This document shows positions 1-64,000 of a stretch of DNA of 64,000 nt, piece by piece. How positions within the stretch are numbered: position 1 is the stretch's first letter; each line of letters starts with the position of its first letter. The translations under genes and the position numbers were made by a program. This stretch comes from Telopea speciosissima (taxonomy: Eukaryota > Streptophyta > Magnoliopsida > Proteales > Proteaceae): assembly GCF_018873765.1 (NCBI RefSeq), contig NC_057922.1, positions 15,203,563-15,267,562 of the forward strand, written 5' to 3'. Under the pieces are notes generated by a model. The model did no database searches. It worked only from the letters and a program-made list of their open reading frames with translations, and had not been told where the DNA came from.

Positions 1-437
1 AAGGATCTCTCACTCTCTACTGAATCATACAACACTCCATTGAAGCAAAAGCTCAAGTCTATTATTCATCAAATCGTGAATGAGCCTAGGCTCTTACAAT
101 CTATATATAGAGAAATTAAAGACAATCCTAATTGGACTGGGAAATTAAAATCCTAATACCTAATAGCAAACATAAATAAGAAAGGAAACATAATCCTAAC
201 ACCTACAGGCAGGTGAGAGTGTTCCAAGCCATCTAAACAACGTCGAAGACTGTAAAATAAAAGACTAACTAAACTAATGATCTAAATCATGTATGCCTAC
301 CTTCTACCCATATTTTAGGCCCATTAAAGTGGCCCATTACAATGAAAATACATGGGATCAAAGGCCCAACACATACATAACCCAACCCAAGGCTTACACT
401 AAAAAATTAAGCCCATTTATGTGAGTTAACTGCATCA
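1..437 (-). repeat. Partial LTR of the TGATGCAG family, cut by the window edge
   Basis: Read on the minus strand this begins with TGATGCAG (430-437 is CTGCATCA on plus) and continues with wording seen again at four other places in the window: a 'GGCCCATT..AAAGTGGCCCATTAC' stretch, 'CCAAAGGCCCAACA' and 'AACCCAACCCAAGGCTTA'. A TATA-like CTATATATAG lies near 100-112. The same terminal octamer bounds an intact LTR pair at 19131-23970 with a 5-bp target duplication, so this is probably an LTR of a related element whose other end lies outside the window. Confidence 0.6.
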
Positions 438-2829
438 TTTATCTTCTTCAAAACTTCAAATTTTCATTTCCAATTGCTCCCAAACTTGGTATATCAGTCA
501 CCAGCATCAAAACCCATCGTTACGAACAAATAAACCTCAGTTTAATATCCTTTTCCACCAGTAGGTAACCCCCCTACCCTGCTGTATCTGAGATCCACAA
601 CTTAGCCACCCTTCAATTGTCATTGGATTCCAATTAAATTTTGGGGTTTAGTATGACAGTCTAGAAAGGCTACTCAACTTGAGTTTCAGCCTATTCTGAT
701 ATCTGGTTTCTGAGATACAGAATATCTCCAATTTGCCCTAAATTTTGCCTGCTTGATCTATCCCAATTCAGACCTTAGTCCCTTTGCAATTTAGCCCTAA
801 GTTCTATGTTTAGGGTTAGGGTTTCTTGGGATGCACCAAGCTATAGCTCTGGTTTGAGGACATTAGACCTAATGAGAATAATAATATGCAAGGATTCATG
901 AGTCACAAAAGAATCTTGTCCAATTCTTTTTCCAAAAGGGGAGGTGAGAGGATGACACATGTTGGACAACCTGGCGGCATGCCTAGCCTTTTCCCTTGTG
1001 AAGAATATTCTAACATGTTTTTTCTAAGAAATAGTCAAATAAATTCTATAATGTTTAGAAATAATGTGAATTACCATATATTAAATTTCAAACTAAGATT
1101 CAATGTATTTGCTCATATGCAGCACAACTTATCACTGCAGTTCCTTGATAGCACTTTTTTTTTAATTTGTAGTGAAATAGTAAGTGGGTTTATTGAAAAG
1201 GGTAAATAGAGTGTCCAACTCGAAAAATCTAGGGGCCTCATTTACTGAATAAAAGGCCACTGCAGAATGAAACTAAACCTTCTCCCACCTACAACCCTGC
1301 TCCCAAAAAAATGGTTTAGTGCCCATGTTTACAGTAAAATGCCTCGAAAGTCACTTTAAAGTGAACAAAAAAAATTACTACATGCCATAAGATTCCATCA
1401 CAGTAAAATGACATCTGGTAACACCTCTATATGTGTATTTAGGACTTGAAACCTTTTTCTGTTATTGCCTCTTCTTATTCCTAAAAGGTTTTAAGCCAGG
1501 GATAAAAGAGGGTTGTCTTAAAATTTTGAAAATGAATTATCATTATGTCATGGGAAAGGGATCTATGCACGTTGTGTAATGAAATCTTATACGTCAGCTA
1601 TTTTTGACCACCGGATGAAGGAAATATCCAACATTCAATTTCCACTGCATCCCTCCCACACCGCAGCACCACATCTCCCCGTCCCCCCCCCCCCACAATC
1701 GTTGCAACCACCCCTTGCTTCCCTCACACTGCAACCCCACCCCACCCCCACCAGCTCTCTCTCTCTCTCTCTCTCCAAATTTATGGGTCTTTCACTAGAG
1801 ATGATTTCAAAGTAGAAACACGGACACCACAATTAGCAGAGACAATGGGGAGCTTCTACAAGTGAAGAAACAAAGAAGTTTATTAGCTTCAAATAGGATG
1901 TAAGCAAAATCTATTTCTTTCCTGTTGTGGGAGCACGTCTACATTCTATTCAGCTGTTGAGAAGAGTCTTGAGGTTTTGTTGAGAAATTCAGAGGTTAGT
2001 TCTCTCAGCCCAGTTTGCGGAAAAATGCTTTTGGGCTTGCTTTCTCATTTCTAATCTGAAATTTCATGTTAGAAATCATACTCTCATACCTTCTAGCTAA
2101 GTAGGGATGGAGCAGAGGGTGGGGGCAGTTGGTAGGATTTATCCTTATTAAAAAATATATGGGAAAAAGAACGCTGCTTGGTCGGGGTAGTAATTGGATG
2201 CCTGGGCAGTCCCATTGGCCCCGTGCTGGTGCAGGAGCCAGTGAGCCACACGACCCATCAGCATTCTCTCTCCCAAAAAGTATATATGTAAATCAAAAAG
2301 GGCAAAGAAATAAAGTTTTACAAATTATTTGACACCTGCAGGGGTGTCAATAAGAAAATCCCAAAACTTAAAATGAGATGACTATATTATCAATTTTTTA
2401 ACTCTTGAACTCCAATGGCTCAGAATGACATGCCCGGTGACTCATTTATGTAATATTCTTGAGCTTCGGCTAGTCTAACTTTCAAACCTTCGTACGAAGA
2501 GAGGGAACTCTATCTTCATAAACCTCGACTGCTGTTTCTTAGAAAAATCTGATAATTGAGTGACATCAATGTAGTATTCTAGTTTCTAGCAAAATCATTG
2601 TTGAAATATCCAACATTACAGCTATAGCACCCATGAAAGAGGGGCATGCAATAGCAAAAAATATCATAGGAAAGAAAGAACAACCCATTTTAGATATTTA
2701 TGCAAGATGCTAATGCATTATAAGCAAATATTTTACATAATTTCCAAAATTATCACAACTTCATCTCTCAACAATTTGTAAGTTATTTTTAAAATCAAAG
2801 CTGAAAAGTAAACCACTAAGAACAGAATC
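438..2829. other. Intergenic, no gene recognised
   Basis: No ORF here resembles a protein. There is a pyrimidine/C-rich tract at about 1680-1775 ending in a (CT)n microsatellite (1755-1774). A weak foldback at about 2165-2275 starts AAGAACGCTGCTTGGTCG and resembles the arms of the better foldbacks at 12364-12745. Part of 885-990 resembles 11480-11560, so both are dispersed repeat fragments. The 3' UTR of the NAF1 gene should lie in the last few hundred bases on the minus strand. Confidence 0.5.
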
Positions 2830-5800
2830 TCACCCAGATTGCCTCCGACCTCTACCACCAACAAAACTACTACCACCTCTCCGGTACAGCTTTCTCCCAT
2901 GAGTCGAAGATGTTCCCTGATGAAATTTCTGGGGAGAAGCAAAGCTTCTTTGTGTAACACCAGGTGGTTGCAATCCATTGCCCTGTTCACTACATGACCA
3001 TGATCCACTAGACATAACTCCTTGCTCACCAGAGTTCATGGATGGTTGCAATCCAATGCCCTGTTCACTACATGACCATGATCCACTAGACATAACTCCT
3101 TGCTCACCAGAATTCATGGATGAGTGCCCAAGCTGACCCTGGAAGCCCATACCAAATGTTGCCTGGCTGAATCCAGGTTGGCCTACAAACCCTGTCCAAG
3201 GTGTCGATGCAGGCCTTGTTGAGAAATTTGGCTGCCCATATGGCAAGGCCATACTCGGCAGTAGCATCTGAGTAGGATCAAACTGCTGCTGCTGCTGAAT
3301 TGGCATTCCATTTGGCAAATTCATAAAGAATGGATGAGGATACTGGAAATGCTGCCCACCTGGTAAGGATACATTCTGTTGCTGAGAAGGGAGCCCATTA
3401 ATATTAGGAAAGACTGCATGCTGCTGCTGCTGCTGCTGCGGCTGCTGCAGAGATTGCATTCCATTGGTCCAAACCCCATTATTTAATGCAAATAAATGCT
3501 GAGGTGTACAGTAGGTAGCCTGCCCCACTTGTGAAACAGATGGAACATTTGTAGACATACTGGCAATGCCTGGTCCAGTGCTATGAGAGCAAGCACAACC
3601 ACCACAACCAACTGGTGCTGCAACAGATGGTGTATGTGTATGGCATTGGGTTGGAATTCCTCGTGGCCGACTGCCAAAAGCATGGGTGGGGTGGGGTGGG
3701 GGTTGGGAAGGGGGCTTAGGATTGGATCGGGGGTTATGAAGAAAGAGTTCCCTCTCTCCAACTGGTGCTATAACAGACGGTGTATTTGTATGGCATTGGT
3801 TTGGAATTCCTCGTGGCCGACTGCCACAAGCAGGAGGTGGGGCTGAAGGGTGGATTTTTTTCCGGAATTCACCCTTTTGTGGTGCTTTCTTCCTGTCCAC
3901 AAAATCCCGGTTCCCAAGCTGACGATCATCTATCCCTCGCTTTGCAATCCTCTGCATTCTTCTGTATTCAGCCTCCTTTTCATCATCAGAGAACTCACCT
4001 TCATCAGATAATTCTTCGTCATTCTCACCAGATGCATCATAACCTTTCTTGTAGAGATTCTGATCATTGAGGACATGGTTAGCAAAAGCCTCAACAAAGG
4101 ACACAGAGGTGCCTTCATGTATTCCAGCAGGAATCTCCGTATCTGAATTGTACCGTACAACATAATAAGGGTTCTTGACAGGTCCAAAGATCTCATCTAC
4201 CAGCCCTAGTGGCAACCTAGCCTCTGTGATCCAGAGGATAGAACCCTCATTAAGGGGGTTGTGATTCTCTAGCCCTTCCACGACAATTTTTGTTCCCATG
4301 ATCTGAAAATTAAGAATAGATTCATCAATGCTATTGGAGAAATAACTGGTTCAGTTGGATGATATTGGCAATCTGATAAAGGGATCACGACAGCCAATTT
4401 AACCGAATTTTCAGCGAAGAATGTCTTAAGTGGTGTATTGAAGAAATAACTTGGATCAGAAAACAGGACCCAACTTATGGAAGATAGTCCAAAAGATTAT
4501 ACTAATAAAACTAGGGTCTATGAACCCTCATTAGCAAAAAAGATTGCATTCTCGATTTATGGACTTACAGATGAAATAACTCCAACAGGCAAGGTGTGAT
4601 GGTGAGGTTCCAGGGCAACATCCACATGAGGAACTGGAGGGAGAATCTGCAAGATATTCCTGTCATAAGTCCTATTACCATTTTGATTGCAAACCATAGA
4701 TGATCAAAAATTAAAATCAGCAACACAGAATACAATTACAAAGGACCAGACTCTGTAGCAAGAATGCTCCAGATTTCCTGAAAAGACATCGGACACGTTA
4801 AAAATGACTTCTTTCACTTATCCATACCAGTCAGTGTTTGAACCAATATTAATACAATTCACTAGATCAAACCATACTCAAGGTAAACCATCCATGTGTC
4901 AGTTCAAGTGAACCTTACTCTTACAATTCCCATATCACTTCCTTCAGCTATACCAAATCGTGATTCCACCAGTTTTGCAACAGCATGGATATCGCTTCTA
5001 GAACTTGTCCAAGCCCACAAAATCACACCACCACCGCCACGAATTTTTATCTTCTCCTGTTACAGCACGGTGCTGTACTGCATCGTGTAGCGGCTGCAGA
5101 GGCCATGTGCACCATGTGGAGCCCGCTGTGCCACATGGCCTCTGCAGTGCCGCACGATGCAGTACAGCACCGTGCTGTAACAGGAGAGGATAATGATTCC
5201 CACCACCACCAACCCCTCCCCCCAACAAAAAAAAAAAAGAAAAAAGTATACAACAAGAAGAAGGGCCCACACACAGACAACATTTAGGAATGAACTACCA
5301 TCAATTATTTCCCTTTCAAGTTCATGTATATTCTACTATGATTTTATTTGTTTTATATTTTTTTAATAAGATTCTACTGACAAGTTTGAATGCACTTACA
5401 CAGCTAAAAAAAAAAGTCAATCTCCTCTTCAGCTTCTAAAAATCTCAATAATGAAACAACATATGGCATGGAGTCACATTTATCATACTGAAAAAATATG
5501 TTGGCAATAAAGTTGCCCTTAAAACTCAGTGTTAACAAAATACAGACAAATGATATGGTAAGATATAAGACAATGGAAACTGTCCTGATTACCTCAAGCT
5601 CATTATTTGATCTTATGGATCCTCTCAGCATGCAGGCTTCTTCTTCATCATCACTTTCAGCAACAATCCCATTATCAAGATCCCTTATTTCACCTTCTTC
5701 AATTTCTCCAACAGCCACCATGTCTCCCTTATCCTCCTCTTCTTCTTCCTCTTCGTCCTCTTCTTCACTGCTTGAAGAAGATGAAGACGACGAGGAAGAA

Positions 5801-6711
5801 ATGTCACTCTCCGACCTCGAACTACTATCATTCTCGTCTTCATCACTGAGTTCTACACTCTCTGGGCCACTCACGCTAGTAACTGCCTCTGGCTTTTCCA
5901 GATTAGTATCCAAAGAGACCTTAAACCCCAGTTCTCCATTTACAACAACTTTTGTTTCTTCGGTGACACTCTGAACGATTGCCCTACGTTCATCTGATCC
6001 CTTTTCATCCAACTCTTCCAATTTTTCCGACTTACTAGAAATTTGATCAGAACTCTCCGAAGTAACAACCAAACTAACCTTCTCCATTCCCTCATCTATT
6101 TGAGAACTAAAATTCTCCAACTCTCCAGGAACTACTCCTACAAATGGGATTTCATCAGCAGTTCCTTTGAGGGTTTCTTCAACACTAGTAATAGCAGCAG
6201 AGCCATGGGGACAATGGTTATTTCCTCCAATCGGCATTTCAACTGGATCGTACTCAACAGCCCAATCTATAGCCCTACATTCATCTAATCCCTTTTCATC
6301 CAATTCTTCCAAGTATTCCGACTTAATAGAAATTTGATCAGAACTCTCGGAAGTAACAACCAAAGTAACCTTCTCCATTCCCTCCACTATTTGAGAACCA
6401 AGATTCTCCAACTTTCCAGGAACTGCTCCTTCTACAAATGGGATTTCGTCAGCCATTCTTTTGAGGGTTTCTTCAACACTGGTATTAGTAACAGAGCCAA
6501 GGGGACAATGGTTGCTTCCTCCAATCGACATTTCAACTGGATCGTACTCAACAACCCAATCGTCTATAGAATCAAAATCTATAAACTGCTCGACAATTGG
6601 TGGGCAGAAATCGTCAAGCACGGTGACATGAGGGTTGACTGCTATCACTGGCTTGGAGAGTTTGGGAGAAGCTTTGCAGAGTTCTTCAGTGGAGAGGTCG
6701 GAACCAACCAT
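2830..6711 (-). CDS. NAF1: H/ACA ribonucleoprotein assembly factor NAF1 homologue (three coding exons)
   Basis: NAF1 is a nuclear shuttling protein that loads onto nascent H/ACA snoRNPs and is later replaced by GAR1. Coding exons read on minus are 6711-5593, 4646-4569 and 4302-2830; each junction has GT/AG and keeps frame, giving about 889 residues. Exon 1 is acidic and Ser/Glu-rich, with a serine run followed by a poly-Glu tract and an 'EIEEGEIRDLD' stretch. Exon 2 and the start of exon 3 form the Gar1/Naf1 core: 'LPVGVISS', then 'EGSILWITEARLPLGLVDEI', 'FGPVKNPYYVVR'. The rest is Gln/Pro/Gly-rich with a polyQ run and an 'RGRRQSG' tail. Three separate internal tandem duplications are visible (98, 50 and 26 residues). 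The stop follows GGGTGA, which could also be read as a splice donor, so one more short 3' exon is possible. Intron 1 holds a 159-bp hairpin element. Confidence 0.92.
5041..5199. mobile_element. 159-bp near-palindromic MITE in NAF1 intron 1
   Basis: The left end GAATTTTTATCTTCTCCTG pairs with the right end CAGGAGAGGATAATGATTC. Inward, 'TTACAGCACGGTGCTGTACTGCATCGTG' on the left arm is matched by its reverse complement on the right arm, so almost the whole element folds into one hairpin. CCAC-type triplet repeats flank both sides, so any target duplication is hard to define. A second copy of exactly the same length is at 46277-46435. Confidence 0.85.
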
Positions 6712-7218
6712 CTCCGAACAGAGAGAGAGAGGGTTTTGAAGATGAAGATAGTACGTTAGAGCGATGGGGTTGGAGCGTAGAGATTCATTGTTGTAACCCT
6801 GGAAGTAAACATAAATAGGCTATAATAACGGTCACTGGAGGCTTGAGATGTTTACGTGTTCAGGAGAAGAGTTACAGCTTCTTAAACCCTAGCTAGGGTT
6901 TTTTTATTATACAGAGTAGTACTCGTAGTGAGGGTAATTCTGATATTTCACTTCCATCTGCATGTGCCTCATGGTTAACGTTCACCATTTCTTTTCCATA
7001 ACCCTAGCTAGGGTTTTTTTATTATACAGAGTAGTACTCGTAGTGAGGGTAATTCTGATATTTCACTTCCATCTGCATCTGCCGCATGGTTAACGTTCAC
7101 CATTTCTTTTCCATTAGTTCCCGGCCATACAAACCTTCAATTTCTGAAAAATACTCTTGAATCAGTTTAGCGAGGTTATACTACTTACTAGGAACCTCAA
7201 TTGGTATGATGAAAGATT
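6712..7218. promoter_or_regulatory. Probable shared (head-to-head) promoter of NAF1 and the PPR gene
   Basis: Only 507 bp separate the two divergent start codons. The region contains a 115-bp direct duplication (6886-7000 and 7001-7113), each unit opening with ACCCTAGCTAGGGTTTTTTT. With the preceding bases, the first unit gives the palindrome AAACCCTAGCTAGGGTTT, which holds the AAACCCTA telo-box core on both strands. Telo-boxes are known in promoters of plant translation and ribosome-biogenesis genes, which fits NAF1. That this region drives both genes is inferred from the spacing only. Confidence 0.6.
6886..7113. repeat. 115-bp tandem duplication, two units
   Basis: Unit 1 (6886-7000) and unit 2 (7001-7113) are almost identical: they differ at a few bases, such as GCATGTGCCTC versus GCATCTGCCGC. 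The low divergence suggests a recent duplication. Confidence 0.95.
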
Positions 7219-9138
7219 ATGCTAATTATGATCTTCATACTCCTTCCCAGCAGGCTAGTTAAGAAAGCTCCTCGCCTACCTAATTTTTCTTCCTCTGCAA
7301 CCACCATTGAAGCAGCAAAGGAATCTCCCATCAATTTAAGCCGCTACATTACCTACCTCCAATCCTGTGCCATCAACAAGAACCTCACTAAAGGAAAAGA
7401 AATCCATTCATGTTTGGTTGTCACCGGTTTGCTATGTTCCCCCTTCTCCATCACTAGCTTGATCAACATGTATTCCAAATGCAATCAACTGGATGATGCC
7501 CTTTCCATCTTTAATGGAGCCCATGATCGAAATATCTTTGCTTGGAATGCCATCATTGCTGGGTTCATCACTAATGGTCTTTCTCGAAGTGCATTTGAAT
7601 TTTACCAGAGAATGAAGCTGGAAGGTGTAGCCCCTGACAAGTACACGCTCCCTTGTCTCATCAAGGCTTGTTCTGACATCTCGGAGGTTGTGGAAGTAAA
7701 GAAGATCCATTCTGGGTTATTCAAGATTGGTCTGGAAAGTAATGATTTTGTTTCTAGTGCCCTGATCAACTTCTATTTAAAATTTAACTTCGTTCAAGAA
7801 GCACAACAACTGTTCGAAGAATTGACTGAAAGAGATGTTGTGTTGTGGAATGCAATGATAATTGGGTATGCTCAGATGGGGGAGGTTAACTTGGCTTTGC
7901 GAGTTTTTGAGAGAATGGGGAAAGAAGGGGTTGTCCACAGTAACTTCACACTCACTGGGATCTTATCAGTCTTTGCCATGATTGGTGATGTTAACAATGG
8001 GAGAGCTGTTCATGGATATGCAGTGAAAATTGGCTGTGAATCAGAGGTTGTAGTGGCTAACTCATTGATTGACATGTATGGAAAATGCAAGAGTATTTCA
8101 GAAGCACTTAGAGTTTTTGAGATGATGCTAGAGAGGGATGTTTTTTCATGGAACTCAATCATTTCGGTTCATGAGCAGTATGGTGATCATGATAAGACAC
8201 TCAGGCTTTTTGAGAGGATGCAAAAAGCTGGGGTTCGGTCAGATACTGTCACAATTGCTGCTGTCCTTCCTGCGTGCTCCAATTTGGCTGCATTGATGCG
8301 TGGTCGGGAGATTCATGGGTACATGATTGTTAATGGGTTGATGAAAGATGACTATGGTGAGGACATTGTTGACGTGTACGTTGACAATGCAGTCCTAGAC
8401 ATGTATGTGAAATGTGGGAGCCTAAGGGATGCTTGCATGTTCTTTGACAAGATGAGGAAGAGGGATGTCGCGTCATGGAACATCATGATCATGGGTTATG
8501 GCCTGCATGGGTTTGGTGATGAAGCCGTAAATGTGTTCCTGCATATGGGTGAGTCCAGTGTAAGGCCAGATGAAGTCTCCTTCATTTGTGTCCTATCTGC
8601 ATGCAGTCACGCAGGCCTAGTAGACCAAGGATGCAAAATCCTTGCTCACATGGAGGAGGATCATGGCGTAGTTCCCACTGTTGAGCACTATGCCTGTGTG
8701 GTTGACATGTTGGGTCGAGCCGGGCGGCTTGATGAAGCTTACGAGTTGGCCCTGGGGATGCCAATTGAACCCAACCCAGTAGTCTGGAGGGCATTCCTAG
8801 CTTCATGTCGGCTCCACGGCAACACAAAACTGGCTGAGTTCGCGTTGCAGCGGTTGTTAGAGCTGGAGCCAGAACACTGTGGGAGCTATGTGTTGATGTC
8901 CAACATCTATGGAACCATAGGCCGGTATGAGGAGGTATCAGACATCAGGCACACAATGATAGAAAGAAATGTTAAGAAGACACCAGGATGCAGCTGGGTT
9001 GAGCTGAAGAGTGGTGTGCATGTGTTTGTTACAGTAGATCGAACCCATGCTGAATGTGATTGTATTTATGAGGAATTGGATGGATTGTATGGGCATCTAC
9101 ATGAGTATGGATATGTACCAGATGCTAGGCATATGTAA
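7219..9138 (+). CDS. PLS-class pentatricopeptide repeat protein with E/E+ end, no DYW domain
   Basis: An intronless 639-residue PPR protein, a sequence-specific organelle RNA-binding protein usually needed for RNA editing or processing. The N-terminus is basic and Ser-rich (first 30 or so residues), as expected for an organelle targeting peptide. From about residue 45 there are P, L and S motifs, for example 'GKEIHSCLVVTGLL', 'SLINMYSKCNQLDDALSIFN', 'RNIFAWNAIIAGFITNGL', 'NSLIDMYGKCKSISEALRVF' and 'VASWNIMIMGYGLHGFGDEA'. The end has E and E+ features: 'NPVVWRAFLASCRLHGN', 'LEPEHCGSYVLMSNIYG' and 'KKTPGCSWVELKSGVHVF'. It stops just after 'YGYVPDARHM', so the HxE/CxxC deaminase-like DYW domain is absent. 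From memory it resembles Arabidopsis At3g14730, but that needs a search. Start chosen as the first Met of the open frame. Confidence 0.93.
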   Translation: MLIMIFILLPSRLVKKAPRLPNFSSSATTIEAAKESPINLSRYITYLQSCAINKNLTKGKEIHSCLVVTGLLCSPFSITSLINMYSKCNQLDDALSIFNGAHDRNIFAWNAIIAGFITNGLSRSAFEFYQRMKLEGVAPDKYTLPCLIKACSDISEVVEVKKIHSGLFKIGLESNDFVSSALINFYLKFNFVQEAQQLFEELTERDVVLWNAMIIGYAQMGEVNLALRVFERMGKEGVVHSNFTLTGILSVFAMIGDVNNGRAVHGYAVKIGCESEVVVANSLIDMYGKCKSISEALRVFEMMLERDVFSWNSIISVHEQYGDHDKTLRLFERMQKAGVRSDTVTIAAVLPACSNLAALMRGREIHGYMIVNGLMKDDYGEDIVDVYVDNAVLDMYVKCGSLRDACMFFDKMRKRDVASWNIMIMGYGLHGFGDEAVNVFLHMGESSVRPDEVSFICVLSACSHAGLVDQGCKILAHMEEDHGVVPTVEHYACVVDMLGRAGRLDEAYELALGMPIEPNPVVWRAFLASCRLHGNTKLAEFALQRLLELEPEHCGSYVLMSNIYGTIGRYEEVSDIRHTMIERNVKKTPGCSWVELKSGVHVFVTVDRTHAECDCIYEELDGLYGHLHEYGYVPDARHM

Positions 9139-9533
9139 ACATAACTGTAAACTGTTTTCATTCTTCAAAGGCCAAGGAAAGAAAGAGCCTTTCCCTTTTG
9201 ATAAAAGCTATGCTTTGAGTTAAAACCATGAAGCACTACACCACCAATCTAATGCAGATGCAGTGTCTTCTTGCCCCGCATGGAATTCAATCTTAGAGGG
9301 TTTGGAAAGTATACTATAGCAGGTTTATTTTTTTTTGTTGTTGGATCAGATTTGCAAAATTCATCTGCATCTTGTTAATTGGAATACAGTCTGCTCATTT
9401 ACTGCTCATGGTGGCTTGATTTTACTCTGATTAGATCTGCTGAACTAGGCTTTAGGAATGAAAATCGCTGCTTATGTAATGATTTGTTTCTTGGCTTCTT
9501 ACTCAGTCGACTGTTAAAACGCTGAAACGAGGA
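9139..9533. other. PPR 3' flank, no gene
   Basis: A/T-rich sequence that should contain the PPR 3' UTR. No recognisable coding or repeat signal. Confidence 0.5.
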
Positions 9534-10640
9534 AAATGTTGCACCGCCAAGTTGAATCCGCTTATCAGCCCATTCTCAATGAAATATTACATTTGACAGA
9601 ATTTTCCACCTCTCCAATGGTTAGATATTGTTCCCAGAGCCATCGATGTGGAAATTCTGCAGAGTCTATTGATCATGTTCTTCTACATTGCCCTTTTGCT
9701 CAGAGTGTTTGGTTTGACAGCTCCTTATCGTTTAAGGTTCCCCTCCATAAGGATTATACTATTGCAGCTTGGATTGGTGAATGGGACAGAATTCAGTCAC
9801 TGGGAAAAAATCAGAGTAGAGAAACAGGGTATCTATGCCATCCCTTAGCCAGGGCTTTGTGGAAAGCTCGCAATGAGCATGTGTTCGGAAACGCAATGGG
9901 GAACCAAAGGAGGTGATCGCTGCCGCCCATAATGCCTATAATGAATTCCTCTCGACTGTTGCGCATCCCCGAGTTACCACAACTAACATGAGCTCCTCAA
10001 CTCCTCAAATCCAATGATGGTCCCCTCCTTCTCATCCATTTGTGAAATTAAATTGCAATTCTTCTTGGAACAAAGGTCAAAAGAAAGGTGGTATGGGCTT
10101 TGTAATTCAGGACTGTAGAAGTCAGTTCTTCATGCTCAATCGGAGGTTGGTCAGTTTACTTCTGTTATTGAAGGTGAAGCTCTGGCTATTAGGTCGGTCT
10201 TCTAGAGGTTGTCAAACAGATTAAAATCATCTGCAATGTGGGCATCTGGTGGTGCACTACAGTGCAGCCCTGAGAGCTCAGCAGGTGGAAGAAGCTTCAT
10301 CCAACGGTGCGAGCTCGATGCAAGGCAGTTTTTTTTCTTCTTTTCTTTCTTTTCGAGCTCGACACTGTTGGATGTGGCATCTTCCATGTGTCGAGCTCTT
10401 AGGCCCACACTACAGTGCACCGCCAGATTAGGGCACTGGAGCATCTTCTTGTGGAGTCAAGTTGCAAGGTCAGCCAAACGCTCAAGCTCCTCCCCTCAAT
10501 ATCCAGACTATTATTTCAGACATCCAGTACTTATGTTCTTATTTCCTTCATTGTATTTTCACCTTTGTTCCTAGGGAGTCCAATGTTTTAGTGGACATCT
10601 TAGCTCAGAAGGCCTTGTCAATAACGACAACTTGACCGAA
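9534..10640 (+). pseudogene. LINE (non-LTR retrotransposon) remnant: RT zinc-binding and RNase H pieces, split by a MITE
   Basis: 9536-9916 translates to 'HRCGNSAESIDHVLLHCPFA' followed by 'SVWFDSS', the zinc-binding domain found after reverse transcriptase in plant LINEs. 10039-10230 gives an RNase H-like start 'VKLNCNSSWNKGQKKGGMGF' and, after a frame change, 'SVIEGEALAIRS'. The RNase H tail resumes after the MITE with 'VPRESNVLVDILAQKALS' (about 10570-10625). There are frameshifts and stops throughout, so it is dead. The domain order is that of plant LINE ORF2 C-termini. Confidence 0.8.
10245..10428. mobile_element. 184-bp foldback MITE inside the LINE RNase H remnant
   Basis: Left terminus TCTGGTGGTGCACTACAGTG matches the reverse complement of the right terminus (CACTACAGTGCACCGCCAGA) with three changes. 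Inner arms 'GGAAGAAGCTTCATCCAAC..GTGCGAGCTCGA' and 'TCGAGCTCGACACTGTTGGATGTGG..CTTCC' also pair. Flanks TGTGGGCA and TTAGGGCA may be a decayed 8-bp target duplication. It splits the RNase H reading described for the LINE, which supports a real insertion. Confidence 0.75.
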
Positions 10641-12363
10641 TTCCACTTTGTGGCTGATTGAATGGTCTTCCACGTGTTTGACATGTGATGAATAGATATC
10701 CTTTTACCAAAAAAAAAAAGTTCCACGAGTCTGGAAAATTGTAGATGGTTTAGCTGGGGTAAAACTGAGTTGAGTCAATACTCGGATGTTTTAAAATGGG
10801 ATGCATCTTGTTGTAACTAAATTTCCTAAAGTAAGGAATTGAGAAACTGTAACTTTCTTTTCTTTCTTGTCTTATTCTCAACGCATGAAAACCTTTTTTT
10901 TTATTTTTGCCATCTTATCCCACGAGTCTGGAAAGTTGTAAACCCTTTAGTTGGGGTAAAGTTGATTTTGAGTGAAGGACAAAGTTTTTCTCCTCCCATA
11001 GAGGATCGTTCACCCACCATCCTAGGGTTCACAAACCCCAATAGGATTTTAGTATTTTCCCAAAAGGTCCTTCAGTTAATACTTGGATGTTTTAAAATAG
11101 GGTGCTTTTCATTGTAATCAAAAGTGGTGAATTGAGAAGAAACAATTCCTTGAGTCAAAAGGGAAACTAAAGTTTTAAAAATGGGAAAAAGTCGGGCACA
11201 CTGTTGATGTATCATAAGTTAGCGCCCACGGTGTCTATCTCTCTTTTCCCCCTTTGAAATGATCCCCTTGCCCCTCTTGTATGATACCCCATCCTGGACC
11301 CCCCATTGGTGTCACCCGCTAGTTTACTGCACACGGGCGGTGTGTCTATCCCTCTCCCTTTAAAAGTAATTTAAAAGTGACCTTTAGTAAGTGTAGAATT
11401 GTTGTTTAATACGTATTTTTAATATGGGCGAGGATTGGGTATTCCACCAGTTTTCAATAAACTAGCGGTATGCATCAATCATAGGATTGGAGAAAGGAGG
11501 ACAAAGGAATCTTCTCCAAAGAGGGAGAAGAGAGGATGACATGGGCTCACCACCCTAGTGGTGTCTCATTCCTTTAGGCATGGTCACTGAAGAATCATTT
11601 GTCTGAGACATTCAGATGGTGTTGAGAGGATATTGGGAGCAAATAAGGGTAATTATTGATTTCGTACCATAAGGAGGGTAGACATTAATGACCCTCCATA
11701 GGTGTACTTTTCCTTTATCTATGGTGCATAAAACTTTCTCCGTATAATTTTCACCCACTTTAATTACAATTTATAATTAGATTTTCCATTTAAAAATATG
11801 CATATTTTGGGCAAGAGATCGTTTGCCTAGCCCTTGTACCAGTGTGGTGGCCAATGAGAGCTTACACAAAGGCATCAATATGGGTATGATTTTTTATTTT
11901 ATGAGAAGCGGGGCAATAATTTCAGCCACTCCTATGTCTGGGCATAAGCCCACACGACCAAGCACCATTCTTTTTCCCATATATATTTTAGTATCTTTAG
12001 AAAATTATGGAAACAAACGTATTTTAATGAAGACAATACGGCCACGTATGACATATAATATGCGTCATTGGGGCTCATTTGTTAATACTCTTGGTAAATA
12101 TGTCTTCTTCTTTGGAAATGGTTGGGCACACCCCACTTGTGTACCATTAGTTAGCGTTTGATGTGTGTCTCTCTCTTCCTCTTTTGAAATGACCCCTATT
12201 CCTCTTGTATGATGCCTTGTCTTGCACCCCCATTGGTGTTGCCAGTAAATTTATCGCTCACAAACAATGTGCCTATCCCTCTTGCTATTTTTTATTTGTG
12301 TTCATTTTTTCTATGCTCTCAAACTGGATGGGGCATATGAAATATAATAATAATAAGGAAGAA
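10641..12363. repeat. Intergenic repeat fragments, no gene
   Basis: Two diverged copies of one sequence occur at about 10720-10850 and 10918-11150 ('CCACGAGTCTGGAAA.TTGTA', '.GGATGTTTTAAAAT.GG', 'TAAGGAATTGAGAA'). The second copy is interrupted by a 'CTCCCATAGAGGATCGTTCA' block that recurs at about 24890-24970 and, inverted, at 26200-26270. 11820-11985 and 12120-12300 carry 'CCTTTGAAATGA.CCC' and 'GCCCACACGACC' stretches typical of the arms of the foldbacks that follow. The ORFs here are low-complexity and match nothing I know. Confidence 0.5.
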
Positions 12364-12530
12364 AGAACGCTACCCGGTTGTGCGCCTTACGTGGCGACCA
12401 CATCTAGACACCCAATTTGCCTTGCCCGCCTTGAAATGACCACCTTGCCCCCATCTAAAGGCGAAAATTATTGGGGCCCAAGGTGTTTTCTGTGTCTAGG
12501 TGTGGTCGCCACACAAGGCATGACCGAGTA
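12364..12530. mobile_element. Foldback element 1 of a tandem pair
   Basis: The left arm AGAACGCTACCCGGT plus 'GTGGCGACCACATCTAGACAC' pairs with right-arm 'GTGTCTAGGTGTGGTCGCCAC' and 'GACCGAGTAGCGTTCT'. The element is about 165 bp and flanked by TAATAATAATAAGG repeats. Confidence 0.8.
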
Positions 12531-12554
12531 GCGTTCTATTCCCCTAATAATAAT

Positions 12555-12745
12555 AAGGGAGAAAGAACGCTAACCAATCGCGTGGAGTGGCATGACGTGT
12601 ACCTACGCCCGGACATAGCCGCGCTAGAAATGATCGGCACACCCTTGGAAAGGTGGAAAGGACCAGGGGTGTGCCGGTCATTTTGCACGCGACTGTGTCT
12701 GGACGTAGGTACACATTGCGTCGTGCGATCGGTTAGTGTTTCTTT
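12555..12745. mobile_element. Foldback element 2 of a tandem pair
   Basis: Left AGAACGCTAACCAATCGCG and 'GTGTACCTACGCCCGGACATAG' pair with right 'CTGTGTCTGGACGTAGGTACAC' and 'CGATCGGTTAGTGTTTCT'. It shares the AGAACGCTA..CGGTCG terminus with its neighbour at 12364-12530 and lies directly next to it, separated by CCCCTAATAATAATAAGGG. Confidence 0.8.
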
Positions 12746-13720
12746 TCCCTAATAATAATAATAATAAATATATAATTCTTATTTTATAAATAAAAAACAA
12801 ATAGGAAAAATTGTAAGATTTCTCAAAATTGAATTTTATTTTAGCAAATTACTCATCCAAATTTTATTTAATCAAAATTCCTCAAAATAACGTTTGTTAT
12901 CACAAACTTACCCAAAACAGTGCCCAATTTACCATCGATCATCTGATGGAACAGCCATGACAATTGATTCTATCAATGTTTTTGAAACTCCGAGGTGGAA
13001 TGGAGCTACTGATGTTATATATGAAAAGATATGTGGCTTTGTTGGAGATTGAATTAGAATTTGAGATTTTTAATCCTGAAAATAGTTAAACAGCCAAAAC
13101 ATAGACACATAAAGAGATACATGCAGTCATATATTGCGTACATCGCACTCTATAAGGTCTTAGGTGTGCTGGTGGTTTCAGTCCATAAGATCACAACTTT
13201 TACACGTGGCAAGTTTTCCTGCCGCACCACAAGATTTCCGCTCAGGGGTACACCGTAGAGGAGCCCGATCCCACTGCGGCTCTGTCCTGAGTCTAAAACC
13301 CTTACCATCTGAAGCGAAGCGAAGCGCACAGCCATCAGCAGAGCTCTTCCCCAGGGTCGCCGTTGAAGGAGCACTTGTCTTCCCCGAGAGCAGTTGAACT
13401 TCCTCCGGTATATACATCTCTCTCCTCTCCTCTCCTCTCTCTCTCTCTCTGTCTCTCTCTTGTTCCTTCTGTTAAAGTACCATGAGCGGTTGAGTCTCCC
13501 AAGTCCCACTCCCAACTCCCAAGTCACAACACCACCTTCGCCTTCATTAACTCTCTCTGTCTTGTAAGCTATAGCTATGTAATGATACCATTTTGAGATA
13601 TTATTTTTCTATTTTACAAAACATTGCCTTTAGATTACTCTTGTGGTTGGATTAATTTATAATAATCTTTGCAGACGGCTAGAAGAGAGATTGTATTCAG
13701 TCTGTTGAGTTCTATAGGCC
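12746..13720 (+). promoter_or_regulatory. RRP15 upstream region and 5' UTR with a likely leader intron
   Basis: A/T-rich to about 13000, then a mixed-composition stretch with GCGAAGCGAAGCGC at about 13313-13326 and a (CT)n tract at 13421-13462. TCCTCCG|GTATAT at 13407/13408 and TTTGCAG|ACGG at 13674/13675 look like a donor and acceptor, implying a roughly 267-nt intron in the 5' UTR. Short ATG-started frames upstream (such as the ATG near 13482) would lie in that intron. No clear TATA box was identified. Confidence 0.5.
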
Positions 13721-16700
13721 ATGGCTGAAGCAAGCCATCTGCAAGAAAAAACAGATGGCTCGAAAAAGAGGAGGGCTGGGAAAAGTAAAGGTCGTAAGGC
13801 GAAGAAAAGAGTAAAATCGTTTCCAGGTACTGGAGATAGGGTTAGAGTAGACAAGAAAATGCAAAAACTGTTTCGCAGAAGGGCAAAAGAGTATAATTCC
13901 GACGACGAGGACGACGAGCAGCCCACCTCGGAAGTGGGAGAAGCAAGTAATAGAGTTCTTGGTCAAAAAGAGGTTTTGGAGGGGAATTCCAGTGGAGATG
14001 AAGAAGAGAATGGTCCAGGTGGTAGTGGAAACGAGGGTTCTGAAGAAGATGATGGAAATAGAAATCAGCCAGGAATTACAAAGTTTGTGGAAGGCTGTAG
14101 AGCATTTAAAATAGCCTTTATGAAGATCACTAGGAAGAACAATTTGCCAGATAATCCCCTGGTAAATAAACAGCCTGAGTTGTTTACCACCATTTATATT
14201 CACCTTTAACAACTGAATTTTCTATTGTTCAATGAGTATCTTTGCAGGGTCCTGTCCTGTCGGCACAGAAGAAGCTTGTTGTAAAGAAGCTTGCTGAAGA
14301 GGAAGCTGAATGGAAGGCTAAAGGGGAAGCCAAGAAGGAGAAACAGTTGGTAATTTGTTAAAAAAATTCCTACTGTGCTTTTTCAATAATCTGATTCAAT
14401 TTAGTGTTGCTTAATGTTCTTGTATTTAAAAAACGCAAAAGTTTTTCTACACCAGCAAGTCTAGTGGATATTCTGGAATCAAACCAAGTTTTGCCACGTG
14501 GAAGGCTGATCTGGCAATTTCGACCATGTAGATATCTAGGACATGGTCTAAATTGGTCACGTTAAATTTCAGATTCAGATCTAATCATAAACTTTCACAT
14601 GTATTTGCCTATTTCCATGGTTCACTTGTCAATTTCTTGTTAGAAAAATTACATTTCTTCACTGGAATTTCAACTATTTATTTTGCCACTTGGCCAACTC
14701 CGTTTCAGCTGAAACTTGGCTTGTGAGCAGTTGATCTTGGGGTCTAACTGTTCATAAAATTTTTGCTCTATCCAATCTGCCATGTGGCATATATTTGTGC
14801 CGATCTAGACATACCCTCTAGACTTGTTGGACTAGACAAACCTTCTCCCCCAAAAAAAAATTTCAGAAACTTGAATTTTGTTAGATTCAATTAATTATGT
14901 TCATATTTTTCATGCCTTCCGTAAATCCAGGTGCGAGAGAAGGGGCATGTGAAACCTGCTAATTTCTTGGATTCACATGAAAAGTTTCTTCTCGGGGTTG
15001 CAACAAAAGGAGGTATTATTATATATATTTTGTCGGTGAACTTTTGTTTTAACACGAATTCCATGTCTACATCAGATTTTGTGCTGCCCTCGTCTAACTC
15101 CATTTGCCTCTCCATTTTTTACGCTGGAGCTCAGTTGTTAAGTTATTCAATGCTGTAAGTTGGTATCTTTTTCTTTTTTTTTTCACCTTGCCACTCTACT
15201 TTTAAACAACTGGCTAATGAACTCATTGGGGGGATTCTGCACAGGTCAACAAAGCGCAACATGCTCAGAAAGGATTAAATCCTTCAAGATTTAAAGATGC
15301 TAAAGGTAGACTAAATTGCTAATTGGAATGAGAAGTAGAAGATTAAAATGTTGTTTGTGTCATAATTCTTGCAGTTGAGTTCAGAATCATAACTCTGAGA
15401 ATTGTGATAATCTTCAGATTTTGGTAGTTTGAATAGTTCCTTTTTGTGATACTTTATTTTTTTTCCCATTTGCTTTTAAGAGTGATTGTTCAATTGGCAT
15501 GTGGTATTGAATTCTTCTACCCTCTTTCAGAAGAATATTGAGATTATTTTGCTTTCTAGTTTCATTAGAATGAAAAGAAAAGATTATTTGAATGTGGGAA
15601 ATAGGTGAAGTTTGTAAAATTATTTGAATATGGGGAAATAGTAAAAGGTCTTTCACGATTGTTGCATTATTCTTTATGTTCAAAATAATAGTCAATTTTC
15701 CCATGTCAAAGGAAGGATCTCCTTTTAACATATGAATATTAGGATTCAGTTTCACAGTTGACATTCATCAGTTTATCTGCTTTCACTGATGAGATTCAGT
15801 TATTGACAGAAAGGGTGATGAAAAGTTCTGCTAATTGCAAACAGGGACAGATTCTACTTGTATTATATAAAAGCCTTTCCTTTCTAAACTTATTTCTGTT
15901 AATCCCATTTTTATGTTTGTTGACTATTGTACCGTGAGGGGGGAGAGTTAGTGTCAAGTCAAGAGTGGGAGAATTTAAATTCCAGAAACGTCCTCCCCTT
16001 CAAAATGTATTTCCTGTTTAATCCTTGATCCTCTATTCTTGCCAAAAGGGGTCCTAAACTGTTCTGACAATTATGAAATTGCCACTGCAGCATTTATTCA
16101 AATTTTAATCACTCGTAGTGGCCCCAGAGCAATCTAATTAAGGATGTTGGAGCCCTAGGTTGCATTAGAGGAAAGGGGGAATGGAGAGAAGCTCCTTAAT
16201 TTCAATGTTACTAAAAGAGAAGACCAGGAATTGGTTCAGAAGTGGCTTTTGTGATTGATGCATAGAGGTGTGGGCTGGAGGAGAGTGAGCGAAAGACTTT
16301 TTCCAATGGATGAGTAGACGGGTTTTGTTTTGGACGTGTCAAGTGGAAATTTATAGTTCTTGATTTTGAATTGATCAGTATGACAATGCATTGCATATTG
16401 TTGGGATCGTGATTTAAGCAAAAAGCCGTGGGAGAAAGAAAGAGGGGTCGGGAGATTGTGGTGGATGCACGGATGTGGTTTTGGACTTTGTGGAAATCGA
16501 TAGTCCTTGACCTTGAAGACATCATTACATGCTTTTTTTTTTGGGTCTTAAGTGAAGAATCATGCAACCTGGGCTCACTCTAGTTTGAAGTTCAATCCCT
16601 CCTGTTGGTATAATGCTCTGGCCTTTGTAGATCCATTTAAAGCTGATTAATGTGGGTTGCTGGGAAAGGTTGCCAATGCCCATGAGCCATGAACGTTGCG

Positions 16701-19700
16701 GAGGAACCCTTAGGTTTTTGGGGCATTGGATTCTCACCAATGTTGGCGTTACTCAAGCTGACATTCTCGCTTCCGCTTCGTCCATACCTGCTTGTGCGGG
16801 TGCTTCCCTCTAAGGCGGAACGCTCCCCTACCGATGCATTTTTACATCCCACAGCTTCGGCAGATCGCTTAGCCCCGTTCATCTTCGGCGCAAGAGCGCT
16901 CGATCAGTGAGCTATTACGCACTCTTTCAAGGGTAGCTGCTTCTAGGCAAACCTCCTGGCTGTCTCTGCACCCCTACCTCCTTTATCACTGAGCGATTAG
17001 TTAGGGGCCTTAGCTGGTGATCCGGGCTGTTTCCCTCTCGACGATGAAGCTTATCCCCCATCGTCTCATTGGCCGACCTTGACCCCTTTTTTGGGGGGGT
17101 CATATCTTATTCAGAGTTTGCCTCGATTTGGTACCGCTCTCGCGGCCCCGCTCCCTTATCAGTGTATGGACAGCTATCTCTCGAGCACAGGTTTAGGTTC
17201 GGCCTCAATGGGAAAATGGAGCACCTAACAACGCATCTTCACAGACTAAGAACTACGAGATCACCCCTTTCATTCTAGGGTGACGGAGGGATCGTACCAT
17301 TAGAGCCTTTTTTTTTAATGCTTTTCCGGAGGTTTGGAGAAAGCTGCAATCAATAGGTCGACAAGCCTCCCTTCCCGAAAGGAAGAACGTGAAATTCTTT
17401 TTCCTTTCCGCAGCTCGAGGCATTTTCTCTACCCCTTCTTACCCTGAAAAAGCAAGGTCACCTTGCGTCCTTGAACCGATAACCATCTTTCGGCTAACCT
17501 AGCCTCCTCCGTCCCTCGGGACCAACAAGAGGTAGTATAGGAATATTCACCTGTTGTCCATCGACTACACCTTTCGGCCTGATCTTAGGCCCTGACTCAC
17601 CCTCCGTGGACAAACCTTGCGGAGGAACCCTTAGGTTTTCGGGGCATTGGATTCTCACCAATGTTTGCGTTACTCAAGCCGAAATTCTCGCTTAATGTGG
17701 GTTGCTGGGAAAGGTTGCCAATGCCCATGAGCCATGGGGGTTGAAACTTCCAAATGAAGAAAGTGGTCATTGAGAAAAATAAATGTCTTATTGAAAGTCA
17801 AAAGAGTTTGTCCACCAAAATGACCAAAGTACCACAAAATTCAGATGCTGTTACTGCTGGCCTCGTTGACCAAGCTTGAATGATTGCTATTGAGTTCCTG
17901 GGAATCAAAAACACATTCTGAACTCCACATGAAAGTTGGGAGTACCACTGTTGAACAGAAGAGCTGCATTTGAAGCATTAATTTGGGATTTTATACAATT
18001 CTATATATTAAACATCAAACTGTTAGTATATTATCTTTATATGCACGATCCACTAGAAAAATGTGCCTTTGGTAACTTGAAAGGATAAGGCTCGAAATGG
18101 CATGCCGTGTAGATAACCCTGAGGAAGTGGAAAATGAATGAGATAATTTGCTTCACAAAATCTTGTTTCTACTCTGGCATGGACATCAAAAGTATCCAAC
18201 CTTACGAGGAGATTAGCCAAAGTGTCAACCTCGCGACATTTGAATTCCTTGCAGTCAATAATATCCTTCCCACAGAGTATATAATTTTATTCTGTTCTTA
18301 AGTTATGTGGTTTTCCTATTTATTATAGTCGAAACCCATTAGTTTTCCTCAGATCTCAAAATAGAAAAAATCATGGTTGCATTTCCACCCCCCAAAAAGC
18401 ATAAATAATTAATATGGTTTCCTAAAAGATGTTTAATGAATATACTCATGGTGCTGTTGGAATCCTTGTTCTCATAACAATAGGGGTGGTGCCTTTTTCC
18501 ACTATTTGTTTTTCTTGGTTGTACATATTTTGTGCAAAGTTAATTTGGTAAATATGTTGTTGACTCTGACAGCATTGGGAAAGCGAAGGAAAGATGCCTT
18601 CTTCTCGGAGCTACGCAAGACAGCATCACACACTACTAGCACTAAGGTAGGAATCAATCCTCTTCCAATCCCCCCCCCCCCTTCCCAAAAAAAGAAGAGT
18701 AAAGGTTTATTTTCTGTGTTTGCATTTACTTCAGGATCTGCAGCTTGATTAGGGAATAGGAAATATGTGCCTTGAGCTTTCTACCACCTTGATTCAACCT
18801 CTCCTCCCCCGCCCACCCCAAAAAATAAAATAAAAAATGAAAGCATAAATCATACTTAATTGGTTCTACACAACAGATTATGACTAAATCTTCTTTTCTG
18901 AGAGATTACAAGATATCCAAAGAGGAATAAAACAAAAACAATAAACATTTTCAAAGACAACAGCTGCTTATTTAAACAGAACCCAGAAAGAGCATTACCT
19001 GTAATATCTCCTCCCTTAGTCTTCTAAACATCATCTGAACTCTTGAACAGAAGAAATGAAACTCACATCCATTCAACTCAGGTCTGACTTTAGCCAATCA
19101 TGAGTTGTATCCTTCACAACAGAGCATAACTAATGCAGTGCTAATCCTTGACAAATAAAATCCAGTGGGAGATCAGCTTGCAACAGGATCGCAGGGAAAA
19201 GGGACAAATTGGATTTAAATAACTCAAAAAGGACTTGTCTGGTTAGGCTCAAATTTTGGTCAAAGGTCTATTATGACTGAGGATCAGTCCTGCAAAGTGT
19301 CACTGGAATATGAGGGTTAGATTCTTGGTTATGATAATCCTACTTGAGGAAGGACGACTCAACAACTATAGAATCTGTGGACAGAATGGGGGTTCAAACC
19401 AATGATTAATTAAGGCTCTAACATTTGAATTACCTGTAATGGGAAGTAGGAACAAAACAGCCAAAACAGAGTCAACAATCTTAAGATTTAACAAATGCTA
19501 GTTGCAGCAGGATTTCTAGTATTAATTGGAAAGTTCAGATTTTTGGAACCATCATAACATTCAGAACTAATAACAGAACAGAGAACTGAAATCAGAAATC
19601 AGAAATTAGAGATCAATTTTAAAATAAAAAATTTGGAAAAAACCAAGTTGAAGTAGAAAACTAGAATTCAATGAGGGTTTAGTTTCAATTTAAAAAATAG

Positions 19701-22700
19701 AAAGAAAAGATAGAATGGACATGATTAGAAATCATCACCTGATCTGCAGGGCTGGAATCACCATCAAGGGTTCCTGGAATATCGCCACTAGAGGTCCTAC
19801 TGAATCAGCATAGCAGGGAGCATTCCAAATCACCACAGAACCAAAGGATGAAGCCATAATCTCATTCATCAAATTCGTGTACAAGGCATAGCCCTTCATA
19901 TGCTTTGATAGAAAACTCAAAACAGGAATCAAACTAGACCTAAAACTTGTCCAGCCAATAGCTTACTTGAAGGTAGCCTATTGCTACTAAAGCTCAACCT
20001 AAAATAAAAGAAAACCAATTAAAACAAGGTTGGACTCAGAGACTTAAACCAGCCCAACTAAAACACTTTAATAAAACTGAATATAAAGAAGAAAAAAAAA
20101 GACTCAACTAAATTAATAAAGTAAATCCTGTATTCATTCCTCCTACTCTTACTTAGGCTCCTTAAAGTGACCTATTAAAAAAGCACACACATTGGATTAA
20201 AGGCCCAACATGTATAGAAACCAACCCATGGTTTATTTCCACTAAAATAAGCCCATTTTTGTTGTACTTTCATCAATTCTCATCGGATTGAAAAAAACTC
20301 GTTCACGAGTTTTGTAGTGACACTGAATCAGACCCGCACGATCATTCTTCAATCTGAAATTGAGTTTTGATTTTCGCAAACAATAAGACGGAAATCAGCA
20401 ACAAACTTAAACAAATTAGAAACTACTAATTATGGAAACTTCTAAATTGCACAGACCCAGCTGACTGGTCAAAGAGGATCCTAGCAGAATTGTGGAGCAT
20501 CTATGACTGATCAAGGTGGATCTTTAACCAGATCGTGGGGCATCTCAGATCCCTTCTTTGCTGACTCGAGTTGGCCATGCTGGGCTGGCTCGAGCTGGTC
20601 CATTGGCCCAAAGAGGGGCCTGGTCCTTTGTGTCTTATACTGGCCAGGATCTACGTCACCCTCTATAATCCTTCCATGGTGTGCTTTGATATCAAATAAT
20701 GCAGAGCTAATCCTGAATCAGTGAATTCCAATCGGAGATCAGCTTGCGACAGGATTTCATGGAAAAAGGCCAAATCAAATAAAAAAAATTATTTAACTCG
20801 AAAAGGACCGGTCTGATTATTGCTCAAATTATGGACAAAGGTCTATTATGAATTGACGATCAGTCCAGTAAAGTGTCACTGGAATCTGAGGGTTAGATTA
20901 GTAATCCTACTTAGGGAAGGACAACTCAACAACTGCAGAGTTGGACAGAAAGGGGTTCAAACCAATGATCAATTAAGGCTCTAATAGTTGAATAACCAGT
21001 AATGGAAAGTAAGAACAAAACAGCCAAAACAGATTCAGAAATTTGAAGATTTAACAAATCCTAGTTGGAACAGGATTTGTAGTTCTCAAAATTTGAAACC
21101 GTCACAAGATTTAGAATTAATAGCAGAACAAAGAACTGAAATCAGAAATCAGAGATCAAATTTTCAAGGGTAAATTACATATGAAGTGCCTAAGGATGTC
21201 AACGGATATTCGAAAATCCGTATTTGATCTGCGTTCGTATCTGTTTATTAGGAGAATCCAAATCCGTCCTAAACTAATCGGATACGAATATGATAATCTC
21301 CCTATCCGACCGATTATTATCCGATTCGTTTAGCAATCCGATGGTAAGAAAATATCTGAAATACATCTCTGTGTTCGTCTATCCTTTTAAGTTACCTTAT
21401 TGGATTTTGTTGTCTTATTTTTATGAATTTATGAGTTAAGATAATGTGATTCTTTTTCTAGTTTTTCTATTGGTTTATATACATTGTTTTTTGCAATGTG
21501 ATACATGGAATCACATATCTATTAAAATAAATACAAGATAAAATCAAAAGTAAAAAACGTAAGAAAATCAAATACTAAGAAGAGTAGAATAAATGGTAGT
21601 TGCTGAACTCTCAAGTCTCAACCCTAACCCTCATCATAAAAACGGTAAAGATGTCAATGGATAGTTGGAAATTCGTATTTGATCCGTGTTCATATCCATT
21701 TAGGAGAATCTGTATTAAAAAAATACTATCCGGAAACTATCCGAATCCATCCGAAAACCGATAGGATATTATCCGAATCCGTCCAAATATAATCGGATAC
21801 AAATATGATAATGCCACTATCCGACCGAATTCGATCCGTTTACATCCCTAGAAATGTCCAATCTTTGACAAAATGATGTTTTAGGTACCTCATCTTTTAA
21901 AAGTGACATTTGGGGTTCCCTATCAGGTTAGTCCTACCACAAACTGAATAAATTTCCAATTTACCCTTTAACAACTCCCACTTCCCATCTCCGCCCTCTA
22001 CATCCCATCCCCATCACCGGCCCACCCCATCGGTTCCACCTCCACCCCTTCACAACTGTCAATCTCTTTGTGTTTGTTTTTGGAGTGCTTTTGTCCTGGG
22101 TTTACTGAGTGTTAGACGTGGAGAATACCCTTTAGTTTGCGCCAGGGTGGAGAAGGGGTATTAGAAGTAGCAAATATTTCAGACTTCTCTTCTTCGGTTT
22201 CCTGCAAATAGCAACGGCACCACTCCCCTATTGCTGTTGCTACCATTTGACTTTGAGCTCACCAGTAACACGAAATTTGCTTCTTATTTCTGTACGTCGA
22301 CCGCAAGAGGACGTGAGCATCATTGATGCAGCTCAATACGCAGATGAAAATCATTCTTTCTTCTTTTCTTGGCCTCTGGCGAGTGGGTCTGGAAAATAAC
22401 AGATCTTTGTTGTAATGGGTTTCTCTTTCTGGAGCTATAAATTCTATGAAATGAGTCTTAGATTGCAAGAAAAGATCTAGCTAGATAGGAGCAGAAAACG
22501 GAAAAGAAAGAGTAAAGCCCTTTCTTTATTAATGTATCGTCCTAGTGTGTCATTTATGTGTTTATGAGTGAGCGTGGAATAATTTTGCATCATTAGCCTT
22601 AGCCGCGACTGATTTCTTGGTTCTGGGTTTCCTGCAAATAACGATGCCACCACAACCGCCACCAACCATGCTGCCGTGGTTGACCTGATCTCTCAGATCC

Positions 22701-24313
22701 CCAAGGTTCCAATCGCTGAATCAGGTGAAGAACTTGTGGAGGCAACAACAGCAACGACAAGCCTTCCCTCATCAACTGCAATTGCTCCCTCATCATCTTC
22801 AATAGAGGGCAATAATGGCGCCGAGCTCAATCGGCAGCTCTCCCCAGTAGGGAAGCCCCACCAAAGGGTTGCTCTCTTCTTCATGGAGGCCCTGCAATTG
22901 CTCCTCCTTACTAACACCACATGCTCCTCTCCACCCCCAGAGTAATTCCACTACTTTTGATGTTCTCAATATTGGTGCCTACAAGGCCTTCTCAGATACA
23001 TCTCCACTAATTTCACCTGTAACCAGCCCTCCTTTAAGTACTTGATGGGTTTGGTGGAGGTTCTCAGCTGGGCGTGGTGGAAGTGGAGGTGAAGCCAAAT
23101 TTTTTTTTTTGGGGGGGGGGGGGGGGGTACAGAGGGCGGCAATGAAAAGTGCAAGAAGTATTGCAGGGTAAAATTTGGAATTTTTCTCTGTTTGGAGTAA
23201 GACTAATCTGTAAGATAATCTACTAGGGAACCCCAAACATCACTTTTAATAGATTAAGCACCCTAAATGTCCTTTTGTCAAAGATTGGGCACTTCAGATG
23301 CAATTTACCAAATTTTGAAACAAGAGATTTGTAGAAATCCAAGTTGACATAGGAACCTAGAATTTGATGGGAAAAATAGGATTTTTTTTAGGAGGTTTTA
23401 AACCTGCAACTAAAACTAAATAGAAAGAAAATAAGGACATGATTCTTGAATCACTACTTGATCTACAGGGTTGGAATGCCCACCGGTTTCCCCAACCTTA
23501 GAATCACCATAGCAGGGAGCATTCCTAACCACCACAGAACCAAAGGCTGAAGCCATAATCTCATTCATCAAATTTGTGTACAAGGCATAGCCCTTACGTA
23601 TATACTTAAAGAGAAGATAGAAATCAAACTAGGCCTAAAACTCCTTTAGCCAATAGCTTACTTGGATGTAATCTACTGCTACTAAAACTCAGCCTAAAAT
23701 AAAAAAAAACAGCTTAAAACAAGGCTGGACTCTTAGAGAACTAATTCAACTCAACTGAAACACTTCAATAAAATAAAAAATAAATAAATAGGACTCCTTA
23801 ATTATACTAATAAAATAAATCCTGCATTCATTGCTCTACTCATATTTTAGGTCCATTGAAATGGTCCATTACAATAAAAATCCATTAGACCAAAGGCCCA
23901 ACATGTATAGAACCTGATCCAAGGCTTATTTCTACTAAAATATGCCCTCCTTGCTGCATTATCTGCATCAATAACCTTGTCAAAGATCTTTGTTTATCAT
24001 TAAAAAAATCCTTCTAAAGAGCACAATGATTCATGGTTTTACTTTATGCAGGATACAGAGGCTGATGAAGCACCTGCATGGGCTCCATTGCGTGATGAGT
24101 ATATGCTAACGAGTTCAAAATTAAAAGACTGGGATAAAATGCCGGTAGGAAATATAATACATGGTTTGCTTAATTTGGGGGTTCATGAGAATTTTTATTG
24201 TTTACCCGTGTTAATTGATTTCAATACCTTTCTTTTGCAACCATATCCAGGAGACAGCCATCGCAGATGACACGCATGGGTTTCCGCTGGATAATTCCTC
24301 TGATGAAGATTGA
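13721..24313 (+). CDS. RRP15: RRP15-like rRNA-processing protein (eight coding exons)
   Basis: RRP15 is a nucleolar factor of pre-60S particles required for 27S/5.8S-25S rRNA maturation. Coding exons are 13721-14161, 14248-14349, 14931-15012, 15135-15154, 15245-15305, 18573-18646, 24052-24144 and 24251-24313. All junctions are GT/AG and the exons sum to 936 nt, exactly 312 codons (311 residues). The N-terminus is Lys/Arg-rich ('KKRRAGKSKGRKAKKRVK'), then acidic. The family core begins at about residue 117 ('GITKFVEGCRAFKIAF') and continues 'GPVLSAQKKLVVKKLAEEEA', 'KGHVKPANFLDSHEKFLLGV', 'VNKAQHAQKGLNPSRF', 'KRRKDAFFSEL' and 'APAWAPLRDEYMLTSSKLKD'. The 20-nt exon 4 encodes 'VVKLFNA' with its split first codon and is required for family-like continuity. 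Introns 5 (3.3 kb) and 6 (5.4 kb) are swollen by a plastid insertion and nested transposons. Confidence 0.95.
16647..16691. repeat. 45-bp target-site duplication, left copy
   Basis: Begins TTAATGTGGGTTGCTGG and ends CATGAGCCATG. It is identical to 17692-17736, the sequence on the other side of the plastid insertion. Confidence 0.95.
16692..17691 (-). other. Nuclear plastid DNA insertion (NUPT): mosaic of 23S rDNA and inverted-repeat spacer
   Basis: Exactly 1000 bp between two 45-bp direct repeats, in RRP15 intron 5. On the minus strand, 16692 to about 17080 reads as the plastid 23S rRNA middle region, with conserved strings such as AAGAGTGCGTAATAGCTCAC, GCGCCGAAGATGAACGGGGC and TAGGGGAGCGTTC. 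About 17390-17691 is a second, partly overlapping 23S piece (GGGTGAGTCAGGGCCTAAG, GGTTATCGGTTCAAGGACGC). Between them lies sequence I recognise from memory as plastid inverted-repeat spacer (AGAACTACGAGATCACCCC, GGGTGACGGAGGGATCGTAC). The two 23S pieces share about 80 bp, which appears at both ends of the insertion in the same orientation. The ORFs inside are spurious. It is not a functional rRNA gene. Confidence 0.9.
17692..17736. repeat. 45-bp target-site duplication, right copy
   Basis: Identical to 16647-16691. After it the host intron resumes with GGGGTTGAAACTTCC. Confidence 0.95.
19131..20275 (-). repeat. 3' LTR (left on plus strand)
   Basis: Bounded by TAATGCAG (19131) and CATCA (20275) on plus. 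It aligns along its length with 20697-21164 plus 23309-23970, for example 'GGTTCAAACCAATGAT.AATT' and 'AAGTGTCACTGGAAT.TGAGG'. Confidence 0.85.
20683..20694 (-). promoter_or_regulatory. Primer-binding site (initiator Met tRNA type)
   Basis: TGATATCAAAGC on minus, directly inside the right LTR. It matches TGGTATCAGAGC at 10 of 12 positions. Confidence 0.7.
21191..21850. mobile_element. MITE nested within the 2.1-kb TIR element
   Basis: Left TAAGGATGTCAACGGAT pairs with right ATCCGTTTACATCCCTA. The inside is degenerate ATCCG/CGGAT-rich sequence with two related blocks (21195-21350, 21655-21845). It lies just inside the host element's left TIR: the bases after 21850 (CCAATCTTTGACAAAA) continue the match with the host's other end. 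This makes it the third level of insertion in this intron. Confidence 0.75.
22640..23075 (+). pseudogene. Captured fragment of a HAM/SCL6-type GRAS transcription factor gene
   Basis: The frame at about 22800-22910 reads 'AELNRQLSPVGKPHQRVALF' then 'FMEALQLLLL', matching the start of the GRAS domain of HAIRY MERISTEM/SCL6-22-27 proteins. Next come 'AYKAFSDTSP' and, in another frame, 'NFTCNQPS', corresponding to the family's KIxAYKxFSExSPxLQFANFT-CNQ region. Stops and frame changes separate these pieces, so no protein is made. AATAATGGCGCCGAGCTCAATCGG (22811-22834) sits where functional HAM genes carry the miR171 target and is a degraded form of it. The segment lies between the TIRs of the 2.1-kb element. 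Confidence 0.75.
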
Positions 24314-26617
24314 CCTATTTAGACCTGAGAAAAAAGTGATTGGGCAAAGCGGTCATGCTTTCAGTAGTTTCTCTATGAAATTGGTGAAGATGAAGCTGTG
24401 ATGCCTGTTATTTGAATGGTCACATTTCATTTTCCTCTTGTTTACCAATTATCTGAAATCAGTGCAAATTCAGAAGTGATCTTTTCCATATTCTGTTCCT
24501 ACTTGTGCTCTCTTTTTTGGATCCAAAATGGGCAGAAGAAAAATGGGCAGTAATTTTTGGGATGTAAAATTTCCTCTAGAACAATTTTACTCTCTACAAG
24601 GAGTAAAATTGGCTGAAAAACAGAATGAAAAATTTAAAAGTGTTCTGGATCTTAATTTTATATTTGAGAAACCATTGCTTTCATAGATGTTCTTTGTTTT
24701 TTTCCCCCAGCTTCACATACGGTCTTTTTCTGCATTGTTGCTTGTGTACAATCGCAGGAGACACTTTGATTCACCAATCCCAAATGGAGCTGATTAAAGG
24801 TAATGAATGGATCACTTACTGCTTATGTCGCACCTAAAATTTAAAAATATCATTCAATTATGAACTTTACCAATGTTTGTAGACATTTTTCCTCCACTCA
24901 TAGAGGATGGTTCACTACCCATCTTAGGGTCCACAATCCCATTCTAGGGTTTTACTATGTTCCAAAAATACTCTCCAGATGCCATCTCCCGCTTATCTCA
25001 CACCCGAGGTGAATGACTTCTCATACACCATGGGTGGAGGGAAACTCAGTCCTATTTGTTGCGAGCAAGTAATTACAAAAAAATACTACCTGTAGCATAT
25101 TTCATCCAGAGTCTGAGTTTTCTTTGACCCACAGTGAAGAGGAATCTCTTAAGTAGATGACAATCATTGTGCTTAGATGGAACGATGTTGTAAATAGGAG
25201 GCAGAAAGGTCGTTCCATGTTAGGAGGATAGAGATAAATTTAGAGAACATTTTCCCAAACCATAATCCTTCTCTTTCATGTAGCATCCTTGGTTATGAAA
25301 GCATGAGCTTCTTATCATAACAATTTAGAGTAGGGATCATTCTTGGTGTTGCCCATTTAATAAAATTGGAAGACAAGTGAAATGGTTTGTTATGAATTAG
25401 GCTAATGAGATGTGAGTACAGAGGATCGGCAAAGGTGTGAAATTTTTTGTGGGAGCATGCCTGTGTAGAGAAATCTAACTTATTTTCTTCTAGACGAAGG
25501 TCTTTGTTGTTTTTGCAGGGATGGTGGTGGAAATAGAATTGATATCTAAGGATTGATTTGGATTTACCATGTGTCAAATAGATTCAAATTCAATTATGAG
25601 TAAGAGATTGTTGCCTGGTCGCGTGGATTTATCATGTGCATGGACATCAATTTTGATGCGATTTTTTTATTTCATGGGGGTGAGGTGGTAATTTTGCACA
25701 CTCCCATGTCAGGGCATAGGATCCACGCGAACGGACAGTATTTCTTCCCCTTTAATTATATAACCTTACATGCATTGGCATGCACCCTCTATCGGTAGTT
25801 CATAAAACTCAAATTCAATAAAGCTTCCCATGTGTTGGCATGCACCCTCCCCGTCTCTCGATAGTTCAAGTGCCATTGTGCATACCCTTTGGGTGTTCCC
25901 AATTTTTTTTATATGTTATTTTTCCACTTGACCAATTATATTTGGTTTTAAACTTATCATATGAACAAGGGACATTGGGTCTACTTGTCTACAAAATTTC
26001 AGTTTCATTTAAGCAGTCACATGGCAGAGCCTTGTGTGTAATTTAAGAAGCCCATACACTATATAGATGAAGAAATCAAACATTTTCCTTCTTTTCATAG
26101 AAGAAGCTAAAAATGAAAGGACAATGTTTCCTTCCACCCATGGTGGATGGGATCTCATTCACCGAAGGGTGGGAGAAGGTGTTTTGGAACATACTAAAAC
26201 CCTAGGAGGGGTTTGTGAACCCTAGGATGGTGGGTGAACTATCCTCTATGGGTGGAGGAAAACTTTGTACAAAATGTAATAACTATATGGTGTTTTTTTA
26301 TTACCAAAAAAAAAAAAAATTAAATGAGCTAATCAAATTAAGTCAAGAGATTTCACGGGCATGATGGTCAAAAACGTTAATTTCTTATGAAAGAGGAAAT
26401 TGGGTATGAACGTTTCCTACATGCTTGTTGTAGGAACCTTTTGTATACGTTGTCACATGGATAGATGATGTGACAATTTTGATTGCTAGATAGAGAGGTC
26501 ATGATCTAGATTAGTTATGTGTCAATTATCATAGTAGATATCCTCCATCTATTGACATGCATTTCATATATATCCATGCATGCCTATGATACTCCATCCA
26601 TTAATTATGACACATTT
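24314..26617. other. Intergenic, repeat fragments only
   Basis: The RRP15 3' UTR probably occupies the first few hundred bases. A 'TCATAGAGGATGGTTCACTACC' block at about 24897-24985 recurs at 10995-11070 and, inverted, at 26190-26280 (TCCTCTATGGGTGGAGG). A weak foldback spans about 25611-25746 (TTGCCTGGTCGCGTGGAT...ATCCACGCGAACGGACA). 'CATGTGTTGGCATGCACCCTC' is repeated at 25767-25790 and 25827-25850. No coding signal. Confidence 0.5.
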
Positions 26618-26978
26618 TGTTGGAATTTTTCAAAATATTGGTGTGGGACTTGAGTCCCCCATCGGCTGTGAAGAAGAAGTTTGTTTGGCTTATATGTGAT
26701 AGTGGTCATTTATCACATGTTATGTTTAGAAGAGATTCTAAGGTATACTTGTGAGGACGGTGATCGTTCGAGCGTGTGCGTGAGGTGCAATGTGGTGCAC
26801 TTTGCACGTACGCATCGTTGCAATGAGGTGCCTTAACCTACAAGTTCAATCATTCAAATATAACAACTCTCATAGTTTCAAGTGATTGCTACCTCTGCAA
26901 ATCAGTAATCAGTCAAACTTGATTTATCTTGGGAGACAGCGTACAGTGCTCTTCAATTTTGTTCTTATTTTTGTAACA
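26618..26978 (+). mobile_element. Solo LTR, 361 bp
   Basis: Starts TGTTGGAATTTTT and ends TTTTTGTAACA, with the 5-bp direct repeat CATTT at 26613-26617 and 26979-26983. The motif GTGGGACTTGAGTCCCCCATCGG near the 5' end is familiar from plant Copia-type LTRs. No internal region or second LTR is next to it, so it looks like the product of LTR-LTR recombination. Confidence 0.75.
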
Positions 26979-26983
26979 CATTT

Positions 26984-27382
26984 TCTCATATCCTTGAATT
27001 TTCAAAGCTATGTTTTGCCACATAGAAAAATCTGATGGGCTGAAATTTGACATGTGAGTGGTGACTCAGTCCGGATGATCCACCACATGGTAGTTATTGG
27101 TTTTTAAAGTAAGTAGGAGCGTAGGAACCAGACTCGTGGGCATGGAGAAACGAGGCGAGGCTCCCTGGAAAACCTTCTAAATTTTTTTTCGGAAAAGATT
27201 CATGTCAGGTTGCGTGTAACCTATGCCCAGACATAGGATCATCCGAAATGACTGTCTCACGCTCATGAAATGAAAAAAAATTCTACTTCCGTTGATGCCT
27301 CTATGCGTGTTCTCATTGACCTGTGCTTGTGTAGGGGTGGGCCATGCAACCTAGCAACAATCTTCTACCCTTTTTCTTTGCC

Positions 27383-27424
<42 letters not shown>

Positions 27425-27982
27425 CCTCCATTTGGGAGCATGGCCCTTGCACCGACGCATGGTCAATAGGAGTGCACACGAAATCATCAACAAGGGCAGA
27501 ATTTCCACCTTTTATGAGGTGCGGGATGGTCATTTTGTCCCATCTTGTGTCTTGGCGCAGGAGGGGCTACACCTACACTCTCCCAAGAGGCTCCTTCTTC
27601 CCTTAAAAAGATAAAAAAAATAATAATAATAATGGTTGGACCAGTAGGTGGGAAGCCTTGTGGGCAACCCATCTTACATTACAAGATCACAGCGGTTTAA
27701 ATAAATCCCATAACATTAATTACTCTCTTATCCTAGTATATTGATGAAGAAAGCCGGTGAAGAGAAAATCTTCAAAATCCAACATTGACAACTGTGAAAA
27801 GGTAGAAGAGGAAGGACCAACACGATTTCCTTCCCGAACCAGATCCTCTACTGCCCAAGCGTCTTGCTCAAGTGGGGGTAAGGCAGTCATTGCATTCAGC
27901 ATCGTGTTTGGGTAGCATGGTCCTATTGGGTAGCTCGGCATTAGAGGATCCAAATTATTCCCTTCAGCAACCCAGATTTTCT
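26984..27982. other. Intergenic with a (GA)n microsatellite
   Basis: (GA)n at 27387-27420. 27100-27260 and 27430-27610 have GC-rich 'CATGCAACC', 'CGCGAGGC' and 'GGGATGGTCATTTTG' wording of the kind found in the foldback arms elsewhere in the window, but I could not pair their ends. No gene recognised. Confidence 0.45.
27387..27420. repeat. (GA)n microsatellite
   Basis: About 17 uninterrupted GA units. Confidence 0.95.
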
Positions 27983-28312
27983 ACGGTGCGCCTGCCTCTA
28001 GCGGCCAGAGCGGCGCACTGATGAGGCATGGTGCAATGACGGCCTTACCCCTACCCGAGCGGGGGTAAGACGATCATTGCGCCTCACCTGGATAGTGTAC
28101 CAAATCTTTATCGTATGTGGTTCTCTGACCGGTGCGGTTCCTTAGTGCCTCTGACAAGAGGGGGGTGAGACCCACCCGGGGCACTTGACCGGGTGGGGTC
28201 CACCCTCCTGTTGTGAGAGGCACTAGGGAACCGCACCGGTCAGGGAACCGTAGACGATAACGATTCGTAGTGTACCGCTCTGGCCGCGACGGGCAGCACA
28301 CCTAGAGGATCA
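27983..28312. mobile_element. Two foldback elements, one nested in the other
   Basis: Outer element: CTACGGTGCGCCTGCC plus GCGGCCAGAGCGG (27979-28014) pairs with CCGCTCTGGCCGC plus GGGCAGCACACCTAGAG (28275-28307). Inner element: GGTTCTCTGACCGGTGCGG plus 'TTCCTTAGTGCCTCT' (28120-28153) pairs with AGAGGCACTAGGGAA plus CCGCACCGGTCAGGGAACC (28216-28249). ATCGT and ACGAT lie just outside the inner arms. Both are GC-rich against an A/T-rich background and would form very stable hairpins. Confidence 0.75.
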
Positions 28313-28402
28313 CGATCATCCATTCAGCGTCAAGGCTTTAACAGTTAACCTTATTTGTCTTTTTCTCCCAAAATAACAAACTCGTTTTCCTTTATTAAGG
28401 CC

Positions 28403-28412
28403 TATTTATAAG
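28403..28412 (+). promoter_or_regulatory. TATA box candidate of the thaumatin-like gene
   Basis: CTATTTATAAGG lies about 80 bp upstream of the start codon, in a 100-bp A/T-rich stretch, at a plausible distance for a short leader. Confidence 0.6.
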
Positions 28413-28486
28413 GACCCCTTTTTTTTTCCTTTTTTTTGGGTTATATCAGTAACTGTTTCACTTTCAAACATAATACTGATACAGCC

Positions 28487-30154
28487 ATGGCTGCAAGAGG
28501 ACTTCTCACCATTCTCTTGGCCCTCCTCGTTTCAGGTATATATGTTCTCTTCTTCTTCTTTTATTCTTTTAATTTCTTGTGTCTCCGTTTTCTCCCTAAA
28601 CTCATTCAGTTTAAGGAGATCAGTTCTTTAAAGGGTTCCAGTACTCTTCGTAGCAATGGCTGGTGTGGGCTTAATTCATATTGTTTGATTGCTGTAGGGT
28701 TGCTTGATGACCCTCACATGCATAGTTCATATAAGTTCTGTACAAGAAAACAATGATTTATTAGCCATAATCTTGATCATTGGATCGAGATACTAGGCTA
28801 AGTTGCTTCTCTGTGTATGTGGATTAAGTTTCTTCAAAAAAATTTTGATGCAACATTTTCTGAAAAGAATTAAAAAACCATCTTCCCACTATTCAGTTAA
28901 TTGAGGTCTCTTGTGTTTGTGTCTATCACCTATTTCCTTTCTTAGGTAGATTGTTGTTGAAATTTAGTATTGATTTTTTTTTTTTGTGTAATTCTTGTTC
29001 TATCAAGGTTTTAAGTATTGAGATCGAATTCGCCGAGGATGAACCGATTCTAGTCAGGTTCTAGGTACATAAATTCTAAATTATCAGAGTTGTAGAAGTA
29101 CATACCAATTAATTATTGCAATAGCAAAAGGAATTGCTGTTTCATATTCTTTCATTTGTGATTGTTGTTTGGTCACATGGCTCTTGCACCAGCCCAATGC
29201 CAATGAAATTGAATCTAACTCCTCTCAGGGAACCTGCCCGGACAGGTTCGTAGGTTCCTCTCATAGGGGGCTGGAAATGTCGACCTCACCCCCGCCCGAA
29301 CACACTGAGGTCGTCATTTCCGATCCCCTATGAGAGGAACCTACGAACCTGACCACGCAGGGAACCTGAGAGGAGAAAAATTCGTTGAGTTGTTTCAATG
29401 AGGTTCTTAATTGTTCACTATGAATATATATAGTCGTATTAGCAAAGCAAGATTTATTCATGTTGGGTTTACAGGTACACACCAAGCCACATTCACATTC
29501 AAAAACAATTGTAGATACACAGTCTGGCCAGGGACATTAACAGGAGCTGGTTCAACTCAGCTATCATCAACAGGGTTCAAGCTTGACTCCGGAGAGTCAT
29601 CATCACTAGTTGCACAACCCCCATGGTCAGGTCGCTTTTGGGGTCGAACACTTTGCTCCACAACTACTACCAATTCCTTCAAGTGTGCAACTGGAGACTG
29701 TGCTTCAGGTGACATTGCTTGCAAAGGTGCAGGTGCAATTCCACCAGCCGCCTTAATAGAGTTTACTCTAGCAATCAATGGCAGCAACGATTTCTACGAT
29801 ATTAGCCTCGTCGACGGCTTTAACTTGCCGATGTCGGTGACGCCGCAGGGCGGAAATAGCAGTTGCCAATCCACTAGTTGTCCAGCCGATGTGAATCTTA
29901 TGTGCCCACCAGAGTTGGATGTTAAGGGACCAAATGGGGAAATAGTGGCATGTAAGAGTGCTTGTGAGGCATTTGCTGACCCTAAGTATTGTTGCACTGG
30001 CTCTTATGGATCTCCATCAACTTGCAAACCAACTACTTATTCGATGATCTTCAAGAAACTGTGTCCTCAAGCTTACAGTTATGCTTATGATGATAAGACA
30101 AGCACATTTACATGTAATGGTGCCAATAACTACCTTATTACTTTCTGTCCATGA
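28487..30154 (+). CDS. Thaumatin-like protein (PR-5 family), two exons
   Basis: A secreted PR-5 type protein; members are induced by pathogens or expressed in fruit, and many have glucan-binding or antifungal activity. Exons are 28487-28535 and 29475-30154 (GT/AG, phase 1), giving 242 residues. Exon 1 encodes most of a signal peptide ('[17 protein letters not shown]'); the mature protein starts near '[12 protein letters not shown]'. It has the full set of 16 cysteines, the family signature '[19 protein letters not shown]' then '[13 protein letters not shown]', and the acidic-cleft residues expected around 'ALIEFTLA' and '[15 protein letters not shown]'. The last residues 'YLITFCP' are the canonical C-terminus. 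No vacuolar tail or membrane segment is present, so it is probably apoplastic. It is intact with no disabling changes. An AATAAA lies at 30180-30185. Confidence 0.95.
29219..29377. mobile_element. Foldback MITE in the thaumatin-like gene intron
   Basis: TCCTCTCAGGGAACCTG plus GGTTCGTAGGTTCCTCTCAT (29220-29264) pairs with ATGAGAGGAACCTACGAACC plus CAGGGAACCTGAGAGGA (29329-29375). Arm identity is high and the loop is about 65 bp. It ends about 100 bp before exon 2. Confidence 0.85.
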
Positions 30155-30179
30155 TGTAAAACCCTAGAATGAAAAATAG

Positions 30180-30185
30180 AATAAA
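30180..30185 (+). terminator. Polyadenylation signal of the thaumatin-like gene
   Basis: AATAAA 26 bp after the stop codon. This is a plausible near-upstream element, though plant signals are loose. Confidence 0.4.
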
Positions 30186-30762
30186 TATACTAGCTACTAG
30201 GTGTTCCTTTTTAGGGCCAAATGGAACAAAACGGCAGTTGTAGTGTTACAAGAAAGAAAAATAAAATCATAGAAGTTATTTTAAGGTTGATGACACACAT
30301 AGCTAATACTCCTGCTTGTACTCTCATTGGCACCATGGTGGTGCAAAGGCTACACAACTAGGCAGCGATCTCTTGCCCTAAAAATATATTCGAAAAGGAA
30401 TAAGAGGGAATAATAGACCATAGTGACCCAATATGGCCTATATTCATGAATAGTCATGGGTGTTGGGTGATACAAAAATACATAAACAATACAATATGGA
30501 GAATCATAAGAGCATACAAATCAATATGAAAATGGGAGTAGGAGAAGACTCACTGCCCGAACACTCTCCTATCTATGACAACTATTGGTCTCGTCTACCT
30601 TTTCTTCTACTCACTTTAAGGTTTCTAATATCGTACACTCAATGGGCCCAATATCAACAATATATAAAGTGAGAGTAAAGACCAACCCTGCAAAAAGAAT
30701 ATAAGATTCCTTTCCCATTAAATGATATAATATTAAATCGACACTTGCTGATCACTTACCAC

Positions 30763-31006
30763 CATGGTTCGTGATCTCGGTATCAGCTGGATTGGATTGG
30801 ATCAGATTGGCCGATACGGATCAGGATCGCCCAAACTCGGGCAAATATGACACTTTTGTCCTTGTTTTCTTATTAAAAAGCTAATTTTTTTACATTTTTA
30901 CCTCTATCCGTACAGTTGGATTGGATCGTTATCAAGATCGATCTCGACCGATACCGATTCAATCCAACCAAAATCGGCCGATCCAATCCGACATCTCAAA
31001 CCATGG
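30763..31006. mobile_element. 244-bp MITE with target duplication
   Basis: CATGGTTCGTGATCTCGG at the left matches the reverse complement of CCGACATCTCAAACCATG at the right. The direct repeat TTACCAC is at 30756-30762 and 31007-31013. The inside is rich in GGATTGGATC/GATCGGCC wording. Confidence 0.8.
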
Positions 31007-31013
31007 TTACCAC

Positions 31014-32742
31014 TACTAGACTTAGCAGGCACACTCCCCCAATATCAATACTTAACTAATCCGATTTTATAAAATCAAATATGTGATTATGCTAGTCCAT
31101 TCAAAAGAAAACCTTATATTGGGCTCATCGGTAAGGCATATGCATTTGAATAATCTGATAAATTGGAATTGGCCTATGATGTATAAACGCCCAATGGGCT
31201 TAGTTTGATAGTTCCAGTCTGATTTTTTTATATTTTTGGGTAAAATTCCAGTCTGACTTCATGTTCCTATGAATCAAACCAGCCTCAACCTCAATTATGC
31301 TAAGGGAGCATGTTTGGCAGAGTATTTTGAAAAATAATTTTACAATTCCGAATCACAAATGGTGAAACAAAATAAGACTCAAAGCCCGAACATATTTGGA
31401 TATGTTGGTCGAACTTCCTGAAGGAGTCATCATCGCAAGGAAAACTCACCGTACAGAGGAGCAACGACTTCGAACCTAAAACCAGTATGATTTCTTCTTC
31501 TCTGCTGCTGCTGCTACCGTGACATTCTTCTTCCACTCGATTTCTTCCTAAAAGCTGAGATGTTCGAATCCTAGATTTGGGCATTACTACTCCTTGTTAC
31601 AGAATACCAAGCCCTAATTTGGATTTTGCGATACACTTTCTCTTGGCATTTCTTCATCCTTCATATAGACGATTTGAGTTCTATTCACCTATCTTGTATT
31701 ATTTTTCTGGATGATTTAAGAGATGGGTTTAGCAGAGATTGTGAGAAAACAAAAACTGCTAGGGGATCGCTTAAAACAGAAACTGTCTGTAGTCGATTCT
31801 TTTCCCTAATTGCTTAATTGAATAAATACATTTCAGCATTTGAGTTTACTGTTTGTTAAATTGCTTACGATGTTCTTATTCGTCTTGCTGTAAAAGGTTT
31901 CTTTTGAGTAATACTTCTACCCTAGAAATTGGGGATTTCACAACATTAATATGCTTACATTATTTCACCAGTCAAAGGAAAACACATGAAATGGCATTTC
32001 TGTAATTAAACTCGGAAAAGTTGGAGTGGTTCTATCAGTTGCATATCAAGCGGTGATTTTGTTCTGAATGTACTCCAAGATCAATTCCAGTACAAGTTTA
32101 CCAAGCAGTGATTTTACTCTAAAAAATCATGGAAATCGAACAAAAGTAATTCCACCCAGAATCAAGGAATTGAGAGCGGAATTGTTACCAATAAGCCCTA
32201 AGTTTCTTCTCTCTCTTGTTTATTCGTAAATTCAAACCCTGGAGTACATGGCTCGGTTTGTCTGTTTCTTTTCTCCATGGACGTTGCTAATGGAAGCATA
32301 GAGACATTGGTACCACAATGGAGTCGGAAACAATTGTGACATTTTGACGTTGCAGAGGAAGCGCCAGACCTGTATCGATTGCACCACAAATGGAGTAGGA
32401 ACTATTGTTATTCAAAAATTACCTTGGTACAGTGAACAAATTTTTGTAGATCTTAATTTAGGCATCGGATAATAACTCAATGTCCACTCACAGAATCCTG
32501 TGCCAAATTCATTCTCAATCCCAGACTCCATTTTGAGGTGAAACTCATTCCATGCCATTTCTTTGTTTTGGAAATCTTCTTCTGGGGTTTAAAATGAGGG
32601 GAAATTTTATTTCATTCTACAATAACCAGTTTGTTACTCTATCCTTTTTGCTTTATTGTAGTCTAATTGAGAAATTTCTCCCTCAATCTTAGTATTCATT
32701 AACTTTTGCAATCTGGATTGATTTACCAGTTAGGGAGGAAGA
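31014..32742 (+). promoter_or_regulatory. Upstream region of TRAPPC1
   Basis: No protein-coding gene recognised. 31410-31600 has the look of an untranslated leader (TTCTTCTTCTCTGCTGCTGC), and GT/AG pairs are available before 32743, so a 5' UTR intron is possible. The short ORFs at 31626-31817 and 32706-32894 match no family; the second overlaps the real TRAPPC1 start in another frame. Confidence 0.4.
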
Positions 32743-35700
32743 ATGCAATTTTTTGGAGGATCAGAGATCAGCCCGTCACCGCCAGCACCAACTGGATCAG
32801 GAAACAATGCTCATATGATGTACATTTTCAACAGGAATGGGGTGTGTTTGCTGTACAGGGAATGGAACCGCCCCCTGAGGACCCTAAACGCTAACCAGGA
32901 CCACAAGCTCATGTTTGGTCTCCTATTTTCCCTCAAATCTTTCACTGCTAAGATGGATCCCACTGGGTAATATTCCTTCTCTCTCTCCAATTAAGAAGAC
33001 TGTAAAACAAAATCTCTAAAGCAATTTTACTATTCTAATTAATTGCTTGAAGTTGGTATGTCGTGTTAACTGCATTTTTACAAATAGATTTATTCAATGC
33101 TTGCTGGATTTATTATTGTGTAGAATTGTATAGGAGCCATTGATCAGAGACTCTCCTTGAGGAAAGCAACCATTTATTTTAGTTTTGATCTCATATAAAA
33201 TTAAACTGAGTTAATTGGTTAGCCCTGGTTCAACATCTGTATTGAAAATGTGCTGTCAATCTTGTCAAATATTAACCTGTCTATTGGGATATCCATTTGC
33301 CTGATAACTTGTTTACTAGAGCACCAATATGAGATGCAAGTACCATGAGTTTTGATTGATTCTTCTATTTAGTTATCTTCTACTTTTTGATAGGGATAAG
33401 AGGAGTATATTCAAGAGCTGAAAAACACGAGTATCATGCAATTTTAAGGGGGCCAAGACTGCAAGAGAAGAAAAGATGAGTGTGAGGGGAAAAAAAAGGG
33501 AGGGGGTGGAGAGGGTGCTGAAACAGTAACCAACTTCACGTCTTAGCACCCATGAAGGAGACCCATGTTGCCAACTACAATCACCTTCAGTTGCACCTCC
33601 TCTTCGAAGTAACTCCCCCCAACTCTAGACAACACTCTCTCTCCTTTAACAAAGCATTAGACCTGGTTCCAAAATGAACTGCCCTTTCCTTGATTTGAGT
33701 CTGTACTTCTTGAAATTGTTCTTCCAAACTTAAAACATGGATTGCACCTCTTGTCTCTTTTCTTTCTTTTTAATTTGTCATGTTGTTGCTATAACAATAT
33801 AAGAGCACTAAGACCTGCAGCCAAAAAGGAGGAGCAGAAACAGAAGAAAGAAGAGAAACCGAGAGTAGCTAAGAACACTGCCCACGGTTGTGTTGTGAAT
33901 AGAATACACTAACCGTGGGTCTAGGAGGATATTTATATTACTAATGATCATAATTACAACCGATTTAGGTTAAGAATGCTAATCCTCAAAATACCCCTCA
34001 CTAACTCAAATTAATAAATAAAGTAAACCAATTCAACCTACAACCGAGACTAACCCTAACACCTTATACTTAATAGTTGCTTACAACATGACCTGCTGTA
34101 GTACGCTGAGGAAGGTCACATTAGCATAACCCTGTGATCTAAGGTGGGTACTGAATTTAGAGGATCAATACGTTTTAATGGTCTATGCTCTAAATACTAT
34201 GGAACCACACACATTGTGCCATTGTGTTTCTTTTTTCTTTTTTTTGTTGATGGGGGTGGCATTGTCTTCCTTTTCTTTTTTTTTTCCTTTCAAGTTTTAT
34301 TTATTTTGGGTGCCTTTACTTGTATTTTGTGATTAAGTACGGTTATGATCCTTTCTCAATACGTCCATTTTGATAAATTAGCGTTTTTATAGTTTATTCT
34401 TGCTTTGAACAGTGTTGAGAAAGGGAATCTTGGGGTGCCTCAATTACCAGGACAAGGTTGTTCTTTTCATAGCTTTCGTTCAAACACATACAAACTAAGT
34501 TTTATGGAGAGTCCCTCTGGGATAAAGGTTAGTTCAGACCTCCTTTCATGTGCTTTATTTTATTGAGTTTATCTTGATACCATGCATCATATAGCATGTG
34601 GAACTTATATTAATAGGATCATCTGTCTGAGACTATTGGGAGTTGAAAGGGCATTAAACATTTAAAATTACATAGAGCCCTGGTCAGAACTTGGAAATTG
34701 GACCTTTATTTATGAGATTGATATCATGATGATAGTCCTTCCCTCAGCTAAGTAAATTGGAATAACGAAGTGGGCATCATCATCCTCAGCTTAGTGGTGT
34801 AGTTGTTCCAAGCTGTTTCCATGTAGGAAATGGTAAATTGTATGTGTTATCATTCTGACTAGGAAGAAAGGTATTTTCTCAAAAGGACAAAAGTCACGAA
34901 ATTCATTCCACTTCTGAGACCCTTGTTCAATTTGATGTTGTCTCTGTCACTTGTAACATGTGGAAGTGCACCGGTGGGAGACAGTTTGAGTCCTCGCGAG
35001 GAGGCTTTTGATGTAGGCTGGGACTCCTCCTTTTACCCCTTTCTTCCCAAAACACTAAAATGCTGTTTGAATTTTAGCCATTTTTTCAACATGTTGTAGG
35101 TACTTTCTTTCATAGTTGTCAAAGCATCGCCTACACATCCAGGCGCTTGTTGCTGGAACGGCGCCTTGGTCGCCTAGGTGACGCCTCCTAGGTGCCTTGT
35201 TGATGTCGCCTTAATTTTTTTTTCCCTCCTCCAATGCCTAGGGTCACCTAGACGCTGTGACAACTATGCTTACTTTCCTATAAAATTATCAGTAGTTTAG
35301 GTTCGGAAATCTTTATTGAAACAATTGCTTTATTTATGGCATCGATATCATGATGATAGTCCTTCCCTCAGGTGAGTAGATTCAAATAACCAAGTGGGCA
35401 TCATCATCCTCAGCTTAGCGATGTAGTTGTTCCTAGCTGTTTGTAATGGGCTATTCTAATCACCCAAGGATTAGGGTTAGAAATCTTCATGTAACTCCAA
35501 AATCCAAGTGAGTATATGAACCAAAACCAACAGCTGAGATTTAATTCAACCGAATAGACAAGTCGGATGTGGCCAAAATTCTGGTCAAGTAATCTAACAG
35601 GGAAGGAGAATAATCCCTTGAAGTTGAACCAGATTCAACGGTCGGATTTGAGCATATTAGGAGAGTACTAAAATAGTAACTTGCTGGAAAATTAAAATCA

Positions 35701-38700
35701 GATTTAGAAACATCAGTGGAACAGAACCTACTAGGTGGAATAGCAAGAGAAACCAAGATAGAGAGTGAGAAAAGAATTAGAAAGTAGTGCAAACATAATA
35801 GCAAGTGTTATGCAAAATAATAACTAAAAGAAATGCTAGAAACAAAGCAAAGAATGGTGTTGCCGTAAGGTTCAATTTATGGCAGAATACTGCTATTAGT
35901 GACAGGAATCAATGGGGGAAAAGAGAAGAAATAGAAGATGAAGGATATGAACTATGCTTTCCCACCTAGAACTTGACTAGCATCTCACCAGTATAAGCTT
36001 AACAAATTGTTTAAAATCGTTCGTAGTGGGTATCCCTATTCTTTATTTTTAACTTCGTGGAAATAAACAAAATAGGAAACCCGATGTATGGTAGGGAGAA
36101 TCCCTTACAATTTATGTTGTCTTCAAAATAGAAACTATTCTAGAACCATAACAAAATATGAACTGATTGCTTAATCGCATATGAGACTTAAATCTCTTAT
36201 ATTTGGGTTTATAGAATTGGCTCATCACAATAGTAAACCCAAAAATACTAGGCCCATGGCCTACATAACCCATTGAACACTCAAAATTATACATATTGGT
36301 TCACTCATGGTACTGTAAGACCAAGTCACAGTGACCTAGTCCCAAGCAGGATCTCAATAATTATACCCAACAGGTTCTAAGTTCAGACTTACAGTCAATA
36401 ATAGAAACCAAAATCCTATCTGTAAACAATAGGTTTAACTTAGGGAAAATAGTAGGTATTCAAACCCTAAATAATGGTCACTTGATGGGGTTTAATCACC
36501 AACCGAAAGTAGACCTCTAAGGGCTGATCAAACCCTGAAAGTCTCAGACCAAAGGGGTTACAAGCTGCTGAGATATTGCTAACTAATGAAATTAGAAACT
36601 AGTTTCAAAATTTGAAGGTTAAGGAATAGGACTCAAACCAGCTAGCAGATCTATCCCAAATTGGGATCGAATGGAGGGGATATTGATAGAAGTTTGTCTT
36701 CCAAATATTACTGGAAAACAATGGTAGGATCTCAAGTTCCACAGGCTTGAAGTTGCAGCAGGAAAATAGAAACAAAGCCAGCCGCAGGTGTGATTTGACT
36801 GTCAGATCAGCAACTTTGATAGCAGCACTTGGGGACTTCAATATAGACTTCAGTAGATGATCTCAGCAGCACTTCTGAGAATTGGATGATCTCAGTTGTG
36901 TACAGGAAATAAACTCAGAGTAGGGATCAGAAATCGATGGAGAACATATAAGAATGGGGATAGGGAGGGGTTGGCTATCTCAGCCTGGGCATCTCACCCT
37001 GGGTATCTCACCCTTCTTAGCCTCTCTCAGGACAATGCATTGCAAACAGCAACATAACTTTATTCATTAAACCGTGGGCCTCAAGAGCTGATTACAATGT
37101 TTATATAGCCTAATGTCTGAGACAAAAATAGAAACTAGAGTCTAACTAGGATTCCCAATTAGGATTACAACTCAAATAGGAAACTAAATAAAATTCTAAT
37201 AAAATAAAACCTAACATCAACTCCTCTAAGCCAGGTGTCCAGGTGGGGCCCATATCACTCTTCATGTGAACAGTAACTCGTGAACAGTTTTTTTGCCCTT
37301 TTCTTCATGCTTTGATCTACATCACATGGTCCAGTCCAATGGGCTTTTTTGCTGCTGACGTTCTTGTCTTCTGAACTGCATCAGTTTCCATGTTGGAAAT
37401 GGTAAATTGTGTGTGTTGTCATTCTGACTAGTAAGAAAGCCATTTGCTCGACGAGGACAAAAGTCACAAAATTCATTCCACCTCTGATATCCTTGTTCAA
37501 TTTGATGTTGTCTCTGTCACTTGTAACATGTGGAAGTGCACTGGTGGGAGGCAGTTTGAGTCCACCTGGGGAGCTTTAGAATAGTAGGCAGGGACTCCCT
37601 TTTTTCCCAAAACATTAAAATGTTGTCTCAACTCTAGCCATTTTTCATCATGTTTGGTACTTTCTTTCTTATAAAATTATCAGTAGTTTAGGCTCTGAAA
37701 TTTTTAATGAAACCATTGCTCTGTGAATGGTATGGTGTAGACAAATGCAATCCTTTCAGCCGCAGAACCTTGACCTCAATGAAATGTGCTCTTGGAATAC
37801 GCAGGGGGTAATGCAATTGTGGGTGTTATCTTTGACACTTTAGATCCTAGTTTGCCTTTCATTTATTTTGTTTAATTTTTTTAAAATTTTTGCCATCTAG
37901 TTATGATCTTATTGCCACTAAAACAAGTAATCCAACTCAAAGTGTCAATTGGACTCTCTATGTTGCATATGAAAGCATGGACATGAATATAGCTTTCCTA
38001 TTATGATCTCATTTCAATTTGATGTTGTCTCTGTCACTTGTAACATGGTCAGTAGATCTCTCATCCCTTACCAGCCCACCTTTTGCCAGCTCATCGGCCA
38101 AATAATCACTAGCTTTAGGATGCTGCAAGACAATAATAGCAGCTTCCATAGATGTTCTAGGTCTCGGGATGAGATGTGAGGACCTCCTGTGAACCCCAAT
38201 GGAGATATTGTCGACCTGAAGGTTTGCAACTTCTCATCTCTAAGGGTTGGAGTCATGCCATAATGGAAGGTGATACAACTAATGTTATCGGATGGATGAG
38301 AGATTCAGTGGACACTCCTAGGCCTATAAAGGAGCTGGTGGCCTATGTGAATGTTTCCTTCTGTTAGAAACCAAGGAGTGCCAATGAAGTTGCTGATGTG
38401 TTGGCTACCTGGCTAAGCAAGGATTTGTTAGATCGAGACTCTGTTTTGGGGATGATATTCCTTTGTAAGAAGCAATGTATGAATGTATTAAGGGGTTTTG
38501 GGAGGGCGCTTCTGGCTTCAACCTTTTATCGTTGTTTTCATCACTATGTGTTTCGATATACTATTATGCATCCTTTTATTCCTGTTAGAGTTACTAGAGG
38601 TTATGTTCTAAGGGTAGTTTGGGAACTAGCCTGTTGTCTAGTTGCCCTATTATGTAATATCTATCTTTTTACCTTTTTTACTCTTTACCTCCTTAGGGAG

Positions 38701-41700
38701 GTGTATGTAATTCTCTTATCTCTATTAGTGAAGTAATATAGGTGTGGAGACATCTCTCTTACACATAACACATTCAACCGAAATATTCTCTCTTTTTTCT
38801 CCTTGTCTCCTTCTTCCTCTCATCTCTTCTCCTTTCTCTCCCACCTTGTTCTCCTCTTCTAACTAAACCTAAAATCTAACTATTCCTCCATCAATAAATT
38901 CTGTTGCTTATCCAAAAAAAGTTGTTGACCTGATAAAAAAGAGAAGAATCAACCTCAACCTCCAAATGGGGCTCAATGGTTCATACAGCAGGAGACAACT
39001 CAATCCAAAAAAAAAAAAATGAGCACTACATCTTCAACTGGAAGCCTAGATTAGCTAATGATGTGGCAGACCAATTGGCTAGGGAAGGTGTTCATAGATT
39101 GAGGTGGAGCCATTGGAATTCTATCCCAGTAGCAGAGTAGGGTGTTTGTTCTACAAGTTTTTTGTACCTCCTGTCTTGGGTGTTTTTAATATTGGGATCC
39201 TGTAATCCTATTCCCATTAGTCCATTACAATATATTTTGTTGATAGTTATCAGAATAAAAAAGATCACGATATTGGCTGGTTGTAAATCTGTAACACCTT
39301 GATCACCCTTGTTGAAAATCTTAATATTCCTCCTATAGCTGGTCAAAAATAGATTTTTCAGGTATCTACCAACAAGTTGAGCATAATAGCTTGTCTAAAA
39401 GGAAGAGTCCAAAGTCTGGACGTAATTGGGAAGGGGAAGAAGAACTGATCTTTCTGCAACCACTTGAAAATATTTAGCATGGTTGGGCATCTAGCTTTCT
39501 AGATTTATCAAGTAATGGTAATCTTGAATATCTCCATTTTGTCACACACTTTTTTCTGAAAATGCTATTCTTATCCCCCCCAAATGAAGGGGCTGGGGGT
39601 AAGAAGGGAACTGCAAAAGTTATAGACAAATTTATTTTCTGAAGTGCAATAGAGTTAAAAATTCTTGGGCTTCGCCATGATTTCTGAAATAAACTTTGCA
39701 TTTATTAATTGTTCCCAGCCTATGGGAATCTTTAGACACTCTGTATGCTTAATGTTAAAGCATGTTTTATTGCCTTGTACAAATGGTTTTTGTTAAACTG
39801 AAACCATTGAAACACAAACAATAAATTTCATTTGTTGCTTGATCTGTCTCCACATTGCAGATAATCTTGGTTACTCACCCCAAGACTGGTGATCTACGGG
39901 ATTCCCTGAAGTACATCTACAACTTGTATGTGGAATATGTTACTAAGAATCCACTTTATACTCCAGCAACTCCAATTAGGTATTGTTTCTCATATCCTCA
40001 GTGAATAATGGGAACATTTTTAAATGTAAACTGCAATAAGAGATCATCAGGAAATGTTTACACATGCATGGGTTTGGGGAAGACGGATGCCACCTGTGAG
40101 ATATTTTTGTTTAAAGTCCTCTGATGCAGTCATAATAACCCTAATTCTAGTTGACAATTGAGGACATTGTAGCTGCTGAAATAGGGCCCAGATTACAGCA
40201 ACAAGTCAGCCTTATCCCAACTAAATGGGCTTGGCTACATGGATCATTTTAAAACAAAGTAGGGAAAGGAAAGTAAGAGGGATGAAAAATAAAAAGGAAG
40301 AAAAGTGAGAAATGGAACATGAAAAATGAAAGTAAGAGGAAAGAGGATAGCCCAGGAAATCAGGAAAATCTAAGCTACATGGTGTTGGCAACGTGGATCC
40401 TTGCCCTCCAATAGGCTCTATTTGAGGTTATACTTGGCACAAGACCCAGACTATGCATGTCATTCTTCACAACCTCACTTATGGTCATTTTAGGCTTGTC
40501 CCTAGCTCTTTTAGCTCCTTCAGTCGGAATCAGATCACTCCTTATTGGGGCGTCCCCAGGCCTCCATTGCACATGGCCAAACCACCTCAGACGACATTCT
40601 CGGAGCTTGTCTCTAATCGGGGCAACTCCCACATCAGCTCTAATACGTTGGTTCCTCACTTTATCCTTCCTAGTTTTGCCGCACATCCATCTTAACATTC
40701 TCTTCTCTACAACACATAGCTTCGCTATATGACACTTCTTAACCGCCCAACATTCCACCCCATACATCATAGCAGGCTGGACAACAGTCTTGTAGAACTT
40801 TCCTTTAAGCTCTAAAGGAATGTGTCAGTCACACAGTACTCCGGCTACATCTCTCCACTTCATCCTTCTCACTTTAATTCTTTGTGAAACATCATCATCT
40901 ATGTCACCTTCTTTGTGTATGATAGACCCCAAATATCTAAATTAGTCACTTGGCGGTATCTCTCCTCAATTTTTCACCGTGCCATCATCCCTCATAGTGT
41001 GACTAAAGTTACACATCATATACTCTGTCTTTGATCCTACTAATCTTAAAGCCTCTTGTTTCCAAGGTCGATCTCCACAACTCTAACTTAGCGTTAATCC
41101 CTTCTTTTGTCTCATCCACCAAAAATGATATCGTCGGCGAAGAGCATACACCACGGTACCTTGTCTTGGATGTTCTTGGAGATTGATTGGACTGACGAGG
41201 ATATAGTATACAATAGGAGAAAGATTGGACTGACGAGGGTAATAATATGGGAACAGAATTAACAATTAAATCTGAAACCGAAATGTTTTGGTGAAATTTC
41301 GGTAAATTTTGGGAATTTCAGTAAATTTAGTAGTCATTTTGTTTTGGTTTCTTGCAAAATTGAAATATTTTGGTTATTTCAGCAAAATTTTGATTCTTGG
41401 CTGTGACATAGTAGATATCTCTGATCTGCAAAAGACAGTCCAAAAGGTCATGTGTGGATTAGGTTAAAATAGGGAATGTGATGGGAATTAGATTTAAACT
41501 CAAATGTAAGAACCGATTCTGATCTGTGGAGAATATCAGCTTATAAAACAGCATAAAAGTGAAAATCGGAGAGAAAAGAGAGTTCCAGAGATGACTGACT
41601 AGTAATTGAAAAAGTAACAGGAAAATAGAGTATATGAAGAAGAATAGAATAGAGAAATAAGAAGGAAGAACAGTGATGGAAAAGCAATAAAATAGGATTT

Positions 41701-43754
41701 ATTATGTATTGAAGATAGCCTGCTGCAGCTTGCACTAATTGAGAAGTTTGATTAAGTGAAAAGGAGAGAGAGACTTCACTGCTTCTCACAAAAGTAAAAT
41801 TCTATTTCTCAAATCACTGTCGATGCATACGGGGTTACAGCTATATATTAAGACAATGAAAAAAGAGAATAGGGACCTAATAGAAAATTAGGAATAGAAC
41901 TCTACCTAACTAAGATTTGTTAAATATAAGCTACTAAATACTAATAACTAAAAAAGACAATAATATTTTAATGGCGGACCCACTACTTTCTTTAATACTT
42001 TACTAATCAAATTACATTTCTGTTCCCAATCTTTAGAGTATCGAATAATTAACTGATGCAGTTGCACTGGACTTTAATCCCGTATGGAGGCCTATGCACA
42101 AGTTTGGGAGAGGCCCAGAAGGTTTTGGTGGCAGTCCAATGGGCTGAATTGACCTTTGGGTAGTTATATTAAAGTTTGGGCTTTTTATTTTTATTTTTTG
42201 GGTTTCATTGTAATGGGCCTAATTTATAAGCACATAAAGTGGGGATAAAATTAGTATAAGGGATTAGTAGTTAAGCATTTGGGTTAGATCAGGATACTTG
42301 ATAGATAGAGTTTTGTTTTGAGTTTATTTATTTTATTGAGTGTGTTAGAGTGATTAGGAGTCCTTTTATGAGTCAATTTAGGAATTTTAGGTCTTTATTA
42401 TATATATGTAATACAACCCATCAATTAGAAATTATTTGAGTGAAGAATAAGAGTTTTTTTTTTTTTAAAGGAGTTTTGGTGTTATTGAGCAGTGCATATG
42501 GGATTGGGATTCCCATACCTGAGATCAATCTCATCTCTTTTCCCTCTCCTTCCATTGATATGATTTCTTACCTTAACAACGTAGTTGTTTCCTTTATCTT
42601 AGATGTGGTCACAAGTTGATCATTGGACCTGCTTGCATCTAAGATTCATAATCTGGATTTTCAGATTGTATTAATTGATATCAGAGCCAAACCTAACCAC
42701 CATGGATCCTACTCTCATCTTTGCTATCCACCATCAACTTCAACTCGTGCGAGAGAACTTGCGAACAGTTGAAGTGAATAAAAAAGAAACTCGGCGATAA
42801 TGTAAAGAATTTAAGAACCAATTGTTGATCACATCAATCATATGGGGTCTTTGTTCGATAAATTAATCTCAGTTGTTGAACAATAGGTGTAAGACATAGT
42901 GGTTTCAGTTATTATTGGTGAATCACCCATGGAGAAGCATAAACTTGTTGATCTTTTGATCAAACCAGTCAAATTTATGCTTCCACATTGCGACTTCAAC
43001 AATGGATTCCTTATTGTTGTACTGTTGGGTCGTGGTCTTATCGTCGAGGTTGAATGAAATGCCAATCCTGATGTACAAACCATTGTAGTGAACCTATTTG
43101 AAAGGAAACAACAACAGATACAAAATCACATTCAAACCATAATTGGTTAATATTTAACTCCTTTGCTTTGATTATGCCTTTTCATTAGACCTGAATATTC
43201 TGCTTTAAAGTTTGTAGAGTTGCCCATAAACTCATTGAAAGCTGCAATAATTCGTCCCATTTTATTTCTGAATAATCCTCCAAAACCTGCTCTTCCTGGA
43301 TTGCCTAAAGAGCAACCGTCTTGTTGCTCTGTTTGCTATAATTTATGTATGTAATAATACATATAATGGTATTTTGGGTTGGTGGGGGAACCATGTCAGT
43401 TTAGCTGATGTTGTGTCCTTACTTTATTTTCTTTTTGGTAATATTTGGGCAGATACTGATTATTTATATGTGATATACATATATTGGTTATTTTTGGTTG
43501 ATAGGAGAACCATTTCGTTTTAAATGTAGAATTGATACAATCATGTGAGTGTGGTGATACTTGAAGTACTTTTTTTTGGGGGAACTCTTTTGTAGTTACA
43601 ACTATAATTCTTCTTGGAACTTTTTTCTTCCTTTTTGGATTGCAAGCTTCAGTTGCAGAAGATAGTCTGGTGACTGATTTTGTCTTTTATTTCTGATTTT
43701 AGATGCGAGTTATTCAACGCATCTCTTGATCAATATGTGAAGAACCTAGCATAG
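32743..43754 (+). CDS. TRAPPC1: TRAPPC1 / Bet5 homologue, TRAPP vesicle-tethering subunit (four exons)
   Basis: Bet5/TRAPPC1 is a longin-fold core subunit of TRAPP complexes, the Rab guanine-nucleotide exchange factors acting at ER-Golgi and Golgi steps. Exons are 32743-32966, 34413-34527, 39861-39979 and 43703-43754. Junctions are GT/AG and the sum is 510 nt, i.e. 169 residues, the usual plant length. Landmarks are '[20 protein letters not shown]', '[20 protein letters not shown]', '[20 protein letters not shown]', '[14 protein letters not shown]', '[20 protein letters not shown]', '[20 protein letters not shown]' and 'QYVKNLA'. The start at 32743 gives the family N-terminus 'MQFFGGSE'. Coding sequence is only about 5% of the span; introns 2 (5.3 kb) and 3 (3.7 kb) are loaded with MITE, LTR and LINE insertions. 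Confidence 0.95.
35110..35270. mobile_element. 161-bp MITE in TRAPPC1 intron 2
   Basis: TCATAGTTGTCAAAGC at the left matches the reverse complement of GCTGTGACAACTATG at the right. The flanks TACTTTCTT (35101-35109) and TACTTTCCT (35271-35279) form a 9-bp target duplication with one change. Copy B of the surrounding duplication lacks it. The inside has GCGCCTTGGTCGCCTAGG-type sequence. Confidence 0.85.
35442..37383 (-). mobile_element. LTR-type insertion, 1.94 kb, in TRAPPC1 intron 2
   Basis: Ends in CTGCATCA on plus (TGATGCAG on minus), as the other LTRs here do. It has a TATA-like CTATATAAAC followed by AATGAATAAAG on minus (about 37110 down to 37060), as expected of an LTR promoter and polyadenylation region. 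The other copy of the duplicated host sequence (GCTGTTTCCATG, about 34815) is unbroken at this point; here GCTGTT and GTTTCCATG flank the insertion. No reverse transcriptase or gag was seen, so it is a solo or LTR-only element. Confidence 0.65.
38040..39100 (+). pseudogene. LINE RNase H fragments in TRAPPC1 intron 2
   Basis: On plus, 38230-38440 reads '[20 protein letters not shown]' then '[16 protein letters not shown]', the RNase H-like C-terminus of plant LINEs. 39030-39090 has a second tail, '[14 protein letters not shown]'. On minus, 38135-38050 reads '[18 protein letters not shown]', a third piece in the opposite direction. These are independent degraded fragments, not one element. Confidence 0.65.
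40375..41170 (-). pseudogene. 5'-truncated RTE-type LINE, reverse transcriptase C-terminal half
   Basis: On minus the sequence enters at '[20 protein letters not shown]', the catalytic ADD box of RTE-clade reverse transcriptases, then 'GFKISRTKTEYM', '[16 protein letters not shown]', '[18 protein letters not shown]' and '[12 protein letters not shown]'. It has a few frame interruptions. Truncation just before the ADD box is typical of incomplete reverse transcription. It lies antisense in TRAPPC1 intron 3. Confidence 0.85.
42054..43150 (+). mobile_element. LTR retrotransposon remnant: 5' LTR, primer-binding site and gag start
   Basis: A 620-bp LTR (42054-42673) runs TGATGCAG...TGTATTA, with a TATATATATGTAATAC promoter-like stretch at 42399. 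It is followed by TGATATCAGAGC (42676-42687), one mismatch from the initiator-Met tRNA site. From 42701 the frame '[19 protein letters not shown]' begins and decays, with gag-like phrases continuing to about 43090. No pol or 3' LTR follows, so the element is truncated. It shares the TGATGCAG...ATTA termini with the minus-strand LTRs in RRP15 intron 6. Confidence 0.75.
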
Positions 43755-46276
43755 TATAATGAGGTGAAGTATAATCATCATTTTATTATATGGGCCTCAC
43801 AAGTGAAGGAATGACTGTTACATGGTAATTTTTTTTGTTTGACAGAATATGGAGATTGAGATAAGAAACCAACAACATAGCTTGATTTAGTTGATGGATG
43901 GGGAGAAACTTAAGGTGTCCTGTGTCCCGATTGAGTGGTCTGTTGATTTCACACAACAACTGAGACTTACAACCTATTGCAACTCTTACTTGTCTATTCA
44001 ATATTTTGTTTTGGTGAAATGTAGGTAACTTGTCTATTAGCTTCTCCTCTTCTGTTTTTTTTTTTTAGAATGATCATTTAGCTTCTGTTGAGAATATTAA
44101 GGATATCTACTCATCTATTGGCTGAAATTAGGAATTTAAATACCAAGTTATTGGATTTTGTATACCTTATTCCTACATGTCTCACTTGTGTGGTCTTTGT
44201 TCTACGTATTTAAATGTTGTAACCAAATTCAAACTTTATTTTTCTTCTTTCTTGACTTAGTTAAATTTTATTAGGAAAAGCAACAGGATGATAGTCCTTA
44301 TTTACAGCCGTCTTTCCTATTTGGTTGGCTAAATATACATGCGAAAATGTTTATATAAGTTTGCATCTCATAAAAATATATTCTAATCAATTATTTTAAT
44401 GGGAATATAATGGAATTTATTTTTGTATTCTGTATTTTTCTTGGGTGAATGGATTATCTAGTTGGAGCAGCTTAGTGGAAACTGCAGTTCTGGAGAATCG
44501 AGAACGATAGGATCGTAACGGAATTGATCAATCGATCAAGCACTAACATTTGCAGGGGGATACTCTTCATAAAATCCAACACTAAAGTCTTAATTTTTAT
44601 TCAACTTTCACTACCTTCCTTCATTCATGAAGGATCACATATAGGCTTAGGGCCGAGTACATGTAAGGAAGAAAAGAAAAATAAGAATCCAATCTTCAAT
44701 CAGCCCAATATACTCTCAATCAGAAAATAAGAATCCAATCTTATCTTCAATCAACCCAATATATTAGCTAGCTAATTGATCCTTTTTTTATTTAGAAATT
44801 GAGATCACTCCAAATCAGTCCAAATCTTCCCTATTTTAGGTGGAACTTTTTTCCTTAAACTATTGGGAAGATAAGGAGTGACTGGATTATCCCTGCAGGG
44901 GCTGACCATGCCTGGCACACCTCTCCTTGACCAGGGCCAACTTTCAAAAGACCTTGGGGTGTGAGGTGGTGGCTTCCACTTTGTTAGCTTCATAGTCCAG
45001 GTCTAGGGTTGCATCACTAGTGAAGAAACCACAAAAATGAGAGGGTTGAGGATGTCCTCAACTCAAGAGAAAGGCTAGAATAGTTTCTCAAGGCACCCCA
45101 ACTTGTATAGAGAACTAGGGTGTCAGTAGCACTCTCTCAAGGCACTCTAAGTCTCTAACGTGCCAAGAACCTCCCAAAATGTGAGGGAAAGCTCTATTTA
45201 AAAGACATAAGAGACTTATTTAGTCTCATAACACATGGAGTGATCAATCCCATCCTAGAACCATTGATCTTGGGAGAAGGTTGGGCTGTTGGAGATCAAT
45301 GGCCCAAAAAGAAGAAAAATCCATTGGTAAATCAAAATTATAGTGAAAACATGGTAAATCATGTCAATTGGCATTCTTGGGAGTCAAGTAATGAAACTAG
45401 ACAGGTTCTAGACTCCCAAGGGTCGCCTACAACATGTTGTGCTGAAATTCGCAAAAAAGAAGAATCCACAATTCCAGTAGTATCTAGAGTTAAATGTCGA
45501 ATGAACCCTGTTCGCTGCCAAAGCATGAACATCGATGCCAAACGTGAATAAAAAAAAATGCACTCAATATTGATTTGTTGGTACTAAACATCGAACAAGG
45601 CGCAGTGTATGTCGGTATCCAACCATTGTCTATCAAAAGTAGATGATTATGCATCAGTCCTTTTACAGTACAATATCACATAATAGACTATAAGGCATGT
45701 GTTAATTTACTGTCATATCTATAATCTATTGAAAGTTCAATTTTAGATATTTTGGATACCAATTACAAACATTCTTTATCTTCCATATTCTCCCAAGTAG
45801 GTCAGTGGATTCCATGTTGGGCATTGTTTTCGAATATGGCCAAACATTACAAATCTAATACACTGATATAGGTTAAAGCCTAATGACTACCAAGGCCCAA
45901 TATTAAATCATGCAAATTAATTTATGTAATCCATATAAAATTGGATTTGATGGACACATTACTTCGCTTAACCTAGGGCCTTTACCAAGCTATGTGCTAA
46001 GTTGCCGATCTCACTACGAAGATATCACAATATCTATGCATTGAATGAGCAAAATCTTCTAATTAATGTTGAGAGGATTTGTCAAGATAATACATGATCT
46101 ACATGACCTAGAGGATCTACATCCATCTTTTTATGGGAAAAGATTTAACCTCTGATACGCTGATAATGTCAATTAATTAATTAATATACCATTTACATTT
46201 CTCTTAAAAAAGAACTGTAACCCAATAATATCCCATGCATTCAAGAAGTTTTACAATAGAATCAACACGATTTCTT
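43755..46276. other. Intergenic, no gene recognised
   Basis: The TRAPPC1 3' UTR should lie in the first part. 44790-45240 has repeat-like phrases ('CTCAAGGCAC.C..A' twice). An ORF at 45240-45551 has no family resemblance. Mostly A/T-rich. Confidence 0.45.
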
Positions 46277-46435
46277 GAATTTTTATCCTCTCCTATTATA
46301 ACACGGTGCTGTAACGCATCGTGCTACGACTGCAGAGGTTATGTACACCATGTGGGATCTGTTGTGCCACATGGTCTTGGCAGCGCCGCACGATGCGTTA
46401 TAGCACCGTTCTATAATAGGAAAGGATAATGATTC
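46277..46435. mobile_element. Second copy of the 159-bp hairpin MITE
   Basis: Ends GAATTTTTATCCTCTCCTA and TAGGAAAGGATAATGATTC. It is the same length and organisation as 5041-5199, with 'CACGGTGCTGTAACGCATCGTG' versus 'CACGATGCGTTATAGCACCG' arms. Arm pairing is weaker than in the NAF1 intron copy, so this copy has drifted more. Confidence 0.85.
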
Positions 46436-47899
46436 AGATTTCCTTGGGTCTTTCCAATCCTACAAGAAGAATGGACTTCAGGGTCTAGTTCTCATTGAAT
46501 TGTTCAGGTTTATCAAAGGAACATCGACATGGTGAAAATCATTGCTTTGGCCATCTTTGCTATTCGAAAGCTTGTAAAAAATGTACGGTTTCAATCATTA
46601 GCTTGAGGGATCATCCACCATGGACATAGGCTACATAGCCAAACCACAACCTTTTTTTCTTTTTTGTCGTTACAGATTATAGAACTAATTATTTATATTT
46701 TGAAATTTTTTTTTTTTTATAGGGTGCGAAATATAGGTAATTTGATGGGATCCGTGGATGCAGCTGTTTGCACTAAGCGACAAGGCAATATTGGAGAGTG
46801 CATTGATGCAAACTGCAATCTAATTTGTTTGAGATGGGGGATATGGACTTTACACCGCAACTGCTAGAGATGGGGGAGGGGAATCGGCTGGACTATGAAG
46901 AAAATATCCCACTGTGTGCCCAGTCAGCCATTGGGATGTGTGGCACAGCCCAGCCATTGGATGCCACATTGGGCACTCATTGAATGATATCCTCCAAAGA
47001 GAGGAGCCAATCACCAGAGGGGGGGGGGGGGGAGGGGGGGGGGAGAGGTGTACTTTAAAACACTCCCAAAGTTGCATGGATTGGACACAATTACTTGGTC
47101 ATTTGAGAAAGATTGTGATACTATTTTTTCCAACCGACATCCAAGATTAATTGGCCCCTTTTTTTTGGGTTTGCCTGTCAAAGTTTGTTATTGGTGTGTT
47201 GTAACATGAGTAATTTGCAGGCTATGAAAATATAAGACTTGTTTGACCAGGAACTTCAACTTGGCTTGATGCTAGAACATGACTCAATGCTTGTATCCAA
47301 TGACAGAGGTCACAGAGCAACAAAGGAGAGTCACTTGATGATATCCTCACAGAATCTAGTTGCAATAAGTATAGGTTAAATATACTTTCCATAAGGTCTG
47401 AAACACCTCCCTATTTCAGTACAAACGGGTGTTTTAGCGTTTTATTTCCATGATAAAAAAATCTCTGAAATAAAAATCTTGTTGTACTCAACCTTTGATC
47501 ACTAGGAAATGTGAAAGCTATGCCCAATAATTAAGAACCATTAACACAAAATACAGATATACAGTGCTTATACGGTGAAAATAGGAGCATCCCTCACCCA
47601 AGAGGAAACAAAGCCCCCCCTCACCCAAGAGGAAACAAAGCCCTTAAGAATTACTCAAAGAACACAACCAAGTTTTTGCATGGTAGTATGATGACACTAA
47701 GACCCAGAGATCTCCCAAGAGAGGGTTAATTGGGATTTATAAAATTCAAAGACTAAAACACACGACTTTTTAGACAATCTTTGCCAAAATTGTTTAAAGC
47801 TAGTGATATTGGTCTATTTAGGACCCATATGGTAGCTTAATTGGTGCTCAAATTTTGTAGAAAGGTGATCCCATCGTTTGTTAAAATGGTAAATTTCAA
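46436..47899. other. Intergenic, with a poly-G tract
   Basis: A G-rich run at 47019-47046 (G12, A, G10 and variants). A small open frame at 46664-46867 follows a plausible acceptor and contains 'CTKRQGNIGECIDANC', which I could not assign. 'CTCACCCAAGAGGAAACAAA' occurs twice at 47595-47640. No gene called. Confidence 0.4.
47019..47046. repeat. Poly-G tract
   Basis: Runs of G12 and G10 separated by single A bases. Such a tract could form a G-quadruplex and is also prone to assembly error. Confidence 0.8.
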
Positions 47900-50640
47900 G
47901 CTTTTAGGACAACCAATGCCTCCGCAGAGATCTGTCCGCTTCTAAGATGTACGACAGTTCTGCAAAATTTAGAGATATGGTCACAGGTGTGGTAACAGAA
48001 TATCTCATCTCATCTGGAACGTTAAGTTTCTCTTGTTTACGGATATTAATATTGGCTAAAGTCTTGTATACGTGAATGAAAAAGACAAAAGGGCTCTCCA
48101 AAGAACTGTAAGAAAATGTTAAAATAAGTATATTTTGACAGTTGTTTTATCAGTAAATGAACAAAGACTTTCTAAACTTTAAATAAGAGTGATGGTATGA
48201 AGAAACAATCTAATATTTTTTTACCATCAGCTTTTAGGGGGGTCTTTGTGAAGTAGAAAACACTAATCAAGCGATCCTGAGAACTAAGGTATTCTTGTTC
48301 AGGCTGTTCTTTAGGAATCTGCAGTAACAATCAATGCTTAATACCTTTCAACAATACCTTCAATTTGCACTAACAACATCAACTTGATATTTTAAAGCCC
48401 ATGCTTCAACTTGTTTCAAAAGCATATAAGCATATCTGGCTGAAAATTTGAATGGAAGTAGAGATACTCCCCTTTTTCTTTAGGGGTGGGGGAAGGGTGT
48501 GGTGCTAAAAAATTTAGAAAATTTGTTCAAGCAAAACCATCCTTTTCCACATCAAAAGTTTCCAAAACAAGACTTCACCACTCACTCATTTATCTTTTCC
48601 TAACGGTTCCCCGAAAAAAAAAAAAGAAGAAATCAACTACGCAAAGTAAGCTATGTTTCACATATGTTATACAGTAAGAATATAGCTACCTCCTCAACTC
48701 GCAATGGATAGTAATCACTTACGTAGTCTCTCTCTCTACTTAGGGGAAAGATCTACAAAAATGTTATTCAATAATTATTCACCAGACAAGCAATAACATT
48801 AATAGACAAATTATGATCTACTCTGAAAAGTTCTTTACAGGATTTTTTAGAAGCAGGCAGCTGAATGAAACAGATCTGCAGCAACTCCTTTCGATCAAAT
48901 TTACCAAATTTATAAGTGTTGAATGGAACATTCACATTCAAGTACTCAACACATAACAGGGTTTAGTCACCTCAGCTACTAATGTAGACAAAATCCCAAA
49001 GCAGAAAATCCAAGTAGAGACTAGTACAAACAAAATTGCAAAACAAAGAATATAGGATATGGAACTAACAGAACAGAATATGAAACTAGATCTAATAGAA
49101 AATAGATGCAATGATAGAACAGGGCAGCAATCCACAAAACCCGTGAAGAGAATCCTGTTTTCCACGAAGTATCCACCAAGCACACTACTGAGTACACAAC
49201 AACAAAGATTCAGAAAAACTGAATTGATATTACTTCAAATCATTGGGGAGGCCTATATACCTTGACATTTTTTTATAGTGTGGATCATAACTGATTATAG
49301 ATAATCTTACCCAAAAGAAAATAATTAAAAACAGCAACCTATTATATTAAGCAGTGAGATAAGTATGATTGTTAACATCAGACCTATTCCAATTAAATAT
49401 AAGATAAAATGATAAATAAGTGAAATAGAAACAATTACCAAGACCCCAACTAATCATGTATTTCTACCTCCAACCCATATTTTTAGTCCATTAAAATGGC
49501 CAAATACAATTAAAACCCCTTGGACCAAAGGCCCAAGGCATATAGAACCCAACCCAAAGCTTAATTTCACTAAATAAGCGCACGTCTGTGATCTATCTGC
49601 ATCAGCTACTTAACTTGGAAATCTCAGTTCAACAACCCTAGATAAACAACTGTTAGGCTTTGGTTGCAGTATATATGGCCAAATGGATCATTTTTAATCC
49701 TCTAAAGGCAATTAAAAATCAAATAATATGAAACACATACCATAGAGATCCTGCGATGATAAATGCCAAGTAATCTGAGGTCAAGCATTGGGATGAGACA
49801 GCTCAACCTGCTCCACAATGTGTCACAAAAGAAGATTTACTTTAGTAGGTTTACCCTTCTAAAGATAAAAAGAAACAACTAAAATGTCTGACAAAACAAG
49901 CACTCACCTCAGTTCTTAGCTTAGCACATAAATCTGCTACTGTTTCCTGTACTGTAAGTGTAGTACAATGAACAACCACCTAAAAACAAAAGTAAAGAAA
50001 TGCAACGTGAGCACAAGATCTTAAAATGACCACGTAGATGACCATCAACATATGTATACTCACCTCATCCTTTACAGCTGAATAAAAAGATAACTTCAGG
50101 GTTTTCGAAGATTCCAATTCTGGAAGAGGGACATCCAATTCTTCATAATACAAGATATCTGAAATCTGTCGAAAATTGCAAATGACTTGAGCCATTCAAA
50201 GGTTACCAAAATTGAAAGGAAATGAAAACCCTAAAAAAGAATCATGTTCACGGTTGTTGACCTACCTGAGCATCGTATACCAGTATATCTGATAAATACT
50301 GCACTCCCGCGGTACTTTATTGGTTCCAAATATAACATCTCATAGTAACAATCAAAGGATGTGAGGCTAATTTTGGATGTTTCACCCAAACCAAGTTCGC
50401 GATTAACTTTTCCGACAACAACATCATGTGTGTCAAACTTTGACCTAGAAATTTCAAAAGGAAAAAAGGGAATGAATGAGAGAACTTTATACAGAAACAA
50501 GTTCTCTAACAGTTCAAAACAACAGTACAAGTCTATCCTCCATTGGCAAAAGAAATATTTACTGATACTTACAGCACCAGACAAGTCTATCCACCAATGA
50601 TTTCTCTAAAGGTCGAAAATGAATCTCCTTTTAATCATCA
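47900..50640 (-). pseudogene. Broken C-terminal region of a UBP12/UBP13-type ubiquitin carboxyl-terminal hydrolase gene
   Basis: On minus, successive exon-like pieces follow the order of the C-terminus of plant UBP12/13 (USP7-like) proteases: about 50630 'EIHFRPLEKS'; 50445-50270 'THDVVVGKVNRELGLGETSK' and 'EPIKYRG', then 'VQYLSDILVYDAQ' after a 1-base shift; 50165-50064 'ISDILYYEELDVPLPELESS' ending 'KTLKLSFYSAVKDE' (in frame with clean GT/AG); about 49981-49908; about 49815-49745 'VELSHPNA' then a shift to 'DLRLL'; about 48330-48245 'LSSQDRLISVFYFTKT'; about 48107-47905 'FGEP' and 'QEKLNVPDE'. At least two single-base frame breaks are present, and the MATH and catalytic domains were not found upstream. 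Splice sites are largely kept, so it derives from genomic duplication rather than retroposition. An LTR sits between two of the exons. Confidence 0.75.
48700..49607 (-). repeat. LTR of the TGATGCAG family inside the UBP-like pseudogene
   Basis: Ends at 49607 with CTGCATCA and shares 'TTTTAGTCCATTAAAATGGCC', 'GGACCAAAGGCCCAA' and 'GAACCCAACCCAAAGCTTA' with the LTRs at 1-437 and 19131-23970. The left limit is uncertain. Confidence 0.5.
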
Positions 50641-52428
50641 AATGAAAAGTCCAGACTTCAGATACTCAAAATGAAGTAATAAGAGATAACAAGTGATACA
50701 TATTGGTTTTGAAAGATAAGTACTGGCAACAGCAATGTCCAATTCCACGAGGAACAAAGCATATAACCAATGTTTCTACTTTGATAAGCTTTTATTTCTT
50801 CTACTTTCTAATTTGTTAAAAAGGGGGGATCTATATTGGTTTCTATTTCTGTTTTTCTCTCTTTGTAACTACACTCAATTAATACATGAAGGAAGAGAAC
50901 CCTCCCCAAGATTTTGAGTCTAAGAAAGACACTAGCTAAGTGCTGGAATGCTGTGAGAGACAGCCATGGGAGAGAGGACCCTCTATTACAAGGCAAGGCT
51001 TTGTTCTCATTTTACCAAGGTTTTCCAGTAAACCTAACCTAAATTATTCTTATACAATAAAAAAAAAGAATTCAACAACCACAACTACAAATTTGTCTAA
51101 AATAAACTAACTCGGATTGACTATACATATTCTTGCCTTCCAAAATAATAGATGGACATTACTTGTAAAAAAAACGAAATAGAAGCTAACCTTGCGGTTT
51201 AGCTCTAATAACATTAAAAAAATATAAAAGGTATGATAACAAACCAGAAAAAAGTACAGAAAATTTAACATCAATGACCTCCCTTGTAAAAATAAAAATT
51301 TATTGTACTTTCAATTAATAATTAAAAATATTTCATTTTCCTATAAACACTTATTTTTTCCCAAAAGGCACTATATCATAATCTTTTGGGTAATGCATCA
51401 TCACTGTTATATTAATTTAATTTATTATTATTATTAATAAATTAAACTAATTTAACAATTTTTTATATAACAGTTCACAAAATGATGCATTATCCAAAAG
51501 ATTATGATAGTACGTATGCGAAAAATATTCCCACGTAATTGAGAATAGATAAATGTTTATTTAACTTTAAAAGTAATTATTCTTAATTAATAATTAAAAG
51601 TCTAACAACAACTTTTTATTTTTACAAAAAAATTACATCGTTTGATTGCTCCTTCCCTTTTTCTCTCGCTTTCCGTCTCCTCCTTGTACGGAAACCATAC
51701 AAAAAACCCCTCCGCCAGAAATAGAAATAAAGGAACAAGAACCGAATAGAACCCTCGACAATGAAACAGCTATGATATCGATTTCACAACTCTAGATTTC
51801 GGATCATTTCACAAAGAGGATAGATAGAGGGAGATCCAGTGAAGAGCCAAGGCCAGCTCCATAATACAAAACCAACACAATAAAGACACAACAACAGAGA
51901 AACAGCAGTCATCACAAGTATCTCTACAGTACAAAAAGAAAATTTAACAAAAAATAGTCGGAGATTCAAGGCCAGCTCCAGAAAAAACTTACTAAAACCC
52001 TAACTTATAGATTCTAGAGAGAGAGAGAGAGAGAGAGATAACCCAAAAACAAAGAAAAGAGAACAGATGAAAAAGTTAAACAAAGCAGAAAAAAACCATT
52101 TATAGATCATAAAGCAAAATAATTATTCAAAAAATACTAGTTTTCCGTTGTATAATGACTCAAATTATCTTAGGTTAGAAAGATAGCTCGATAATTTTCT
52201 GCAAAAGGCTTAGAAGACTTTGTTTTCGGATGATAAGAAAAGGAGAGAGCGAGAAGAAGGTGAGAACGACTAAGTCTTCTAACTGCACCAAGAATCGGAT
52301 TGGATCAGATCAGCTGAAGTCGAAGGAGCCTGACGGAAGGAGAGAATGACTAGAGTTCAGAGTTGAGAGCGAGCAGTCGAAAGCTTCACTTACTTCAGCC
52401 TCCAGCGGCGGCCTTAAAGGCCTCTCAC
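50641..52428. other. Upstream flank of the UBP-like pseudogene; no gene
   Basis: A/T-rich with TTAATTAATAATTAAA-type stretches at 51300-51610. (GA)n at 52016-52040. 52200-52420 read on minus looks leader-like (CT-rich, GGTGCAG followed by TTAGAAG), possibly an old 5' UTR, but no open frame follows. Confidence 0.4.
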
Positions 52429-53125
52429 CCCACGTGAATCATGCCTCGTCCTCCTCGTTTTGATTTTTGAGGTTTTTGTCAAATGCTTCCCTCAAAAAAC
52501 CAATTTGTCCAAATGCATTGTTACGACTTTACAATTTACACGTGTCCCTTATTTTCAAAACATTGTAAATTGTAATATTGTAGTCTAGTCTATTAGTTTG
52601 TGATGTTAACCGTTAATTTCAGGAAATCTAATAACCAAAATGTCATTATGACAAAAATCCACCAAAATTAAAGATTAAAATGATCAAATTGCCCTCATTT
52701 TCTCTAAATCATTTAGGGTTTGAAATTGAAAATCAAATCCTAAATCATTTGGGAAAGATAAACCCTAAAATCAATGAATCTATCTTGGCTCTTGCCATGT
52801 TGATTTGTAAGAATAGATTTTTTATTTTAGACCTCTCTAAAATCCAATATTCTGAAATCGAAAAAACCCTATTTCAGACCTCTCTGAAATTGAAAAAACC
52901 CTAAATGATTTCTAAACCTCTTTGAAATCCAATATTCTGAAAAAGAATAGAGTTATGATTCGCCTCAAGACCTCACCCACGTGAATCATGCCTCATTCTC
53001 TTCAAGTATTTTTTTGAATTTTTATCAAATGCCCCTTCAAAATTCCCATTTGCCCAAATGTACCCTTATAACTTTACAATTTACACGTACCTTCTATTTT
53101 CAAAACATTGTAACACTTTAGTCCC
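52429..53125. repeat. Duplicated block, two diverged copies
   Basis: 'ACGTGAATCATGCCTC' at 52433 and 52979 starts two parallel stretches of about 150 bp, both containing 'ACTTTACAATTTACACGT' and 'ATTTTCAAAACATTGTAA'. Between them are repeated 'CCTCTCTGAAAT' phrases (52680-52960). Confidence 0.7.
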
Positions 53126-53159
53126 TGAAACTAACGTCTAACATCCCAAACTACCCCCA

Positions 53160-53950
53160 TTGATGCCCCAACCATGCCTTCTGTCGGAGCGATTGGTGCT
53201 CGAAGTGCACCCTTGGGGGTTGATCTCCCTCATCCTAGTGTTCCTATTCCAGGGTTCCCTGGTAGGGTTTTCTGGGATGGTGTTGAGTATAGGGCCATTC
53301 TTGACCCCCGTGGACCTTTCATTGAGGTTCCTTCATTCCCCATTTGCTTATGTAAGTGGTTAAATCTTTTTTTTTTTTCCTTGTATTGTTTATGTTTTTC
53401 GCCGATTGACTATTTGCTTGTAGATCCCTAGACATCGTTATGATGGGTATGAACAATTGTTGAGAACTGAGGCGTGAAATGCCACCGATTGGTGAGTTTC
53501 TTGAAATTGAGACATTTTGTGTTTGCCTGCATTGTTAGTCAACACATATCCTAACATCAATCTTATGCATGCAGCAAGCAGAGCTAGACTCACTAAATGC
53601 TTATGCCATCCATGACATTGCGGGCTTCAAAGCCGCTATCGCGACTCTAATGAGACTATTGGACCAGTAGTTGGGCATGGATGACACTACCCAAGCAGAG
53701 GATGGCTTGGTCGGTGGCAATGGTACTGGTCATGGTGGAGATGGCAGTGGTGAAGGCTTGAGTGACAACTTCCCCTCTAACTCTAGCTCTAGTTCTTTTG
53801 AGAGCCAAGACGAGGGAGCTCCTCAGATAATGGTGATGATGACAAGGCCGGGGAGAAGGCAGTTGAGGAGCCACAACCTTAGGGTTTATTCTAAGGGTGT
53901 CAAAACCAAACCGAAACTGAAAATTGAATTCGAAACCGAGCCGAATTAAT
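53160..53950 (+). pseudogene. Transposon-derived coding fragments, family not recognised
   Basis: 53174-53360 reads 'LPHPSVPIPGFPGRVFWDGV' and 'EYRAILDPRGPFIEVPSFP'. 53570-53700 reads 'ELDSLNAYAIHDIAGFKAAI' and then an acidic Gly/Asp/Ser-rich tail. The leucine-rich stretch plus acidic tail looks like a plant transposon accessory protein, but I cannot name the family. A stop separates the two halves. Confidence 0.4.
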
Positions 53951-54410
53951 CGAATCGAATTAATTCGGTTTGATTTCGGTTATGATATATGGTATTCTAA
54001 TTCGGTTCGGTTCATTTCGATTTTATGCCAAGACCCGTCGATTTGAACCGAAATCGAACCAAATAAACCACTGTGGAGATGACAGTGGTGAAGGCTTGAG
54101 TGACAACTTCCCCTCTAGCTCTAGCTCTAGTTCTTTTGAGAGCCGAGACGAGGGGGCTCCTTAGATAATGGGGATGATGACAAGGCCGAGGAGAAGGCAG
54201 TTGAGGACCCACAACCTTAGGGTTTATTCTAAGGGTGTCAAAACCAAACCGAAACTGAAAATCGAATTCGAAACAGAGCCGAATTAATCGAATTGAGCCG
54301 AATCGAATTAATTCGGTTTGAATTCGATTCTGGTATATGGTATTCTAATTCGGTTCGGTTCGGTTCGTTTTATGCCAAGACCCATCGATTTGAACCGAAA
54401 ACGAACCGAA
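53735..54410. repeat. About 338-bp tandem duplication joining a TE reading frame to a MITE end
   Basis: 'GGAGATGGCAGTGGTGAAGG' (53739) and 'GGAGATGACAGTGGTGAAGG' (54076) open two parallel copies. Both contain 'GACAACTTCCCCTCTA', 'TTCTTTTGAGAGCC.AGACGA' and 'CTAAGGGTGTCAAAACCAAA'. The first copy is cut in the MITE part; the second continues into the whole MITE. Confidence 0.85.
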
Positions 54411-54903
54411 TAGACCACTTAATCTAAACTCATATATCTTTTAAATTTTTTGGTAACCATATCTAACCAAATGACTTTAAATATTTCACTTTCCTATGTT
54501 TTTATTGTTTTTTTTATAATTATCCAATAGAATGAAATTTATATGCCACTTTTCATAGGAAAAAATAAAAAACTCTATGAATTTTCTTTGTAGTTTTTGT
54601 AACCATCTAACCTAATGACTTTTCATATTCCACTTTCCAGGTTTTCTCTATTTCCTTTTCTCAATTTCCCTTTTCAACTCTTCAAATATGCAACCGAATT
54701 AGAATCGTAAACCGAAACAGAATTAGATCCGAATTAGAACCGTATTTGAAAATCGAATTAGAACCGTAATCGAACCGAATCGAGCAAATTCGGATTTGGT
54801 TGATGATCCCAAAACTGACTTGATTTTCGATTCGATTTTGAATCACACCCTCAAATCATGGAACCGAACCAAATACCCGAAACCGAACCGTTTGACACCC
54901 TTA
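54231..54903. mobile_element. MITE with AAGGGTGTCAAA termini and degenerate AACCGAA interior
   Basis: AAGGGTGTCAAAAC at the left and GTTTGACACCCTTA at the right are inverted repeats. The flanks GTTTATTCT (54222-54230) and GCTTATTCT (54904-54912) are a 9-bp target duplication with one change. The interior is rich in AACCGAA/TTCGGTT. Confidence 0.8.
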
Positions 54904-55099
54904 GCTTATTCTTTCTTTCTTCTTTCTTGGATGTAAATACAATCATTTGGACGTGTTTTAGACACTAGACAGTTCTTTACTTTTTGCTTTTCTTTTGGAT
55001 GCACGTAGGATACATATGTCCTTGTGATTCTCTCTCTTTAATCCTTTATTGTCCATTCGTTTGTCATTATCATTTTTGTTACCTTTGTTTTTTTTTTTT

Positions 55100-55476
55100 G
55101 GGTAAATTACACATCACCCCTAGTTTTAAAACGCAACTTAGATCACCCCTGATTTTTTAAAATACTTAAATCACTCCATCTACAATAAAGGTGTTAGTCT
55201 GTTATTTGTTATTGATGTGAAAGGACTATTTTACCCTTGTACTAAAACATTATAATTAAATTTATAATACTACCCTTTCTTCATCTTCAACATTGGTCAA
55301 GGGTAGTTTAGAAATTTAAATTTATTTAACTGTTGACATCATCACTTGACAACATAAAACTAACGGTAAGGACTAATTTGTCATAGTGAGGTATAAACCA
55401 GGGGTGATTTGAGTTTTTTCAAAAAACCAGGGATCTGAGTTTCATTTGAAATTAGGGGGTGACATGTAATTTACCC
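55100..55476. mobile_element. 377-bp MITE with GGGTAAATTACA termini
   Basis: GGGTAAATTACACATCACCC at the left and GGGTGACATGTAATTTACCC at the right are inverted repeats, embedded in T-runs. The terminus is shared with the 2.1-kb GRAS-carrying element in RRP15 intron 6, suggesting a common transposase source. Confidence 0.9.
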
Positions 55477-55760
55477 TTTTTTTTTTTTGTTTCCACCTTC
55501 CATACAAATTGGCCACTTGTCTGAATGACACTGAGGGTTCACAAACCCATTTCTAAGATAAAAGTGATCACACGGCACAGGATGAGCATGGAACGATATC
55601 ATTTCTGGTTCACTACATGTTGTACAACAAGCATTTGTGTCATTTGACTTATGAAATATGTGGATCAATGGATGCCCATAACAATGCGTGTTGCTCACTG
55701 AGCGACACTCACCGATTGTCTCATCGACTGCCTTACCAACAACTGCCTTGCTACCAATAA

Positions 55761-55905
55761 CTGCTTAGCTCAGTTGGTGAGCCGTGGTGCGCTTCATGCC
55801 CATGTTCACCAAAAGGTCTCGAGTTCGAGTCTCTTGGTTGGTATCTTATCCCCTCCCCAGTTCGATCCCCCCTTCTATCAACTATATATGTAAAAGCTCC
55901 CAATT

Positions 55906-55946
<41 letters not shown>
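55761..55946 (+). mobile_element. tRNA-derived SINE with poly(A) tail
   Basis: Begins with a tRNA-like head: TAGCTCAGTTGGTGAG (A box, about 55766-55781) and GAGTTCGAGTC (B box, about 55820-55830), spaced as in a tRNA. Then comes a short body and an A-tract of 34 bases. This layout is that of plant tRNA-derived SINEs. It has no coding capacity. Confidence 0.85.
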
Positions 55947-55948
<2 letters not shown>

Positions 55949-55949
55949 C

Positions 55950-56025
55950 TGACTTGCTCAGTTGGTGAGCCGTGGTGCGTTTAATGCCCATGCTCACCAG
56001 GATGTCTCAAGTCTCCTTTTATTCA
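55950..56025 (+). mobile_element. Truncated second SINE copy
   Basis: 'TTGCTCAGTTGGTGAGCCGT' then 'GGTGCGTTTAATGCCCATG' and 'GATGTCTCAAGTCTC' repeat the head of the upstream SINE directly after its poly(A) tail, then break off at about 56021 into Copia sequence. It could be the older copy into whose start the complete one inserted. Confidence 0.75.
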
Positions 56026-56300
56026 CTGTGACAACATCTCAGCCACACACATGACTGAGAATCCTATTCTCCATGCTTGCACCAAGCACATAGCAATTGA
56101 TTAACATTTTGTGCACGAACTTGTCCTCAACAACACTCAGGTTCAATTCATCAAATCTTCATCTCAGGTTGTTGATATCTTTACAAAGGGTCTCCTGCCA
56201 TCACTATTTCACCATCACTGTTCCAAGCTGCTGCGTCTGCCACCCATCAGCTTGTGGGGGGATGATAACCAATGCAATTCGCATGACCCCTTAGCCTCTA
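56025..56300 (+). pseudogene. Copia retrotransposon remnant: RNase H end and start of 3' region
   Basis: Reads 'DNISATHMTENPILHACTKH' then 'FVHELVLNN', 'QVQFIKSSSQVVDIFTKGLL', the conserved end of Copia RNase H (family pattern DN-x-SA...N-x-x-x-H-x-R-T-K-H-I...ADIFTK). It is followed by GTGGGGGGATGA, a polypurine tract-like stretch, at 56254-56265, where a 3' LTR would begin. One stop and one frame change are present. Confidence 0.8.
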
Positions 56301-57694
56301 CCAACCTCTGACACTTATGACCCTGTTGTACACTCAATATTCTTCTACTAACGAACATGTAAAGCAGGTCACCATTGTACCCATTTTAACCCTTGAACAA
56401 CGAATACAGAGATATATAAATAACAGAGGCTATGGGTGAGAAAATACTACTGAATGTCCTTTTTACTAAAATACTTTCAATATATAAAGCTCCCAATTCC
56501 CAAAAAAAAAAACTCATCTCAACTGCCTTTGTTGCGGGGTTACTCGATTGTTACCTTCTTTGTTTTATATTCTTTCCAAATCTGATGTGCATGAGCATTG
56601 CTCGTTCATGGGACTTTTGAATGTTATAAATAGGCCTTTTAGGCCTCATTACTCTTTTCTTTGTAGCTCATAATCCTTCATTACTGGGTAAGGATGCATC
56701 TTTGGTCTTTCGTTCTTATTTTTTCCTCTTTGTTAGGGTTGTTGCAAATTTTTTCTTTGTGTTTTCTTTTGTAGATGTGTTCGTTGAACCCTTTTAGTAA
56801 CGAAGAGGGAACCTAACAGGTGGATGAATGCTATGGTCAACGAATACTCAGAGGTTTTGAAGAAATTTCACCTCCACCCCATCTATGAAATGTAAAAAGT
56901 GAAGATCAATTAGAGATTACTCTTTTATGCTGCCAAAGCGTGGGATCGTGATGTCCATGTGTTCCATTTTGGCGATGTAGAAATGTGCTCCACTTATGAG
57001 GAGTTCAAGCGTTGCTTCTTTTCTCTCCGTTTGGGTGCCATGATTGTGTAAGGGCCTAGCACCCATCTCTTGTCATAAATTTCGGTTCATAAAATATGAG
57101 GGAATTGCATTAGAGTTGAATTCAAAATGACGAAAAATTTACAAGTAAAACCTTCTTAGTACCATACATGGTAACAACCATGACTAATCATTTTGTCACG
57201 TGGAAGGAAGAATGACATGGCCAATCTAATTGTTGGATGTCAAATTTTTTGGTTACATGTGGAGAGAAAAATGACTTTTGTCCCGAAAAAGAAAACTTAT
57301 TGATGAATTATTACATCTAATTTTTCCCTTTCAAGAACCAAATGGTGAGTCATATAGTTGTGATGATGGTTCAGGTAAACAGAATCAGCAATGGGATCGA
57401 CTTATGCTGATTTCAATTCTAATTCTGATCACTTAAGAATCGGCCAATATTGCCTGAACCCTAAGGAAAGTCAACGAATCGGACAATTTGAATCACCCGG
57501 ATTCAGTTTTGGATTTGAATCGGTTGATTTGACCGATCCAATGCCGATTCAATTACAAGAAGCGCCCTATAAATCCAACGACCGACCATATCAGATTTTC
57601 ACACAACCGAAACCGAGGGCTGATGGACAGTTATTCCCGTCTATAATCGTTTGCTACCTTTAAAACTGGACAGAAACACTCCATTGGCGGGAAA
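56301..57694. other. NUF2 upstream region with a TE coding fragment
   Basis: 56815-57050 reads in pieces 'AKAWDRDVHVFHFGDVEMCS' and 'TYEEFKRCFF', resembling the plant mobile domain found in transposon-derived genes (tentative). 57370-57640 has AATCGGCC/GATTTGAATCGG degenerate repeats giving a spurious 90-codon frame. The last 50 bp (CACTCCATTGGCGGGAAAA) contain TTGGCGGG, an E2F-like site suited to a mitotic gene. Confidence 0.45.
57682..57691 (+). promoter_or_regulatory. E2F-like site just upstream of the NUF2 start
   Basis: TTGGCGGGAA lies about 5-15 bp before the ATG and matches the E2F consensus TTTSGCGSSAAA core. E2F control of kinetochore genes is established in principle; use of this site is inferred. 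Confidence 0.5.
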
Positions 57695-60600
57695 ATGGCG
57701 TCCACCTTCTCATTCCCACTCCTCTCTTCCAGAGACATGATCGCGGTTCTCTCTGAGTGTCAAATCGCAACCATCAGAGAAGAAGATCTCGTCAATCCAA
57801 CTTCTGAACTCATATGCGCTATCTATACAAATCTTCTAATCTATCTCGATCCTCTCCAGTACACCCTAAAACCCTATCTCTTTTAATCTCTCTGCGTAAT
57901 TTTGCACTTCTGAACTTGTTCTAGTTTCTGATCTTGTAGGGACGATCATGACCAAGCTGATTTCGTTGCTTTAGGGCAACTGGAGAATCCAGACCTTCAC
58001 GTCGAATCCGTCAAAACTATGAATTTGTACCATAAGGTGAAGGAGATTGTTGCTGCAGTCAATTGCCCCATAGGATTCACTTTGAAAGATATGGTGAAGC
58101 CTGACACGCAGAGGACGGGTATAATCCTCAGTGCGATAGTCAATTTCTGCCTTCACAGGTAAAGAGTTTATGATCATTTTGCCTTTTGCGTTGTGAAATT
58201 CTTGCTTTCCTATTTAGGACCTAAATGATTTGGGCTCCCCTTGATTCTTACCAGAATGAATTGAATTGGTAAAACACCTGACTGCTCCAGTGTTCACCAA
58301 AATTTGTACTTACTTTCATCTTTCACCAAGATATGAATGATAAAAGAAACTATATCATTTCATGCAAACCTGAAGTAACCTTATTTCTGGGTTTATTTTG
58401 GAGCATCATCTTGGTTATATAATTGTTGTAGGACTTCTAATTGAGTTAATATCGTTCTGGGTGCAACGCACAGCCTTAGTGAAATATGCTTTTCTTCATC
58501 TCCCCTTAAGTACTTACAAATTCTCGCGTAAAATCAAAAATCTTTTTTTGGGGGAGGGGGGCATGGAGATATCGAGTAATTATGGAAAATTTGCCATACA
58601 TGTGAATTAGTAGGCATGGACATGGTGTGTTCTGGGCAGCTACAGCTGAAAAGGAATGACCTTTTGGGATGAGATGCAACTGGCAGCCTGTTCAACCCTG
58701 ATTGTTGAAACAGTCAGGGGAAACAAAATAAATCTCAGTGAGCCAAAATACGGAGGAAAACATGCCAATGATCTGATCAGGCTGTCGAGTTATCCTAATG
58801 ACAGTAATTTCCAGCTTTGGCTCTAGACTTTGACGTTAGTCAAATATACCAATCTGAAACCAACAGGAAAACAGAGTGGGGAATAGGGGCTTCATTGATC
58901 ATAATTGATTATTTAATTGTATTGAGATATGCAGATCCTTAACTGCAGTCTTAGTTGGGATTTGCAGGTATCAACAGGTCCTGTTGGTATGCTCGTCAAT
59001 CTGTCAAATCAGCGAAGATGCTCAAGTTGAAGTGAACTCTCTTCCTAATTCCCTTCCAGTACTAGTGCAGTGTCTACATTAGAATTTTAGATTTCCTAAA
59101 CTAACTCATAGACTAACAACTAGTCTCCTAACCAACTAACGCCACCTACGTGGGACCCTCCAAACCTTATCCCTATACTTAATCCTTGTACCCCTTAAAA
59201 TCCCAATTTTAATGCTTATAGAAGAGGCCTGTTACATCAATAAACCCGAAAATAACAAGCCCAATGCCCATAGAACCCAACCATGGGCCAAAATAAAATG
59301 TTCCAAGGCCCAATTGATTCGATTGAACACCCTTAAGTACATCAGGAACTCTGTAAGATTTTAACAATTCTTCATTTAGTTCACGGAGGAATAGTCATGG
59401 ACATGTGAGCCTTGTCACAATGGGTGAAGAAAGTGTCCGGCACTTCTTAGTGCTTTCTTCATTATTGATGAGGCTATGGTCTGGATTCATGCACCTTTTT
59501 AGTGTTTGTTTGGTATTCCCTACAGAGTAGATGGATTTCCTTGGGGTCTGGTAGTTACCTCACCTTCGATTGTGCAGTGGCACGGTTTGGAGATTCCTAT
59601 TTCACGCCATTTCCGGAGCCTTTAGAGGGAGTGTAATGTGAGGTTGTTTGATGATTTGGATTTCCACATCTAGAAGGTTCCAAAGGTTATTTCAATCATT
59701 TGATACCTGGTCTTCTTCAAATATTACCTTTGAGGGAGTCTCTCCTAGTGATCTCAGGTTTTGGACTTTCAGATGAACTAAAATAATTCTTTGATGTAAT
59801 TGAGCAATCTGATTAACCACCAGGTAAAAATCAGGAGTAAAGATTTGCAAAATGGGCTAACTTTTAGGTCATGCACTAGAAGTTAATGAGGGCTAAGAAA
59901 ACTGAAAAAGAGACATCGAGTCCAATTCATGAAGGGTATAAGTTGGCCCTGTGCTGTTGCAAGAAGTTCTACTAGTGATATGATTGATTTCTGGAATGAG
60001 GAATTAATAGGCTTGTTGGGAGGGGGGGGCACTTGGTGAGTGATAATAGATTTTCAAGAAACAAAAAAGAATTAAAGATCTCAATAAAGATATTATCTAG
60101 GTTTTCTTGAATTTCTCTAGGTTTTAGAGGGTGCAACTATGTACAACAAGATACTATCTGGCTCATTCTAATGGCAACAGGATTTTGGTACCTTTCTTGC
60201 AGCAAGTTATATGTAATTGGTATAAATAGATTTTAAATAATCAAGAAGTGCTTAATTGGTAGAAACAGATTTTAATAATCAAGAAGAATTTTGTGTGTGG
60301 GGAGGGGAGTGCGTGCGTGTGTGTGTGTGTGCGCGTGGGTGGGGGATTGTGGTGGAAAGAGTGAATACATAGAACAACTCAACACAGCATTATCCCAACT
60401 AGATGAGATCAACTACATGGATATTTTTTTTTCAATCAGCTCTTTTTAAAGCCATACGTGTTACCAGTCCTAAAATCTGCATGTCTTTCCTCACCACTTC
60501 CCCTAGAGTCATTTTAGGCCTTCCTCTAACCTCTTTTAGCTCTCTCAATCTGAATCAAATCACCCTTCATACTGGAGCATGCATAGGTCTCTGTTGCACA

Positions 60601-61036
60601 TATCCATGCCACCTCCAACGACTTTCTTGTAATTTATCATTTATCGTAGCTACTCCTAAATTAGCTCCAATATTTCATTCTTATTCTATCATTTCTAGTT
60701 TTACCACTCATCCATCTTTACATCCTCATTTCAGCTATACTAAGTTTGTTCATGTATTGTTTCTTCACTACGCAGCATTTAGCTCCATACATCATTGTTG
60801 ATCATATAACTGTCCTATACAATTTTCCTTTGAGTTTCAAAGAATACATCGATCATATAACATTCTGGATGCACCCCGCCACTTCATCCACCCTATTCTA
60901 ATTCTGTGTGCAACATCATCATCTATTTCTCTTTCTTTATTTATGATTGAACCTACTTACCAAAGTTTTCACTTTGTGGAATCTCCCTATCATCAATTTT
61001 TCACCACCCCACTTTTAGTCCTATTGTTACTAAAGT

Positions 61037-61067
<31 letters not shown>

Positions 61068-64000
61068 TATCTATATATATATATAAAATCTTTCGATTCT
61101 AAAGCTGATCTTCTTTGCATTTACACCTGTTTTGTTTCATCCACCAAAACAATAGCATCAACCAAAAGCATACTCAAGGGATCTGATCTTAAATGTTTCT
61201 AATAAGCTCATGATGAGTAGCTTAAACAAATAAGACCTTGGAGCTGATCCTTGATGTAATCCAACTGTAATTGAGAATTCAATATTCCTCACCCCACGGT
61301 TCTTACACTAGCACCACCACACCATTATAATATCTTTAACTATGTCCACTACCACACCATTATACATATCTTTAACTATGTCCACATATTTACGCAAAAC
61401 ACTTTGCTTCTCTAACACTCGCCAATTTAACTATGTAAGGACTTGTCTTAATATTTTTCTAGGTCAATTAGGATCATATAAGGATGCTCCAAACGTTCTC
61501 TAAATCCTTCCATTAATCTCCTAAGCAAATAAATAGCTTCTATGGGTTGATCTTTCTTTCATAAAACCAAATTGGTTATCCGAAATATTGGTTTCTTGTC
61601 TTAGGTAGGTTTCAATTACTCTTTCCCATAATTTCATAATATGACTCATAAGTTTTATTCCCGTATAGCTATTACAACTTTGAATATCATCTTTATTTTT
61701 ACAAATTGGAACTGCAATGCTTCTCCTCCATTCATCTGGCATTTTCACTTGGTCATAAACTTAATTAGCTAAGTTATTCCACTAATTGCTACGTTCTTCC
61801 ATACCTCTATTGGGATATGGATCTACTGTCTTACCTATTTTCATTTTTAAGGCTTTCTTTACTTCAGGCACCCTATTATATCTATGAATTGTTGTTTCTT
61901 GATGGTTATTACAACTTTCCAAAACTCTATTACGTATATTGTTTCATTTAGTTAGTTGTAAAAATAGTTTTCCATCTCTCTTTAATCTCCTCGTCACTTA
62001 TTAATACATTATTATCTTCACTTCTAATGCCTAATATAGTTGAAATTTCTACTCTTCCTTTCTCTCATTAGCTAATTTAGAGATATCTTTTCTCGCCTCT
62101 TTTGTGCCCAAATTGTTATAGAGATTCTATTAAAGAGATGATTACTGGAATGAAAGAGGAAAATTTTGTTACTGCACTATCGACAGTATATTCTAATTGT
62201 TTTTAGCTTACTCTTTCATTTCATTTTCATTGTTTTTGCACTTGAGCATTGCAGGGAAGCAAAATTGAATCTGTTACAATCAATTGTTGATGAGATGAAT
62301 TTCCACGAACAGCAAAGCTTAGAGTTGGAGACAAGGATTTCTCAGGTACTTTTATTGGAAAACATACTGCAATTACGTTAGATACTTTTTCTTCCCCCCC
62401 CCCCCCCCCTCTTTGCCTTTCAATCAAATCATGGAAGCATCTTTTGCATCATCTTTGCAGATGAATGCAGAAATTTCAGAGCATAGAGAAGCAAGGGAAA
62501 GTGAGCAACCATTTGTTCAACAGTTAGATGCTGAAGTCAATGAGCTACGCCAGACCATTCAGGGACTTAATAACCGCCAGATGTCTTTGAAGGGATCCTT
62601 TAGAACTTTAAGGGAGAAGAGTAAAGAAATGGATGAGAAGGTTGGTGCTCTGATCTTTAAACATTGTTCATGTTTGTTTCTTCATTTGGTTAAAAAGGGG
62701 GGCAACTTTTCTTTCCCCTTTAATTGTGTTCTTTTGGTTTTGATGGAGTTCTTGGCTCCTTGCTTTAGATATATTTTCTTTTCTTTTATCAGTAAAATCA
62801 TTATTTATCAAGAAAAAAAGAGAACTAGATAAATAACCTAGCGCTGATAGCCATGCTTTAGAGTATCAGCTTACTGCCATGCTTTAGAGTATCAGCTTAC
62901 TGCCTAGCTAGAGTTAGCAATCAATCATTGTCTTCATCCAAGGAGGCAAGCAGCTATCACCGTTGACTGGGCGATTCCTATTCAATGGAAAGAAAAGCTA
63001 GAAGAAAACTCCATCAGATGAATTTCACAGGGATTCCTCAACAATTAGATTTTTTTGTGCGATCGGAAGGGCATTGTAAAATATCTTCTTCTATACAGGG
63101 ATCATTGTTGCAATATCTCTTGCATTTCATTCTTGAATATCTCGTGTATAACTTCTGTAATTCTTAAGTGTCTGTTCTTATCATATAAAAAAATATTTCT
63201 TTGCACAATTTTAATCCATATTTCTTTTTATATTTGGGATTATTACATCCCTTTCCAAGTGCAAGTTTAAGCATTAGAGTACTAAGATTTGGGGACTTTG
63301 GAACTTGAGAGCTTCTCAGATGTGCATTTGTTCAATTTTAATTTTTGTTTTATCAGTTGATCACACATATGTCATTTGTTGATTTGCATGTCAAAATTTT
63401 GCTGCAGGCAATTCCTGTAAGTAGCTATCTATGTTTGAGGTTACAGTTTTTTGAACTACAATGTTGTAGTATTGTAAAGTTGATTCTTTCTTGTTTGTCT
63501 AAAGATTGTTTCACTCAGATCATATATCTTTTCCCAATAAATTAGAATGCCATTCTTTTAGGAGTATTTTCAGTCTAATCACGCAACATGTATGTACTGC
63601 TTATCCTAATGTATTTGAAAGAAAAAAAAGATGTGACACTGCTTGATTAACTGCTAAACTTTTAGCTTAATGCCAGTCCTTTTTTCTTTGTTCTGTGCAG
63701 ATTTCAAATGCTGAGTTTTTATTGGTGCAAAGTGCACAGGAAAATGCCAAGTTGCGATCTAAAATTGTCCAATCACCTGACAAACTGCAGGTACTTATAC
63801 TATTTAATTGAAATAAGTTTGAAATTGTATGATATTCTCCTTCTACCAGGTTCAGTTGTTACTACTGACATGCGTGGTTAAGCTACCCCTATGAAGTCAA
63901 GTTAGTGTTATGATTGGGTAATTTTGTACAATAGTTTCACCTCATAAAGAAGTGCTGTTTTTCTGGTCATAATGTCATTCGGAGATAATAGGATTTCAAA
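57695..64000 (+). CDS. NUF2: Kinetochore protein NUF2 homologue, partial (runs off the window)
   Basis: NUF2 pairs with NDC80 in the outer-kinetochore complex that binds microtubules. Exons visible are 57695-57858, 57940-58158, 62255-62345, 62461-62640 and 63701-63790. All have GT/AG and continuous frame, giving the first 248 residues; the remaining coiled coil lies past 64000. The N-terminal calponin-homology-like head reads 'FSFPLLSSRDMIAVLSECQI', 'DFVALGQLENPD', 'IGFTLKDMVKPDTQRTGIIL' and 'SAIVNFCLHREAKLNLL'. From about residue 140 it turns into heptad-rich coiled coil ('QQLDAEVNELRQTIQGLNNR', 'AELLLVQ'-type wording, 'LRSKIVQSPDKLQ'). The start at 57695 gives the family N-terminus. A 9-nt stretch (63408-63416, GCAATTCCT) between AG and GTAAG could be an extra in-frame microexon but is not needed. 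Intron 2 (4.1 kb) holds a LINE. Confidence 0.93.
58700..59343 (-). repeat. LTR-like fragment in NUF2 intron 2
   Basis: 59210-59343 has 'AACCCAACCATGGGCC', 'AAGCCCAATGCCCATAGAACCC' and a terminal 'GTACATCA' resembling the CTGCATCA-ended LTRs elsewhere. The left limit is unclear. Confidence 0.4.
60314..60340. repeat. (GT)n microsatellite
   Basis: GCGTGCGTGTGTGTGTGTGTGCGCGTG, just outside the LINE 3' end. Confidence 0.8.
60390..62140 (-). pseudogene. RTE-type LINE remnant, antisense in NUF2 intron 2
   Basis: On minus, 61748-61530 reads 'MPDEWRRSIAVPICKNKDDI', 'NSYTGIKLMSHIMKLWERVI' and 'NISDNQFGFMKERST', the fingers and early palm region of RTE-clade reverse transcriptase. Lower coordinates give degraded counterparts of the C-terminal half ('KTRNDRIR', 'LRWMSGKT'-like). 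Many stops and frameshifts; longer but more decayed than the copy at 40375-41170. A (CA)n microsatellite (61037-61065) followed by (TA)n has grown inside it. Confidence 0.8.
61037..61086. repeat. (CA)n/(TA)n microsatellite
   Basis: CACACA run from 61037 to 61065 followed by TATATATATATA. It lies in the LINE remnant. Confidence 0.9.

What the first reader, a model, noticed from the sequence alone, without database searches (positions are those of the whole stretch)
16647..17736. Exactly 1000-bp mosaic plastid insertion with a 45-bp perfect target duplication in an RRP15 intron
Seen: identical 45-bp direct repeats (16647-16691, 17692-17736) enclose 1000 bp of plastid 23S rDNA and inverted-repeat spacer on the minus strand. 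Two 23S pieces lie in the order mid-23S, spacer, later-23S, and an overlapping segment of about 80 bp appears at both ends. Known: organelle DNA usually enters by end joining with short or no duplications, so a 45-bp perfect duplication is uncommon. Inference: staggered break repair filled with joined plastid fragments. The perfect duplication suggests a fairly recent event.
Basis: partly seen in the sequence, partly recalled or inferred. Interest (0 to 1): 0.75.

Follow-up and report, generated by a model that had tools for sequence, protein, structure and literature searches.

The report
Chloroplast DNA patch in nuclear intron
A break in a plant gene's intron was probably repaired with a rearranged piece of chloroplast DNA, leaving an unusually long 45-base copy of the target on both sides; the kind of event is known, but the copy length and the ring-like order of the inserted piece are unusual.

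Summary
A 1000-bp plastid-derived insert (16692-17691) lies between two identical 45-bp copies of a sequence found nowhere else in this 823-Mb plant genome, in an intron of an RRP15 gene. It has three pieces: 23S, trnI-GAU intron (opposite orientation), 23S. Its outer 81 bp are the same 23S stretch, so it reads as a circular permutation: plastid a-o-b became [o b][trnI][a o]. No other hit crosses either inner junction. About 2% divergence from other nuclear copies, mostly C>T/G>A, and 5 of 81 differences between the o copies argue against an assembly artefact; the perfect 45-bp copies are a weak sign of youth.
New here: of 39 plastid loci (37 evaluable) 3 have direct repeats at or near both edges (45, 31, 19 bp), above all 600 cross-paired controls; the 31-bp case has a paralogous empty site. 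Best reading: a staggered break filled in during end joining (known kind), with overhangs far longer than the 1-11 nt reported for primate mitochondrial insertions. A ~920-bp chimeric plastid circle opened with an 81-nt stagger is the favoured but unproven donor.

The parts
16647..16691 (+). left copy of the 45-bp target duplication
   Evidence: 45/45 identical to 17692-17736; 45-mer found only at these two places in the genome
16692..17151 (-). plastid 23S piece 'o+b' (23S sense on minus); last 3-4 bp assigned by eye
   Evidence: Rfam LSU on minus; BLAST to other nuclear plastid copies
16692..16772 (-). 81-bp terminal repeat o, copy 1
   Evidence: 76/81 identical to 17613-17693
17152..17413 (+). 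plastid trnI-GAU intron piece 'S' (trnI sense on plus)
17151..17152 (.). 23S/trnI-intron junction, blunt or with up to about 4 unassigned bases
   Evidence: crossed by no other hit (18 of 18 candidates scored); contexts
17413..17693 (-). plastid 23S piece 'a+o'; the last 2 bp are shared with the right 45-bp copy
17413..17414 (.). trnI-intron/23S junction, 1-bp microhomology (G)
   Evidence: crossed by no other listed hit (40 of 44 candidates scored); contexts
17613..17693 (-). 81-bp terminal repeat o, copy 2
   Evidence: 5 differences between copies, none a shared derived base
17692..17736 (+). right copy of the 45-bp target duplication
13724..18646 (+). RRP15 gene segment; exons about 13724-14170, 14249-14349, 14937-15015, 15127-15165, 15245-15305, 18573-18646; insert in the last of these introns
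   Evidence: Pfam Rrp15p 73.9 bits for the hand-joined exon peptides; exon positions by eye

Best explanation
A nuclear insertion of plastid DNA (NUPT) captured during repair of a double-strand break whose two nicks lay about 45 nt apart on opposite strands. Each overhang was copied to duplex (fill-in) and both ends were joined to plastid DNA by end joining, so the 45-bp interval now flanks the insert. Shown: the duplication, uniqueness of the target, piece order, orientation, junctions, and long edge duplications at two other NUPTs of this genome. Inferred: the stagger and the fill-in. For the donor I favour (about 0.45 on its own) a ~920-bp chimeric plastid circle (23S a-o-b closed by a trnI-intron fragment), opened with an 81-nt stagger and filled in in the same way, which gives the terminal 81-bp repeat and the permuted order at once. 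The insert is probably neutral intron ballast (not tested).
For: Perfect 45-bp duplication flush with the plastid DNA; target otherwise not found in the genome; target joins share 1-2 bp with the plastid sequence (by eye); direct repeats within 120 bp of both edges at 3 of 37 evaluable loci (39 examined), scores 45, 28, 16, next best 9, maximum 13 in 600 cross-paired controls; for the 31-bp case a paralogous repeat copy runs straight through one 31-mer. Primate numts carry 1-11 nt duplications in 17 of 71 events, read by the authors as break overhangs (PMC2567098, passages); tandem duplications at 43-nt overhangs made by Cas9 nickase in mouse cells come from fill-in and NHEJ (PMC8355091, passages). 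Donor circle: the two outer 81 bp are the same plastid stretch and the pieces are circularly permuted, while four other loci have a-o-b contiguous; both closing junctions are seen only here; chance overlap is unlikely.
Against: No relative or second haplotype was available, so no true empty site for this locus. 34 of the 37 evaluable loci show no such duplication (best score 9), though edges of several are uncertain. In L062 the left copy lies 24 bp from the detectable plastid edge; in L050 the right copy lies 10 bp beyond it. The wider, edge-free control had outliers up to 80, so repeats far from the edges mean nothing. None of the other loci listed is permuted, so the circle rests on one case, and template switching gives the same product.
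Confidence: 0.7

Rival explanations
1. Template switching: the broken ends primed copying on one plastid 23S molecule, ran o to b, jumped to the trnI intron and back to a, ending in o; or both chromosome ends primed 81 bp apart on the same donor and copied away from each other, then were joined through the trnI piece.
For: Explains the non-independence of the outer ends without a circle; joins have 0-2 bp microhomology (by eye); patchwork insertions occur elsewhere in the genome, e.g. another 23S/trnI-intron chimera in L059.
Against: Needs jumps that return to the same 657-bp stretch; no clear short templated scraps at the joins (by eye).
Confidence: 0.3
2. Three independent plastid fragments were end-joined before or during insertion, and the outer two overlap by 81 bp by accident.
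For: Insertions made of several organelle fragments joined by NHEJ are a standard structure (PMC7037861, PMC6215612, passages).
Against: Chance of same-strand ends within 81 bp about 0.0006 over a plastome, 0.016-0.027 over 5-3 kb (simple uniform model).
Confidence: 0.22
3. Retroposition (target-primed reverse transcription of plastid rRNA or tRNA precursor).
For: Target duplications of variable length are typical of that route (recalled).
Against: No poly(A) or other tail at either end; pieces of both strands and an intron piece in one insert.
Confidence: 0.02
4. Assembly artefact from plastid contamination.
For: Plastid rDNA is abundant in plant sequencing libraries (recalled).
Against: 20 of 997 sites differ from the nuclear-copy consensus, 14 of them C>T or G>A as expected of methylated nuclear DNA; the two o copies differ at 5 of 81.
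Confidence: 0.03

Closest known systems
Complex NUPTs/NUMTs captured at double-strand breaks by end joining (PMC7037861, PMC6215612; passages seen)
   Same: Plastid pieces from different places and strands joined bluntly or by short microhomology; a fair share lie in genes
   Different: 45-bp target duplication, and an 81-bp overlap between the two outer ends
Numt target duplications in primates (PMC2567098; passages seen)
   Same: Organelle DNA inserted between copies of the target, read as break overhangs filled in
   Different: 1-11 nt there; 45, 31 and 19 bp here
Tandem duplications at staggered breaks (Vaughn and Bennetzen 2014, Schiml 2016: seen only as citations and in others' summaries, originals not held; PMC8355091, passages seen)
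   Same: Duplication of the interval between opposite nicks; 43-nt overhangs give duplications in mouse cells
   Different: Here organelle filler sits between the two copies
Re-integration of circular DNA (Durkin 2012, colour sidedness in cattle, seen only as a citation; chimeric eccDNA in PMC10462705, passages seen)
   Same: Circular permutation of the inserted order (recalled for the cattle case)
   Different: Plastid donor, under 1 kb, 81-bp terminal repeat; circle not observed

Membership tests
NUPT (nuclear plastid insertion) | plastid-derived DNA embedded in unique nuclear DNA | tested here: met
   plastid origin rests on 23S and trnI similarity, no plastid genome was at hand
NUPT (nuclear plastid insertion) | nuclear-type decay (C>T/G>A excess) relative to plastid | tested here: met
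   14 of 20 substitutions; the reference is a consensus of nuclear copies
Complex (mosaic) NUPT | two or more plastid pieces not adjacent in the plastome, joined directly | tested here: met
Staggered-break (target-duplicating) insertion | single copy of the duplicated interval at the empty site | not testable with these tools
   no relatives held; met for the sister case L050 through a paralogous repeat copy, L081
Staggered-break (target-duplicating) insertion | duplication immediately adjoins both ends of the insert | tested here: met
Retroposed element | 3' tail | tested here: not met
   no A-run at either end
Insertion through a circular intermediate | circularly permuted order with the closing joints inside the insert | tested here: met
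   [o b][S][a o] versus contiguous a-o-b elsewhere
Insertion through a circular intermediate | circle itself observed | not testable with these tools
   no reads or circle sequencing available

The most novel reading that the evidence does not exclude
Plastid DNA can enter the nucleus as a sub-kilobase chimeric circle which, like the chromosomal target, is opened by widely spaced opposite nicks and filled in, so that one event leaves two nested duplications: 81 bp of donor inside 45 bp of target. Long (19-45 bp) target duplications are a regular outcome at NUPTs in this lineage and measure the spacing of natural opposite-strand nicks.
Probability: 0.35. Interest if true: 0.6.

Novelty: new variant of a known kind. 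Interest (0 to 1): 0.42.

Why it matters
Organelle DNA is a passive tag of natural breaks, so its flanking duplications report how far apart opposite-strand nicks can lie and still become a double-strand break; 45 nt would extend the 11 nt reported in primates about fourfold. A permuted insert with nested duplications would also be sequence evidence that small chimeric circles carry plastid DNA into the nucleus. Both can be tested on any plant pangenome.

Tried and rejected
A first scan of 20 plastid loci (window not among them) for exact direct repeats of 14 bp or more showed one repeat close to an insert, a 17-bp core at L050; the others listed lay far from it on at least one side. A wider scan of 29 loci gave further repeats that I did not count because they lie far from the plastid edges: L061 (56 bp, 87.5%, one of several local copies), L053 (44 bp, 82%), L055 (19 bp), L054 (24 bp). 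The unrestricted control in that call had high outliers (best five of 150: 15, 16, 24, 39, 80), which is why the count uses the edge-restricted test. There L075 and L080 could not be evaluated because their edges ran almost to the ends of the stretch; the edges of the window were taken from the insert itself.

A plastid reference was sought by one 24-base pattern in the bacterial/archaeal genome set and in viral contigs: no match; the plasmid set gave 14 records, all bacterial. The Rrp15p family search of the whole genome found nothing and neither did its 14 controls, so it says nothing; the first two exons alone stay below the cut-off (14 bits); the joined exons match. The joined peptide has no match among solved structures at E 0.1. 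ARAGORN found no tRNA in 20 loci. DNA folding of the target region showed no unusual structure (z -0.29); the second stretch folded there missed the hairpin that I meant to fold.

Considered and rejected: retroposition (no tail), assembly artefact (nuclear decay), repeats being plastid (45-mer unique in the nucleus), hidden breaks of 23S rRNA as donor ends (judged from recall and the position of the match, not tested further).
Full report
What is there. The window is G000:C7:15203563-15267562 of an 823-Mb plant assembly. Two identical 45-bp copies (16647-16691, 17692-17736) enclose 1000 bp. Rfam places bacterial-type 23S rRNA on the minus strand. A search of the genome with the whole stretch gave 47 matches, the window itself included; the best-scoring other one is 95% identical over 314 bp, the rest 80-96% (40 of 137 candidates scored). 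Those matches cut the insert into three pieces: 16692-17151 and 17413-17693 (23S) and 17152-17413. In four loci where this part of 23S is continuous (L003/L043, L009/L048, L012/L050, L016/L054) the third piece runs directly into the first, sharing 81 bp. So plastid order a-o-b became [o b][S][a o]. S therefore lies in the opposite orientation to the 23S pieces.

Junctions. Left target/plastid: up to 1 bp (G) shared; right: 2 bp (TT) shared; trnI/23S: 1 bp (G); 23S/trnI: blunt if one extra C in a C-run is a later change, otherwise with up to about 4 unassigned bases (by eye). Queries of 121 bp across each inner junction found it crossed only here: 18 hits for the first (18 of 18 candidates scored), 40 for the second (40 of 44 scored).

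Target. The 809 bp from the right copy onward match only themselves plus the other 45-mer. On the left, old repeat pieces at about 15915-16171 recur in the genome, but the target does not, apart from the other copy (40 of 63 candidates scored). The search skips simple repeats and very common words. So the 45-mer appears nuclear and unique apart from the duplication, and no paralogous empty site was found. The insert lies in an RRP15 intron: exon peptides on the plus strand, joined by hand, match Pfam Rrp15p over all 140 positions at 73.9 bits.

Age. Against a consensus of the other nuclear copies (at least 3 sequences per column; no plastid genome was available) the insert differs at 20 of 997 aligned sites, 14 of them C>T or G>A. 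At one of the 20 (16775) the copies are split 5 to 5, and at several others a minority share the window's base, so 20 may be somewhat high. The two o copies differ at 5 of 81, with no shared derived base. The 45-bp copies differ at 0; with pairwise divergence of 0.04 or 0.06 the probability of that is 0.16 or 0.06. The event is hard to explain as an assembly artefact and is not shown to be very recent. With recalled plant rates of roughly 2e-9 to 1.5e-8 per site and year, 2% means about 1-10 million years; this is rough.

Is a long duplication unusual here? One search lists 39 places besides the window once neighbouring rows are merged; I fetched 38 (L042-L069, L071-L080), leaving out C6:13789387 as a duplicate of C6:13959803. 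I looked for direct repeats within 120 bp of both plastid edges. Of 39 loci (window included) 37 could be evaluated; three stood out: the window (45/45), L050 (30/31) and L062 (18/19), scores 45, 28 and 16; the next best was 9 and the best of 600 cross-paired controls was 13. That is 3 of 37, 95% interval 2-22%. In L050 the right copy starts 10 bp beyond the detected edge; in L062 the left copy ends 24 bp before it. Several other edges are uncertain, so cases may have been missed. L050's plastid DNA sits in a dispersed repeat, and the copy at C8:3589524-3589670 (L081) runs straight through one 31-mer: alignment score 190 for the joined flanks against 122 and 110 for either side. It is the one place besides L050 that appears in both capped hit lists (40 of 73 and 40 of 448 candidates scored). 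L062's left flank matches only itself.

Mechanism. In 17 of 71 primate numt insertions the target is duplicated by 1-11 nt, which the authors read as overhangs of natural breaks (PMC2567098, passages). In mouse cells, breaks with 43-nt 3' overhangs give tandem duplications through fill-in by CST-Pol alpha-primase and NHEJ (PMC8355091, passages). Plant work on paired nicks and on natural rice insertions is cited there, and the rice work is summarised in PMC7407515 (passages); the originals are not held. The window fits that mechanism with plastid filler. The donor is less certain. Outer ends of independent fragments would fall within 81 bp on the same strand with probability about 0.0006 (whole plastome) or 0.016-0.027 (5-3 kb region) under a uniform model. 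A ~920-bp circle opened with an 81-nt stagger accounts for the terminal repeat and the permutation at once; template switching is the main rival. Overlaps of at least 40 bp between fragments of complex insertions are on record (16 events, PMC6215612, passages); in the example described there the overlap joins two neighbouring fragments.

Novelty. In the listings of searches, and in the passages that I read, I saw no NUPT with a target duplication of this length and no permuted NUPT with terminal overlap; most subscription papers are missing from the library, so this is weak. I rate it a new variant of a known kind.

Noticed in passing
window 17152; L046; L049: Three unlinked plastid insertions start their trnI-intron piece at the same base by eye (TCCCTTATC; BLAST starts within 3 bp), at the 5' edge of the loop of a 7-bp inverted repeat (CCATACA...TGTATGG, by eye), each joined to a different partner. 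Post hoc, the chance that 2 of 13 others share this exact point is about 0.001 under a uniform model; nine other listed hits cross it. Possible plastid break hot spot.
   Followed up: partly
L053 (C8:61637765-61638229): 23S piece joined to trnI exon 1/intron, with the 23S breakpoint within 1 bp of the window's a-piece start.
   Followed up: partly
L059 about 3012-3280: Another 23S/trnI-intron chimera, with a different junction from the window.
   Followed up: no
L007 and L008 (C6:13.96 and 13.79 Mb): A plastid-bearing segment present twice about 170 kb apart, 94% identical over 3.2 kb.
   Followed up: no
L075 and L080: Plastid-bearing stretches whose similarity to other loci in the set runs over nearly the whole 1.5 kb fetched, suggesting a copied segment.
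   Followed up: no
L050 3158-3188 / 4001-4031; L062 935-953 / 1230-1248: Plastid insertions with 31-bp and 19-bp direct repeats at or near their edges; the parts of the inserts compared differ from the consensus at 33 of 398 and 34 of 252 sites, while the repeat copies differ at only 1 of 31 and 1 of 19, so the duplications seem to decay more slowly than the plastid DNA.
   Followed up: partly
window 7213-9135 (+): 641-codon open frame of pentatricopeptide repeats with an E motif (Pfam).
   Followed up: no
window 22613-22942 (+): Weak match to GRAS, below the cut-off (17.6 of 27 bits).
   Followed up: no
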